Positions 1 through 49,372 of a DNA stretch of 49,372 bases are shown in pieces; the first letter of the stretch is position 1; each line of letters starts with the position of its first letter. The notes below the pieces were generated by a model, which was not told the DNA's origin, made no database searches, and saw only the letters and a list, made by a program, of their open reading frames with translations. The DNA comes from Rhizobium sp. Q54 (GTDB lineage Bacteria; Pseudomonadota; Alphaproteobacteria; SMXS01), in contig CAMDTB010000021.1 in assembly GCA_945907245.1 (NCBI GenBank), forward strand, positions 1-49,372, given 5' to 3'. The translations under genes were made by a program, and so were the position numbers.

Positions 1-2130
1 CGCCGCAACGCCACCCCGTCAAAATCATCCCGCAAGCCGATCGCTGATCCCATGGTCACGCCCTCCAAATGCAGGACGCCATTGATTCAGACTTTCGTCA
101 GTTTGGGAATCCCTGACGCGAGTCAGCCTCACCGCAGGTTGGTATAACAGCAACCTTTCGCCGTAATACAAGCCGTTAACCTGACGCTCGAAGACGTTGC
201 CCTGATACGAAACGCCCAACCGTAATGTCGCGCCGTGCAGGTACTCGAAGGCTGGTATCAGAGTGAAACCCATGGCAAGGCTCGTCTTCGCCGCCCGCGC
301 CAGGCGATTGCCTGAGACATCGGGCACCAGCTGGCGTGGGTTGACCCAGCTGGGCCGAATAGTACAGAAACTCGACGCGATGCTGCTCTGGGACAGCCCG
401 CAGAACGCATTGCTGCCTGGGTCCTCGCTGCCTGGCTTGAACCTCGGGTTGGCGTAGCTGAGGGCGAAATCCAGGCCGATCCATTCGGTTGGCCTTATTT
501 CGCCCGCAAACTCGACTCCCCAGGTCCTGACACCTCTCGTATTGCGCTGGATCAGCGCGGCAATGCCAGGCGTGGCCGTCAGGCCGATGATCTGTGTGCC
601 ACGCCAATCGATATGGTAGGCGGTCACCTGAGCGGAACGCAGCCAACCGTCCCCTGCATATTTCACGCCCAGTTCACCGGTCCAGTTCGATTCAGGCGCG
701 TAAGTCTGCTCCTCGGGAAGCAAGCTGGGCTGGGCGTTGATGCCACCGGAACGCGATCCCCGCGCGTAGGAACCATAGAGCAGCATGGCTTCCGTTGGAC
801 GATATTCGAGGCCGACCCGTCCGGTTAGGTCGAAGAAACTGCGCGCCCCCATGCTCCTGCCGAAACTCGCAGTGAAATTCGCTTTTCGGCTGTCCAGCCC
901 AAGCCGTTCCCAGTTCGCCCGGAATTCGCCGCGCAGTCGCAATTGCTCGCTGAGGCCGCTTTCCAGGGTGGCGAACGCTGCCATCGTTCTGCGGTGCTCG
1001 ATAGAGTCACTCTGTACCACCTGAGCCGAGTTCGGGCCGTCCTCGATGGCTGAGTTCATCGCGGCAAGGCTGCCGACCCGTAGCGGCTCGACCAGGTTCA
1101 GCGACGTGAATCGCTCGTTTGCAGCAAGTTCGCCGCGTTCGGCTCCGTAGGCGAATTGGAACCGCGACCGTGTCCGATAGACCGCTGCTCCAAGCTGCCA
1201 ATCCACGCTGTGCTCGCCCACGCTCAGCAGACGGAGTTCCTGTGCATATTCGGAAGCAACCAACCGGCGTTGCTGGACAGTGTTGGACCGCTGCAGGCGG
1301 TTGACGGGCTTACCGAGGTCTAGGGGCGCGGCGCAGTTGAAGCCGACGGTGCAGACGCCGAAGAGTTCGCCTTCCGGGCCACCGTCGAAATCCCTGTAGG
1401 TGGCGGCCGTCGCGGAATAATAGCTCGTGTCCGACAGTATTTCGACGTCGCCGAGATCGAGCGCAAGATGAAGACCGACCTGGCCAGTCCTTGTGCGACT
1501 GTCCGGAAGGTCTGGCGACAACGAGACACGGGACGGCAGCGGGGCGTCCCCACAGAAGTAGCTCCAGGTCCCCGACTTCGGGTCGTGTCCACCGCAATTG
1601 AAGCTGCGGTAGTCCAGGCCATAGAATGGCGGCTGGTTGGTGCGGTTTTCTCCATAGCGAACTGAAAGGCTGGCCGACAGCGGTCCCGCGGCGTCCCGCG
1701 TCGCAAGGGTGCCGGCGAATGCCCATCCGCGCGTGTTGCCGACATGCTGGCCGGGCGACGCCGCGTTCTCCCATGTCCCATTGGCGGATTGCCAACTCGC
1801 TGCGACGCGCGCCTTGAGGCTGCCGCTGATGGGGCCTGAAAAAGCAGACCTGAACCCGTACAGATCATCCGTGCCCGCGTCGGCCCAGCCATAATAGGAC
1901 AGCGTTTCCGTCGGCTTGGCCGCGATGTAGTGGATGAGACCAGCGAAGGTGCTGTGACCGAACAGCGCGCTTTGAGGACCTTTCACCACCTCGATGCGCT
2001 CAATGTCGAGCATCGCAACGTCGATCGCATCGCGGTTTGCCTGGTAGACACCATCAATGAACATGCCAACGCTGTCGCCTGCAATGCTGGGCTGATTCTG
2101 ACCGCGGAGCGCGCTGCGCGAGCGGCGCTG
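1..2130 (-). pseudogene. TonB-dependent receptor, broken at both ends
   Basis: The longest open stretch (2064 to 25) starts inside a TonB-receptor plug domain at MFIDGVYQANRD, followed by the typical IERIEVVKGPQSALFG and a long beta-barrel. Family members carry about 100 residues before this point (signal peptide, TonB box, first half of the plug). Reading further upstream in frame gives SALRGQNQPSIAGDSVG, clearly plug sequence, up to about 2130. There a TAG appears, and the plausible continuation (AGGSSAARA) lies in another frame. At the 3' end the frame drifts near 80-93 and stops at 25-27, while another frame reads GVLHLEGVTMGSAIGLRDDF, which looks like the true C-terminal strands, and runs off the window. 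So there is an N-terminal truncation with a frameshift and a second frameshift near the C terminus. Non-functional unless these are sequencing errors. Confidence 0.8.
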
Positions 2131-2199
2131 CTACCGCCGGCGAGTTACACCACGTCAAGGGACACGACCGATTTTCTACGTTTATTGCGATCTTGGGAC

Positions 2200-2255
2200 C
2201 TATACCTTTTCACCCGATCTCGGCAGGCGATGTGGTGAGAGAAGCCAAGGTATAG
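2200..2255. repeat. 9-bp perfect inverted repeat at the receptor remnant/umuC junction
   Basis: CTATACCTT (2200-2208) is matched by AAGGTATAG (2247-2255). Inside lie TCACC (2210-2214) and GGTGA (2234-2238), so a bulged hairpin is possible. It sits between the truncated receptor and the end of umuC. It could be a weak terminator for umuC, although there is no T-run, or a recombination end. The role is not known. Confidence 0.4.
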
Positions 2256-2260
2256 CCGCC

Positions 2261-3532
2261 TCACCCCGTCTTCGCTGAGGGGATATCCCCCCAACGTGTA
2301 GTAAAACTGGGCGACAGGTTCTCCCGGCGCATGTGCCACTCACCGTCCTTCTGGGCCAAGCCAAGCCGTGCCGTGCCGCGGCCATAACGAGCATTGATCT
2401 GGTCCATCGCCTTCATGAGCCCGTCATCTGGGACGTGGATCACATCGAACAACGAGACTGGTGCATGGCCGGGCGGCCCGAGATCCAGCAGCAGCACTCC
2501 GGCTTTCCGCCAGCCATAACCATCTCGCCAGATGCGCTCGAATATCCTCATCACCGTGGCGCCGATTTCCCGGGTGTCGGCCGTCGGCCGATGGAATGTT
2601 GCCGAGCCTGAGACCGACTTCTGCGGTGCATCCTGTGCGAACGGGTCGGTCCGGATGAAGAGCTGCGCAGCGCCTGCAACCTGGCCGGAGCAGCGTACCT
2701 TTTCAGCCGCGCGTTCGGCGAAGCTCATGACGGCATCATGGACTTGGCCCTTATCGAAAATCGCCTTGCCGAATGTGCGCGAGCAGCAGGTCGTCTGCTT
2801 GGGCGGCGGCTGGTCCTCGAGCGCATGGCAGACCAGCCCACGCAGCTCATGGACCGTGCGCAGGCCCACAACGCCCATGCGCTGCCGAACCCAGCCATCG
2901 GGCGCATTGGCAAAATCATGGGCCGTGTGAATGCCGCGCTCCTCGAGCATGACGGTCCAGCGCCGACCTACGCCCCAGACATCGCAGACCGGCGTCTTGC
3001 GCAGTGCCGCGTCGATCCACTGTGGGTGCTGGACTAGGTCGAGGACACCCCCCGCCTTCGCCGATTTCTTGGCCAGGCGGTTGGCTAGCTTGGACAGGGT
3101 CTTGGTGGGGCCCACGCCGACGGATACCGGGATTCCAGTCCATTGCAGGGTATGCTCCCGCAGATCCCGGCACCAGTCGGTGAGATCCGGAACACCCAGC
3201 CGATCGAGATCGAGGAAGCATTCATCGATGCTGTAGACTTCGTGGGCGGGCGCGCTCGAACCCAGCACGCTCATCACCCGGTCAGAAATGTCTCCGTAGA
3301 GTGCGTAGTTGGATGAGCACACGGCGATGTCATGCTCCTCGACCAGCTTGCGAATCTTGAACATCGGCGCGCCCATGCCGACGCCCAGTGCCTTGGCCTC
3401 GTTCGATCGGGCGATAACGCAGCCATCGTTGTTGGACAGGACCACCACAGGCCGTCCCCGCAGGCGGGGCTGGAACAGCCGCTCACAGGACGCGTAGAAG
3501 TTGTTGCAGTCGACCAGCGCGAATGTGGCCAT
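2261..3532 (-). CDS. umuC: Y-family translesion DNA polymerase subunit UmuC
   Basis: A 423-residue UmuC, the catalytic subunit of an error-prone SOS polymerase that, in the family, works with processed UmuD. The N terminus reads VDCNNFYASCERLF, the first metal-binding Asp region of the Y family. YSIDECFLDLD near residue 100 supplies the catalytic Asp-Glu pair. Helix-hairpin-helix and little-finger regions follow, and VSLFD near residue 370 resembles a beta-clamp binding motif. The length matches E. coli UmuC (422). The ATG overlaps the umuD stop as TGATG, so the pair is translationally coupled. Transcription should come from the LexA-boxed promoter upstream of umuD. Plasmid and ICE homologues are common, which fits the mobile-looking surroundings. 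Confidence 0.95.
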   Translation of the reverse strand: MATFALVDCNNFYASCERLFQPRLRGRPVVVLSNNDGCVIARSNEAKALGVGMGAPMFKIRKLVEEHDIAVCSSNYALYGDISDRVMSVLGSSAPAHEVYSIDECFLDLDRLGVPDLTDWCRDLREHTLQWTGIPVSVGVGPTKTLSKLANRLAKKSAKAGGVLDLVQHPQWIDAALRKTPVCDVWGVGRRWTVMLEERGIHTAHDFANAPDGWVRQRMGVVGLRTVHELRGLVCHALEDQPPPKQTTCCSRTFGKAIFDKGQVHDAVMSFAERAAEKVRCSGQVAGAAQLFIRTDPFAQDAPQKSVSGSATFHRPTADTREIGATVMRIFERIWRDGYGWRKAGVLLLDLGPPGHAPVSLFDVIHVPDDGLMKAMDQINARYGRGTARLGLAQKDGEWHMRRENLSPSFTTRWGDIPSAKTG

Positions 3533-3951
3533 CAGCGGCCACAGTGGCGTCGGATACTATGGGTTACGACGCCCCAGACCTCGCAGTCGCCTTCGCCCAT
3601 CGGCAGTGTGGGATAATCGTTGTTCTCGGCCGCCAGATGCCATTGCCCACCCACCTTCTTGAGCCGTTTGACGGTGAGGTCGCCCTGCAGAACGGCAATG
3701 ACGATATCATCGGGCTGCGGGGTGACGCCGCGGTCGATGATCAGCAAGTCCCCGTCGAAGATCCCCGCGCCACGCATAGATTCCCCAGACGCTCGCACGA
3801 AGAACGTCGCGGCTGGACGCCTTACCAGGTGCTCATTGAGGTCGAGCTTGCCCTCGATGTGGTCATCCGCCGGGCTTGGAAACCCAGCCGGCACCTGGGC
3901 GGTGAACAGAGGGAGTTCGAGTTTTAGCGGGAAATCGGCAAGACGCAGCAC
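3532..3951 (-). CDS. umuD: UmuD, S24-family autoproteolytic SOS mutagenesis protein
   Basis: LexA/UmuD-type S24 peptidase. Residues below assume a GTG start at 3951, giving 139 residues, the exact length of E. coli UmuD. The cleavage region is PAGFPSP with an Ala-Gly bond where E. coli has Cys-Gly. The nucleophile is Ser58 in ASGESM and the general base Lys95 in LTVKRL, 37 residues apart as in E. coli (60 and 97). An ATG at 3993 would add 14 residues, but it lies within or beside the LexA box (3977-3991), so a transcript long enough to use it would have to start upstream of the operator. The GTG is therefore preferred. A leaderless transcript using an ATG cannot be excluded. Its stop overlaps the umuC start. 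Confidence 0.88.
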   Translation of the reverse strand: MLRLADFPLKLELPLFTAQVPAGFPSPADDHIEGKLDLNEHLVRRPAATFFVRASGESMRGAGIFDGDLLIIDRGVTPQPDDIVIAVLQGDLTVKRLKKVGGQWHLAAENNDYPTLPMGEGDCEVWGVVTHSIRRHCGR

Positions 3952-3976
3952 GGGGGTGGGTTCCAAACTATAATTA

Positions 3977-3991
3977 GAACACACCATGAAC
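3977..3991 (-). promoter_or_regulatory. LexA (SOS) operator of umuDC
   Basis: On the minus strand the sequence is GTTC-ATGGTGT-GTTC, an exact match to the alphaproteobacterial LexA consensus GTTC-N7-GTTC. A -35-like TTGACG lies upstream at 4012-4007, so the operator falls where a -10 and transcript start would be. It is 25 bp upstream of the preferred umuD GTG. Confidence 0.85.
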
Positions 3992-4105
3992 ATTGTGACC
4001 GCGATTCGTCAATTGAAACCGATTGGCCGCCAAACGTGATTGGTGGATACGTCGGTTGTATATCGAGGCGCATTGCGCTGCCGGCCACGGCTGACAGCCT
4101 CGTTT

Positions 4106-6280
4106 TTACCGCGCCATCCACTCATCAAGCTTTGACCAGCGGCGGCGCCCCGCCTCATTTTTCACGGCTATCGCGATTGCTTTGCGTTGCCCCACCAGAA
4201 TGACCAACTTCTTCCCCCGGGTGAGGCCGGTGTAGAGCAGGTTACGCTGCAACATGGCGTAGTGCTGGGTCATCACCGGGATCACGACTGCCGGGTATTC
4301 TGACCCCTGGCTCTTGTGAATCGTGGCGGCGTAGGCCGGGACGAGCGTGTCGAGTTCCCCGAACAGGTAGCTGACCTCGCGGCCGTCGAAGTCGACGGTC
4401 AGTTCGCCTTCGACGGTATCCACCGCCTGAATGTAGCCGATGTCGCCGTTGAACACGTCCTTGTCGTAGTCGTTCTCGATCTGCATCACCTTGTCGCCGG
4501 GCGCGAAGGTCCAGCCAAAACGTTCTACCTTGGCCGCCGGGTTCGGGTTCAAAGCGGCCTGAAGCTCGATATTCAGGGACCGCGCACCAACGCCGCCGCG
4601 GTTCATCGGGCACAGCACCTGAATGTCGCGGATCGGATCAAGTCCAAACTTGCGCGGAATATGCTTACCGACCAGATTGATTATCTTTGGCACAGCATCT
4701 TCGGGATCGTCTGCGGGTATGAAGTAGAAGTCCGTTTCGCCCTCGGCCTTGCCCAGACCGGGAATTCGTCCCTGATTGATCATGTGTGCGGTGGTGATAA
4801 TCCGGCTTCGCGCGGCTTGCCTGAACACTTCGGTCAGCCGTACAACCGGCACGGTTCCAGAGCCAATGATGTCGGCCAACACCTGGCCTGGCCCGACTGA
4901 TGGGAGCTGGTCGATGTCGCCAACGATCAGCAGCGCGGCGGTGTCAGGTATCGCATTGACCAGCGACTGCATCAGCATGACGTCGACCATCGAGCTTTCG
5001 TCGACCACAAGCAGATCACATTCGAGCGGGTTTTCCTCGTCCCGCTTGAACCCAAACGCCTTGGGGTCAAATTCCAGCAGGCGGTGTATCGTCTTGGCCT
5101 CCATTCCGGTGGCTTCGGCCATCCGCTTGGCGGCTCGGCCTGTGGGCGCACACAGGAGCAACTGAACCCCCTTGGCGGCGAGGATCCGCAGGATGGCATT
5201 GACGATCGTCGTCTTGCCCACACCCGGCCCGCCAGTGATCACCGTCATCTTGGACCGCAGAGCAAGAGCGATGGCCTCCCGCTGACTGGGGGCAAGCGTC
5301 AGCGCCGTGCGCTTTTCAATCCACGGCAGGGCTTTGGCAGGATCTATCGCGGGCCACGGCAAAGCTCCTGTCAGTAGGGTTTTCAGCCGCTCTGCGATCT
5401 TTTTCTCGGCATGATAAAGGCCGCCGAGGAAGATGCATTCCCTCTCGCCCACTGTATCCGCAATCACCGTACCGCCCACCAATTCCAATTCCAGCGCGGT
5501 GGTGATTAAGGCACGATCGACTTCCAGAAGCTTTTCAGCGAGGTCTTTCAATTCGGCGACAGGCAGGCCGCAATGCCCCTGGCCCATGGCCTCTGTGAGC
5601 GCATAGGAAATCCCGGCGCAGAGCCGCACCATGGCGGTTTTCTCAATGCCCAGCTTCTCAGCGATGGTGTCAGCCGTTCGAAAGCCGATGCCGCGGATAT
5701 CACGCGCCAGCCGGTAAGGGTTGTCGCTCATGATCTGAACGGCATCCACCCCATAGGTCTTGAATATCCGCACGGCGCGGGCCGTGCCGACGGTATGGCT
5801 GTGCAGGAACACCATGATTTCGCGGATCACCTTCTGATCCGCCCAGGCAGAAGTGATTTGCGCCGCGCGCATGGGACCGATACCCGTCACTTCCCTGAGC
5901 CGCTCGGGATTGGCCTCAATGACGTCGAACACGTCCTTGCCGAACATCTGGACGAGCCGCTTGGCGTAGGTCGGGCCAATCCCGCGGATCATGCCCGACC
6001 CGAGATATTTCTCGATGCCCTCGACCGAGGAAGGCTCGGATGTCTTCAGGAACCGCGCCTTGAACTGCAGGCCATGATTGCGGTCATTGGTCCACTCGCC
6101 GGTGGCGGTGATCCACTCACCGGCCGAAATCATCGCAGCATGACCAATCGTCGTCACTAGGTCGCGGTGGCCACGCGCCTTCACCCGCAAGACGCAGAAG
6201 CCACTTTCCTCGCTGTGAAAGGTGACCCGTTCCACATTGCCGACAAGAACTTCAGAGGGTGATTGCGCAGGCTGGTTCAT
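4106..6280 (-). CDS. recD2: RecD2-type SF1B DNA helicase
   Basis: A 724-residue RecD2/TraA-like 5'-3' helicase of the kind found without RecBC. An N-terminal OB-like region (residues 10-70) is followed by helix-hairpin-helix repeats (IRGIGPTYAKRL, VTGIGPMRAAQI, IRGIGFRTADTI, about residues 95-205). The motor has Walker A GGPGVGKTT near residue 350, a Walker B-like LLVVDESSM, the SF1 motif ATIHKSQGSEYP and a C-terminal YTGLTRGKKLVIL. The length is typical. The start overlaps the preceding gene's stop by 4 nt (ATGA), so it is coupled to the 145-residue protein upstream. In the family it acts in repair and replication-fork processing. A plasmid or ICE origin is plausible from the neighbours. Confidence 0.92.
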   Translation of the reverse strand: MNQPAQSPSEVLVGNVERVTFHSEESGFCVLRVKARGHRDLVTTIGHAAMISAGEWITATGEWTNDRNHGLQFKARFLKTSEPSSVEGIEKYLGSGMIRGIGPTYAKRLVQMFGKDVFDVIEANPERLREVTGIGPMRAAQITSAWADQKVIREIMVFLHSHTVGTARAVRIFKTYGVDAVQIMSDNPYRLARDIRGIGFRTADTIAEKLGIEKTAMVRLCAGISYALTEAMGQGHCGLPVAELKDLAEKLLEVDRALITTALELELVGGTVIADTVGERECIFLGGLYHAEKKIAERLKTLLTGALPWPAIDPAKALPWIEKRTALTLAPSQREAIALALRSKMTVITGGPGVGKTTIVNAILRILAAKGVQLLLCAPTGRAAKRMAEATGMEAKTIHRLLEFDPKAFGFKRDEENPLECDLLVVDESSMVDVMLMQSLVNAIPDTAALLIVGDIDQLPSVGPGQVLADIIGSGTVPVVRLTEVFRQAARSRIITTAHMINQGRIPGLGKAEGETDFYFIPADDPEDAVPKIINLVGKHIPRKFGLDPIRDIQVLCPMNRGGVGARSLNIELQAALNPNPAAKVERFGWTFAPGDKVMQIENDYDKDVFNGDIGYIQAVDTVEGELTVDFDGREVSYLFGELDTLVPAYAATIHKSQGSEYPAVVIPVMTQHYAMLQRNLLYTGLTRGKKLVILVGQRKAIAIAVKNEAGRRRWSKLDEWMAR

Positions 6281-6714
6281 CGCAGGCGCCTGGGCTCCTC
6301 TACTTCCTCTGCATCCTCGGTCGAAGCATGCACCTCTTCACGAATGATCTTCTCGGTGATCTCGAGCAGGTGCGCGGTCAGCGCGTCGCTCAATTCCTCA
6401 AATTCAGGCCAGAGCATCGTCTTCACGAAGCCCGCCGGGGCTTTGATGATGACTGTCTGACGGTGCATACGGGGGTAGCGGAATGGCCGGACCCCATATC
6501 TGCGGCACAGGGCGATGAAGAGCTGGCGCGACCATGGGTCCGGGATCGAGAACTTGAACTCCTCGGCCCCTTCGTTCTTTCTAGCCGTCTCGAACTGCCC
6601 ACGAATGCGTTCTGCTGCCGCCCCCGCGGCGGCCTTTTCACCCGCAGTTGTGGCGCCTGCATAAAGGGCTTCGATCTTGCGGAGTTTCTCGCGAAGGCGA
6701 TCTTCTGAGTTCAT
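6277..6714 (-). CDS. Small protein coupled to RecD2, possibly DUF2786-like
   Basis: A 145-residue protein with no function I can name. The N terminus (LREKLRKIEALYAGATTAGEKAAAG) is helical and resembles the start of DUF2786 proteins (KIxxLLxxAxxx...EAxxA), which is only a weak pattern match. The middle (about residues 55-100) is mixed and rich in aromatic and basic residues (PDPWSRQLFIALCRRYGVRPFRYPRMHRQTV). The C terminus is acidic (STEDAEEVEEP). It ends inside the recD2 start (ATGA overlap) and begins 6 nt after the UPF0149-like gene ends, so all three look like one operon. A RecD2 partner or substrate adaptor is an inference from coupling only. Confidence 0.7.
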   Translation of the reverse strand: MNSEDRLREKLRKIEALYAGATTAGEKAAAGAAAERIRGQFETARKNEGAEEFKFSIPDPWSRQLFIALCRRYGVRPFRYPRMHRQTVIIKAPAGFVKTMLWPEFEELSDALTAHLLEITEKIIREEVHASTEDAEEVEEPRRLR

Positions 6715-6720
6715 GGTGGA

Positions 6721-7371
6721 TCAGTGCAGTGTCGGGTTTTCGGTGGAGACACCTTCGAGCATCTGTCGCCGGGCGCGGGTGCACGAAAGGACTGCTTCAT
6801 GGATTTCTGTTTCCATAATCCGCGTCAGTCCGCGGACGTGCTTGAATGTGACCTCGAGATCGGTTCGGCTTTCCGCCTCTATGTCACGGGCAACGAGATC
6901 CTCGATGCCGGCCATCATCGCGCGCAATTCGCCAAGATGGCCGAGTGCCTGATGAGCCCGTTCGGGCAGATCGATCCTGTCCTGCCCATTGAACAATCCT
7001 TCGATAAAACCCTCCAGTTCCTGGCGGCGCACTTGCGCACAATAAACGAGGTTTTTCGGCGTGGGATCGAGGTTCAATCGCGTCAACCGGAACGGCTGGC
7101 TGCGCTTCTGATGCTTGGTGAGGTCATTCCACAAACCCTGCACAAGCACGCCGATCAGCTCGTTTGCTTCATCCATGCTGTCGAATGCCGGCAATTCTCC
7201 ACCCCAAAGGCCCTCAACAATCCGCATGGGTGAAGTGGTCAAATCTGGTGTCGCTATATTGCCGAGGAAAAGTGCGCGCACCTCGTGAAACGGTGTCGGA
7301 CAGCCATGCTTCTCAAGAAGAACGCGGATGGTCTTCTCATCGGGCGACTTTGGTTGGCTGCGATTCTTCAT
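6721..7371 (-). CDS. UPF0149 (YecA/YgfB)-like protein
   Basis: A 216-residue soluble, helical protein. Residues 25-85 follow the UPF0149 pattern: a hydrophobic loop-helix with PDLTTSPMRIVEGLWGG followed by PAFDSMDEANELIGVLVQGLWNDL, matching the family's ...P..WLP.L.GGE.PAFDS.EEA...L.LL...N... signature. There is no C-terminal SEC-type zinc motif. It heads the UPF0149-small protein-recD2 operon. Its function is unknown. The family call comes from pattern memory, not a search. Confidence 0.6.
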   Translation of the reverse strand: MKNRSQPKSPDEKTIRVLLEKHGCPTPFHEVRALFLGNIATPDLTTSPMRIVEGLWGGELPAFDSMDEANELIGVLVQGLWNDLTKHQKRSQPFRLTRLNLDPTPKNLVYCAQVRRQELEGFIEGLFNGQDRIDLPERAHQALGHLGELRAMMAGIEDLVARDIEAESRTDLEVTFKHVRGLTRIMETEIHEAVLSCTRARRQMLEGVSTENPTLH

Positions 7372-7409
7372 GGTCTGACGATAGCGCCGAGAGACAACGG
7401 GCGCGATGG

Positions 7410-7682
7410 CTACTGAAGTTTTGTCGCTTCGAAAACTGCAAACTCCTGCTCAGCCCATGACATATCAGCTGCTAATGCCAGATCCTTCACCGAGACCGTC
7501 GGCGGCACCCGTGCAATCAACAGCTTTTCCAGAACCACGGGAGCCAGATAGGCCAGTTTCAGCATGCGGCCGACATAGGCAGGCGTGACGTCTTCGGCTT
7601 CAGCGATGTCAGACATGGTGCCGACCGTGCCAGATTCCAGCTTTCGCCGCCAGCTCCACGCCCATATGCGAATGATAGTGCC
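7410..7682 (-). pseudogene. Remnant of a recombinase-associated DNA-binding protein (C-terminal HTH part)
   Basis: The frame is open from 7682 but has ATG only at 7616 (68 residues). The sequence RRKLESG, IAEAEDVTPAYVGRMLKLAYLAP and a terminal SWAEQE resemble the C-terminal helix-turn-helix of proteins linked to alphaproteobacterial site-specific recombinases (pattern ...IAxxEGVTxxYVxRxLrLAfLaP...WAeQ). The part before the HTH is only a stub, and a stop (7683-7685) precedes it, so this is a truncated remnant. It lies exactly between the repair-gene segment and the enoyl-CoA hydratase, and probably marks an integration border. ATG translation from 7616 remains possible. Confidence 0.6.
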
Positions 7683-7730
7683 TCAAGGTCCTGCCCTCGC
7701 CCACGCGCGACGGTCCCAGTCCGCCAATGC

Positions 7731-8576
7731 TCAGGTCAGCTTGCTCTTCATCTCTTCACGGAAGCTCTGGCGTTCCCCCGTCTTGCGCTGCATCTCGCTG
7801 CTGTGGGCGTGGGTTAGATGGTGCAGGGCGAAGACCGTATCCATGGTCTTGCGCTGCCCCATGTTGTTCTGTGCGGTGTTGACGGCCTGCTTGGTGAGCT
7901 TCAGCGCGAAGGCCGGTTTCTCTGCGATGCGGTTCGCCATGCTGAGGGCGAAATCCTGCAGCTCGGCACGAGGCACCACGTGATTGACCATGCCGAGGCG
8001 GTGCGCCTCATCCGCGCTCCACCAGTCGGCGGTGAACAGCAGCTCCTTAGCCTTGCGGATGCCCAGCTCGTAGGGATGGTTGAAATACTCGACGCCGCAG
8101 ACGCCCATGGCGACGACCGGGTCGACGAAGCTGGCGTCGTCGCTGGCAATGATGATATCGCACACCCAGGCGAGCATCAGGCCGCCAGCGATGCACTTGC
8201 CCTGCACCATGGCGATGGTCGGCTTGGGGAAGTCCCGCCAGCGGCGGCACATCTCGACGAACACTTCCTTCTCGAAGGAGTAGTGGTTGTGGATGTTCCA
8301 TTCGGACAGCAGGCCCCATGTGCCAACCAGCTCGAAGTCGCGCCCCGGCACCTTACCGCCGAAGCCGGACAGGTCGTGGCCCGAGGAGAAGTGCGGATCG
8401 GCGCCGCCCAGGATTACGACCTTCACGCTTTCGTCCCGTGCCGCGAGGTTGAAGCACTCGTTGAGGTCGTAGGTCATCTGGACGTTCTGCGCGTTCCGGA
8501 TCGCCGGGCGGTTCATCATGATCCGAGCGACACCCGGCGCGAAGATCTCATAGTTGGCGGTTTCAAATTCTTGCAT
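7731..8576 (-). CDS. Enoyl-CoA hydratase/isomerase family protein (crotonase fold)
   Basis: A 281-residue crotonase-fold protein. The oxyanion-hole region SSGHDLSGFGG lies near residue 70 and the second signature VQGKCIAGGLMLAWVCDIIIAS near 125. The two glutamates of classical hydratase are replaced (AGGLML and FVDPVV), so simple hydration is doubtful. Isomerase, hydrolase or another crotonase chemistry is as likely. I chose the ATG at 8576 because GGGGAG lies 8 nt upstream; an earlier in-frame start at 8618 adds 14 unlikely residues. It stands alone, with 320 bp of non-coding DNA upstream. Confidence 0.88.
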   Translation of the reverse strand: MQEFETANYEIFAPGVARIMMNRPAIRNAQNVQMTYDLNECFNLAARDESVKVVILGGADPHFSSGHDLSGFGGKVPGRDFELVGTWGLLSEWNIHNHYSFEKEVFVEMCRRWRDFPKPTIAMVQGKCIAGGLMLAWVCDIIIASDDASFVDPVVAMGVCGVEYFNHPYELGIRKAKELLFTADWWSADEAHRLGMVNHVVPRAELQDFALSMANRIAEKPAFALKLTKQAVNTAQNNMGQRKTMDTVFALHHLTHAHSSEMQRKTGERQSFREEMKSKLT

Positions 8577-8896
8577 AGCGCCATCTCCCCTCTCGTGCGG
8601 CCGCTTCTCAACCGACATTCTCCAGATGAAGCTGGATTTCTGTCAACAAGGTAGCCCCTATGGCCATCCCCGGCAATCTTAAGCACCTGCCTATTGCTTT
8701 CGGAGGGTTTAAATATTGAATTCAATTAGATAGATGTTCGGGTCTTTATTCTCACCGGCGCGCCATTATTTCAATGGCTTAAAGGTAATCCTCCAGTATC
8801 ACGCTTTTCGGTCGGTTTCCGAGCGTCGCCAGCCGCCGCGACGGGTCGGCGGCGCGGCCTGTCGCGTCTGCGGAAGGTCAGCCACCGGAGCTGGGA
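8577..8896. other. Gene-free stretch with a 12-bp palindrome and a GC hairpin
   Basis: No convincing ORF. It contains the hydratase ribosome site, a perfect palindrome ATTGAATTCAAT (8715-8726) in an AT-rich patch about 140 bp before the hydratase start, and a hairpin GCCGCCG/CGGCGGC (8832-8853, 8-nt loop) that could end the small gene at 8897 but has no T-run. The palindrome may be an operator; nothing identifies the regulator. Confidence 0.5.
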
Positions 8897-9058
8897 TCAG
8901 GCGTCCTGAGAGTCTTCGGCCGTGTCCGGCGCGGGCGCTTCGCCGTCGTCGCGGGTTGCCGCGTCGCTCTGGCGGCGCTGCAGCTTCTCCTGCTTCTTCT
9001 GTTCCTTCGAACGGTTTCGCTCGGCGCGCTGCTGGTTGTAGTTCGGTTTGAATGCCAT
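8897..9058 (-). CDS. Small conserved basic/charged protein
   Basis: A 53-residue protein starting MAFKPNYNQQRAERNRSKEQ, followed by a lysine/glutamine-rich helix (KKQEKLQRRQ) and an acidic tail (EAPAPDTAEDSQDA). I recall similar short MAFKPNYNQQRAERxRxK proteins in many alphaproteobacteria, with no known function. The ATG at 9058 is chosen because the conserved part begins there; an upstream in-frame start at 9094 adds a poor 12-residue extension. It is likely a helical nucleic-acid-binding or ribosome-associated protein, but that rests only on charge. Confidence 0.7.
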   Translation of the reverse strand: MAFKPNYNQQRAERNRSKEQKKQEKLQRRQSDAATRDDGEAPAPDTAEDSQDA

Positions 9059-9311
9059 GGGTCTCTGAACTCCGCGAGGCGCCGGCCGGACCATGCCGGG
9101 AAGCGCCAGTGCCCCAACGGCACCTTGATGTTCAGTGCAAACTAGTCATGAAACCGCGCCGAGGCAATGTTTGGCGGCGCGCTGCCCTCGCGCCGCGACA
9201 GCGCCGGGTCGCCGACGCCGAGGAGCCGGTAACGTTCAGTCATGGTGTATTTCCATATCTTGCGCCGGCCGGCGGCTGCCCATAGGGTCGGCGGATCGGG
9301 GAGGAACGACG

Positions 9312-10322
9312 ATGCTGATGAACACGCGGTTGCGGCTGGCACGGCGGCCCAGGGGCGAGGCCGTCAACGATGACTTCACCATTACGCAGGAGCCACAGCC
9401 CCTGCCGTCGGCCGGCGAGGTACTCGTGCGGGCGGAATACATCTCCATCGATCCGTCGGTTCGCACGCACCTGAACGCCGGGCAATCCTACCGTGCCATG
9501 GTCGGCATCGGCGACGTTGTCGATGTTCCCGTCGCCGGCGAGGTCGTCGCGTCCGGGCATCCCGGATTCGCGGCCGGCGACAAGGTGACGGGCATGCTCG
9601 GCACCCAGGAATACGGGCTCGCGCAAGGCGATCTGCTGACCAAGGCCGACCTTTCCATCGCACCCCTTCCGACCTGGCTGGGCGGTTTGGGCCTCACCGG
9701 TCTCACCGCGTTTTTCGGGCTGGACGAGGTCGGCAAGCCGAAGCTGGGCGAGACCGTCGTGGTCACGGCCGCGAGCGGGGCTGTCGGCTCGGTTGCGGGT
9801 CAGTTGGCCCGGATCAAGGGGGCGCGCGCGGTCGGCGTCTGCGGCTCGGACGAGAAGTGCCGGTGGCTGACCGGGGAACTGGGATTCGACGCCGCCTTGA
9901 ACTATCGCTCGCCGGATTTCTACGGCGAGCTCAAGGCGGCGACGCCCGATCGGATAGACGTGGTCTTCGACAATGTGGGCGGCCCGCTGCTCGACACGAT
10001 CTTCCGGCGGCTCGGCATGCGTGGGCGCATCATCGTCTGCGGCGCGACGTCGCAGTACAACGAGAACGAGATCTACGGACCGAAGAACTACCTGGCCCTG
10101 GCGACGCTCCGGGCGCGCATGGAGGGCTTCATCATCTTCGACTACGAAAACCGCTACGCCGCGGCGCGCCAGGAGATGGCGGGCTGGATGAAGGAAGGGC
10201 GGCTGCGCTGCCGCGAGAACATCATCGACGGCACGATCGCCGACTACCCGTCGGTTCTGCACCGGCTCTACCAGGGCGAAAGTATCGGAAAGACGGTCAT
10301 GCGGGTGACGCCAACCGATTAG
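9312..10322 (+). CDS. NADP-dependent medium-chain reductase (CurA/2-alkenal reductase type)
   Basis: A 336-residue zinc-free medium-chain dehydrogenase/reductase. The N terminus NTRLRLARRPRGEAV...ISIDPSVRTHLN matches the CurA/leukotriene B4 dehydrogenase group that reduces conjugated double bonds of enones and enals. The nucleotide-binding loop AASGAVGSVAGQLAR lies near residue 155 (AxxGxxG). No catalytic-zinc cysteine/histidine set is seen. The ATG at 9312 has GGGGAGGA upstream; the earlier in-frame start at 9135 has no ribosome site and adds unrelated sequence. It is convergent with the membrane protein at 10410. A perfect 12-bp palindrome GCGGAATTCCGC (10369-10380) lies in the gap. Confidence 0.9.
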   Translation: MLMNTRLRLARRPRGEAVNDDFTITQEPQPLPSAGEVLVRAEYISIDPSVRTHLNAGQSYRAMVGIGDVVDVPVAGEVVASGHPGFAAGDKVTGMLGTQEYGLAQGDLLTKADLSIAPLPTWLGGLGLTGLTAFFGLDEVGKPKLGETVVVTAASGAVGSVAGQLARIKGARAVGVCGSDEKCRWLTGELGFDAALNYRSPDFYGELKAATPDRIDVVFDNVGGPLLDTIFRRLGMRGRIIVCGATSQYNENEIYGPKNYLALATLRARMEGFIIFDYENRYAAARQEMAGWMKEGRLRCRENIIDGTIADYPSVLHRLYQGESIGKTVMRVTPTD

Positions 10323-10409
10323 CGTGAATCGCATGGACGCGCGAATGGCGCTACCGCTGGCTTGCCCGGCGGAATTCCGCAGGCTTTCCAATCTCCGGAT
10401 AGAGGCCCT

Positions 10410-11072
10410 TCATGCCTCGCTCGTCGGCAGCGGCTTCTCGATCCGGGTGAAGTAGCCCGCCAGGTTCGAGATGCCGAACACCAGGACGGAGATGATCACG
10501 AACGGGTTGAGCGTCGTGGCCGCCAGCGCCCAGCTCGCGGCGGTGGCCAGGGTCAGGATCACCGGCGCGGCGGTGGTGAGGATATCGGCGGCCTTTTGGC
10601 CGCGTACGAAATCGGCCGCCGCGAAGCATGCACAGCCGATGACGATGAACAGGCCCAGCGCCAGTTGCGACAGGCTCGCCCAGTTCGCGGTGTCGGCATG
10701 GCGCACCGCGTCGGCGAACAGGCCGACGCCGTTCAACGCCAGCATGGAGAAGCTGACGCCGATCGGCTTGACCTGAGCCCATCGACGGAGCGTGTCGGGC
10801 AGGCCGACGAGCAGGCGCCGGGCGCGGCCACGCAGCGCCAGCACCAGCCGCGACAGTGCGCCGTTCTCGCCGGCGATGTGCCGCGCCTGGTCGTCGCCAT
10901 AGGCGAGCAGGATGGTATGGGCGACGATGGTGAACAGCGCGCCGGCCAGCTTGGGCACGCTTACCGCCTGCGGTGAATCAAACGCGAAGCCCACATAGCA
11001 GAGATCGCCGGCGATGTTGCACAGGGCCATCGTCGAGAACGGGTGGGTGCGGAGATAGCGCAGCATCGCCAT
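10410..11072 (-). CDS. Multi-pass membrane protein of unknown function
   Basis: A 220-residue protein I do not recognise. It has about five or six hydrophobic stretches, for example LAGALFTIVAHTILLAY (45-60), FSMLALNGVGLFAD (105-120), LALGLFIVIGCACFAAADF (135-155), VILTLATAASWALAA and FVIISVLVFGISNLAGYF near the end, separated by an arginine-rich loop (RGRARRLL). The charge pattern suggests an inner-membrane protein. The start could also be ATG at 11066. No ribosome site decides between them. Confidence 0.7.
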   Translation of the reverse strand: MAMLRYLRTHPFSTMALCNIAGDLCYVGFAFDSPQAVSVPKLAGALFTIVAHTILLAYGDDQARHIAGENGALSRLVLALRGRARRLLVGLPDTLRRWAQVKPIGVSFSMLALNGVGLFADAVRHADTANWASLSQLALGLFIVIGCACFAAADFVRGQKAADILTTAAPVILTLATAASWALAATTLNPFVIISVLVFGISNLAGYFTRIEKPLPTSEA

Positions 11073-11147
11073 GGCGCGGCACTATAGCGGGAGCGTCGTC
11101 GGCGCCCTATGCGGATTCCCGAGCCACGCGGCGGGAGACGCAAATGA

Positions 11148-11182
11148 AAAGGGCCCCCGGAAGATCCGGGAGCCCTTTCCTG
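11148..11182 (-). terminator. Rho-independent terminator of the small lipoprotein gene
   Basis: A 14-bp stem with one mismatch (11148-11161 paired with 11165-11178) around a 3-nt loop. The core is GGGC(C)CCCGGA against TCCGGGAGCCC. Read on the minus strand it is followed by TTTTCATTT. It lies 25 bp beyond the lipoprotein stop. Confidence 0.78.
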
Positions 11183-11202
11183 AACTCAAGAAGATGCCGT
11201 CC

Positions 11203-11451
11203 TTACGGAGTCGGCGCGCCTTCCTTGGTCTCGGCCGGAGCCGCGCCATCGGCGGGCGGAGCCATGCCATCGGCCGGAGCTTCGGCCGGGGCCTCAGCGG
11301 CCGGCTCGGCCGGCGCGGCTTCTGGCGCCGGCTCAGCCGGTGCCTCTACCGCCGGCGCTTCAGCCGGGGCTTCTTCGGTCTTCTTTTCGCAAGCGGAAAG
11401 TGCCAGGCCCATGACGGCTACCGGCAGAACGATTTTCCACATCCCTTTCAT
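11203..11451 (-). CDS. Small Pro/Ala/Glu-rich lipoprotein
   Basis: 82 residues. The signal sequence MKGMWKIVLPVAVMGLALSAC has lipobox LSAC, so Cys21 is the likely lipidated residue. After CEKKTEE the mature part is low complexity, made of repeated APAE, APAEAP and PAEPAPEA units with many prolines, probably extended and disordered in the periplasm. GAGGAG lies 10 nt before the ATG. It is a stand-alone gene with its own terminator. The composition resembles small envelope lipoproteins that act as spacers, but no specific role is evident. Confidence 0.85.
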   Translation of the reverse strand: MKGMWKIVLPVAVMGLALSACEKKTEEAPAEAPAVEAPAEPAPEAAPAEPAAEAPAEAPADGMAPPADGAAPAETKEGAPTP

Positions 11452-11596
11452 TCGATTTTACTCCTCTTCCCAGAGACGGCTACAGGACGAGCAACTTTTG
11501 CACATCCAACGGAATCTTACAAACAACAAGTGCGCGTTTCCCCCCTCTAGCAAATCATTTTGTGGTGCATGGCAATGTCATGGCACCCAAAATCTA

Positions 11597-13012
11597 TTAT
11601 TCGAGGGCGTGCGTTCGCTGTGTGAGCTCCCGCAACGAGCGCGAGACTACCACAGTTCCATCGCGCATGTAGCTCTCATGATTGGCCTCCACGCGATTGA
11701 GGTTATAGAGGTAATTGACCATCAGCCCATAGGATTGCGCCCAGCCGTTGGCCGACCGGTCGGCCGGCCAGTTGATGCGTTCCAGCCTCGCGCCGTTGCG
11801 CAGATGGAAGCGGGCGACCGGGTCGATCGGCTGGTTCTGCCCGTTGCGCTGGGCGAAATACCAGCCGGCCATGCGGTGGACGAAATCCCGGGTGCCCGGT
11901 GTATCGGCCACGTCGGACCGGGCCAGCGACTTGAGCGACTGATAGCGCTCGGCGTCGCCCGGCTGCTGGAAGATCGCGCCGGCGTGCTCGATCGCCGCCT
12001 TGTCCAGCCAGCGGCGGAAGCCCGGCACCGGCGAAAGGGTGGCGAACTGCTTCAGGCCGGGCACGTCGTGGGCCAGCGCCTCGGCGGCCTTCTTGATCAG
12101 GTGCTCGCCGAAGCTGACGCCCTGCAGGCCGCGCTGGGTGTTGGAGATGGAATAGAAGATGGCGGTGTCGGCGGTCTTCGGGTCGCCGGTCGGCGCATCG
12201 CGGTCGAGCAGCGCCTGCACATCGCCGGCCATGCCCCTGACCAGCGCCACCTCGACGAAGGCCAGCGGCTCGTCCGGCATGCGCGGGTGGAACAAAGCGA
12301 AACAGCGCCGGTCGGACTCCAGCCGGTTGCGCAGATCCTCCCACGACTTGATCTCGTGCACGGCCTCATAGGCGATCAGCTTCTCCAGCAACGCGGCGGG
12401 CGACTGCCAGGTGATCTGCCGCAGGTCGAGGAAACCCAGGTCGAACCAGGATTCCAGCAGCTCGCGCAGATCGTCGTCGAGTGCGGCGAGCTGGGGCGAC
12501 ATGTCGCGCACCGCCAGGAGGTCGGCGCGCAGGTCGACCAGGAACTTCACGCCCTGGGGCAGGGCGTTGAACTGGCGCAGCAGCCGCAGCCGCGGCGGCG
12601 TCAGCGCCTCCTTCATGCGGCGCTCGGCTTTCACCCGGGCCTCGACCGTGCGGGCCTCGCGCCAGGCGTCGACGCCGATCGTCATCGCGTCGCCGTCTGT
12701 GGCGAATCTCTCGGCCAGCAAGATCAGGAAGCGGCGGCGGCCGGTATCGTCGAACGACAGGTAGAGATGGCCCAGATCGGCGGCGCGGGCGCGGGCGGCG
12801 AATTCCCCCCCGGGTCCGCCGATGCAGTCGGCGATCTGGCGGCGCACGGCTTCGAGCCTGGCGGCGGGAAGATCGGCGCCGATGTCGCCGCCGGAGGCGA
12901 TGGCAACCGCGCCGTCGCGCACGTCCTTCCATGTCCGGCGAACGCGGTCCAGCGCCCGGTTGAGGAAGGTTTCACGCTGCTGCTGCGGCAGCTTGAGAGG
13001 ATCGCTGCTCAT
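11597..13012 (-). CDS. Malonyl-CoA decarboxylase
   Basis: 471 residues, typical of MLYCD/MatA-type malonyl-CoA decarboxylase, which converts malonyl-CoA to acetyl-CoA and CO2. A helical N-terminal domain is followed by the GNAT-like catalytic domain with FHPRMPDEPLAFVEVAL near residue 240 and the diagnostic FYSISNTQRGLQGVSFGEHLIKKA near 290. ARFHLRNGA and INWPADRSANGW near 420 match the region holding the catalytic His in the human enzyme. There is no targeting peptide. The neighbours (CoA transferase and crotonases on the same strand) suggest organic-acid or dicarboxylic acyl-CoA handling. The stop lies 145 bp from the lipoprotein gene with nothing notable between. Confidence 0.93.
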   Translation of the reverse strand: MSSDPLKLPQQQRETFLNRALDRVRRTWKDVRDGAVAIASGGDIGADLPAARLEAVRRQIADCIGGPGGEFAARARAADLGHLYLSFDDTGRRRFLILLAERFATDGDAMTIGVDAWREARTVEARVKAERRMKEALTPPRLRLLRQFNALPQGVKFLVDLRADLLAVRDMSPQLAALDDDLRELLESWFDLGFLDLRQITWQSPAALLEKLIAYEAVHEIKSWEDLRNRLESDRRCFALFHPRMPDEPLAFVEVALVRGMAGDVQALLDRDAPTGDPKTADTAIFYSISNTQRGLQGVSFGEHLIKKAAEALAHDVPGLKQFATLSPVPGFRRWLDKAAIEHAGAIFQQPGDAERYQSLKSLARSDVADTPGTRDFVHRMAGWYFAQRNGQNQPIDPVARFHLRNGARLERINWPADRSANGWAQSYGLMVNYLYNLNRVEANHESYMRDGTVVVSRSLRELTQRTHALE

Positions 13013-13087
13013 GCCTGATTCCGTACCACGGAACCGCTGCCGGGACCACCGCGCGGTTGTGAAGGTTGGGTTGCGTGAGGAGGAGCG

Positions 13088-14236
13088 CTAGCGCCCGAGC
13101 CATTCAAGGATGGCCGCGCGCTGCTCGTCCAGGTCCGGCACGGCGCCGCGAGTCGCGGGATCCTCGAAGGCCGACAGCTTGATCGGGTTGCCGGCGATCT
13201 CCAGCGGGCCGGTCACCGGATCGTCGACGGTCACCACCATGTTGCGGGCGCGGACATGCGGGTCGTTCAGCGCCTGCTGAACGTCGTTGATGGGGCCGTT
13301 CGGCACCCCTGCCGCGTCCAGCTTTTCCATCCATTGCGAAACCGTGTCGTGGCGCAGGGTGAATTCCATCTCGTGCGCCAGCCGGTCGGCGTTGGTGGTG
13401 CGCAGGTCGTTGGTGATGAAATCCGGGTCGGTGAAAATGTCGGGCCGGCCGAGCACGCCGCACAGCTTCTCGAACAGGCCGTTGTTGCCGGCGGCGATGA
13501 TGATCCAGCCGTCCTGCGCCTGGTAGGCTGCGAACGGGGTGATCGACGGGTGCCGCGCGCCCAGCGGGCCGGGCGCGACGCCGGTCGCCGCGTAGCGGGC
13601 GATGGCGTTCTCCAGGATGGCGATCTGGCAGTCCAGCATGGCCACGTCGATCTTCATCCCCAGCCCGGTCGTTTCCCGATGGTACAGCGCGGCGTTGATA
13701 CCGATGGTGGCGAACAGGCCGGCGGTGATGTCGCCCACCGAGGTGCCGACGCGCGTCGGCGGGCCGCCCGGATGGCCGGTGATGCTCATGATGCCGCCCA
13801 TGCCCTGCACCACCATGTCGTAGGCGGCGCGGGTCCGGTACGGGCCGGTGTGGCCGAAGCCCGAGGCGGCGGCGTAGATCAGCCGGGGAAAGCGGGCGTG
13901 CAGCACGTCCCAGCCATAGTTCAGCTTCTCCATCACGCCGGGCCGGTAGTTCTCCACCAGGATGTCGGCGCGGGCCAGCAGGTCCTCGAAGATCGCCCGG
14001 TCGCCGTCGGCCTTCAGGTCGAGCGCGATGCTCTCCTTGCCGCGGTTGATCGACATGAAGTAGGCGGACTTGTCGGCGATGAACGGCCCGATGTGGCGGC
14101 TGTCGTCGCCGGTCCCCGGCGTCTCCACCTTGATCACCCGCGCGCCCAGGTCGGCCAGCACCATGGTGCAGTACGGCCCCGCCAGCACGCGAGTCAGGTC
14201 GACGACCAGAAGGCCGGAGAGCGGGCCGTCGGTCAC
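13088..14236 (-). CDS. CaiB/BaiF family CoA transferase
   Basis: 382 residues, family III CoA transferase. The N terminus GLLVVDLTRVLAGPYCTMVLADLGA is the Rossmann-like signature, then GADDSR-like and NRGKESIALDL motifs. The catalytic Asp lies in VGTSVGDITAG near residue 165. Such enzymes move CoA from a donor thioester to a carboxylic acid. It starts with GTG 4 nt after the stop of the crotonase gene upstream (14241), so the two form one transcript. The substrate is unknown. Confidence 0.92.
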   Translation of the reverse strand: MTDGPLSGLLVVDLTRVLAGPYCTMVLADLGARVIKVETPGTGDDSRHIGPFIADKSAYFMSINRGKESIALDLKADGDRAIFEDLLARADILVENYRPGVMEKLNYGWDVLHARFPRLIYAAASGFGHTGPYRTRAAYDMVVQGMGGIMSITGHPGGPPTRVGTSVGDITAGLFATIGINAALYHRETTGLGMKIDVAMLDCQIAILENAIARYAATGVAPGPLGARHPSITPFAAYQAQDGWIIIAAGNNGLFEKLCGVLGRPDIFTDPDFITNDLRTTNADRLAHEMEFTLRHDTVSQWMEKLDAAGVPNGPINDVQQALNDPHVRARNMVVTVDDPVTGPLEIAGNPIKLSAFEDPATRGAVPDLDEQRAAILEWLGR

Positions 14237-14240
14237 CAGC

Positions 14241-15038
14241 CTACTTGCCCTTGAACTGGGCCGGACGCTTTTCGAAGAACGCCTTCACACCTTCACCGAA
14301 ATCCTCGGTGCGGCCGGCGATCCTCTGGCTGTTGCGCTCCAGGTCGAGCTGGTCGTCATAGGTGTTCAGCGGGCTGTTCCAGTACAGCTTGCGAATGAGG
14401 CCCAGCGCCACGGTCGGGCCGTTGGCCAGCTCGGTGGCGAGCTTGCGGGCCTCGCCCATCAGCGCGTCGTCCTCGTAGACCCGGTTGATCAGGCCCCATT
14501 CGAGGGCAGTCGGCGCCGGCAGCTTGTCGGCCATCAGCGACAGCTCCTTGGCGCGGGCGAGGCCGACGAGGCGCGGCAGCAGGTAGGTCGAGCCGCCGTC
14601 CGGCACCAGCCCGATGCGGCGGAACGCCTGCAGGAAGTAGCTGGATTTGGCGGCCAGGATCATGTCGCCCATCAGCGCGAAGCTCATGCCGACGCCGGCG
14701 GCCACGCCGTTGACGGCGGTGATCATCGGGAAGGGCAGGTCGCGCAGGCGCTTCAGGATCGGGTGGTAGAAGCGCTCGAGCACGTCGCCCGCGTCGCTGT
14801 CCTTCGAGCCGGGTTCCTTGGAGATGCCGCCGCCCAGATTGGCGCCGGCGCAGAAGCCGCGGCCTTCGCCGGTCAGGATCATGCAGCGCACACCGCTGTC
14901 CTTGGCCTCGAGCGCGTCGAGCGCCGCCTGGATGTCCTCCAGCATGGGAACGGAAACCGAGTTCAGCGCCGACGGATCGTTCAGCGTCAGGACTGCGACC
15001 GGACCGTCGATATCCAGTTTGACCTTGCCGTTCTTCAT
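14241..15038 (-). CDS. Enoyl-CoA hydratase/isomerase (PaaG-like)
   Basis: A 265-residue crotonase. It has SALNSV near residue 20, oxyanion loop GRGFCAGANLGGG, and NGVAAGVGMSFALMGDMILA near 105. The sequence IGLVPDGGSTYLLPRLVG puts an Asp where classical hydratases have the GAGGTQRL loop, as in PaaG-type isomerases, and the usual first glutamate is replaced (AGVGMSF). The C-terminal FFEKRPAQFKGK is typical. It has GGGGAG 10 nt before the ATG. It is co-transcribed with the CoA transferase downstream, which suggests acyl-CoA formation followed by isomerisation or hydration. Confidence 0.9.
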   Translation of the reverse strand: MKNGKVKLDIDGPVAVLTLNDPSALNSVSVPMLEDIQAALDALEAKDSGVRCMILTGEGRGFCAGANLGGGISKEPGSKDSDAGDVLERFYHPILKRLRDLPFPMITAVNGVAAGVGMSFALMGDMILAAKSSYFLQAFRRIGLVPDGGSTYLLPRLVGLARAKELSLMADKLPAPTALEWGLINRVYEDDALMGEARKLATELANGPTVALGLIRKLYWNSPLNTYDDQLDLERNSQRIAGRTEDFGEGVKAFFEKRPAQFKGK

Positions 15039-15163
15039 GTGCTTTATCTCCCCGGGAACACTTCAGGCCGCGCCAACAAAGGGCATTTTCCCCGGCATCG
15101 CAAGGGAAAACCGCCCGCAGGAGAGCGTGTCGCGGCATCACATCTCGCAACGGGGAAGCGTGC

Positions 15164-15943
15164 ATGTCCAGCTACGAATTCATCAAGACCGAACGTGACG
15201 GCAACCTGTTCATCCTGACCATGAACCGGCCCGACGTGATGAACGCCTGCCACTCGCCCATGCATGAGGAGATGCAGGCAGCGTTCGACGAGTTCGCGAA
15301 CGACGACAGCCTGTGGGTCGCCATCGTCACCGGCGCCGGCGACCGCGCCTTCTCGGCCGGCAACGACCTGAAGTACCAGGCCGCCGGCGGCAAGCGCTGG
15401 AAGGTCAAGACCGGCTTCGGCGGCATCACCTCGCGCTTCGACCTGTTCAAGCCGGTGATCGCCGCGGTGAACGGCGTCGCCATGGGCGGCGGCTTCGAGG
15501 TGGCGCTGGCCTGCGACATCATCGTCGCCTCCGACAAGGCGGTGTTCGCGCTCCCGGAAGTCCGTGTCGGCCTGATGGCGGGCGCCGGCGGGGTGCACCG
15601 CCTGCCGCGCACCATGCCGCTCAAGCAGGCCATGGGCATGATGCTGACCGGCAAGCGCATGAGCGCCGACGACGGGTTCCGGCTCGGCTTCGTCAATGAG
15701 GTCGTGCCGCATACCGACCTGATGACCGCCGCGCGCCGCTGGGCCGCCGAGATCCTGGAAGCCTCGCCGTTGTCGGTGCGCGCCACCAAGGAAGCGGTCT
15801 ACAAGGGCTTCGACGCCGACACGCTGGAAGCGGCCATCGACGAGGTCTATCCGATGACCCAGAGGATGCGCGACAGCGAGGACTTTATCGAAGGCCCCAA
15901 GGCATTCTCGGAAAAGCGCAAGCCCGACTGGAAGGGCCGGTAA
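15164..15943 (+). CDS. Enoyl-CoA hydratase
   Basis: A 259-residue crotonase with both classical catalytic glutamates: GGGFEVALACDII near residue 110 and FALPEVRVGLMAGAGGVHRLPR near 130. The oxyanion loop is AFSAGNDLKY. The C terminus FSEKRKPDWKGR is usual. The product is probably a (3S)-hydroxyacyl-CoA. It starts with ATG after GGGGAAG and is divergent from the PaaG-like gene, with 125 bp between for both promoters. Unlike its two relatives in the window it should be a true hydratase. Confidence 0.92.
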   Translation: MSSYEFIKTERDGNLFILTMNRPDVMNACHSPMHEEMQAAFDEFANDDSLWVAIVTGAGDRAFSAGNDLKYQAAGGKRWKVKTGFGGITSRFDLFKPVIAAVNGVAMGGGFEVALACDIIVASDKAVFALPEVRVGLMAGAGGVHRLPRTMPLKQAMGMMLTGKRMSADDGFRLGFVNEVVPHTDLMTAARRWAAEILEASPLSVRATKEAVYKGFDADTLEAAIDEVYPMTQRMRDSEDFIEGPKAFSEKRKPDWKGR

Positions 15944-15972
15944 GCTAAGCTCTATTATTGCTTCGTTATTTG

Positions 15973-16764
15973 CTACTGTTGGCGGAGAGCGATGCGAGCA
16001 TCGACAATGCCAAGAAGGTGGCTTGCGAGCATAATTATCTCGGCAGCTTCGCGAGGATCATCTAGGCGCACTCGCCGGTGGGAATGCGGGTTCTTGTATG
16101 ATCCGATGGCCCCGGCGAAAAGGCTCGAAATGGCCTCTTTTTCTGCGTCATCGGAAGCCGGATCGGTAAGGGGACCGTTGTCTTTGTTGAATGCCCGCCT
16201 CGTCATAGGGACGCCATGATCCGACTCCGGAAAGCCCGCTCCTTCACGTACAGCAATCTCGACCTCGCGCATCGCCTCAAAGACGGCAGTCGGGTAGGCT
16301 CCACGCATAAAGGAAAGCTAAGCCTCTGTTCTAATACGTCGATGTAATAGATCTCTGGGCAACATTCGAGCTGCCGAATAGTCTGAAAATTGTGATTCAT
16401 TTTCAAACCTTCTGGCGCGTCGGTTTAAGACACACCAGCCACTATTGCCGCTCTGTCCCGATGCAGCTAATATTAAGCCCTGCGCACGAAGCCAAGCGAC
16501 GGCCTCAGCAATCGCAAGTTCGACTTCAACATCTCGATTTTTCGGATAGTTATGTTCTTGATGGCCGTAGGCCCAAAGTTCATTGCTGAAATTTCCGGGG
16601 TTAACCATGCCACTTGTGGCATCACCCCGGGCAATTCTATCCCTGATCAAGAAGAGGATTTTTGCTGCCAATTCCTCTGGCTCAAGTGCAAGCAGAACCT
16701 CCACTTCTGGAATTATTCGGGTTAATTCGATCACTGGGTGCCTCGTGCGGAAGAAGGCCCCCAC
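15973..16764 (-). pseudogene. TIGR02391-like gene interrupted by one in-frame TAG
   Basis: Two open pieces in the same frame (16764-16318 and 16308-15973) are separated by a single TAG at 16318-16320 and three sense codons. The first reads IPEVEVLLALEPEELAAKILFLI...EVELAIAEAVAWLRAQGLI...MLPRDLLHRRI. The second reads FMRGAYPTAVFEAMREVEIAVREGAG...MTRRAFN...GSYKNPHSHR...DDPREAAEIIMLASHLLGIVDAR. Joined, they give a complete ~263-codon protein of the TIGR02391 type. The amber codon replaces what is likely Trp or Gln just before the conserved FMRG. The start is GTG at 16764 or a nearby alternative. The family is linked to phage and defence settings, function uncertain. Read it as a recent nonsense mutation or possible read-through. 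Confidence 0.75.
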
Positions 16765-16815
16765 GTAGGCCCCTCAAAGCCTTTTGCAAGTACAGCGGCG
16801 CGGTTATCCAACCAA

Positions 16816-17217
16816 CTACAGGTGCGGCGCGACCGACAGGTAGATGGCGCCGAAGCCCATGATCGACAGCAGCAGGAAGGTTACCTGGGCGCCGATCAGC
16901 CGGGGATAGGTCGCGCCGGGGTTGCTGCTGTAGCCCCAGGTGTGGAGCAGGCGGGCGATCACCAGCGCGCCGCCCAGCACATGGACGATGGGTTGCGGCG
17001 CGCCGCCGGCTTCCAGCAAATAGAGCAGGATCAGCGCCAGCGGTACGTTCTCGACGAAGTTGGCCTGCACCCGCATGGTGGTGTCGGGCTTCCAGTCCGG
17101 CAGTTTCTTGGCGTTGATGCGCGCCCACAGCACCTGGGTGGCGAGCGCCACGGCCAGCAGCCCCATGATGCCGGCGTAGAACAGCGTGATCGGGATGCCC
17201 GGCGTGTTCATGGTCAT
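16816..17217 (-). CDS. MAPEG family membrane protein
   Basis: 133 residues with four hydrophobic helices (about 8-28, 60-75, 80-92, 105-128). The MAPEG signature is RVQANFVENVPLALILLYLLEAGG near residue 50 and ARLLHTWGYSSNPG near 88. In the family these are membrane-associated glutathione or eicosanoid enzymes; bacterial members are largely uncharacterised. The start overlaps the flavin reductase stop by 4 nt (ATGA), so it is last in the SnoaL-membrane-flavin reductase-MAPEG operon. ATG at 17211 is an alternative start. Confidence 0.88.
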   Translation of the reverse strand: MTMNTPGIPITLFYAGIMGLLAVALATQVLWARINAKKLPDWKPDTTMRVQANFVENVPLALILLYLLEAGGAPQPIVHVLGGALVIARLLHTWGYSSNPGATYPRLIGAQVTFLLLSIMGFGAIYLSVAPHL

Positions 17218-17861
17218 GTTCCCCTCTTCCTGTCGCGCTCGGCCGCCCAGTCCGCATACGCGATGCGCGGCATGTCGAACGCGTCCCCCGTCTTCACATA
17301 CCAGCCGCGGCCGTGCATGCGGCCGATCAGCTTCATGGCCGGCGCGTCGACATACATCTTGTCGCTGTCGACGAATCGGTCATCGATGTGCATGTACACC
17401 ACCTCGCCGATGACGACGCGGTTGCCGGTGCCTACTTCCATGCTGGTCATGCGCTTGCACTCGAAGCTGACCGGCGATTCCTTGATCCAGGGCGGCCTGA
17501 CGACCGTGCTGGGCATGGCGGTCAGGCCTGCGGCGGCAAGCTCGTCCTCCTCGGCGGGGAAATCGGCGGCGCACAGATTCATCGGCTGCGCGATCTCCTC
17601 GCTCACCAGGCTGACGACGAATTCGCCGGTGTCGCGGATGTTGTCGCCGGTGTCCTTGCGCGGGGCGTAGTCGGTCACCTCGAGGCCCAGCACCACCAGC
17701 GGCGGATCGGCGCTCACCGCGTTGAAGAAGCTGAACGGCGCGGCGTTGACGATGCCGTCCTTGCTGATGGTGGTGACCAGCGCGATGGGGCGCGGGACGA
17801 TGGAGGACACCAGCAGCTTGTAACGGTCCATGCGCTCGATCTTGCGGAAATCGAAATCCAT
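17214..17861 (-). CDS. Flavin reductase-like FMN-binding protein
   Basis: 215 residues of the flavin reductase-like split-barrel family. It has MDRYKLLVSSIVPRPIALVTT at the start, GIVNAAPFSFFNAVSADPPLVV near 35-60 (FMN-binding core), DTGDNIRDTGEFVV near 80 and SPVSFECKRM near 130. It may bind FMN and supply reduced flavin to a partner oxygenase or act as a reductase itself. It sits 4 nt after the small membrane gene and overlaps MAPEG. Confidence 0.9.
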   Translation of the reverse strand: MDFDFRKIERMDRYKLLVSSIVPRPIALVTTISKDGIVNAAPFSFFNAVSADPPLVVLGLEVTDYAPRKDTGDNIRDTGEFVVSLVSEEIAQPMNLCAADFPAEEDELAAAGLTAMPSTVVRPPWIKESPVSFECKRMTSMEVGTGNRVVIGEVVYMHIDDRFVDSDKMYVDAPAMKLIGRMHGRGWYVKTGDAFDMPRIAYADWAAERDRKRGT

Positions 17862-17865
17862 GGTG

Positions 17866-18114
17866 CTATCCGCGTCCGCCGACCAGGCTGATCAGCACCA
17901 GCACGAGGCCGCCGATCAGCAGGGTCAGGCCGATGTAGCAATACTGGTCCAGCCAGAACAGGCCGAAGCGCTCCGGCGTACCCTTGGGCGCTGTCGGCTG
18001 CGGGCCGCGCCTTAGCTGGCGCGGCAGCCCCTTGACGATGAAGATGCCGCCGCCCAGCCACATGCAGCCCAGGCCGATGATGATCCGCCAGGCGAACCAG
18101 TCGATGGTCTCCAT
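17866..18114 (-). CDS. Small two-helix membrane protein
   Basis: 82 residues. Two hydrophobic segments (about 8-29 and 58-78) flank a basic, proline-rich loop (RQLRRGPQPTAPKGTPERFG). I recognise no family. The spacing of 4 nt on both sides places it firmly in the SnoaL-flavin reductase-MAPEG operon. A membrane anchor for a neighbour is possible but unsupported. Confidence 0.75.
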   Translation of the reverse strand: METIDWFAWRIIIGLGCMWLGGGIFIVKGLPRQLRRGPQPTAPKGTPERFGLFWLDQYCYIGLTLLIGGLVLVLISLVGGRG

Positions 18115-18118
18115 GGGA

Positions 18119-18628
18119 TCAGCCGAAGATGCGGTCGTAGGGATCGTTCGGCGTGCGCGCGCCGGTGTTCAGGCCGCCGAGCAGGCCGGTCGTCCAGTTG
18201 CCGGTGGACGGAATGTTGTGGTTCCAGTCCATCACGTAGTGGCGGCTCTTGATCTTCCATTCGCCGCCGCGCTTCTCGAAATGATCGAGATAACGGCCGC
18301 CGACCAGCATGTCGGTCAGCACGCCCTGCTCGTTCTTCAGCAGGTGGTAGGCCAGGCAATAGGTCTCGCCCGTCGCCTTGTCGCCGTCGACCTGGATCCA
18401 GTGGTTGCCGATGGTGTGCAGGGTGCGCACCATCTGGCCGATGCCCTGGACGCAATTCTCGGCCCAGGTCATGGCGTCGATGTCCTGGTTGGAATAGTTG
18501 CAGGTGGCGTCGGGCCAGAATGCGCCTTTCAGGATCGTCAGGTCGCAGCGGTCCACGCCGTGGCAATAGCGCGACATGGTGGTGTAGATGTCGAGTTGAT
18601 CGAGCGCGCGTTGTGCGGCGTCGGACAT
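18119..18628 (-). CDS. SnoaL-like (NTF2 fold) protein
   Basis: 169 residues. The pattern DQLDIYTTMSRYCHGVDRCD...FWPDATCNY...GGRYLDHFEKRGGEWKIKSRH is typical of SnoaL-like/scytalone dehydratase-like proteins. It has the buried Tyr, Asp and His positions used by some members for isomerase or dehydratase chemistry (Y20, H22-type HGVD motif). The ATG at 18628 has GGGGAG nearby; a longer start at 18691 adds 21 poor residues. It is first gene of the minus-strand operon. It is related in plan to the two SnoaL-like genes after the second receptor. Confidence 0.88.
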   Translation of the reverse strand: MSDAAQRALDQLDIYTTMSRYCHGVDRCDLTILKGAFWPDATCNYSNQDIDAMTWAENCVQGIGQMVRTLHTIGNHWIQVDGDKATGETYCLAYHLLKNEQGVLTDMLVGGRYLDHFEKRGGEWKIKSRHYVMDWNHNIPSTGNWTTGLLGGLNTGARTPNDPYDRIFG

Positions 18629-19013
18629 GGTGGTCTCCCCTGGTCGTTCGGTACGGCTCGGGCCGAAGCCTAGCGCGCCGCCGAGGGCCACGCAAAGGTA
18701 AAGAAAATGACATTCCCGGCCGGGAGTTGGCTTGGACAGCGGCGGTTTCGGCGGGCTACGCGGCCGTCGTCATTTCCAACGCGGCCAACGCCCGTTCCCG
18801 TGGCGCCACCCGGCCGTCGACTTCCGGTCGAAAAAAACCAGCGTGAGATGCAAAAATATCACAGTAAGCGATGATTAAAAGCAGATGAGCCGTTTATTGT
18901 ATTTATTGACTGCACCCTGATGTAAAAACCAACGAGAACCAAAAACAAACCAACGCCAAGGTGCGGGGATCCCGATGGGTGTCCCCGTTTTTGCAACCGG
19001 GGGGGAGATGCCC
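18629..19013. other. Divergent control region, AT-rich, upstream of receptor 1
   Basis: A gap of about 385 bp without a convincing gene. The half nearest the receptor (18840-18960) is much richer in A and T than its surroundings and probably holds the promoter; TTGACT at 18906-18911 is a good -35 but no -10 stands at the right distance. Similar A-rich units recur (AAAAACCAACG at about 18924 and CAAACCAACG at about 18946). A terminator-like hairpin follows at 18964-18992. Confidence 0.5.
18964..18992 (+). promoter_or_regulatory. Terminator-like hairpin in the 5' leader of receptor 1
   Basis: CGGGGA (18964-18969) pairs with TCCCCG (18982-18987), with CCC/GGG (18971-18973/18977-18979) nested inside, followed directly by TTTTT (18988-18992). 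The hairpin ends 22 bp before the receptor start and just ahead of its GGGGGGAG ribosome site. Such a position fits transcription attenuation of the receptor gene, though it could instead end an upstream short RNA. Confidence 0.6.
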
Positions 19014-21575
19014 ATGAAATCCATGAAGTTAACGACGTCGCTGGCCATTGTAGCCGCGATGCTGACGGCCGGGGCGGCCTACGCCCAGCAACCGCCCGCC
19101 GGGAGCCAGCCCGCCGCGAAATCCGGCGAAGGCAGCCTGTTCTCTCAGAAGGGCGGCATCGAGACCGTCATCTCGTCGGCGCAGAAGCGCTCGGAGTCGG
19201 TGCAGGAAGTGCCGGTGCCGGTGACCGCCTTCTCGGGCCTGGCCATCGAGCGCAAATTCGCGGTCAACATGGAAGACCTGAACAAGCTGGCCCCCTCGGT
19301 CCAGCTCCAGCATGTCGGCCTGTTCAAGGGCGCTTCGTCCTTCACCGTCCGCGGCATCGGCACGGCGGGCATCGAAAGTTTCGACGACCCGCATGTCGCC
19401 GTCTTCATCGACGGCGTCTACCAGCCGCGCAACGCCTGGGCGGTGACCAACCTCCTCGACGTCGAATCGGTCGAAATGCTGCGTGGCCCGCAGGGCACGA
19501 TCTACGGCCGCAACGCCTATTCAGGCGCGATCACGCTGACCACCAAGAAGCCGGACGTAACCGAGTACAGCGGCAAGGCAAGCCTGCAATACGGCAACCC
19601 AGGCAAGCTGGTCGTCGGCCTGATCGGCAATATCCCGGTCGTGCAGGACAAGTTCGCCATCCGCCTCGCCAGCCAGTTCTACAAGGATAGTGGCTTCTAC
19701 AAGAACGACGGCTACGATCCGGTCACCAAGACCGTCGACGAGGATCTGGAAGGCACACGGATCGAGGGCAACAAGTACGTCTATTTCCGGCCCAGCTTCC
19801 GGTTCACGCCGAACGACGCCCTCGACATCACGCTGACCACCGAGTTCATCCGCCAGCGCGGCGACGGCACCATCTCGCTAAACCCGACCTATGACCCACG
19901 TACGCCGTCCAACCCGCTCTGCGGCGGCGCCGGCACGGCGGTGGCCTACAACTGCAACACCAGCTTGATGGAAGTGCTCTATCCGGGCCTGGCGCAGAAC
20001 TATTTCGGTGACGGCCCGGCCGGCATCGCCGGTGACAAGGGCGCCGACCCGTTCCGGGTCGGCTACAGCCTGCCGTACAATGATAGCGACCTGAACAGTT
20101 CGACCTTCACGCTGAACGCCGACTATACCACCGATTTCGGTACCTTCAGCTTCCTGGCCAACTATCAGCACCAGCGCGACAAGATCAACACGGACACGGA
20201 CGGCGCCAACGTCGACTTCTTCTCGTCGACCCGGTTCCAGACCTACAAGACCTACCAGTTCGAATCCCACTTCGTGTCGGACTTCTCCGAGGTCGTCGAC
20301 GTCATCGCCGGCGTGTTCTACCTGTTCGACAGCTACCATCTGGGCCAGATCCTGTGGACCCCGGGCATCGGCAAGTTCACCTACGACAACCCCGCGATGT
20401 CCTATTACCAGAACGGCCAGGACCGCAAGACCTGGGCGGCCTATGTTCAGACCGAGATTCACTTCACCGACGAGTTCAGTCTGGTCGCCGGTATCCGGTA
20501 TTCGTGGGAAAAGAAGTTCAACATCTTCGAGACCCCCAACAACTCGGTCCGCAATCAGGGCCTCGATCCCAAATCCGATTGGTCCAGGTTCCCGACCAAC
20601 TCCAGCGCGCCGGCCTGCTCGCCAGTTGGCGCCCTCGGCACGCTGGCCAACCCCTGCTTTGCATTCTGGACCAACGACGCGGGCCAGACCTGGGACAACT
20701 TCGCGCCGCGTGTCGGCCTGAACTACAAGGTCACCGACGACGCCATGCTGTTCGCGTTCTGGCAGCGCGCCTACAAGTCGGGCGGCTTCGTCAACAACGC
20801 CGCCGCCTACACCACCTTCGTCGACTCGCCCTATGGCGAAGAGCTTATCGACAACTTCGAGTTGGGCTTCAAGACCGAATGGCTCGACAGCCGGCTGCAG
20901 TTCAACGGCAACATCTACTACCAGAAGCTGAAGGGCTTGCAGCGCCAGGTCATCCGCCCGGCCAACAACCCGTCCGGCCAGGAGACCTTCATCTCCAACA
21001 ACGCCGACGCCCGAGCCTACGGTGTCGAGCTGGAACTGGTCGCGGTCCCGGTCGATGGCCTGACTATCAACGCCAACATTGCCTGGAACGACATCAAGTA
21101 CACCAACTACTGCGCCGACCTGGACGGCCCCGAGCCGTTCGCCAGCTCGGCCAACGGCCGCGCGCTCTGCGGCTCGGGCGCAACCCAGTTGCCGAACGGC
21201 ACTTGGATCGCCTTCACGGACTTCTCGGACCTGCGTCTGGGCTTCGCGCCCAAGCTGATCGCCAATCTGGGCTGGACCTATGACTTCCCGATCGGGGACA
21301 TGGGCAACATCAGCATCGGTAACAGCTTCGGCTACACGTCGAAGATGGCGACCGCCGGTGTGTTCCTGCCCAATTCGGACCGCCGCTCCATGCTGCTCAT
21401 CGATGCCCAGATCAGCTGGGAATCGCCGGACAGCAAGTACCGCGTCTCGATCTGGGGCAAGAACCTGACCAACGACATCCAGCGCCTCAGCGTGACGCCG
21501 GTGGCGTTCCTGTTTTCGTTCGAGCAGGGTACTAACCCGCGCACCTACGGCATTACGCTGAGCGCCGACTTCTAG
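19014..21575 (+). CDS. TonB-dependent receptor 1
   Basis: 853 residues, outer-membrane active-transport receptor powered by TonB-ExbBD. A signal peptide (MKSMKLTTSLAIVAAMLTAG...AYA) is followed by a Pro/Gln-rich linker and a TonB-box-like IETVISSAQK. The plug contains SFTVRGIGTAG, AVFIDGVYQPR and VEMLRGPQGTIYGRN. The barrel follows, ending in a Phe-terminated strand (TYGITLSADF), the sorting signal. I chose ATG at 19014 because GGGGGGAG lies 6 nt upstream; an ATG at 19008 touches the ribosome site and one at 18975 lies in the leader hairpin. It is a tandem paralogue of receptor 2, most similar in plug and last barrel third. It has its own terminator. Confidence 0.95.
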   Translation: MKSMKLTTSLAIVAAMLTAGAAYAQQPPAGSQPAAKSGEGSLFSQKGGIETVISSAQKRSESVQEVPVPVTAFSGLAIERKFAVNMEDLNKLAPSVQLQHVGLFKGASSFTVRGIGTAGIESFDDPHVAVFIDGVYQPRNAWAVTNLLDVESVEMLRGPQGTIYGRNAYSGAITLTTKKPDVTEYSGKASLQYGNPGKLVVGLIGNIPVVQDKFAIRLASQFYKDSGFYKNDGYDPVTKTVDEDLEGTRIEGNKYVYFRPSFRFTPNDALDITLTTEFIRQRGDGTISLNPTYDPRTPSNPLCGGAGTAVAYNCNTSLMEVLYPGLAQNYFGDGPAGIAGDKGADPFRVGYSLPYNDSDLNSSTFTLNADYTTDFGTFSFLANYQHQRDKINTDTDGANVDFFSSTRFQTYKTYQFESHFVSDFSEVVDVIAGVFYLFDSYHLGQILWTPGIGKFTYDNPAMSYYQNGQDRKTWAAYVQTEIHFTDEFSLVAGIRYSWEKKFNIFETPNNSVRNQGLDPKSDWSRFPTNSSAPACSPVGALGTLANPCFAFWTNDAGQTWDNFAPRVGLNYKVTDDAMLFAFWQRAYKSGGFVNNAAAYTTFVDSPYGEELIDNFELGFKTEWLDSRLQFNGNIYYQKLKGLQRQVIRPANNPSGQETFISNNADARAYGVELELVAVPVDGLTINANIAWNDIKYTNYCADLDGPEPFASSANGRALCGSGATQLPNGTWIAFTDFSDLRLGFAPKLIANLGWTYDFPIGDMGNISIGNSFGYTSKMATAGVFLPNSDRRSMLLIDAQISWESPDSKYRVSIWGKNLTNDIQRLSVTPVAFLFSFEQGTNPRTYGITLSADF

Positions 21576-21633
21576 GCCCAGGGAAACGATATACCGGACC
21601 GGCGCCAGGCGCGGGTCCGGCACCGGAAACGGG

Positions 21634-21664
21634 AAGCGCCGGCGGCAACGCCGGCGCTTTTCGT
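21634..21664 (+). terminator. Rho-independent terminator of receptor 1
   Basis: An 11-bp perfect stem AAGCGCCGGCG/CGCCGGCGCTT with a GNRA-type GCAA loop (21645-21648), followed by TTTCGTTGTTG. It lies 58 bp after the stop. Confidence 0.85.
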
Positions 21665-21849
21665 TGTTGTACGGCCGTCGATGAAGATGTGGGCGATTCC
21701 TTAAAACAATATCAGCTTAATAAAAATCACCAGTGCTGTTTTTGTTGGAAATTAAATCGCGGTATGCGAGGGTGCCCCCGTCAGCCGACCAAAAAGCAGA
21801 AAGCGTGTCGGGTTCACCTGACCCAAAGGTGGCGAGGAGGCCAACAGTG

Positions 21850-21900
21850 ATGCTCAACACGTCGTCGTTGTGCCGGTGGCTTCTTCACGCCACGACCTGA
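21850..21900 (+). CDS. Candidate 16-residue leader peptide upstream of receptor 2
   Basis: ATG at 21850, TGA at 21898-21900, product MLNTSSLCRWLLHATT. A very strong ribosome site GAGGAGG (21834-21840) sits 9 nt upstream. A partly complementary GACCT...AGGTC pair (21894-21920) overlaps its stop, which could couple its translation to RNA folding. The ORF ends 188 bp before the receptor 2 start. It is probably a regulatory upstream ORF. The Cys codon followed by Arg/Trp codons is the kind of content seen in attenuation leaders, but I cannot name a family. No copy is seen before receptor 1. Confidence 0.5.
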   Translation: MLNTSSLCRWLLHATT

Positions 21901-21937
21901 CGCTCGGTCGGGCGAAGGTCAAGCTTTGAGGTCACAC

Positions 21938-21984
21938 ATAAAAAACAATCACCACAGTCTACACACGACAGTGTTTGTTTTTAT
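21938..21984. repeat. A/T-rich inverted repeat upstream of receptor 2
   Basis: ATAAAAAACAA (21938-21948) is matched by TTGTTTTTAT (21975-21984) with one extra A. The 26-nt interior contains two ACAGT copies. It could be a regulator site or an RNA hairpin; the T-rich right arm could also act as a weak terminator. Confidence 0.4.
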
Positions 21985-22088
21985 TTCGGCTTTGATCGGC
22001 GATATGACAATGTCTGCAATTGATGGTTTTGCGATCAACTAGGCCGCGCGTTCGGGGGAATGCCGCGGCTTCCAGGGGAGGCCCAGAG

Positions 22089-24656
22089 ATGAAGTTGAAT
22101 ACCCTATCGTTGTATGCGTCGTCGCTGGCCATCGTGGCCGCGACGCTGACCGCGGGAGTGGCCTACGCGCAGGATCCGCCCGCCCAGCCGGCCCAGAACC
22201 AGGCAGGCAGCGGCAGCCTGTTCTCGCAGAGGGGCGGGATCGAGACGGTCATTTCCTCGGCTCAGAAGAAGGAAGAGTCGGTTCAGGAAGTGCCGGTGCC
22301 GGTCACCGCGTTCTCGAGCGTGGCGATCGAGCGCAAGTTCGCCGTCAACCTGGAAGACCTGAACAAGCTGGCCCCGTCGGTCCAGCTGCAGCATGTCGGC
22401 CTGTTCCACAACGCGTCGTCGTTCACCGTCCGCGGCATCGGCACGTCGGGCATCGAGAGCTTCGACGACCCGCACGTCGCCGTATTCATCGACGGCGTCT
22501 ACCAGCCGCGCAACGCCTGGGCCATCGCCAACCTGCTCGACGTCGAGTCGGTTGAAATGCTGCGCGGCCCGCAGGGCACGATCTACGGCCGCAACGCCTA
22601 TTCGGGCGCCATCACGCTCACGACCAAGAAGCCTGACGTGACCGAGTACAGCGGCAAGGCGAGCCTGCAATATGGCAACCCCGGCAAGCTGGTCGTCAGC
22701 CTGATCGGCAACATTCCGGTGGTGCAGGACAAGTTCGCCATGCGGCTTGCCGGCCAGTTCTACAAGGATTCGGGCTTCTACAAGAATGACGGCTACGATC
22801 CCGTCACCCAGACCGTCGACGAGGACCTTGAAGGCACGCGCATCCAGGGCAACAAGTTCGTCTATTTCCGCCCGAGCTTCCGGTTCACGCCGAACGACGC
22901 GCTCGACATCACCCTGACCACCGAGTTCATCCGCCAGCGCGGCGACGGCACAATCTCGCTCGCCCCGGTCTACGACCCGCGCACGCCGTCCAATCCGCTG
23001 TGCGGCGGCGTCGGCACCCCGACCGCCTACAACTGCAATACCGATCTGATTGAGGTCTTCTATCCGGGCGCCCAGTTGAACTATTTCGGCGACGGCCCCG
23101 CCGGCATCGACGGTGACAAGAGCGCCGATCCGCACAGGGTGGGCTACGGGCTGCCGTACAACAACTCTGACCTGAACAGCTACACCGCGACGCTGAACGC
23201 CGACTACACCACCGACTTCGGTACCTTCAGCTTCACGGGCAACTACCAGCACCAGCGCGACCTGATCAACACCGACACCGATGGCCTCAACGTCGACTTC
23301 TTCTCGTCGACCCGTTTCCAGAGCTACGAGACCTACCAGTTCGAAGGTCACTTCGTGTCGGACTTCTCCGAGACCGTCGACATGATCGCCGGTATGTTCT
23401 ACCTGTACGACAGCTACCATCTCGGCCAGATTCTCTGGACACCGGGCATCGGCAAGTTCACTTACGACAATCCGCTGATGTCCTATTACCAGAACGGCCA
23501 GGAGCGCAAGACCTGGGCGGCCTATGCCCAGTTCGAGGTGCACATCACCGACTGGGTGAGCGTCGTCGCCGGCGTTCGCTATTCGTGGGAGAAGAAGTTC
23601 AACATCTTCGAGACCCCGAACAACTCGGTCCGCAACCAGGGCCTCGACCCCAACTCCGACTGGTCGCGGTTCCCGACCAACTCCAGCGCCCCGGATTGCA
23701 ATCCCATCGGCACCCTCGGCACCGCCGCCAGCCCCTGCTTCGCCTACTGGGAGAACCAGGAAGGCGATACCTGGGACAACTTCGCCCCGCGCGTCGGCCT
23801 GAACTTCAAGGTCACCGACGACGTCATGCTGTTCGCGTTCTGGCAGCGCGCCTACAAGTCGGGCGGCTTCGTCAACAACGCCGCGGCCTACACCACCTTC
23901 GTCGGCTCGCCCTACGGCGAGGAACTGATCGACAACTTCGAAGGCGGCTTCAAGACCGAGTGGTTCGACAGCCGGTTCCAGTTCAACGGCAACATCTACT
24001 ACCAGAAGCTGAAGGGCCTGCAGCGCCAGGTCATCCGTCCGGCCAACAACCCGTCGGGCCAGGAGACCTTCATCTCCAACAACGCCGACGCGGAGTCGTT
24101 CGGTGTCGAAATCGAAATGGTGATCATTCCGTTCGACGGCATGACGATCAACGCCAACATGGCCTACAACGACATCAAGTACACCAACTACTGCGCCGAC
24201 CTGGACGGCCCCGAGCCGTTCGCCACGCCGGCCAACGGCCGCTCGCTCTGCGGTCCGGGCGCCACCCAGCTGCCGAACGGCACCTGGATCGCGTTCACCG
24301 ACTTCAGCGACCTGCGTCTCGGCTTTGCGCCCAAGCTGATCGCCAATCTGGGCTGGACCTATGACTTCCCGATCGGGGACATGGGCAACATCAGCATCGG
24401 CAACAGCTTCGGCTACACCTCGAAGATGGCCACGGCCGGTGTGGTTCTGCCGCGGTCGGACCGCCGGTCCATGCTGCTGGTCGACGCCCAGATTTCCTGG
24501 GAATCGCCGGACAGCAAGTACCGGGTCTCGCTCTGGGGCAAGAACCTGACCAACGATCGCGAGCGCCTGTCGGTCACCCCGGTGGCGTTCCTGTTCTCGT
24601 TCGAGCAGTCGACCCGGCCGCGGACCTACGGCATCACCCTGACTGCCGACTTCTGA
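22089..24656 (+). CDS. TonB-dependent receptor 2 (paralogue of receptor 1)
   Basis: 855 residues with the same architecture as receptor 1: signal peptide ending AYA, TonB-box-like IETVISSAQK, plug with SFTVRGIGTSG and FIDGVYQPRNAW, barrel ending in TYGITLTADF. Long stretches of plug and barrel are identical to receptor 1. Differences cluster in the signal peptide and linker, and in surface-loop-like segments (for example PVYDPRTPSN, DLIEVFYPG, WENQEGD, SFGVEIEMVIIPFDG), as expected if substrate preference differs. The ATG at 22089 follows GGGGAGG; the upstream in-frame start at 22020 adds 23 unlikely residues. Confidence 0.95.
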   Translation: MKLNTLSLYASSLAIVAATLTAGVAYAQDPPAQPAQNQAGSGSLFSQRGGIETVISSAQKKEESVQEVPVPVTAFSSVAIERKFAVNLEDLNKLAPSVQLQHVGLFHNASSFTVRGIGTSGIESFDDPHVAVFIDGVYQPRNAWAIANLLDVESVEMLRGPQGTIYGRNAYSGAITLTTKKPDVTEYSGKASLQYGNPGKLVVSLIGNIPVVQDKFAMRLAGQFYKDSGFYKNDGYDPVTQTVDEDLEGTRIQGNKFVYFRPSFRFTPNDALDITLTTEFIRQRGDGTISLAPVYDPRTPSNPLCGGVGTPTAYNCNTDLIEVFYPGAQLNYFGDGPAGIDGDKSADPHRVGYGLPYNNSDLNSYTATLNADYTTDFGTFSFTGNYQHQRDLINTDTDGLNVDFFSSTRFQSYETYQFEGHFVSDFSETVDMIAGMFYLYDSYHLGQILWTPGIGKFTYDNPLMSYYQNGQERKTWAAYAQFEVHITDWVSVVAGVRYSWEKKFNIFETPNNSVRNQGLDPNSDWSRFPTNSSAPDCNPIGTLGTAASPCFAYWENQEGDTWDNFAPRVGLNFKVTDDVMLFAFWQRAYKSGGFVNNAAAYTTFVGSPYGEELIDNFEGGFKTEWFDSRFQFNGNIYYQKLKGLQRQVIRPANNPSGQETFISNNADAESFGVEIEMVIIPFDGMTINANMAYNDIKYTNYCADLDGPEPFATPANGRSLCGPGATQLPNGTWIAFTDFSDLRLGFAPKLIANLGWTYDFPIGDMGNISIGNSFGYTSKMATAGVVLPRSDRRSMLLVDAQISWESPDSKYRVSLWGKNLTNDRERLSVTPVAFLFSFEQSTRPRTYGITLTADF

Positions 24657-24702
24657 TCGTCCAGGAGGGGGACGGCCGGCATCGCTGGCCACTTCTGATC
24701 GA

Positions 24703-24736
24703 GGGCGCCGGTGGTAACACCGGCGCCCTTTTCTTT
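24703..24736 (+). terminator. Rho-independent terminator of receptor 2
   Basis: GGGCGCCGGTG/CACCGGCGCCC, an 11-bp perfect stem with a GNRA-type GTAA loop (24714-24717), followed by TTTTCTTT. It ends receptor 2 before the SnoaL-like pair, which therefore needs its own promoter or read-through. Confidence 0.88.
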
Positions 24737-24795
24737 GGCGCTTGCGGTAAGTCACCCGCCCGTTATCCTCGGCCGAGCGAAACGGGAGAAGCCAA

Positions 24796-25332
24796 ATGAC
24801 CGGATCTGATCCGCGCCTTGCCGCGCTTGCCGACAAGCAGGAAATTGCCGAGGTACTCTACCGCTATGCGCGTGGCTGCGACCGAGCCGACGAGGAGGCG
24901 CTGCGCTCGTGCTTCCATCCGGAGTCGGCGCACAACCACGGCATGTTCGTCGGCAAGTCGTGGGATTTCGTCGACCGGGCCATGGCGATATGCCGGCCGC
25001 TGAAGGCGTGCAAGCACATGATCTCCAACGTGCTGGTGACTCTCGACGGCGACAATGCCGTGTCCGAGTGCCATTTCTGGGGGCATCATCGCCGGATCAA
25101 CGAGGAAAGCGGCGCCGAGGAGGACTTCTTCACCGGCGGCCGCTATCTTGACCGTTTCGAGCGGCGAAACGGTGAGTGGAAGATCATCGCCCGCACCGGC
25201 GTCAGCGATTTCGAGCGATTCGATCCGCCGTCCGACCGCAACATGTGGAAGATGCCGGCCGAGAAGATCGGCGGCAAGCATCCGTCGGATCCGATCTACG
25301 GCCTCGAAGCCAGCATGGCGAAGGGCAAGTGA
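24796..25332 (+). CDS. SnoaL-like (NTF2 fold) protein
   Basis: 178 residues. It has DKQEIAEVLYRYARGCDRADEEALRSCFHPES, then ECHFWGHHR near 95 and GGRYLDRFERRNGEWKIIAR near 118, the usual SnoaL-like layout with YRYARGCDR and the late W-K-I strand. Members catalyse dehydration, isomerisation or hydration of cyclic, often polyketide or terpenoid, substrates, or only bind them. It has AACGGGAG before the ATG. Its stop overlaps the next SnoaL-like start (TGATG), so the two are coupled and may form a heteromer. Confidence 0.9.
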   Translation: MTGSDPRLAALADKQEIAEVLYRYARGCDRADEEALRSCFHPESAHNHGMFVGKSWDFVDRAMAICRPLKACKHMISNVLVTLDGDNAVSECHFWGHHRRINEESGAEEDFFTGGRYLDRFERRNGEWKIIARTGVSDFERFDPPSDRNMWKMPAEKIGGKHPSDPIYGLEASMAKGK

Positions 25333-25853
25333 TGTCGCGCGACGACCAGTTGCAGGCCCTGCTCGACAAACAGGCCATCACCGAACTGAGCTACCGCTAT
25401 TCACGCGCCGCCGACCGGCTGGACCGCGAACTGCTGGCGTCGGTCTACTGGCCGGACGGCACCGACGACCACGGCGCCTTCGTCGGCAGCGCGCCCGACT
25501 ATGTGGACTGGGTGATGACTCTTCTGTCCGGCTGGATCTCGGTACACCACGACAATACGAACATCCTGATCGACATCGACGGCGACACCGCGACCGGCGA
25601 GGTGCACTGGACCGGTTATTACACCTACGAGATCAACGGGCAGGTCCACGATCACCTGGCCGTCGGCCGCTACATCGACCGCTACGAGCGCCGTGCCGGC
25701 GAATGGCGCATCAGGCACCGGACCTGCCTGAGCGACTGGAGCCGGCTGGAGCCCAGCGTCGACTGGCGCGCCGATCCGGTGCGCAGCCGCCTCGCCGGCA
25801 AGCGCAAGCCCGACGATCTGCTCTACAGCGCCGGCCGTCTCGGCGCCGGATAG
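25332..25853 (+). CDS. SnoaL-like (NTF2 fold) protein, second of a coupled pair
   Basis: 173 residues: DKQAITELSYRYSRAADRLDRELLASVYWPDG...VGRYIDRYERRAGEWRIRHRTCLSDW. It has the same plan as its upstream neighbour, but YRYSRAADR replaces YRYARGCDR. The ATG overlaps the previous stop by 1 nt. It is followed after 137 bp by the MFS gene, which has its own GTG start. Function as for the partner is unproven; a heterodimeric hydratase or ketosteroid-isomerase-like role is an inference. Confidence 0.88.
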   Translation: MSRDDQLQALLDKQAITELSYRYSRAADRLDRELLASVYWPDGTDDHGAFVGSAPDYVDWVMTLLSGWISVHHDNTNILIDIDGDTATGEVHWTGYYTYEINGQVHDHLAVGRYIDRYERRAGEWRIRHRTCLSDWSRLEPSVDWRADPVRSRLAGKRKPDDLLYSAGRLGAG

Positions 25854-25990
25854 CCTGCACCACCGCCGCTGTTTCGCGGCTGAAGGCGACCGTTAAATGT
25901 TCCGGAAAACTTCCGACAAACATTCATCTCTCGCCCAACCCGTACAACTTGATATATTCCCTGCCGGAATCGACAGGGGAGACAAAGTTC

Positions 25991-27379
25991 GTGGCTGAAT
26001 CGCAGGGCGTGCCGGAGCGGGTGCCTTACCCCAAGCCGATCTATGCGTGGCTCGTTGTCGGCGTCCTGATCGTCGCCGCGCTGATCGCCTATATCGATCG
26101 CCAGGTTGTCGCCATCGTGGTCGACCAGATGAAGGCGGACCTTGGCGCCGGCGACGCGCAGATCGCCTGGCTGTACGGCGTCTTCGCCGTGTTCTACGCC
26201 GTCGCCGGACTGCCCATCGCCTGGATGTCGGACCGCAAGAGCCGCAAGCACATCATCGCCATCGGCATCTTCTTCTGGTCGCTGATGACCATGGCCTGCG
26301 GCCTGACCAGAAGCTTCTGGCTGGTATTCCTCGCGCGGATCGGTGTCGGCGTCGGCGAGGCGACGCTGACCCCCGCGACCAACTCGCTGATCGGCGACTA
26401 TTTCCCGCGCGACAAGATTCCGCTGGCGCTCAGCATCGTCCAGGCCGGCCCGATCATGGGCTCCGGCATCGCGTTCATCATCGGCGGCTACGTCTACGGC
26501 ATGGTCGAGCAGGCCGACCCGCTGACGCTGCCGTTCTTCGGTGAACTGGCGCCCTGGCAGCAGACCTTCCTCTATGTCGGCGCGCCCGGCCTGTTGCTGG
26601 CGTTCCTGTTCCTGCTGATCCGCGAGCCGGTACGGCGGACGGTCGCCCGTCCAGCCGACAGCGTCGCGGGCACGGGATCCGACATCTCGATTGCCAACTT
26701 CTACCGGCGCAATGCGAAGATGATGGCGTTCCACCACATCGGCTTTTTGTGCTTCGGCCTGCTCGGCTATGCCTTCGTGTTCTGGACCGTGTCGTTTTTC
26801 GTGCGGGTGCACGGCATGAACAATGCCGAGGCGTCGCAGATATTCGGCTGGATATTCCTGGTGACGGGACCGCTCGGACCGATTTTCGCGGCGCTGTATG
26901 CGGCGCGGCTGACACGGCAGGGCAAGAAGGACGCGAATATCATCGCGCCGCTGATCGGCGGCCTGATCGGCGTCGCGTCGATCCTCGCCATCCAGGTGAT
27001 GCCGAACCCGTTCTGGGCGTTCGTGTTCTACGCGCCGGCGCTGATCTTCGTGAACTCGCCCTTCGCCATGGCCTACGCGTCGCTCACCTATGTCACGCCG
27101 CCGCCGCTGCGGGCGCGTGTGGCCGCCGTCTACATGTTCATGGTGTCGTTCGGGATGATGCTGGGGCCGCCGATCGCGGGCATGTTCAACGAGCAGATCT
27201 TCCCCAGCGACCAGGGCGTGCGCTATTCAGTGGCGTCAGTCACCGTGATTTTCGGCTTGCTCGGCTTCCTGTTCCTGATGCTGGCGCGCAAGCCCTATAT
27301 CCGCACGGCCAAGGATGCCGAGGATTGGAGCGCGGAAGAGGATGCACACGACCGGGAGGATGCGAAGGTTCGCGCCTGA
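25991..27379 (+). CDS. MFS transporter, Spinster-like
   Basis: 462 residues with 12 predicted helices. Helix 1 ends in AYIDRQVVAIVVDQMKADL, and the loop 2-3 motif is GLPIAWMSDRKSRK, the MFS A motif. RIGVGVGEATLTPATNSLIGDYFPRD is typical of Spinster-like carriers, a group often beside catabolic genes for steroids, terpenoids or aromatic acids. I chose GTG at 25991 because GGGGAG lies 9 nt before it and the hydrophobic protein begins shortly after; the much longer open frame upstream is shadow. It lies in the inner membrane; substrate unknown. Confidence 0.9.
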   Translation: MAESQGVPERVPYPKPIYAWLVVGVLIVAALIAYIDRQVVAIVVDQMKADLGAGDAQIAWLYGVFAVFYAVAGLPIAWMSDRKSRKHIIAIGIFFWSLMTMACGLTRSFWLVFLARIGVGVGEATLTPATNSLIGDYFPRDKIPLALSIVQAGPIMGSGIAFIIGGYVYGMVEQADPLTLPFFGELAPWQQTFLYVGAPGLLLAFLFLLIREPVRRTVARPADSVAGTGSDISIANFYRRNAKMMAFHHIGFLCFGLLGYAFVFWTVSFFVRVHGMNNAEASQIFGWIFLVTGPLGPIFAALYAARLTRQGKKDANIIAPLIGGLIGVASILAIQVMPNPFWAFVFYAPALIFVNSPFAMAYASLTYVTPPPLRARVAAVYMFMVSFGMMLGPPIAGMFNEQIFPSDQGVRYSVASVTVIFGLLGFLFLMLARKPYIRTAKDAEDWSAEEDAHDREDAKVRA

Positions 27380-27436
27380 GGTTACAAATCCCGTCCGGCC
27401 GGGGCATACTCGCGTTCTCTAACGGGGAGGGTGACG

Positions 27437-28699
27437 ATGTCGATGCGGCCGGATGGAACCACCAGAAGTCTCGATGATTACAGCCTGCTAGACCCGAAGG
27501 TGCATGCGTGCCCCTACGAGTTCTTCCAGCGGCTGCGCAGCGAGTGTCCGGTCTACCGCATGCCGGAGACCGGCACCTATCTGGTGACGCGCTACGACGA
27601 TATCCGCGCCATCAAGCGGAACTATCAGGACTTCACCTCGAACATCACGCTGCAGGAGCGCGGCCGCCGCGAGGTGCACAAGGAGCACGACCGCATCCTG
27701 CAGACCTATGGCTGGGACAACGTCCAGACCCTGCAGCGCACCGATCCGCCGGCCCATGCCCGCTGGCGCAATCTGATCGACCGCACCTTCACCGCCAGCC
27801 GGGTGCGGGAGATGACGCCCTATATCGACGCCATGGTGGCCGAGCTGATCGACAGCTGGATCGACGACGGCGAGTGCGAATTCGTCACCCAGTTCGCCAT
27901 CCCGCTGCCATGCAAGGTGATCGCCGACCAGCTCGGCGTCGACCGGGACAATTTCTGGAAGCTGAAGGCCTGGTCCGACGCCATGCTGGAGCCGGGGAGT
28001 CCGACCTGTCCGGACGAGCGCGTCATCGAATGCGCCCACCTGGTCGTCGAGTCGCAGCACTACTTCTACAAGGTGTTCGAGGATCGCCGCCGCGAGCCCA
28101 AGGGCGACATCATGTCGGCGCTGGTGCACACCGACATGGGCGGCGAATCGCCGCTCACCATGCACGAGCTGCAGAATTTGATGAACCAGCTGCTGACCGG
28201 CGGTAACGAGACGACGACCAGCGCCATCTCGCACGCGCTGTGGAACCTGCTGAAGTTCCCGGAGCAGATGGCCCGGCTGCGCGCCGACCGGTCGCTGCTG
28301 AAGAACTTCGTCGAGGAGACGCTGCGCTTCGAGACACCGGTGCTCGGTCTTGCCCGCAAGACCACGCGGGACGTGGAAGTGTCCGGCACGACGATCCCGA
28401 AGGACGCGCTGGTGGTGCTGACCTACGCTGCCGCAAACCGCGACGAGGACAAGTTCGACGACGGCGAAAGCTTCGACGTCAGCCGCAGGAACGCCGGTGC
28501 CCAGATCGCGTTCGGCATGGGCGCCCATTTCTGCCCGGGCGCCATGCTGGCGCGGCAGGAAATCCTCAGCACCTTCGAGGCGCTGCTCGACCGGCTCGAC
28601 GATATCCAGCTTGCCCGCCCGCTGCCCGAGGAAACCCACCAGCGCAGCGTCTTTCTGCACCAGATGAAGGAGCTGCCGATTCGCTTCAGGAAACGGTGA
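27437..28699 (+). CDS. Cytochrome P450 (A)
   Basis: 420 residues, soluble bacterial P450. I-helix oxygen-activation motif GGNETTTS is near residue 258, K-helix EETLRFETP (ExxR) near 297, and heme loop FGMGAHFCPGAMLA puts the thiolate at about Cys366. The N terminus LLDPKVHACPYEFFQRLR is typical of P450s fed by ferredoxin. No reductase is fused and no ferredoxin gene is seen nearby. ATG at 27437 has GGGGAGG 6 nt upstream; GTG at 27431 abuts the ribosome site. It is clearly paralogous to P450 B, with long shared stretches such as LQRTDPPAH and PLPCKVIADQLG. A toxin-antitoxin pair lies between them. Confidence 0.95.
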   Translation: MSMRPDGTTRSLDDYSLLDPKVHACPYEFFQRLRSECPVYRMPETGTYLVTRYDDIRAIKRNYQDFTSNITLQERGRREVHKEHDRILQTYGWDNVQTLQRTDPPAHARWRNLIDRTFTASRVREMTPYIDAMVAELIDSWIDDGECEFVTQFAIPLPCKVIADQLGVDRDNFWKLKAWSDAMLEPGSPTCPDERVIECAHLVVESQHYFYKVFEDRRREPKGDIMSALVHTDMGGESPLTMHELQNLMNQLLTGGNETTTSAISHALWNLLKFPEQMARLRADRSLLKNFVEETLRFETPVLGLARKTTRDVEVSGTTIPKDALVVLTYAAANRDEDKFDDGESFDVSRRNAGAQIAFGMGAHFCPGAMLARQEILSTFEALLDRLDDIQLARPLPEETHQRSVFLHQMKELPIRFRKR

Positions 28700-28702
28700 G
28701 GA

Positions 28703-28746
28703 TTGTAATAGTCGGCAACTTGCCATAGATGTAATGGCAACTTGCC
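28703..28746 (+). promoter_or_regulatory. Promoter with two operator copies for the xre-res module
   Basis: Two identical 11-mers GGCAACTTGCC (28714-28724 and 28736-28746), each itself a palindrome around a central C, are spaced 22 bp centre to centre, two helical turns. A -35-like TTGTAA (28703-28708) and -10-like TAGATG (28726-28731) are 17 bp apart, so operator 1 lies in the spacer and operator 2 over the start site. Autorepression by the Xre-like antitoxin is the natural reading. Confidence 0.75.
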
Positions 28747-28767
28747 GATGATCCTTGAAGGTGCGCC

Positions 28768-29175
28768 ATGGCCGAGTCATTTTCCGGCTTCTCCGAAGAG
28801 CCCGCGGGCCGGCTAGCACTGATCGACGAAATCCGCGCCGGCCTGTCGTTCGAGATGGTCGCCGCTGCCGCGGAGGCGCTCGATCTCACGGTCAACGATC
28901 TGGCGGCGTTCGGGGTCATCCCCGTCCGCACGCTGTCGCACAGCCGCCAGGGCGGCCGGTTCAGCCAGGCCCAGTCCGACCGGGTCGCCCGGTTCTTTCG
29001 TATCTGGCGGCACGGGCGCGATACGTTCGGCTCCCCCGAACAGGCGCGGCGCTGGCTGGAACGGCCGAGCCGCGTACTGGGCGGCGCGGCGCCCATGTCC
29101 CTGCTGGATACCGAAGAAGGCGCCCGGCTGGTCGAGGACACCCTGTTCCGGATCGATCACGGCCTCGCGGCCTGA
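28768..29175 (+). CDS. xre: Xre/MbcA/ParS-type antitoxin
   Basis: 135 residues. An Xre-like HTH is near residues 25-55 (LSFEMVAAAAEALDLTVNDLAAFGV), then RTLSHSRQGGRFSQAQSDRVARFFRIW, and a C-terminal DUF2384 toxin-binding part (FGSPEQARRWLERPSRVLGGAAPMSLLDTEEGARLVEDTLFRIDHG). This is the standard antitoxin of RES toxins; it binds the toxin and its own promoter. The toxin start overlaps its stop (TGATG). AAGG lies 7 nt before the ATG. Confidence 0.93.
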   Translation: MAESFSGFSEEPAGRLALIDEIRAGLSFEMVAAAAEALDLTVNDLAAFGVIPVRTLSHSRQGGRFSQAQSDRVARFFRIWRHGRDTFGSPEQARRWLERPSRVLGGAAPMSLLDTEEGARLVEDTLFRIDHGLAA

Positions 29176-29636
29176 TGCCGTCCGCCACCGCGTGGCGGCT
29201 GACGCGCCGGCCATGGGCCGACCTGTCCGGCGAGGGGGCGCGGCGCCATGGCGGGCGCTGGAATTCTCCCGGCCGGCCCGTCGTCTACCTGTCCGAGGAG
29301 GCCGCGCTGCCGCTGCTCGAAGTGCTGGTTCACCTCGACCTGCCGCCGGATCTGCTGCCGCCCGACTATGTGCTGATGCGCGTCGACCTGTCGGCGCTGG
29401 AGCAGGCCGCGCCCGGAGGCTGGCTCGAGGATGGCCCCGACACCTTGCTGGACGAGCGCGACAGTCGCGCCTGGGGCGACCGCTGGATCGCCGAGGCGCG
29501 AACGCCGGTGCTGCGCGTGCCCTCGGTGCTGGTGGCCGAATCCGCCAACCTCGTCCTCAATGTGCGGCATGGGCTGGCGGCCGCGATCCCGAGCCCCGGC
29601 CAGCGCCCGTTCGCCTTCGGCCCGCGGCTGCTGTGA
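29175..29636 (+). CDS. res: RES-domain toxin (NAD+-degrading)
   Basis: 153 residues. The RES signature reads GEGARRHGGRWNSPGRPVVYLSEEAALPLLEVLVHL. Arg28, Tyr38 and Glu49 have the 10- and 11-residue spacing of the catalytic set in characterised RES toxins, and a late serine lies in SVLVAESANLVLN. Known RES toxins deplete NAD+ and stop growth. It is coupled to the antitoxin by TGATG. The active-site residues are present, so it is probably functional. The pair sits between two P450 genes on the same strand. Confidence 0.93.
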   Translation: MPSATAWRLTRRPWADLSGEGARRHGGRWNSPGRPVVYLSEEAALPLLEVLVHLDLPPDLLPPDYVLMRVDLSALEQAAPGGWLEDGPDTLLDERDSRAWGDRWIAEARTPVLRVPSVLVAESANLVLNVRHGLAAAIPSPGQRPFAFGPRLL

Positions 29637-29713
29637 CAACGCGGGCTTGATGCGGTCATCCGCGAATGTAAATATCGGTCCGACGCTTTCAGCGCACCAA
29701 ACGGGGAAAGATC

Positions 29714-30991
29714 ATGAGCACGCTCGCCGAAAAGCCAGTCATGGGAACGGCGCTTCCCATCGAGGGTTTCAATCCGCTCGACCGCAAGGTTCAGGGTTGT
29801 CCCTACCCCTACTATCAGACCATGCGCGCCCAGTGCCCCGTCTACCCCAGCCCGCAGACCGGCATGTACTACGTCACCAAGTATGACGACATCCGGTTCA
29901 TCAAGAAGCGGCCTGACCTGTTCACGTCGGACATGACGCACAGTTCGCGCGGCGGACAGCGCGAGGTGTTCAAGCGTCACGAGACCATCCTCAGCACCTA
30001 TGGCTGGGCGCATGTGCAGGTGCTGCAGCGCACCGATCCGCCGGCCCACAACCGCTGGCGGCAATATATCGACCGCACCTTCACGGCGAGCCGCGTCAAC
30101 GAGATGAAGCCCTATGTGGATCAGATGGTGCACGAGCTGGTCGACGCATTCATCGCCCAGGGCGAATGCGAGTTCGTCGGTGATTTCTGCGTGCCGCTCC
30201 CCTGCAAGGTCATCGCCGACCAGCTCGGCCTGCCGAACGACCAGTATCTGCGTCTGAAGTCCTGGTCCGACGCCATGCTGATGCCCGGCGGCCTGATGGC
30301 GACCGACACCGAGATCGAGCGCTGCGCCTGGATCGAGCTCGACGCCCAGCACTTTTTCTACAAGGTGTTCGAGGATCGGCGGAAGAACCCGCGGAACGAC
30401 ATCATGTCGGTGCTGGTGAACACCCGCTTCGAGGGCGAGGAGCCCATGTCCATGCACGAGCTGCAGAACATGATGCACCAGCTGATCACGGGCGGAAACG
30501 AGACCACGACCAGCGCGCTGGCCCACGGCCTGTGGAATCTGCTGAAGAATCCTTCGGAAATGGCCAAGCTGCGCGCCGACCGGTCGCTGATCAGGAACTT
30601 CGTCGAGGAGACGCTGCGCTACGAGACGCCGGTGCTGGGCCTGTTCCGCCAGGCGACGCAGGATGTCGAGCTGAGCGGCACCACGATCCCCGCCGGCACC
30701 ATCGTGTTCATGGCCTATGGTTCGGCCAACCGCGACGAGGAAAAGTTCGACGACGGCGAGACCTTCGACGTCAGCCGCAAGAACGCCGGTGCGCAGATCG
30801 CCTTCGGCATGGGCACCCATTTCTGCCCCGGCGCCATGCTGGCGCGCCGCGAGATGCAGTCCGCGTTCGAGATCCTGCTCGACCGGGTCGACGACATCCA
30901 GCTGGCCCGCCCGCTCGACGAGTTCACCCACGAGCCGAGCATCTTCCTGCATCAGCTCAAGGAACTGCCGATCCGGTTCAAGGCGCGGTAG
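29714..30991 (+). CDS. Cytochrome P450 (B)
   Basis: 425 residues. It has GGNETTTSALAH near residue 262, EETLRYETP near 302 and FGMGTHFCPGAMLARRE with the heme thiolate at about Cys371. It is closely paralogous to P450 A, with shared runs including QRTDPPAHxRWR, IDRTFTASRV and IPLPCKVIADQLG. ATG at 29714 follows GGGGAAAG. TTGATG (about 29650) may be a -35 element in the 77-bp gap. The stop abuts the convergent GST gene with no bases between. No reductase or ferredoxin is seen in the window. Confidence 0.95.
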   Translation: MSTLAEKPVMGTALPIEGFNPLDRKVQGCPYPYYQTMRAQCPVYPSPQTGMYYVTKYDDIRFIKKRPDLFTSDMTHSSRGGQREVFKRHETILSTYGWAHVQVLQRTDPPAHNRWRQYIDRTFTASRVNEMKPYVDQMVHELVDAFIAQGECEFVGDFCVPLPCKVIADQLGLPNDQYLRLKSWSDAMLMPGGLMATDTEIERCAWIELDAQHFFYKVFEDRRKNPRNDIMSVLVNTRFEGEEPMSMHELQNMMHQLITGGNETTTSALAHGLWNLLKNPSEMAKLRADRSLIRNFVEETLRYETPVLGLFRQATQDVELSGTTIPAGTIVFMAYGSANRDEEKFDDGETFDVSRKNAGAQIAFGMGTHFCPGAMLARREMQSAFEILLDRVDDIQLARPLDEFTHEPSIFLHQLKELPIRFKAR

Positions 30992-31729
30992 TCAGCCCTT
31001 CGCCGCCCGCTTCGCCTTCTTGCGCTCGAGCAGCTGTTCGCGGGTCTGGCCGTAGAGCAGGTTCTTGGCTTCCTCGGAAATCTTCCCCGGCGTCGCCGCG
31101 ATCTCACGGCCCAGCGCATACGCGCGCTTGACCGCGGGACGTTCGCCCATGGCCTCGAACCAGCGCTTCAGGTGCGGCGTGTCGTTCAGGTCCTGGCCCT
31201 GCAATTCGTGCAGCGTGATCCAGCCCCAGCACGCCATGTCGGCGATGGAATATTCGTCGTTGGCGATCCACTCGCGGTCCTCGAGCTGGTCGTCGAGCAG
31301 GCCCCACAGCCGCGCCACCTCGTTGGTGTAGCGGTTGATGGCGTAGGGCAGCTTCTCGGGGGCATAGGCGCGGAAGTGGTTGGCCTGGCCGCCCATGGGA
31401 CCCAGCCCGCCCATCTGCCACATCACCCACTCCATGACCTTGGCGCGCTTGAAGGGGTCGGTGGACAGGAACTTGCCGGTCTTCTCCGCCAGGTGTAGCA
31501 GGATGGCGCCGGACTCGAAGATCGACAGCGGTTGGCCGTCCGGTCCCTTGACGTCGTGGTCGACGATGGCCGGCACCCGGTTGTTGGGGCTGACCTTGAG
31601 GAAGTCCGGCTCGAACTGCTGGCCGACCATGATGTTGACCGGGATGATGGTGTAGGGCAGGCCGGTCTCCTCGAGGAAGATGCTCACCTTCCAGGTGTTC
31701 GGCGTCGGGAAGTAATAGAGATCGATCAT
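30992..31729 (-). CDS. Glutathione S-transferase (YfcG/Nu-like)
   Basis: 245 residues. The thioredoxin-fold N-terminal domain reads MIDLYYFPTPNTWKVSIFLEETGLPY, with the TPNTWK pattern of YfcG/YghU-type enzymes (active-site Thr/Asn region), then NNRVPAIVD (cis-Pro) and IFESGAILLHLAEK (glutathione gamma-glutamyl contact ESGAI). The helical C-terminal domain contains WWGPMGGQ-like MGGLGPMGGQANHF and SIADMACWGW. I chose ATG at 31729; a longer start adds unrelated sequence. It lies 11 bp after the MAPEG gene on the same strand, so a glutathione-linked pair. Confidence 0.92.
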   Translation of the reverse strand: MIDLYYFPTPNTWKVSIFLEETGLPYTIIPVNIMVGQQFEPDFLKVSPNNRVPAIVDHDVKGPDGQPLSIFESGAILLHLAEKTGKFLSTDPFKRAKVMEWVMWQMGGLGPMGGQANHFRAYAPEKLPYAINRYTNEVARLWGLLDDQLEDREWIANDEYSIADMACWGWITLHELQGQDLNDTPHLKRWFEAMGERPAVKRAYALGREIAATPGKISEEAKNLLYGQTREQLLERKKAKRAAKG

Positions 31730-31740
31730 CGGTCCGGTCC

Positions 31741-32394
31741 TTACGCGATCAGGATGTAGTAGGCGGATGCCGCCACCATGTAGCATAGCGCCAGCAGGGT
31801 CGACTGGATGCCGACGATGCGGCCGAAGCTCGCCATGGCGTGATGGGTGTAGCCCCAGGCGTGCAGGTAGCGGGCGACGGTGAACAGGGCGCCGCCGAAA
31901 TGCACCATCAGTGCCGGCGCGCCCGACCACTCCAGCGCGATCAGCAGCGCCAGGCCGGTCGGGACGTATTCGGTATAGTTGGCGTGGACCCGGGCGATGC
32001 GGTCGGCGGTCGGGTCCTCGTTGCCGAAATTCTCCACCGTCGAGCGCACCCGGTGATGGAGCACGTTGTAGGTCAGGATCACCAGCAGCAGGCCCAGCGC
32101 CGCCGTGTAGTACAGCGTCACCGGCACCTGGGCCAGGCCGCGGCCGATGGGGATGCCCGGGCCCAGCCCGATCGACAGGATCACCAGGGTGATGCCCGCG
32201 GCGAAACAGGCCCAGGCACCCTTCATGAACCCGCCGAAGATCGGGATCAGCGCCGGCGGCGGCTTGTGGGGCTGCGTCTCGGGGTCCTTCACATAGGGCA
32301 GGATGCGCCGGTAGGCATAGGTGATGCCGCAGCCCACCATGATGAAGGCCAGCCCGACGACCGTACCGAACACGCTCAAATTGACGCCGTCCAT
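31741..32394 (-). CDS. MAPEG-like membrane protein with N-terminal extension
   Basis: 217 residues. The C-terminal half (about 95-217) is MAPEG-like: RIARVHANYTEYVPTGLALLIALEWSG followed by YLHAWGYTHH, matching the R-N-E-P and GY features of the family. The first 90 residues add two further hydrophobic helices (VVGLAFIMVGCGITYAY and ACFAAGITLVILSIGLG) with a loop of PHKPPP. ATG at 32394 follows GGGGGAGG closely. With the GST downstream, a glutathione conjugation role is likely by association. TATAGT-like and TTGCAG-like elements lie upstream on this strand at loose spacing. Confidence 0.82.
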   Translation of the reverse strand: MDGVNLSVFGTVVGLAFIMVGCGITYAYRRILPYVKDPETQPHKPPPALIPIFGGFMKGAWACFAAGITLVILSIGLGPGIPIGRGLAQVPVTLYYTAALGLLLVILTYNVLHHRVRSTVENFGNEDPTADRIARVHANYTEYVPTGLALLIALEWSGAPALMVHFGGALFTVARYLHAWGYTHHAMASFGRIVGIQSTLLALCYMVAASAYYILIA

Positions 32395-32611
32395 CGCCTC
32401 CCCCGATCCGTTTTCCCGTGCACTATAATGCATGGCGGCGCGGGGCCTGCAATCGGCATCGCCCACCGGGCCATGCCATGAATTCGGTCGCCGGGCGGGA
32501 TTCAGCGGCCTTGCAGGCGAGGCGGCAACCGCACTAAGTTGCACGCCACAAATCCGGCGGCGGACTCGGTGCGTACAGCCCCTGTCCGTATCGAACCTCC
32601 AGGGGAAAGCC

Positions 32612-33763
32612 ATGACCACAGCCCTCACCTATCCACCCCGCACGCTCGGGCCGGAACAGGAGGCCATGCGCGCCGAAGTGCGCGCCTTCCTGCAGAAGGA
32701 TTATGCCGCCGGTGGCTTCGGCCGCGGCCAGGAGGCCATGGCCCGCTACGACGTGGAATTTTCCCGCCGCTGGGGCCAGGCCGGATTCATCGGCATCACC
32801 TGGCCGAAGCAGTATGGCGGCCGCGGCCTGACCTTCCTCGACCGCTATGTGGTCACTGAGGAGGCGCTGGCCGCCGGCGCGCCCGTAGGCGCCCATTGGG
32901 TCGCCGACCGCCAGAGCGGCCCGCTGCTGCTGAAATACGGCACCGAGGAGCAGCGCCAGCGCTTCCTGCCGAAGATCATCGCCGGCGAGGCATTCTTCTG
33001 CATCGGCATGTCCGAGCCCGACAGCGGCTCGGACCTGGCCTCGGTGCGGATGAGCGCCACCCGGGTCGATGGCGGCTGGAAGCTCAACGGCACCAAGCTG
33101 TGGACCTCGCTCGCCCATATCTGCCACTACATGATCGCGCTGGTTCGTACCTCGCCGGTCAACCCGGAGAACCGGCACGAGGGGATGAGCCAGATGATCG
33201 TCGACCTCAAGGCGCCCGGCGTCGAGGTTCGGCCGGTGTACAACCTGGCCGGCGAGCATCACTTCAACCAGGAAGTCTTCACCGACTATTTCGTCCCCGA
33301 CGAGAACGTGGTTGGCGAGATCGGCGCCGGCTGGGAACAGGTGATGAGCGAGCTGGCCTATGAACGCAGCGGCCCCGAGCGCATCCTCTCGACCTTCCAG
33401 ACGCTGGTCGAGCTGGTCCGCCAGGTCGGCGACGACCCGTCCGAGGTCGAGGCCCGCGCCATCGGCCGCCTGACCGCGCACCTGATGACCCTGCGCGGCA
33501 TGTCGGTGTCGGTTGCCGGCATGCTGGCCGACGGCAAGATGCCGGTCACCGAAGCGGCGCTGGTCAAGGACGTCGGCACCAACTACTGCAAGGAAGTGCC
33601 CGAGATGGCGCGCCTGATCTGCCCGCCCGAGGACGGCGCCGGCAATTCCAAATATGAGAAGATGCTGAAGACGGCGACCTTGATCGCGCCGTCGCTCACC
33701 ATCCAGGGCGGCACGCGCGAGATACTGCGCGGCATGATCGCAAGGGGGCTCGGCCTACGATGA
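32612..33763 (+). CDS. Acyl-CoA dehydrogenase, first subunit of a pair
   Basis: 383 residues, FAD enzyme. It has ITWPKQYGGRG near 60, FFCIGMSEPDSGSDLASVRMSA near 130 (FAD contact), KLNGTKLWTS near 160 and a C-terminal IQGGTREILRGM. The position of the catalytic Glu in MCAD (YEGT) is Gly here, but SELAYERSGPER near 250 offers the alternative base used by the isovaleryl/long-chain type. ATG at 32612 follows AGGGGAAA. Its stop overlaps the next gene by 4 nt (ATGA), as in heteromeric FadE pairs for steroid and other bulky acyl-CoAs. Confidence 0.93.
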   Translation: MTTALTYPPRTLGPEQEAMRAEVRAFLQKDYAAGGFGRGQEAMARYDVEFSRRWGQAGFIGITWPKQYGGRGLTFLDRYVVTEEALAAGAPVGAHWVADRQSGPLLLKYGTEEQRQRFLPKIIAGEAFFCIGMSEPDSGSDLASVRMSATRVDGGWKLNGTKLWTSLAHICHYMIALVRTSPVNPENRHEGMSQMIVDLKAPGVEVRPVYNLAGEHHFNQEVFTDYFVPDENVVGEIGAGWEQVMSELAYERSGPERILSTFQTLVELVRQVGDDPSEVEARAIGRLTAHLMTLRGMSVSVAGMLADGKMPVTEAALVKDVGTNYCKEVPEMARLICPPEDGAGNSKYEKMLKTATLIAPSLTIQGGTREILRGMIARGLGLR

Positions 33764-34782
33764 ACGAAATGCGCACACTTATCCTCGACACCGCGGAACG
33801 CATCTTCCGCGACATTTGCGATCAGGCCCTGGTCGACAAGGCCGAGAAGGGCGAATGGCCCGCCGGCCTGTGGCAGACGCTGGAGGAATCCGGCCTGACC
33901 CAGGCGTCCGTTCCCGAGGAGCGGGGCGGCGCCGGCGGCACCATCGGTGACGGCCTGTATTTCCTGAAGACGGCAAGCCGCTACGTCGCGCCGCTGCCGC
34001 TCGCCGAGACCCTCATCGCCGGCGTGCTGCTGGCCGAGGCGGGCGCCGACGTGCCGGCCGGTCCGCTCACCATCGCGCCGGTCCGCAAGGGCGAGGTGAT
34101 CGAGTTCAGCGACGGCAAGCTGTCGGGTACGGCCTCGCGGGTGCCGTTCGCGCACGGCGCATCGGCGATCGTGGTGGCGACGTCCGCCGGGCTGGCGATC
34201 GTCGATCCGAAGAACGTGAAGATCGACCGGGACAAGAGCATGGCCGGCGAGCCGCGCGACACCGTCACCTTCGACGGCGCCTCCGCCACCATCGTCGGCA
34301 GCGTCTCGCCCGATCGGATTTGGGAGCTGGGTGCCCTGGCGCGCTCGGTCCAGATGGCGGGCGCGCTCGAGGGCATTCTCGCCATGTCGGTGCAGTATGT
34401 GCAGGACCGCAAGCAGTTCGGCCGCACCCTGTCCAAGTTCCAGGCCGTGCAGCAGTCGCTGGCGGCCATGGCCGGACAGGTGGCGGCGGCGTCCTCGGCG
34501 TCCGATACCGCCATCGAGGCGACCGAAGCGGGCGACCCGGGCGTGGCCATCGCCGTCGCCAAGGCCCGCGTCGGCGAGGCGGCGGGCGTCGCCGCCGAAC
34601 TGGCCCATCAGGCTCACGGCGCCATCGGCTTCACCCACGAATACGCCCTGCACCAGTTCACCCGGCGGCTGTGGGGATGGCGCGACGAATTCGGCGGCGA
34701 GCCCTACTGGCAGGCCGAGATCGGCCGCCAGGTGGCCAAGGCCGGCGCCGACAATCTGTGGAAGTTCGCTTCGCGGACGTAG
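33760..34782 (+). CDS. Acyl-CoA dehydrogenase, second subunit of a pair
   Basis: 340 residues, shorter than a full ACAD because the middle beta domain is reduced. It has LTQASVPEERGGAGGTIGDGLYFLK near 50 and YVQDRKQFGRTLSKFQAVQQSLA near 215 (nucleotide-contact helix), with HQAHGAIGFTHEYALHQFTRRLW near 290. The YEGT catalytic-glutamate loop is not recognisable. It is translationally coupled to the first subunit, so an alpha2beta2 enzyme with composite FAD sites is a reasonable inference. Its codon use matches its neighbours. Confidence 0.92.
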   Translation: MNEMRTLILDTAERIFRDICDQALVDKAEKGEWPAGLWQTLEESGLTQASVPEERGGAGGTIGDGLYFLKTASRYVAPLPLAETLIAGVLLAEAGADVPAGPLTIAPVRKGEVIEFSDGKLSGTASRVPFAHGASAIVVATSAGLAIVDPKNVKIDRDKSMAGEPRDTVTFDGASATIVGSVSPDRIWELGALARSVQMAGALEGILAMSVQYVQDRKQFGRTLSKFQAVQQSLAAMAGQVAAASSASDTAIEATEAGDPGVAIAVAKARVGEAAGVAAELAHQAHGAIGFTHEYALHQFTRRLWGWRDEFGGEPYWQAEIGRQVAKAGADNLWKFASRT

Positions 34783-34795
34783 CTTTCTCCCTCGC

Positions 34796-34884
34796 CGTCT
34801 TTGCGAGGAGCGAAGCGACGTGGCAATCCAGACTCTGGTGCAGCGGCACCAACGCCTGGGTTGCCGCGCTTCGCTCGCAACGAC
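34796..34884. repeat. REP-like imperfect palindrome
   Basis: The left arm (34796-34831) contains TTGCGAGGAGCGAAGCG and GGCAATCCAG. The right arm (34855-34884) contains CCTGGGTTGCCGCGCTTCGC and TCGCAACGAC, the inverse with mismatches. The GCGAGGAGCGAAGC...GCTTCGCTCGC pattern is the common dispersed palindrome of many alphaproteobacterial genomes. It lies in the 179-bp gap after the dehydrogenase pair and could also end their transcript. Confidence 0.75.
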
Positions 34885-34961
34885 ATCGAGGGTTATTATT
34901 TCCCGCTAGCCTTATCAACTCTCCGATCCAGTTTGCTGGTTATCAGGAGGACCGTATCATT

Positions 34962-35192
34962 ATGCGTCGGCTCAAATTATTTCGAATGGGTGCTCATCAG
35001 GTCATCCGTATCCCGCGCGAATTAGAGATCGAGGGAGATACGGTTATCATACGGAAGCAGGGTAACCGCCTGGTCCTTGGGCCTGTCAGGCACCAGTCTC
35101 AGTCTCTTTTGGAGTTTCTCGCAACTTTGGAGCCGATTGACGAAGAGTTCCCGGAAATCGACGACCCGCCCCCGGAACCCGTCGACCTGTAA
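34962..35192 (+). CDS. AbrB/VapB-like antitoxin without partner
   Basis: 76 residues. The swapped-hairpin AbrB pattern reads LFRMGAHQVIRIPRELEIEGDTVIIRKQGNRLVLGP, matching VapB antitoxins (compare [23 protein letters not shown] in the VapB at 45083). The acidic tail (EFPEIDDPPPEPVDL) is where VapB proteins hold their toxin. No PIN-domain gene follows; the next gene is on the opposite strand 3 bp away. AGGAGG is 11 nt before the ATG. It is either an orphan or a relic of a lost vapBC, and its neighbour is a REP-like repeat. Confidence 0.82.
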   Translation: MRRLKLFRMGAHQVIRIPRELEIEGDTVIIRKQGNRLVLGPVRHQSQSLLEFLATLEPIDEEFPEIDDPPPEPVDL

Positions 35193-35195
35193 CCG

Positions 35196-35963
35196 TCAAA
35201 AAATCGGCCCGATGATCCCCAGTTGCGCGGCCTTCGCCACCGCCTGCGTTCGCGTCACGGCGTTCAGCTTCTGGGCGGCATTTTCGATGTGGAAGCGCGC
35301 GGTGGACGGCGAGAACGCCAGGATGACCGCGATTTCCTGGTCGGTCTTGCCGCGCGCGGCCCAGGTCAGGCACTCGATCTCGCGGCTGGTCAGATAGATG
35401 AACGCGGTCTCCGGCGCGCGGATGCCGCGGGCGGCGTCGGCGATCTGCATGAATTGCAGCGCGGCGAGCAGCAGCGTGCGCCGGTTATCGCGCCAGATCG
35501 GCTCGATGTCCAGATCGGGTTCGCGGCTCAGCCATGAGACCGACCCGACCCGGCCGCGCGACAGGTGCGTCGGCACGATGATGGCGCCGTGGATGCCCTG
35601 GCCGACCTGCCAGTCCAGCACCTTGCGCTGGATCGGCTCCAGCGCCTGCTCCTGCGGGAACGGATGGTTTGCCTGCCAGAAGAACGGCAGGTGCTGGAAC
35701 CGGCAGGCGTGCGTGGTCGGGCTGATCAGCGTGTAGTTCTGGTCGACCCACTCGTCGATCGCCGTCTTGTCCCAGCCGAACAACTCGGCGAGGCGGTTGC
35801 CGGCCTCGTCGGTCAGCGGCACGGTCGTCGAGATATCGTCGAGCGCCGCGACCAGCGGAATGCCGATCAGTTCGCCGATGCGCCGCAGCAGGCCGACGCC
35901 CTCGGCAAGCCGGGTCGCGCGCTCCAGCGCGTCGAGGCATGCATTGACGTCGTTCTGTTCCAT
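35196..35963 (-). CDS. LuxR-family regulator with autoinducer-binding-like domain
   Basis: 255 residues. The C-terminal GerE-type HTH is [44 protein letters not shown] (about 193-236). The N-terminal domain resembles the acyl-homoserine-lactone fold ([32 protein letters not shown]), but the key Asp of the lactone pocket appears replaced in the YTLISP segment, so the ligand may differ. No luxI is seen. I chose ATG at 35963; a TTG at 35984 would overlap the putative lux box. It is divergent from P450 C, which it probably controls. Confidence 0.92.
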
Positions 35964-35983
35964 CCGCGACCGGCGCTCCCTCA

Positions 35984-36003
35984 ACCTGTCGATTCCGAGA
36001 GGT
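35984..36003. promoter_or_regulatory. lux-box-like 20-mer between the LuxR gene and P450 C
   Basis: ACCTGTCGATTCCGAGAGGT is an imperfect dyad (7 of 10 positions) with the outer ACCTGT and AGGT of the classical Vibrio lux box and the right length. It lies 20 bp from the regulator ATG and 62 bp from the P450 ATG, a natural operator place for both promoters. Confidence 0.65.
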
Positions 36004-36065
36004 AGACGTTACAGGCCCGTGCGCCCAAACTCCACGCCATCGGGAATACGGGGAAGCGTACCGAG

Positions 36066-37310
36066 ATGAACAAGCCAGAGCAGTTCAGCCTGCTGGACCC
36101 TGCCGTGCAGCAGTGTCCTTTCGGCTATTACAAGGTGCTCCGCGAGGCGGCGCCGGTCTACCTGATGCCGGAGACCGGCATGTACATCGTCACGTCCTAT
36201 GACCTGCTGATGGAGGTGATGAAGAACAACCGGGTCTACTCGAACCTGGCGCCCTCCGGCCGCCGCGCCGGCCTGTACTGCGAGGAAGCCGAAAAGATCA
36301 TCAACGAGAAGGGCTATGGCCGGTTCATGCCGACCATCGTCAACAACGACCAGCCCGGTCACACGGTCTACCGTGGCCTGGTCAACGACGCGTTCCGCGC
36401 CGGCCGCATCCGCCAGATGGAAGCCTACATCACCGAGGTGGTGACCCAGCTGGTCGAGAAATTCGCCGGCAAGGGCGAATGCGACGCCGTCGCCGACCTG
36501 GCTGTGCCGGTGCCCATGTATGTCATCGCCGACCAGCTCGGCGTGCCGCGCGAGGATTTCCAGAAGTTCAAGGAATGGTCCGACGCCTGGGTGATCGGCC
36601 TCGGCATGAAGGTGCCGGACGCGGTGCTGATCGACGCCGCCGAGAAGGTCGTCGAGATGCAGCACTACATGATCGCCCGCATGGCCGAGCGCCGGATCGA
36701 ACCGCGCGACGACATCATGAGCGATCTCGTCCAGGCCACCTACAATGGCGAGCGGCCGCTGACCGACAGGGAAGTGCTGTCGATCGTCGAGCAGATCCTG
36801 GTGGCTGGCAACGAGACCACCACCAACGGCATCGCCAACGGCCTGCAGCAACTCGCCGAAGATCAGGGCCTTCAGGCGCGGCTGCGCGCCAACCCGGAAC
36901 TGCTTCCCAAGTTCGTCGAAGAGATCCTGCGGGTCGAATCACCGGTTCAGGGACTGTTCCGCTATGTGCTCGAGGACACCGAACTGGGCGGCGTGCGCAT
37001 CCCGAAGGGCGCGACTGTGATGATCCGCTATGCCGCCGGTAACCGGGACGAGGCCAAGTTCGACCACCCCGAGGAGTTCGACCTGGACCGCAAGAACAAC
37101 GGCGCCCACATCGCGTTCGGCTCGGGCATCCACCACTGTGTCGGATCCCAGCTGGCCCGCGCCGAGATGCTGGTCAGCTTCCGCGCCTTCCTCGACCGGT
37201 TCAGCCGCTTCGAACTGGCGGTGCCGTCCTCCGAAATCCACTACCACCCCAGCTTCGCGCTGCGGGGACCAACGAAACTGCCGCTTCGGCTGACGCCGAA
37301 AGCTGGTTGA
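36066..37310 (+). CDS. Cytochrome P450 (C)
   Basis: 414 residues. It has AGNETTTNGIANG near residue 246, EEILRVESP near 285 and FGSGIHHCVGSQLARAE with the heme thiolate at about Cys358. It is less like P450s A and B than they are like each other. ATG at 36066 follows ACGGGGAAG. It starts a plus-strand run with the Rieske oxygenase 62 bp later. Expression is probably set by the divergent LuxR-type protein. Electron donor genes are not visible. Confidence 0.95.
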   Translation: MNKPEQFSLLDPAVQQCPFGYYKVLREAAPVYLMPETGMYIVTSYDLLMEVMKNNRVYSNLAPSGRRAGLYCEEAEKIINEKGYGRFMPTIVNNDQPGHTVYRGLVNDAFRAGRIRQMEAYITEVVTQLVEKFAGKGECDAVADLAVPVPMYVIADQLGVPREDFQKFKEWSDAWVIGLGMKVPDAVLIDAAEKVVEMQHYMIARMAERRIEPRDDIMSDLVQATYNGERPLTDREVLSIVEQILVAGNETTTNGIANGLQQLAEDQGLQARLRANPELLPKFVEEILRVESPVQGLFRYVLEDTELGGVRIPKGATVMIRYAAGNRDEAKFDHPEEFDLDRKNNGAHIAFGSGIHHCVGSQLARAEMLVSFRAFLDRFSRFELAVPSSEIHYHPSFALRGPTKLPLRLTPKAG

Positions 37311-37372
37311 GACCGACGAATCCGTGTAAAAGATGCACCAGCGCATAAAATGCCCAGCCAGGAGACCATGAC

Positions 37373-38650
37373 ATGCTGACGCAAGAGCAGATCCGGGATA
37401 TCCGCCAGCAGATCGACTTCGAATTCAAGCGCAAGTCGCCGCCGGAAGGCTTCCCCAAGTTCCCCGACCTGCCCGCCGGCCGCTACAACGACGAAGAGTT
37501 CTTCGAATTGGAGAACAAGCACTACTGGAGCAAGGTCTGGATGCTGGCCGGCACCCTCGACGAGATTCCCGAGGTCGGCAACTACATGCTGTGGGACATT
37601 GCGCGCCAGCCGATCGTCATCGTGCACGGCAAGGACGGTGTCGTCCGCTCGTTCTACAACACCTGCCGCCACCGCGGCGCGCCGGTGGTCACCGAGAAGT
37701 ACGGCACCGCCGAGCACGGGCTGGTCTGCGGCTATCACGGCTGGGTCTACAGCCACGAGGGCGATCTGGTCGGCATCCGCGACAAGCGCGACTTCGTCGA
37801 TTTCGACATGGAGTGCCGCAGCCTCTATCCGGTGAAGACCGAGATGTTCGGCAAGCTGATCTTCGTCAACTTCAACGAGGATGCGCCGTCGCTATGCGAC
37901 TACATGGGCCCGATCTCCGACGAGCTGCAGGAGTTCCAGTTCCAGAACCTGCGCCTGGTCGACCACTATGTGTGGGACCTGCACTGCAACTGGAAGATCG
38001 CCATGGAAGCCAACATGGAGGTCTACCACGTGAAGTCGATCCACCCGCAGACGGTGGACCCGAGCCTGGATTATCGCGGCAACGTCAACACGCTCTACCC
38101 GCAAGGCCACTCGCGCATGGTGGCGCCGAACCGGGTCGCCAATCGCAAGTCGGGCTACGCCCAGGCGGGGACCGACCTGCGCGAGATTGAGACGGTGGGC
38201 GAGATCGGCCGCACCTGCACCCAGTCCTACCACATCGAGCCGAACTGGGTCTCGCCGCTGGGTCCGGTGCTGTTCCCGGTGCTGCATTTCTGGCCGGTGA
38301 ACATTCGCGAGACCAAGTACGAGATTCGCTGGTTCGCCGCCGACTGGGGCACGGGTCCGGTCCCGGAGATCTTCCGCAAGCAGATCGAGTACTTCAACGT
38401 GGTGATCACCGAGGACACCCAGTTCGGCGACGCGATCCAGAAGTCGGTGGACTCATACGCGTTCAAGGGCGTGCCGCTATGCTACCAGGAGGCGCGCATC
38501 TACCACATGCACCAGAACATCGACAAGGTCATCGGCGCCAACATCGTGCCGGCGCATCTGCGCGCCGAGCCGGTGATCGGCGAGGAGTGGATTCACCCCA
38601 ACGACACCAGCGAGCGGCTGCGCCAGCAGCAGGCGATGGCGGCCGAGTAG
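37373..38650 (+). CDS. Rieske ring-hydroxylating oxygenase, alpha subunit
   Basis: 425 residues. The Rieske [2Fe-2S] ligands are C98 and H100 in CRHRGAP and C119 and H122 in CGYHGW. The catalytic iron ligands are H219 and H224 in EVYHVKSIH, preceded by Glu216 where most enzymes have a bridging Asp; carnitine oxygenase CntA also uses Glu there. The C-terminal half is the helix-grip domain. It lacks an obvious beta subunit or reductase next door, so it may be homotrimeric and use a generic reductase. ATG follows AGGAGACC. A likely role is O- or C-H oxidation in the same pathway as the P450s. Confidence 0.94.
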   Translation: MLTQEQIRDIRQQIDFEFKRKSPPEGFPKFPDLPAGRYNDEEFFELENKHYWSKVWMLAGTLDEIPEVGNYMLWDIARQPIVIVHGKDGVVRSFYNTCRHRGAPVVTEKYGTAEHGLVCGYHGWVYSHEGDLVGIRDKRDFVDFDMECRSLYPVKTEMFGKLIFVNFNEDAPSLCDYMGPISDELQEFQFQNLRLVDHYVWDLHCNWKIAMEANMEVYHVKSIHPQTVDPSLDYRGNVNTLYPQGHSRMVAPNRVANRKSGYAQAGTDLREIETVGEIGRTCTQSYHIEPNWVSPLGPVLFPVLHFWPVNIRETKYEIRWFAADWGTGPVPEIFRKQIEYFNVVITEDTQFGDAIQKSVDSYAFKGVPLCYQEARIYHMHQNIDKVIGANIVPAHLRAEPVIGEEWIHPNDTSERLRQQQAMAAE

Positions 38651-38669
38651 GTCGACGGGTTAAGGTTGG

Positions 38670-38697
38670 ACGGGCGGCGGAGCGATCCGCCGCCCGT
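38670..38697 (+). terminator. Strong hairpin after the Rieske gene
   Basis: ACGGGCGGCGGA/TCCGCCGCCCGT, a perfect 12-bp stem with a GNRA-type GCGA loop, 19 bp after the stop. It is followed by ACTCACGTCTGG, so there is no T-run; it may work with Rho, or shield the transcript end. Confidence 0.55.
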
Positions 38698-38784
38698 ACT
38701 CACGTCTGGTCTTTAGTGACGATCATCTTTCCGTTTCCGGATGAAGGATCCAAAAGCGGGATGATCTTTTGGGGAGAATGAACC

Positions 38785-39324
38785 ATGAGCCTGATCCGCT
38801 ATCCCATCCAGCAATACGCCTATGTGGTCGACGACATCGAGGCGGCGTGCATGCGCTGGGTCGATCTGGTCGGCGCGGGCCCCTTCTTCCTGATGCCGCA
38901 TCACAAGTCGCGCGACACCGTCTATCGCGGCAAGCCGTGCGACGTCGACGTGTCCTATGCGTTCGGCCAGGCCGGGCCGGCGCACATCCAGCTCATCCAG
39001 GTCCACAATGACGAGCCGTCCTGCTATGGCGACATGTACAAGAAGGGCGAGCAGGGCTTCCACCACTTTGCCATCCTGGTGCCGAACATCGAGGAGGAGA
39101 AGAAGCGGTTCGAGAAGGCCGGCTGCGAGTCTGTGACCGAGCTGTTCTCGTCGGCGCGCGTGGCCTACATGGATGCCCGCCACCTGTTCGGCTGCTTCGT
39201 CGAACTCTACCAGGACAATCCGCAGGTGCGCGCGTCGTTCCAGGAATGGAAGGACCTGCACGAGGCCTGGGACGGCAAGACCGATCCGATCCGCGTCCGG
39301 CACTGGACCCCGCCCAAGGAATAG
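38785..39324 (+). CDS. VOC/glyoxalase-superfamily protein
   Basis: 179 residues with two beta-alpha-beta-beta-beta units: IQQYAYVVDDIEAACMRWVDLVGAGPF and FHHFAILVPNIEEEKKRFEKAG. Candidate metal ligands are the His in GFHHFAIL and a Glu in CFVELYQ. VOC members include dioxygenases, epimerases and lyases. It has GGGGAG with an ATG 8 nt further. It lies downstream of the Rieske gene behind a hairpin; same strand as the CoA transferase next to it. Confidence 0.85.
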   Translation: MSLIRYPIQQYAYVVDDIEAACMRWVDLVGAGPFFLMPHHKSRDTVYRGKPCDVDVSYAFGQAGPAHIQLIQVHNDEPSCYGDMYKKGEQGFHHFAILVPNIEEEKKRFEKAGCESVTELFSSARVAYMDARHLFGCFVELYQDNPQVRASFQEWKDLHEAWDGKTDPIRVRHWTPPKE

Positions 39325-39446
39325 CGGCGTTCCACCATCGAGGATGGCCCGGGGTTCCGGACGGCGCGATGATGGCGCAAGGCTATTTTCCTGCGCCTTG
39401 TCCCTGCACTATCCTGAACATGTACCAATCTTGAGACGGGGGAACG

Positions 39447-40670
39447 ATGACACAATCCAGGCGCGGACCGCTCGACGGCGTTCGGGTGATCGACATGTCG
39501 ACCGTGCTGCTCGGTCCCTATGCGGGCCAGATTCTCGGCGATCTGGGCGCCGACGTGATCCGGGTGGAATCGCCCAAGGCCGACATGACCCGCTGGGCGG
39601 GACCCTCGGCCCATCCCGGATTCTCGCCGATCTTCATGAACTGCAACCGCAACAAGCGGTCGCTGTGCCTGGACCTGAAGAAGGACGGCGCGCTGGAGGC
39701 GCTGGTCGAGCTGGTCAGGACCGCCGACGTATTCCTGCATAATGTCAGACTGGAGGCTATCGAGCGCCTGGGCCTGGGCTACGAGGCCGTGCGCGCCATC
39801 AAGCCGGACATTGTCTATGTCCATTGCGTCGGCTTCGGCAGCGAGGGCGCCTTCGCCGGCCGGCCAGCCTATGACGATCTGGTCCAGGCGGCATCGAGCG
39901 CGGTCAGCCTCAACCGGCTGATCGACCCGGACGAGGAGCCGCGCTACATCGCCACACTCGCCGCCGACAAGACCACCGGCCTGCACGCGGCCTACGCCAC
40001 CATGGCCGCCCTGTTCCACCGCGAGCGGACGGGCGAGGGCCAGTTCGTCGAGGTGCCGATGCTGGAGAGCTTCGCCTCGTTCCTGATGATCGAGCACATG
40101 AACGGCCATACCTGGGAACCGCCGCAGGGCGACTATGGCTATCACCGCATCATCAACATCAACCGCAAACCCTATCGGACGAAGGACGGCTTTATCTGCA
40201 TCATGCCCTATTCGACGGATCAGTGGCGAAGCGCGCTGCGCCTCGGCGGCATCCCGATCACCGACGACGACCCACGGCTGCAGACCATGGGCGGTCTCGC
40301 CCGCCATTTCCGTGAGCTTTACGGCCTGCTCTGCGAGGTCACGGTAACCCGTACCAGCGACGAATGGATGACCCTGCTGACCGAGCAAGACATCCCGGTG
40401 ATGCGGGTCAACCGGGTCGAGGACCTGAAGACCGAGGAGCACCTGTCCAGCGTCGGCTTCTTCGAGGAACGCGAGCATCCCACCGAAGGCGTGTGGCGCT
40501 CCATGCGCCAGCCAGTGAAATTCGCGCAAACGCCCGCCTCAGTCCGCCGCGACCCGCCGGGTCTGGGCGAGCACAACAGGGAAGTGCTGCTGGAAGCGGG
40601 GCTGAGCGCCGAGACGGTCAGCGCGCTGGAAGCATCAGGCGCGCTGCACAGCCGGTTGCCGAAGGATTAG
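39447..40670 (+). CDS. CaiB/BaiF family CoA transferase
   Basis: 407 residues. It has VRVIDMSTVLLGPYAGQILGDLGADVIRVESP at the start, NRNKRSLCLDL near 70 and ADVFLHNVR near 95. The probable catalytic Asp is in TLAADKTTG near 175. It forms a CoA thioester by transfer, probably activating the oxidised product of the P450 or Rieske steps. ATG follows ACGGGGGAAC. Its stop overlaps the convergent EthD-like gene by 4 nt. It is distinct from the CoA transferase at 13088. Confidence 0.92.
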   Translation: MTQSRRGPLDGVRVIDMSTVLLGPYAGQILGDLGADVIRVESPKADMTRWAGPSAHPGFSPIFMNCNRNKRSLCLDLKKDGALEALVELVRTADVFLHNVRLEAIERLGLGYEAVRAIKPDIVYVHCVGFGSEGAFAGRPAYDDLVQAASSAVSLNRLIDPDEEPRYIATLAADKTTGLHAAYATMAALFHRERTGEGQFVEVPMLESFASFLMIEHMNGHTWEPPQGDYGYHRIININRKPYRTKDGFICIMPYSTDQWRSALRLGGIPITDDDPRLQTMGGLARHFRELYGLLCEVTVTRTSDEWMTLLTEQDIPVMRVNRVEDLKTEEHLSSVGFFEEREHPTEGVWRSMRQPVKFAQTPASVRRDPPGLGEHNREVLLEAGLSAETVSALEASGALHSRLPKD

Positions 40671-41341
40671 GAGTCCCAGACCACGCGGTTCTCGTCGACG
40701 AACATGGCGCGGGTCGCGCCCCGGTCGATGAAATTCTCGACGGTGCGGTCGGCGGGCGCGTCGGCGTCCTGTTCCTGGGCGGCGCTGTCCGCCCACCACA
40801 ATTCCTCGACGCCGTCGTAGAGCGGCTCCTTGCCGGCATAGGCTTCGCCGACGACCGGCGACTTCACCCAGCGCTGCAGCCTGGCGCCGCCGCTGAACAC
40901 GGGCTTGTCCCGCGCCAGCCAGAATTCGAGGAACGCGGCGTGACTAACCCTGGGGTTCCGCTTCAGGAAGAACAGCACCTTCACCGGCCGCGCGTCCCTG
41001 GACAGCTTCGGGCCGTCGATCATTACCTTCTCGTGGACCAGCACACCATCCGAACGCACCCGCATGAAGGCGGGTTCGTCGATGAAGGCGCCGGTCATGT
41101 ATTCGGGCATGGAGGTCAGGCGGTAGGCCGCCTCCAGCGAATCGAGCCACACCTCGGGGCAGCCGTCCGACGGCGGCTGGAAGCCGGGAAAGGGCTTCGG
41201 CGCCCGGTGATTCTGGACGTAACGCCGCATCACCGGCACCAGCTTCACCGCGTGGTCGGCGTGCGGGCCGCGCCAGTGGGCGTGGAACTGGTCCTGGCTG
41301 ATGTCGCCGCGCTTGTGCAGCATGCCGAAGCTCTTGATCAT
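40667..41341 (-). CDS. EthD-domain (dimeric alpha-beta barrel) protein
   Basis: 224 residues made of two ferredoxin-like EthD-type repeats. The first reads IKSFGMLHKRGDISQDQFHAHWRGPHADHAVKL...MRRYVQNHRA, the second VLFFLKRNPRVSHAAFLEFWLARDKPVF. EthD proteins accompany P450s (for example in ethyl tert-butyl ether degradation) and some polyketide enzymes; catalytic roles vary. ATG at 41341 follows AGGGGAC. It is alone on the minus strand between two plus-strand genes. Confidence 0.8.
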   Translation of the reverse strand: MIKSFGMLHKRGDISQDQFHAHWRGPHADHAVKLVPVMRRYVQNHRAPKPFPGFQPPSDGCPEVWLDSLEAAYRLTSMPEYMTGAFIDEPAFMRVRSDGVLVHEKVMIDGPKLSRDARPVKVLFFLKRNPRVSHAAFLEFWLARDKPVFSGGARLQRWVKSPVVGEAYAGKEPLYDGVEELWWADSAAQEQDADAPADRTVENFIDRGATRAMFVDENRVVWDS

Positions 41342-41475
41342 CGTCGTCCCCTGTCTCGCGCCCTGTCCGGGACGCGTTTCGCCGAACTGTAACAGGCACC
41401 TTCGCGAGCGCAACGCGCTTTCGGCTTGGCAATCCGGAAACCTCTCGTCAAACTTGTTACCGGGGAGAAATATAG

Positions 41476-42852
41476 ATGCCGAACACGGATGCCGCCGCGC
41501 CCGAGGGCCGGAAACTCAGCAGGAAGACCATCTTCTTCTACGGCCTCACCGACATGCCGGTGATGATGGCGCTCATCCCGCTGGCGGTGTTCCTGCCCAA
41601 CTACTACACCAGCGACCTGAAGCTCGACCTCGTGATGGTGGCGAACGTGCTGCTGATCACCCGGCTGCTGGATCTGCTGGTCGATCCGATGATCGGCTGG
41701 CTGAGCGACAGGAGTCAGTCGCGCTGGGGACGGCGTCGTCCGTGGATCCTGGCGTCGGCGCCGATCCTCGCCATCTCGTTCTACATGCTGTTCCTGCCGC
41801 CGCCGGACGCGACCATCTGGTACCTGGCCGGTTGGATCATGCTGATGTGGATCGGCTGGTCCATGCTGCTGATCCCTTACTACGCCTGGGCGGCCGAACT
41901 GTCGGAGGACTTCCACGAACGGTCGGTCATCACCGGCTGGCGCTCCATGGCGGGCGTTATCGGCCAGTTTCTCGCGCAGGCGCTGCCGGTATTCGCGCTG
42001 CTCGTCTTCGGTTACGGCGGCACCGGCGAGGCCCTGAAGCTTGTCGGCATCATGGTGGTGGTGCTGGTGCCAGTCTGCATCCTGCTGACAGTCACCAATG
42101 TGCCCGAGAAGCAGAACTACGTCCGCTCGGTCATGCCGCTGCTCACGGGGGTGAAGCTGATGTTCGCCAACGGCCCGTTCCTGCGGCTGGCGCTGGCGTT
42201 CTTCGTCGGCTTCACCGCGCTTTCGATCACCACCACGCTCTATCTGTTCTACGTCCGTCACGTGGTCGGCGAGCAGAAGATCGGCGTCTACATGTTGCTT
42301 GTGGTTTACATCTGCAACATGGCGGCGGTGCCGTTCTGGGTCTGGCTGTCGCGCCGCACCGGCAAGCACAAGGCCTGGATATTCAGCTTCGTGCTGATCA
42401 GCATCGCCAACCCGTTCTATATGCTGCTCGGGCCGGGCGATTTCTGGTGGATGCTGCCCATGACCATGGCTTCGGGTATCGCCGCCGGCGCCTTTATGTC
42501 GCTGCCCAATTCAATGAAGGCCGACGTCATCGATCTGGATTCGCTGCGCTCCGGCGAGGACCGGGCGGCGCTGTATTTCTCGGTCTGGTCCGTCATCCAG
42601 AAGCTGGCGACCGCGGTCGCCGGATGGCTGGCGCTGAGGAGCCTGGCATGGTTCGACTTCGATCCGACGATCCTCACCAACGGGCCGGACCAGATCCTGG
42701 GCCTGAAAATCATGTTCGCGGTGGTGCCGTCGATCTTCTTCCTCGGCGCCGGCCTGGTCGCCTGGCGCTATCCGATCACCGAGGCGGTCCACGCCGACGT
42801 GCGCGCCCAACTCGAGGCGCGCCGCAGGCTCGCGCCCGCGGTGGCCGAATAG
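41476..42852 (+). CDS. GPH-type (MelB-like) cation symporter
   Basis: 458 residues, 12 helices. The diagnostic DPMIGWLSDRSQSRWGRRRPWI is near residue 75, with ISFYMLFLPP and YYAWAAELSEDFHERSVITGWR near 135. This is the glycoside-pentoside-hexuronide group of MFS_2. Many members in this setting are unassigned and may move non-sugar substrates. GGGGAG precedes the ATG by 9 nt. Inner membrane. Convergent with the SDR, with only 1 bp between stops. Confidence 0.92.
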   Translation: MPNTDAAAPEGRKLSRKTIFFYGLTDMPVMMALIPLAVFLPNYYTSDLKLDLVMVANVLLITRLLDLLVDPMIGWLSDRSQSRWGRRRPWILASAPILAISFYMLFLPPPDATIWYLAGWIMLMWIGWSMLLIPYYAWAAELSEDFHERSVITGWRSMAGVIGQFLAQALPVFALLVFGYGGTGEALKLVGIMVVVLVPVCILLTVTNVPEKQNYVRSVMPLLTGVKLMFANGPFLRLALAFFVGFTALSITTTLYLFYVRHVVGEQKIGVYMLLVVYICNMAAVPFWVWLSRRTGKHKAWIFSFVLISIANPFYMLLGPGDFWWMLPMTMASGIAAGAFMSLPNSMKADVIDLDSLRSGEDRAALYFSVWSVIQKLATAVAGWLALRSLAWFDFDPTILTNGPDQILGLKIMFAVVPSIFFLGAGLVAWRYPITEAVHADVRAQLEARRRLAPAVAE

Positions 42853-42853
42853 T

Positions 42854-43630
42854 TCAGGGAACGATGCCCTCCATCGAGGTGACCGTGTTGTCGACGATCA
42901 TCTCGGCGCCGTTGGTGTACTTGCTCTCGTCGGACGCCAGGTAGAGCACCATGTAGCCGATGTCGTCCGGCTGGCCGGGCGTCGTGCCGCGCACCGACGG
43001 CTTGTTGCGCGGGTCCCGGGCGATGGCCTCGGCGACCTGCTTGCCGACCGCCTGGGTCATCGGCGTGACGATGCCGCCCGGATGCACCGAGTTGACACGG
43101 ATCTTGTCGCCGTTCTGGGCGCAGTGGACGGCGGCCGCCTTGCTCATCAGCCGGATCGCGCCCTTGGCTGCGGCGTAGGCGAACACGTAAGGGACGCCGA
43201 CGATGCCGGCGATCGACGACATGTTGACGATCGAGCACGGCTCGCCGCTCTCGCGCATCAGCGGGATGGCGTGCTTCATGCCGTAGAAGGTGGCGTCGGT
43301 GCTGACCGCGTTGACCGCGCGCCACTGCTCCTCGGTGCAGGTCTCCACGGTCCCGGGGATGACGATGCCGGCATTGTTCACCAGCACGTTCAGCTTGCCG
43401 TACCTGTCTTTGACATGCGCCAGGAAGGTGACCCAGTTGGCCTCCTTCGTGACGTCCAGATGGTAGTATTCGGCGCCGATCTCGGCGGCCAGCGCCTTGC
43501 CCTTCTCGTCGGCGATGTCGGCGATGATCACCTTGCCGCCTTCGCGCGCCAGCAGCCGGCAATCGGATTCGCCCAGCCCCATGGCGCCGCCCGTGACGAT
43601 GCAGACCTTGCCCTCGACCCGTCCAGTCAT
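42854..43630 (-). CDS. Short-chain dehydrogenase/reductase
   Basis: 258 residues, classical SDR. Cofactor motif TGGAMGLG (residues 13-20) and an Asp in IADIAD favour NAD. NNAG is near 90, the catalytic Ser in NMSSIAG near 140 and YAAAK near 155, and HPGGIVTPM near 185. AGGAG lies 5 nt before the ATG at 43630; the longer start (43666) adds 12 residues that overlap the previous gene. It is 8 bp after the VOC gene, so a two-gene operon that may oxidise an alcohol and then process the product. Confidence 0.93.
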   Translation of the reverse strand: MTGRVEGKVCIVTGGAMGLGESDCRLLAREGGKVIIADIADEKGKALAAEIGAEYYHLDVTKEANWVTFLAHVKDRYGKLNVLVNNAGIVIPGTVETCTEEQWRAVNAVSTDATFYGMKHAIPLMRESGEPCSIVNMSSIAGIVGVPYVFAYAAAKGAIRLMSKAAAVHCAQNGDKIRVNSVHPGGIVTPMTQAVGKQVAEAIARDPRNKPSVRGTTPGQPDDIGYMVLYLASDESKYTNGAEMIVDNTVTSMEGIVP

Positions 43631-43638
43631 GTGTTCTC

Positions 43639-44181
43639 CTATGCTCCTGGATTCCGCGGATCCCACAACCGCGTGTCGTAATCATTCTCGTAAGCCTTGC
43701 CGCGCGGGTAGGAGATCAGCTCCATCTGGAAGTCCCACGGGGTGAGGAAATAGCAAGACCGCGCGCCCGCCTCGGGGCCGCTGGCGATCTCGGGACCCGG
43801 GTCGCCGCCCTTCATCACCCGCACGCCGTGCGCCTTCAGGTGCGCGACGGCGTCGTCGATGTCGTCGACGTAGATCGCGATGTGGTGGCCGCCCCAGTCG
43901 GTGTTGCGGGGCATCTGCCGCTTCTGGTCGGGCGAGGCGTATTCGAACAGCTCGATGTTCAGGCCGGCGCCGCCGCACAGCTGCTGCACCCGCCGGATCT
44001 CGGCGTCCGGGTGCACGTTCAGCGTGCTCTCCATCCAGTCGCCCTTGTAGGGGCCGTGGCGGTAGAACGGCTCGAAGCCCATCACGTTGACGAAGAAGTC
44101 GTAGGCCTGGTCGAAGTCGGGCACGGTGAGGCCGATGTGCTCGACACCGCGCAGCCCAGGCATTCCTTTACGGTCACTCAT
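43639..44181 (-). CDS. VOC/glyoxalase-superfamily protein
   Basis: 180 residues: GVEHIGLTVPDFDQAYDFFVNVMGFEPFYRHG and GGHHIAIYVDDIDDAVAHLKAHGVRVMKG, the two VOC half-sites. Likely metal ligands are His in GVEHIGL, His in GGHHIAIY and Glu in FQMELISYP. I chose ATG at 44181 because GGGGAG sits 6 nt before it, while the ATG at 44187 touches the ribosome site. It is co-transcribed with the SDR. Confidence 0.85.
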   Translation of the reverse strand: MSDRKGMPGLRGVEHIGLTVPDFDQAYDFFVNVMGFEPFYRHGPYKGDWMESTLNVHPDAEIRRVQQLCGGAGLNIELFEYASPDQKRQMPRNTDWGGHHIAIYVDDIDDAVAHLKAHGVRVMKGGDPGPEIASGPEAGARSCYFLTPWDFQMELISYPRGKAYENDYDTRLWDPRNPGA

Positions 44182-44304
44182 GGTCATCTCCCCGATGAGC
44201 CGCCATTGAAGCCCGGACGGGCGGCGTTTGGCAATGGGTTTGCCATGGGCCTGGCGCCGCCATAATCTCGGGGCGGCATTTTGGCGCAGTGATGAGGTCG
44301 GCTG

Positions 44305-44669
44305 ATGCTAAAGGGAAGCTGCTTGTGCGGCAGCGTGACATTCGAAGTCGATGGATCACTCGACATGCCGCTGTACTGTCATTGCACCATGTGCCGGAAG
44401 GCGCATGGCACGGCCTTTCACAGCCGCGCTGGCGTGAAGGCCAGCGACTTCCGCTGGACGTCGGGTGCCGACCTGATCACGTGGTACGAATCATCGCCGG
44501 GAACCGATCGCGGTTTCTGCTCCCGCTGCGGCTCGCCGCTGCTCAGCCGGTTTTCGTTCGCGCCGGATGTCTACGGCCTGTGGCAGACAAAGCGCCTTGG
44601 TACGAGATCACCGATGGGTTGCCGCAGCATCCGCAGGGGATCGACTGGATAGGGACCGACGGCGATTAG
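44305..44669 (+). pseudogene. GFA-family gene with internal frameshifting deletion
   Basis: The start is good: MLKGSCLCGSVTFEVDGS...YCHCTMCRKAHGTAFHSR, with zinc cysteines C6, C8, C25, C27 and C30 and a later CSRCGSPLL. After FAPDVYGL (about 44580) the frame turns to WQTKRLGTRS and stops at 44652. A second frame resumes ADKAPWYEITDGLPQHPQG and stops at 44669, exactly the family C terminus. Intact members have roughly 20 more residues between VYGL and ADKAPW, so a deletion of that size joined the two frames. Zinc and substrate parts are intact, so a truncated product is possible, but it is probably inactive. Confidence 0.75.
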
Positions 44670-44687
44670 GGGAAAGCGCCTGGGATG

Positions 44688-45086
44688 TCACCAGTTCTCG
44701 ATACGCAGCGGTTCGGGAGCGCGTGAGAACGCCTTGTCGTTGGTGACCAGCACGGCTTCGGTTGCGACTGCATGGGCAGCGATCATCATATCGAGCGGTG
44801 AAAGCGAGACGCCGTTCGACTCACACGCTGCGCGCAACTCCGCGTAAGTTCGCGTCACATCGTGATCCCACGCCAGCACATCGACCCGAAGCAGGAACTG
44901 GCGGACCCGTTCGGTCAGCCTGGGGGGGTAGTTTCGACGCGCAACTCCATAGAGCAGTTCGCCTTCCGTCACCGCCGAAATGGCGATCTCGTCCATGGGA
45001 AGAGATGCAAGTCGCGCGCTGATCTTTGGTCTGTCACCGCGAATGACGTAACTGGCGATGTTGGTGTCGAGCAGATAGCCGCTCAT
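44688..45086 (-). CDS. vapC: VapC toxin, PIN-domain ribonuclease
   Basis: 132 residues. The PIN active-site acidic residues are Asp in GYLLDTN (residue 6 region), Glu in VTEGELLYG near 40, Asp in [12 protein letters not shown] near 95 and Asp in VTNDKAF near 113. It cleaves RNA in a Mg-dependent way in the family. ATG at 45086 overlaps the vapB stop (ATGA); a TTG at 45095 is the alternative. It is a full-length toxin and looks intact. Confidence 0.92.
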
Positions 45087-45346
45087 TCCTTCCAATCCTT
45101 GAAAGGATCACGGTCCTGGGACAGCTGGTCGCGGTCAGCAGGACCCATGTAGTCGTCCGGCACACTACCCTTGTCATAGAGCTCGAAAAGGCCGTCCCAT
45201 GAATTGGGCTTGCTTGAAAGGATCACGTCGCCGCTCTTCGGATCACGGCGTACGAAGACCTCCGTGCCCTCAAACCGGAATTCCATGGGAAGCCTTACTG
45301 CCTGACTGCGGCCTGTCGTAAAAAGCTTCGCGGTTCGATGTCCCAT
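45083..45346 (-). CDS. vapB: VapB antitoxin
   Basis: 87 residues. The AbrB-type N-terminal fold reads [29 protein letters not shown]. The acidic C terminus ([24 protein letters not shown]) is the toxin-binding tail. GGAGG lies 7 nt before the ATG at 45346. It is coupled to vapC by ATGA. Two operators stand 19-71 bp upstream. Some residues match the lone antitoxin at 34962. Confidence 0.92.
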
Positions 45347-45364
45347 TGGCAGCCTCCAGCAATA

Positions 45365-45417
45365 GATAGCTACCATGGTATATATCAACGATGGGGATAG
45401 CTATCAAGGTAGCTATC
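45365..45417. promoter_or_regulatory. Two 22-bp operators of vapBC
   Basis: GATAGCTA-N6-TAGCTATC (45396-45417) is a perfect dyad. GATAGCTA-CCATGG-TATATATC (45365-45386) is a close second copy. Centres are 31 bp apart, three helical turns. Same half-sites and N6 spacing suggest cooperative binding of VapB or VapBC. Confidence 0.75.
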
Positions 45418-45435
45418 TTGACCTCGGGCTTCCGG

Positions 45436-46011
45436 CTACCGGACCTCGGTCACCGCCTCGTGGCCCAGCTCGACCAGCCGCAACGTGCCGCCGTCGTTCT
45501 CGACGATGGTGATCGAGCAGTTGTCCGGCCGGAACGCCACCACCCTGTCGTCGCCCAGCAAATGGCCGGCGACGACGTTGATGGCGATGAAGTGCGACGT
45601 GAACACGGTGTCCTCGGTCGCCTCGCGGACCGCGTCGATGACGCCCTGGCGCCAGGCTTTCAAATCGTGTCCGCCGGCGCTCTGGGCGGCCGGGTCGCTC
45701 CAGCTGCCAGCCATCACCCCGGCCAGCCATGCCTTGCGCGCCTCCAGGTCTTCGCTCGGCGAGGGGATCTCGGAAATGCGCGGCTCGATGCGCGCGGCGC
45801 CCTTCCACTGGGCGGCGAACGGCTTCGCGGTCTCCTGCGTCCGCCGCATGGGGCTGGAGATGATCGGCAGCGGACCCACCTGCTCCAGCTTGTCGGCGGC
45901 CTCGCTGGCCTGCTCCCAGCCCAGCTCGCTCAGGCCGGGGTCCATGTCCTGGTCCCAGCCGCCGGTGGCCTGGCCGTGACGGATCAGATAGAGGCGGATC
46001 GGCTTGCTCAT
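45436..46011 (-). CDS. Histidine phosphatase (SixA/phosphoglycerate mutase superfamily)
   Basis: 191 residues. The catalytic RHG triad lies at LYLIRHGQAT near residue 8, the second Arg in SSPMRRTQET near 58, the Glu in ISEIPSP, and the second His in FTSHFIAIN near 145. It acts on a phosphorylated small molecule or protein; the substrate is not evident. ATG at 46011 is 4 bp after the hydrolase stop, so an operon with it. A longer open frame from 46110 is shadow. Confidence 0.9.
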   Translation of the reverse strand: MSKPIRLYLIRHGQATGGWDQDMDPGLSELGWEQASEAADKLEQVGPLPIISSPMRRTQETAKPFAAQWKGAARIEPRISEIPSPSEDLEARKAWLAGVMAGSWSDPAAQSAGGHDLKAWRQGVIDAVREATEDTVFTSHFIAINVVAGHLLGDDRVVAFRPDNCSITIVENDGGTLRLVELGHEAVTEVR

Positions 46012-46015
46012 GGGG

Positions 46016-46852
46016 TCATCCCTGGAAGAAGGCGGCGTCCGCGAAGGCGAACAGCTCGCTGTTGAAACGCTCCGCCGCCTCGAGGAACGGCGCATGGCCA
46101 ATGCCCTCATAGACCGAAAGCCGGGCCTGCGGAAAGGAGTCGGCGATATGGCGGCCGGCGGCGAGCGGCATCAGCATGTCGGCGTCGCCATGCGGCACCA
46201 GCACGGGAACGTGCGCCTCACACGCGAGCGGCGTGTTGTCGGCGGCCCGGTGCAGGATGTTGAAGCGGGCGGCAGGCGGCACCACCGCCGCATAGCCGAG
46301 ACACTCGTAGTAGAGCGACTCCGGCAGCGGTTCGTTGCTCAGGTTGCGGGCGAAGGCTTCCAGCGCGGGGATATTCTTCTCCGATTTGCTCGACACCAGC
46401 CTGGGGAAGATGCCGGCGATTTCCGGCGCCAGGATTCGCACCGACTCCTCCCCGCCCAGCCAGAGGCTGGTGCCGACCATGACCAGGCCGAATAGCCTGT
46501 CGGTGCCGAACTTGCGCAGATAGTCGGAGATCACGTAGCCGCCGTAGGACCAGCCCACGAGCACCGCCTTGTCGATGCCGAGCTCGTCGAGCACCGCGGC
46601 CACGTCGTCGGCCCAGCGCTCGGTCTCAAGATAGGCTTCCGGCGCCTCCGGCTTGTCCGAGCGGCCATGGCCGCGCAGGTCGAAGGCGACCAGCCGGAAG
46701 GCGGCGCACAGATCCGCGTCGGCGAACTGGCGCTGCCATGACAGGCTGTTCTGCAGGAAGCCGTGGATCAGCACGATGACGGGCAGGTGGCCGCCGCTGT
46801 CCCGGTAGAACAGGCGGGTGCCGTCGTCGCTGGTGACCGTTCCCGTTTTCAT
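46016..46852 (-). CDS. Alpha/beta hydrolase
   Basis: 278 residues. The oxyanion motif HGFLQN is near residue 29, the nucleophile Ser in GWSYGG near 105, Asp in PHGDADMLMP near 225 and His in GIGHAPFLE near 254, a complete triad. It has a cap domain rich in helices between. It is an esterase or a haloalkane or epoxide-type enzyme; no distinctive residue points further. ATG at 46852 follows AGGGAGA; the 629-residue open frame beyond it is antisense shadow. It is divergent from the methyltransferase. Confidence 0.92.
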   Translation of the reverse strand: MKTGTVTSDDGTRLFYRDSGGHLPVIVLIHGFLQNSLSWQRQFADADLCAAFRLVAFDLRGHGRSDKPEAPEAYLETERWADDVAAVLDELGIDKAVLVGWSYGGYVISDYLRKFGTDRLFGLVMVGTSLWLGGEESVRILAPEIAGIFPRLVSSKSEKNIPALEAFARNLSNEPLPESLYYECLGYAAVVPPAARFNILHRAADNTPLACEAHVPVLVPHGDADMLMPLAAGRHIADSFPQARLSVYEGIGHAPFLEAAERFNSELFAFADAAFFQG

Positions 46853-46966
46853 GGCGCTGATGTCTCCCTCGGGCCAGTTGTATGGCGCGGCGGCGGACCC
46901 GTCCACCGTGTTGCGTCCCTCCGTCGCGCATCCCATAATCCCAGTCCCGGGTGCGAGGAGAACTCC

Positions 46967-47833
46967 ATGACAAAGCTCGAGGCGGCAGGTCCCAACGCCG
47001 ACCAGATCCAGTTCTGGAACGGCGAGGGCGGTGAGAAATTCGTCCGCTACCAGAACGCGCTTGACCTCATGCTGAAGCCGTTCGGCGACGAGGCCATGCG
47101 CCGCGCCGGCGTCAAGGCGGGCGAGGCGGTGCTCGACATCGGCTGCGGCTGCGGCGACACGTCCATCGACCTGGCCATGGCGGTGGGCGTCACCGGCGAG
47201 GTCGTCGGCGTCGACATTTCCGAACCCATGCTGGCGCGCGCCGAATACATGGCCGGCCAGTCCGAGTTGACCAACGTGTTCTTCGAACTGGCGGACGTGG
47301 AAGCCGGCCCGTTGCACAGCGACAGCTTCGACCTGGCGTTCTCGCGCTTCGGCGTGATGTTCTTCCGCAATCCGGTGACCGCGTTCCGCAACGTCCATAC
47401 GGCGCTGCACGACGGCGGCAGGCTCGCCTTCGCCTGCTGGCAGACCCTGCCAAAGAACCAGTGGGTCTCGATCCAGATGCAGGCCGTGCTGCCGCTGGTA
47501 CCGCCGCCGCCGCCGATGGGGCCGGAGGATCCCGGCCCGTTCTCGTTCGCCGATGCGAAGCGGGTGCGCGGCATCCTGTCGCAGGCGGGTTTCACCGACA
47601 TCGCCGTCGAGCCGTTCGATACGGAGGTGGCGCTGGGCGGCATGCTGGTGCTCGATGACGCCGTCGACTTCAGCCTCGAGATCGGCCCGGCGACCGCATT
47701 GCTGAAGGATGCGTCGGACGATGTCCGCGCCAAGGCGCGCGAAGTGGTGCGCGCGGCACTCGAGGCCCATCAGACGAAGCGCGGCGTGATGCTGGCGGCG
47801 GGCGCGTGGATCGTCACCGCGAAGAAGGGCTGA
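46967..47833 (+). CDS. SAM-dependent methyltransferase
   Basis: 288 residues, class I fold. The SAM-binding motif VLDIGCGCGDTSIDLAMAVG is near residue 50, GEVVGVDISEPML near 75, ELADVEAGPL near 103 and FSRFGVMFF near 120. The N terminus QIQFWNGEGGEKFVRYQ is found in small-molecule methyltransferases of the UbiE/coq5-like group. It has GAGGAGAAC before ATG. It is convergent with the zinc-ribbon gene and 115 bp divergent from the hydrolase. Confidence 0.9.
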   Translation: MTKLEAAGPNADQIQFWNGEGGEKFVRYQNALDLMLKPFGDEAMRRAGVKAGEAVLDIGCGCGDTSIDLAMAVGVTGEVVGVDISEPMLARAEYMAGQSELTNVFFELADVEAGPLHSDSFDLAFSRFGVMFFRNPVTAFRNVHTALHDGGRLAFACWQTLPKNQWVSIQMQAVLPLVPPPPPMGPEDPGPFSFADAKRVRGILSQAGFTDIAVEPFDTEVALGGMLVLDDAVDFSLEIGPATALLKDASDDVRAKAREVVRAALEAHQTKRGVMLAAGAWIVTAKKG

Positions 47834-47843
47834 TTCCGCCGCG

Positions 47844-48839
47844 CTATTGCGGCTGGGTCTGCGGCGCGGTTGGCGGCTTGGTGGTGGCCGGCGTGCCCGG
47901 CGCAAGTGACGGCTGAGCGGGCGCCGTCGCGCCCGGCGGTGCGGTGGCGGGCGGCTCGATCACCGGCGGCGGGTTCTCCGGAACGTCGAAGCCCGGTACC
48001 AGCTCGTGCAGCGTGGTCGGCGGCGTGTCGCGCTGGCCGGAAAACCGGGTCGTGGTGCGCGGCGCCAGGGCGCGGACCGGCGCGGCGAAGGTCCAGCGGT
48101 CGATGGGCTTGCCGTCCTTGGCCAGCATGTTGAAGGCCAGCGGCGGCACGGTCTGCTCGTGATCGGCCGGATTGACGATCAGCCCCTTGACCATCAGCCG
48201 CCTGATGCCGTCGATCTCCTCGATCGAGGATTCCACCTCCTCGAAGGTCAATGTCAGCGGCTGCGGCGCGATCACCGCCGGCACGGGCGCCGCCGGGGCG
48301 GGCGCGGGAGCGGGCAGTGCCGGCGCGGGCGCCGAGACCAGCTGAATGCCGGTCAGGTCCTGCACCTGCTGTTTGAATAGAACGAGCGCCGCCAGCGCCA
48401 GGACCACCAGCACGATGACGGCGATGGCCCATTTGCGTCCGGCGCCCGTGGGCTCCTCCTCGGCCGTGGACTGACGGTGGAACTGGGCGAAGTTGTCAGG
48501 CGGCGGCTCGCGGGTCGCCGCGGCTGTCTTGGCGGCGGCGACATCGCCGGTCTGGGCCGGCGCCGCGACCGGTTCGTCGATCGGGCCTGACGGCAGCTCG
48601 GGCGATACGTTCGGTTGCACCTGGGGCGGCGCGGCCTCGGCCGGGGTCGCGGGCGCCCAGGCCGGCGCAGGCGGCATCGGCACCTGGTCCTCGGTGGTCA
48701 GCGCCAGCGATTCGGGCTCGTCGGGAGCCTGGTGCCAGACCGTGCCGCATTTCGCGCATCGCACCTTCTGGCCGCCTGGCTTGATCTTGTCCTGGGGCAG
48801 CGAGTAGCGCGTCGAACAGTTGGGGCACGTGATGATCAT
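47844..48839 (-). CDS. Zinc-ribbon (MJ0042) single-pass membrane protein with DUF3426
   Basis: 331 residues. The N-terminal MJ0042 ribbon is MIITCPNCSTRYSLP...VRCAKCGTVWH (CxxC pairs at 5-8 and 28-31). Then comes a long Pro/Ala-rich acidic linker (45-150), a transmembrane helix WAIAVIVLVVLALAALVLF near 160, a Pro/Ala-rich stretch, and a beta-rich DUF3426 domain (LTFEEVESSIEEIDG... DHEQTVPPLAFNMLAKDGKPI) on the far side, then another Pro-rich tail. ATG at 48839 starts right at the ribbon. It is divergent from ftsE, an arrangement familiar in alphaproteobacteria. Confidence 0.88.
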   Translation of the reverse strand: MIITCPNCSTRYSLPQDKIKPGGQKVRCAKCGTVWHQAPDEPESLALTTEDQVPMPPAPAWAPATPAEAAPPQVQPNVSPELPSGPIDEPVAAPAQTGDVAAAKTAAATREPPPDNFAQFHRQSTAEEEPTGAGRKWAIAVIVLVVLALAALVLFKQQVQDLTGIQLVSAPAPALPAPAPAPAAPVPAVIAPQPLTLTFEEVESSIEEIDGIRRLMVKGLIVNPADHEQTVPPLAFNMLAKDGKPIDRWTFAAPVRALAPRTTTRFSGQRDTPPTTLHELVPGFDVPENPPPVIEPPATAPPGATAPAQPSLAPGTPATTKPPTAPQTQPQ

Positions 48840-48991
48840 GGGAGGCGTTGCGACCTGACGAACGGTTGTATAGTGAGAGCGAGGCAAGGCTCGCCGGCGT
48901 CCCGAATAGCGTTGGGTGTTTCGGCGTAAGCTGTTCCACCCCCGTCTACTTTGCTGAGACAGTCCAAAGCCGATGCGTTAGGGTGTCATGC

Positions 48992-49372
48992 ATGATCCGC
49001 TTTGACAATGTTGGAATGCGCTACGGTTCAGGCGACGAGGTCCTGCGCGACGTCAGCTTCGAACTGCCGCGCGGCTCGTTCCACTTCCTCACCGGCCGCA
49101 GCGGCGCCGGGAAGTCGTCGCTGCTCAAGCTGATGTACCTGTCCGAGAGGCCGTCCCGCGGCCTGATTACCATGATGGGCGTCGACATCGTCACCGCCAG
49201 GCGCAAGGCGTTGCCGCGGCTGCGCCGCAACATCGGCGTGGTGTTCCAGGACTACCGGCTGCTCGACCACCTGACGGCCTACGACAACGTGGCGTTGCCG
49301 CTGCGGATCAGCGGTGCGCCCAAGGCCGAGGTGCGCGACTACGTCGAGGAGCTGCTGGTCTGGGTGGGGTTG
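48992..49372 (+). CDS. ftsE: FtsE, cell-division ABC ATPase (partial)
   Basis: 127 residues of the N terminus are visible; the gene runs off the window. MIRFDNVGMRYGSGDEVLRDVSFELPRGSFHFLTGRSGAGKSSLLKL contains Walker A GRSGAGKSS, then RRNIGVVFQDYRLLDHLTAYDNVALPL, the Q-loop region of FtsE. With FtsX it controls septal peptidoglycan hydrolysis. ATG is 48992. ftsX is expected beyond the window. Confidence 0.95.
   Translation, partial: MIRFDNVGMRYGSGDEVLRDVSFELPRGSFHFLTGRSGAGKSSLLKLMYLSERPSRGLITMMGVDIVTARRKALPRLRRNIGVVFQDYRLLDHLTAYDNVALPLRISGAPKAEVRDYVEELLVWVGL

Follow-up and report, generated by a model that had tools for sequence, protein, structure and literature searches.

A 20-bp sequence, ACCTGTCGATTCCGAGAGGT, which resembles a lux box, lies between the gene of a LuxR-family regulator (LuxR1) and the divergent gene of a P450 (P450 C). 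We consider it likely that this 20-mer is the operator of LuxR1, a predicted solo regulator that would not respond to acyl-homoserine lactones (AHLs), or of a close paralog, and that the P450 C-Rieske operon is activated from it in response to a ligand from the pathway. The operator had been proposed in a first-pass annotation of the same DNA; this reading gained support from the conservation of the site in seven species, its recurrence before oxygenase genes, a fixed distance to the -10 element and the retention of the palindromic core.

The locus and the candidate operator

The DNA analyzed here (the window, 49,372 nucleotides, about 13% of which is non-coding) constitutes contig C21; the alphaproteobacterial genome to which it belongs measures 3.3 Mb and is split over 136 contigs. 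The relevant features are as follows.

35196-35963, minus strand: LuxR1, LuxR-family regulator, 255 aa, start ATG at 35963
35984-36003, plus strand: lux-box-like candidate operator ACCTGTCGATTCCGAGAGGT, core ACCTnTC-n6-GAnAGGT, based on exact position, conservation and recurrence
36002-36007, plus strand: putative -35 element GTAGAC, overlapping the end of the box, placed from the geometry of the -10 element and the box
36026-36031, plus strand: putative weak -10 element CAAACT, 22 nt past the box, invariant in all seven orthologs
36066-37310, plus strand: P450 C, 414 aa, ATG at 36066, Pfam p450
37373-38650, plus strand: Rieske oxygenase alpha subunit, second gene in the P450 C run, by similarity
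38785-39324, plus strand: Glyoxalase/VOC-family protein, third gene of the run
39447-40670, plus strand: CoA-transferase family III, fourth gene of the run

LuxR1 contains an autoinducer-binding domain (Autoind_bind, PF03472, 1.5e-12) and a helix-turn-helix domain of the GerE type (PF00196, 2.4e-14). The closest solved sequences to P450 C are numerous bacterial P450s, including a CYP125 ancestor and steroid C26-monooxygenases of the CYP142 type. The Rieske alpha subunit resembles carnitine / glycine betaine monooxygenase, and its match to carnitine monooxygenase is confined to the N-terminal half. The matches of the P450s (many bacterial P450s, including steroid C26-hydroxylases) and of the Rieske protein do not name a substrate for the cluster.

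Several small elements lie around these genes. A small gene and a RES-domain-like gene, by eye a toxin-antitoxin-like pair, are located between P450 A and P450 B (28768-29636); the pair is present in genomes G002 and G003 and absent from G004 and G005, in which the P450 genes are adjacent. A REP-like palindromic repeat element (TTTGCGAGGAGCGAAGCGACGTGGCAATCC ... GGTTGCCGCGCTTCGCTCGCAACGAC) occurs at 34795-34893, downstream of an acyl-CoA dehydrogenase gene. Between this dehydrogenase and luxR1 there is a short ORF (34963-35192) that looks by eye like an AbrB/VapB-type antitoxin, with no toxin partner alongside, and a VapBC-like pair was recognized by eye at 44688-45388.

The 20-mer was found exactly where the first-pass annotation had placed it, and it is the sole match to its sequence in the window at up to three mismatches. 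It lies, as had been claimed, in the only gap between the LuxR-family gene and P450 C (35964-36065, 102 bp), it is a 7/10 dyad, and it keeps the length (20 bp) and the ends (ACCT...AGGT) of a lux box. The dyad alone is weak evidence, because a 20-mer with a dyad of at least 7/10 turns up in 36% of the shuffled gaps. The ends carry more weight; they appear in 0.04% of shuffled gaps, and this is the single 20-mer in the 49 kb that has them. A scan of the window with a generic lux-box consensus was set aside, as its matches were only weak and scattered (43 with three mismatches or fewer versus 27 expected).

A 16/20 match before an MFS gene (25959-25978, minus strand) was also considered as a second operator. 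It was not counted, because it lies just past a TATAGT-type -10 element in the relatives, runs into the Shine-Dalgarno sequence AGGGGAG and is absent from one relative. The same place holds an inverted repeat, CCCTGCCGGAATCGACAGGG, which lies just after a -10-like TATATT/TATAGT and extends into the Shine-Dalgarno sequence of the MFS gene. Several relatives have counterparts at the same position (GCCTGTCGAAGACGACAGGG in one of them), and the repeat might form a hairpin in the leader or serve as another operator.

Conservation of the site within the genus

Orthologs of LuxR1, 80-100% identical, are present in all seven genomes of the genus. Loss of the site in close relatives had been set beforehand as a refutation of the proposed operator; the box is instead kept in 7/7 genomes, and a scan of the homologous loci located it in each case between LuxR1 and P450 C in the same divergent layout. 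Four copies, that of the window included, are identical, two have one change and the most distant one (ACCTATCGAATCTGAGAGGT) has three, all of which fall outside the core dyad. The invariant columns amount to 16 of 20 in the box versus 59 of 170 four-fold sites (35%) in P450 C (binomial P 4e-5). The sequence AGACGTTACAGG directly after the box and CCCAAACTCCA further on are likewise invariant in the seven orthologs, which is what -35 and -10 regions should show. Conservation hence extends past the 20-mer and covers the whole promoter, not the box alone.

In sister genera of the same family, the homologs of which are 57% and 43% identical to LuxR1, no such box was found in the gaps beside the LuxR homologs. 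The regulator is still found in the same cluster there, facing other genes.

The ligand pocket of LuxR1 and the quorum sensing system of the genome

In an alignment to LasR and RhlR, the Asp of the lactone pocket is Ser81 in LuxR1, which bears out the replacement suspected in the first-pass annotation. With reference to TraR, residues W57, Y61, D70, P71, W85 and G113 correspond to A68, W72, S81, P82, W96 and G126 of LuxR1. Three of the six positions are therefore replaced, and of the WYDPWG set of AHL receptors LuxR1 keeps only P, W and G. The Asp at this position in TraR binds the amide of the AHL (PMC4414361).

The altered pocket is not peculiar to LuxR1. Its LuxR2 paralogs have FWSPWG, and the homologs from sister genera have YWSPWG, FWSPWG or FWSAWG; the LuxR1/LuxR2 clade can be described by [AFYI]WS[PA]WG, while in the canonical LuxRs that these genomes also encode the residues are WYDPW. 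The W and the S of the pocket are kept in most relatives from sphingomonad plasmids, and a Cys-Arg pair (SPTTHACR) is common to most of the LuxR1 clade. An AlphaFold model of LuxR1 built with five sequences had a mean pLDDT of 46, and the assignment of the pocket residues rests on the alignment. These residues suggest that the pocket of LuxR1 no longer fits AHLs. The idea that the regulator senses something other than a lactone is thus strengthened by three pocket changes out of six, a pattern found in the paralogs as well and in most of the distant relatives. The identification of the ligand with the substrate of the pathway is something we infer.

The first-pass annotation had noted that no luxI is present. 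This holds for the window and not for the genome, in which a single luxI match was found on another contig, with its own canonical luxR alongside (G000:C29:20817-21302); none is next to luxR1. LuxR1 has the attributes of a LuxR solo, namely an autoinducer-binding and a GerE domain and no adjacent luxI. Since the genome does encode a LuxI, the missing synthase does not exclude AHL sensing by LuxR1. The box could be a LuxR-family operator at which LuxR1, as a receptor of the AHL made by this LuxI, places the oxygenase operon under quorum control. The pair of luxI and canonical luxR in 6/7 genomes of the genus and the retained equivalents of W85 and G113 in LuxR1 are in line with such control. 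We consider it improbable, however, since the three replacements, including that of the amide-binding Asp (PMC4414361), run through the LuxR1/LuxR2 clade, and since the luxI promoters of these genomes carry a box with a different sequence. This box, CCTACGG-n4-CCGTAGG, is located upstream of luxI in six genomes of the genus (L078:1369-1386 in G000:C29) and is absent from the window. Both the altered pocket and the unlike box of luxI speak against AHL sensing by LuxR1. Because the two boxes differ, the two circuits appear to be separate at the DNA level, and the LuxR1 circuit should be insulated from the quorum sensing of the cell.

Recurrence of the motif and promoter geometry

A search of the seven genus genomes for ACCTnTC-n6-GAnAGGT with up to one mismatch gave 40 places, versus 14 for the reversed pattern that served as background. 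About half of the matches (19 counted) are intergenic and adjoin Rieske, P450, SDR or LuxR genes, a share to be set against the non-coding 13% or so of the window; most of the others are intragenic, as background would be. The matches were classified by simple ORF calling and these counts are approximate; orthologous promoters are not independent, and the number of independent promoter families is about seven or eight. Besides the LuxR1-P450 C gap, the promoter sites belong to Rieske genes (in the LuxR2 clusters and on G003:C2), two further P450s and one SDR gene. LuxR paralogs are found near several of these sites, and the SDR site is beside another LuxR gene. Any one of the boxes might belong to LuxR1, LuxR2 or the Asp-bearing LuxR3. 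They range up to a perfect palindrome and are often more symmetric than the box of LuxR1, the symmetry of which ranks near the bottom of the set.

A near-perfect palindrome, ACCTGTCAACCCTGACAGGT or a close variant, occurs between an SDR gene and a divergent gene (L041:5775-5794 and L140:2480-2499). The LuxR beside this palindrome is of a third type, which keeps the pocket Asp (LYDPWR).

With 25 sites lined up by their boxes, the hexamer most similar to a -10 element was located 21-23 nt downstream in most of them. The hexamers include GATAAT, AATAAT, CATAGT, TAGAGT and TAGGAT, and CAAACT is the one at each of the seven LuxR1 sites. Matches to the -10 element average 3.6/6 versus 2.18 in shuffles, none of 2000 shuffles reaching 3.6, in a test to which every ortholog of a promoter contributed as a site of its own. 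In the LuxR2 clusters, the bases immediately past the box at the Rieske sites are GACA or GACG, which gives a -35 element of the GTGACA type. The spacing between box and -10 in these putative promoters, as read from sequence, fits that of a class II lux promoter, where the centre of the 20-bp box is at -42.5 (PMC4471428).

These data are compatible with the following scheme. LuxR1 would take up a ligand other than an AHL, the likeliest being the substrate of the oxygenase/acyl-CoA catabolic cluster around it or an early intermediate from that cluster. The liganded dimer would then bind the box, the right end of which abuts the weak -35 element, with CAAACT as -10, and would recruit RNA polymerase to the P450 C-Rieske-VOC-CoA transferase genes in the manner of a class II lux promoter. 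Because the box lies only 20 nt from the start codon of luxR1, negative autoregulation is probable; LuxR1 bound to the box would also limit transcription of its own gene.

Operators of TetR-family regulators are short palindromes as well, and the 20-mer might belong to a regulator of this or another family, with LuxR1 acting elsewhere. A TetR-like gene, recognized by eye from its N-terminus, does occur near the P450 D boxes in L040, L043 and L044. We nevertheless regard this as unlikely, since no TetR gene was seen near the LuxR1-P450 C, Rieske 2/3 or SDR sites while LuxR paralogs are near several, since a position 21-23 nt before the -10 suits an activator and not a repressor, and since the sequence and length of the box match lux boxes. 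It is slightly less likely still that the 20-mer is a mere part of a conserved core promoter with incidental partial symmetry: the frequency of 7/10 dyads in shuffled gaps and the equal conservation of the flanking promoter bases would agree with this, but the rarity of the ACCT...AGGT ends in the same shuffles and the presence of the same motif, often more symmetric, at the same -10 distance in unrelated promoters do not.

Comparison with known regulators

The predicted LuxR1 operator shares with the Vibrio fischeri-type lux box the length of 20 bp, the ends ACCTG...AGGT, the dyad and, for its putative promoter elements, the right end at the -35 and a -10 about 22 nt further on (PMC4471428). 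It differs in its inner bases (TCGATTCCGAGA) and its weaker symmetry, and the target is a catabolic oxygenase operon instead of luxI.

The first-pass annotation had recommended a comparison of the ligand pocket with other solo LuxR proteins. The plant-associated solos OryR, PsoR, PipR and NesR resemble LuxR1 in being solo genes with Autoind_bind and GerE domains and in the change of Y61 to W (PMC10134790). The likeness ends at W57 and D70: these solos have W57M and Y61W with the rest of the pocket kept, whereas LuxR1 combines Y61W with W57A and D70S, and its clade has A, F, Y or I at W57, D70S, the CR pair and oxygenase neighbours. PluR/PauR of Photorhabdus also have a substituted WYDPWG set, and a non-AHL ligand is expected for them, but their sets (TYDQCS, TYDQYI; PMC4414361) retain Y and D, while LuxR1 loses Y and D and keeps P, W and G.

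TeiR/TesR are described in the source passages as LuxR-type activators of steroid catabolic clusters that respond to a substrate or metabolite (PMC8700777, PMC12239570). Steroid catabolism is already known to have LuxR-type regulators, which gives the idea of LuxR1 as a catabolic sensor a precedent. The likeness of LuxR1 to TeiR/TesR of Comamonas testosteroni and to LuxR-type proteins beside sphingomonad steroid genes is one of description, and the source passages report no lux box for TeiR/TesR, unlike the situation at LuxR1. In the literature consulted we found no direct precedent for a LuxR solo linked to P450/Rieske genes. A paper on dibenzofuran catabolism in Rhodococcus reportedly deals with a LuxR solo.

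To our knowledge, most LuxR solos have neither a known ligand nor known targets. In the present case the regulator, its candidate operator, the target operon and the paralogs come together, and a search for the ligand becomes practical by way of the linked oxygenases, the substrates and intermediates of which are the compounds to try. The fold of a quorum sensing receptor would here be re-used for catabolic control, and a different DNA site would separate it from the LuxI/LuxR pair of the cell. We tentatively suggest, as one conceivable generalization, that the solos in which Ser replaces the AHL-binding Asp ([A/F/Y/I]WSPWG plus CR) form a clade of alphaproteobacterial catabolite sensors, with a genus-wide P450/Rieske regulon and a lux-box variant of their own, separate from the box of the quorum sensing pair. 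The less usual point is the combination of a Ser-for-Asp clade with a lux-box variant that is spread before oxygenase genes.

LuxR-like solos encoded on plasmids of Novosphingobium, Sphingobium and Croceicoccus are 35-38% identical to LuxR1 over most of the length and have catabolic neighbours. Most of them share the SP..CR motif and the W at Y61. Their neighbours differ in being of the beta-oxidation type (acyl-CoA dehydrogenase, thiolase, often 2-oxoacid dehydrogenase). Among these relatives a clear box was found in one, the 37%-identical regulator of Sphingobium sp. TomTYG65, in which ACCTATCACTACTCATAGGT, an 8/10 dyad, lies between the regulator and a divergent acyl-CoA dehydrogenase gene.
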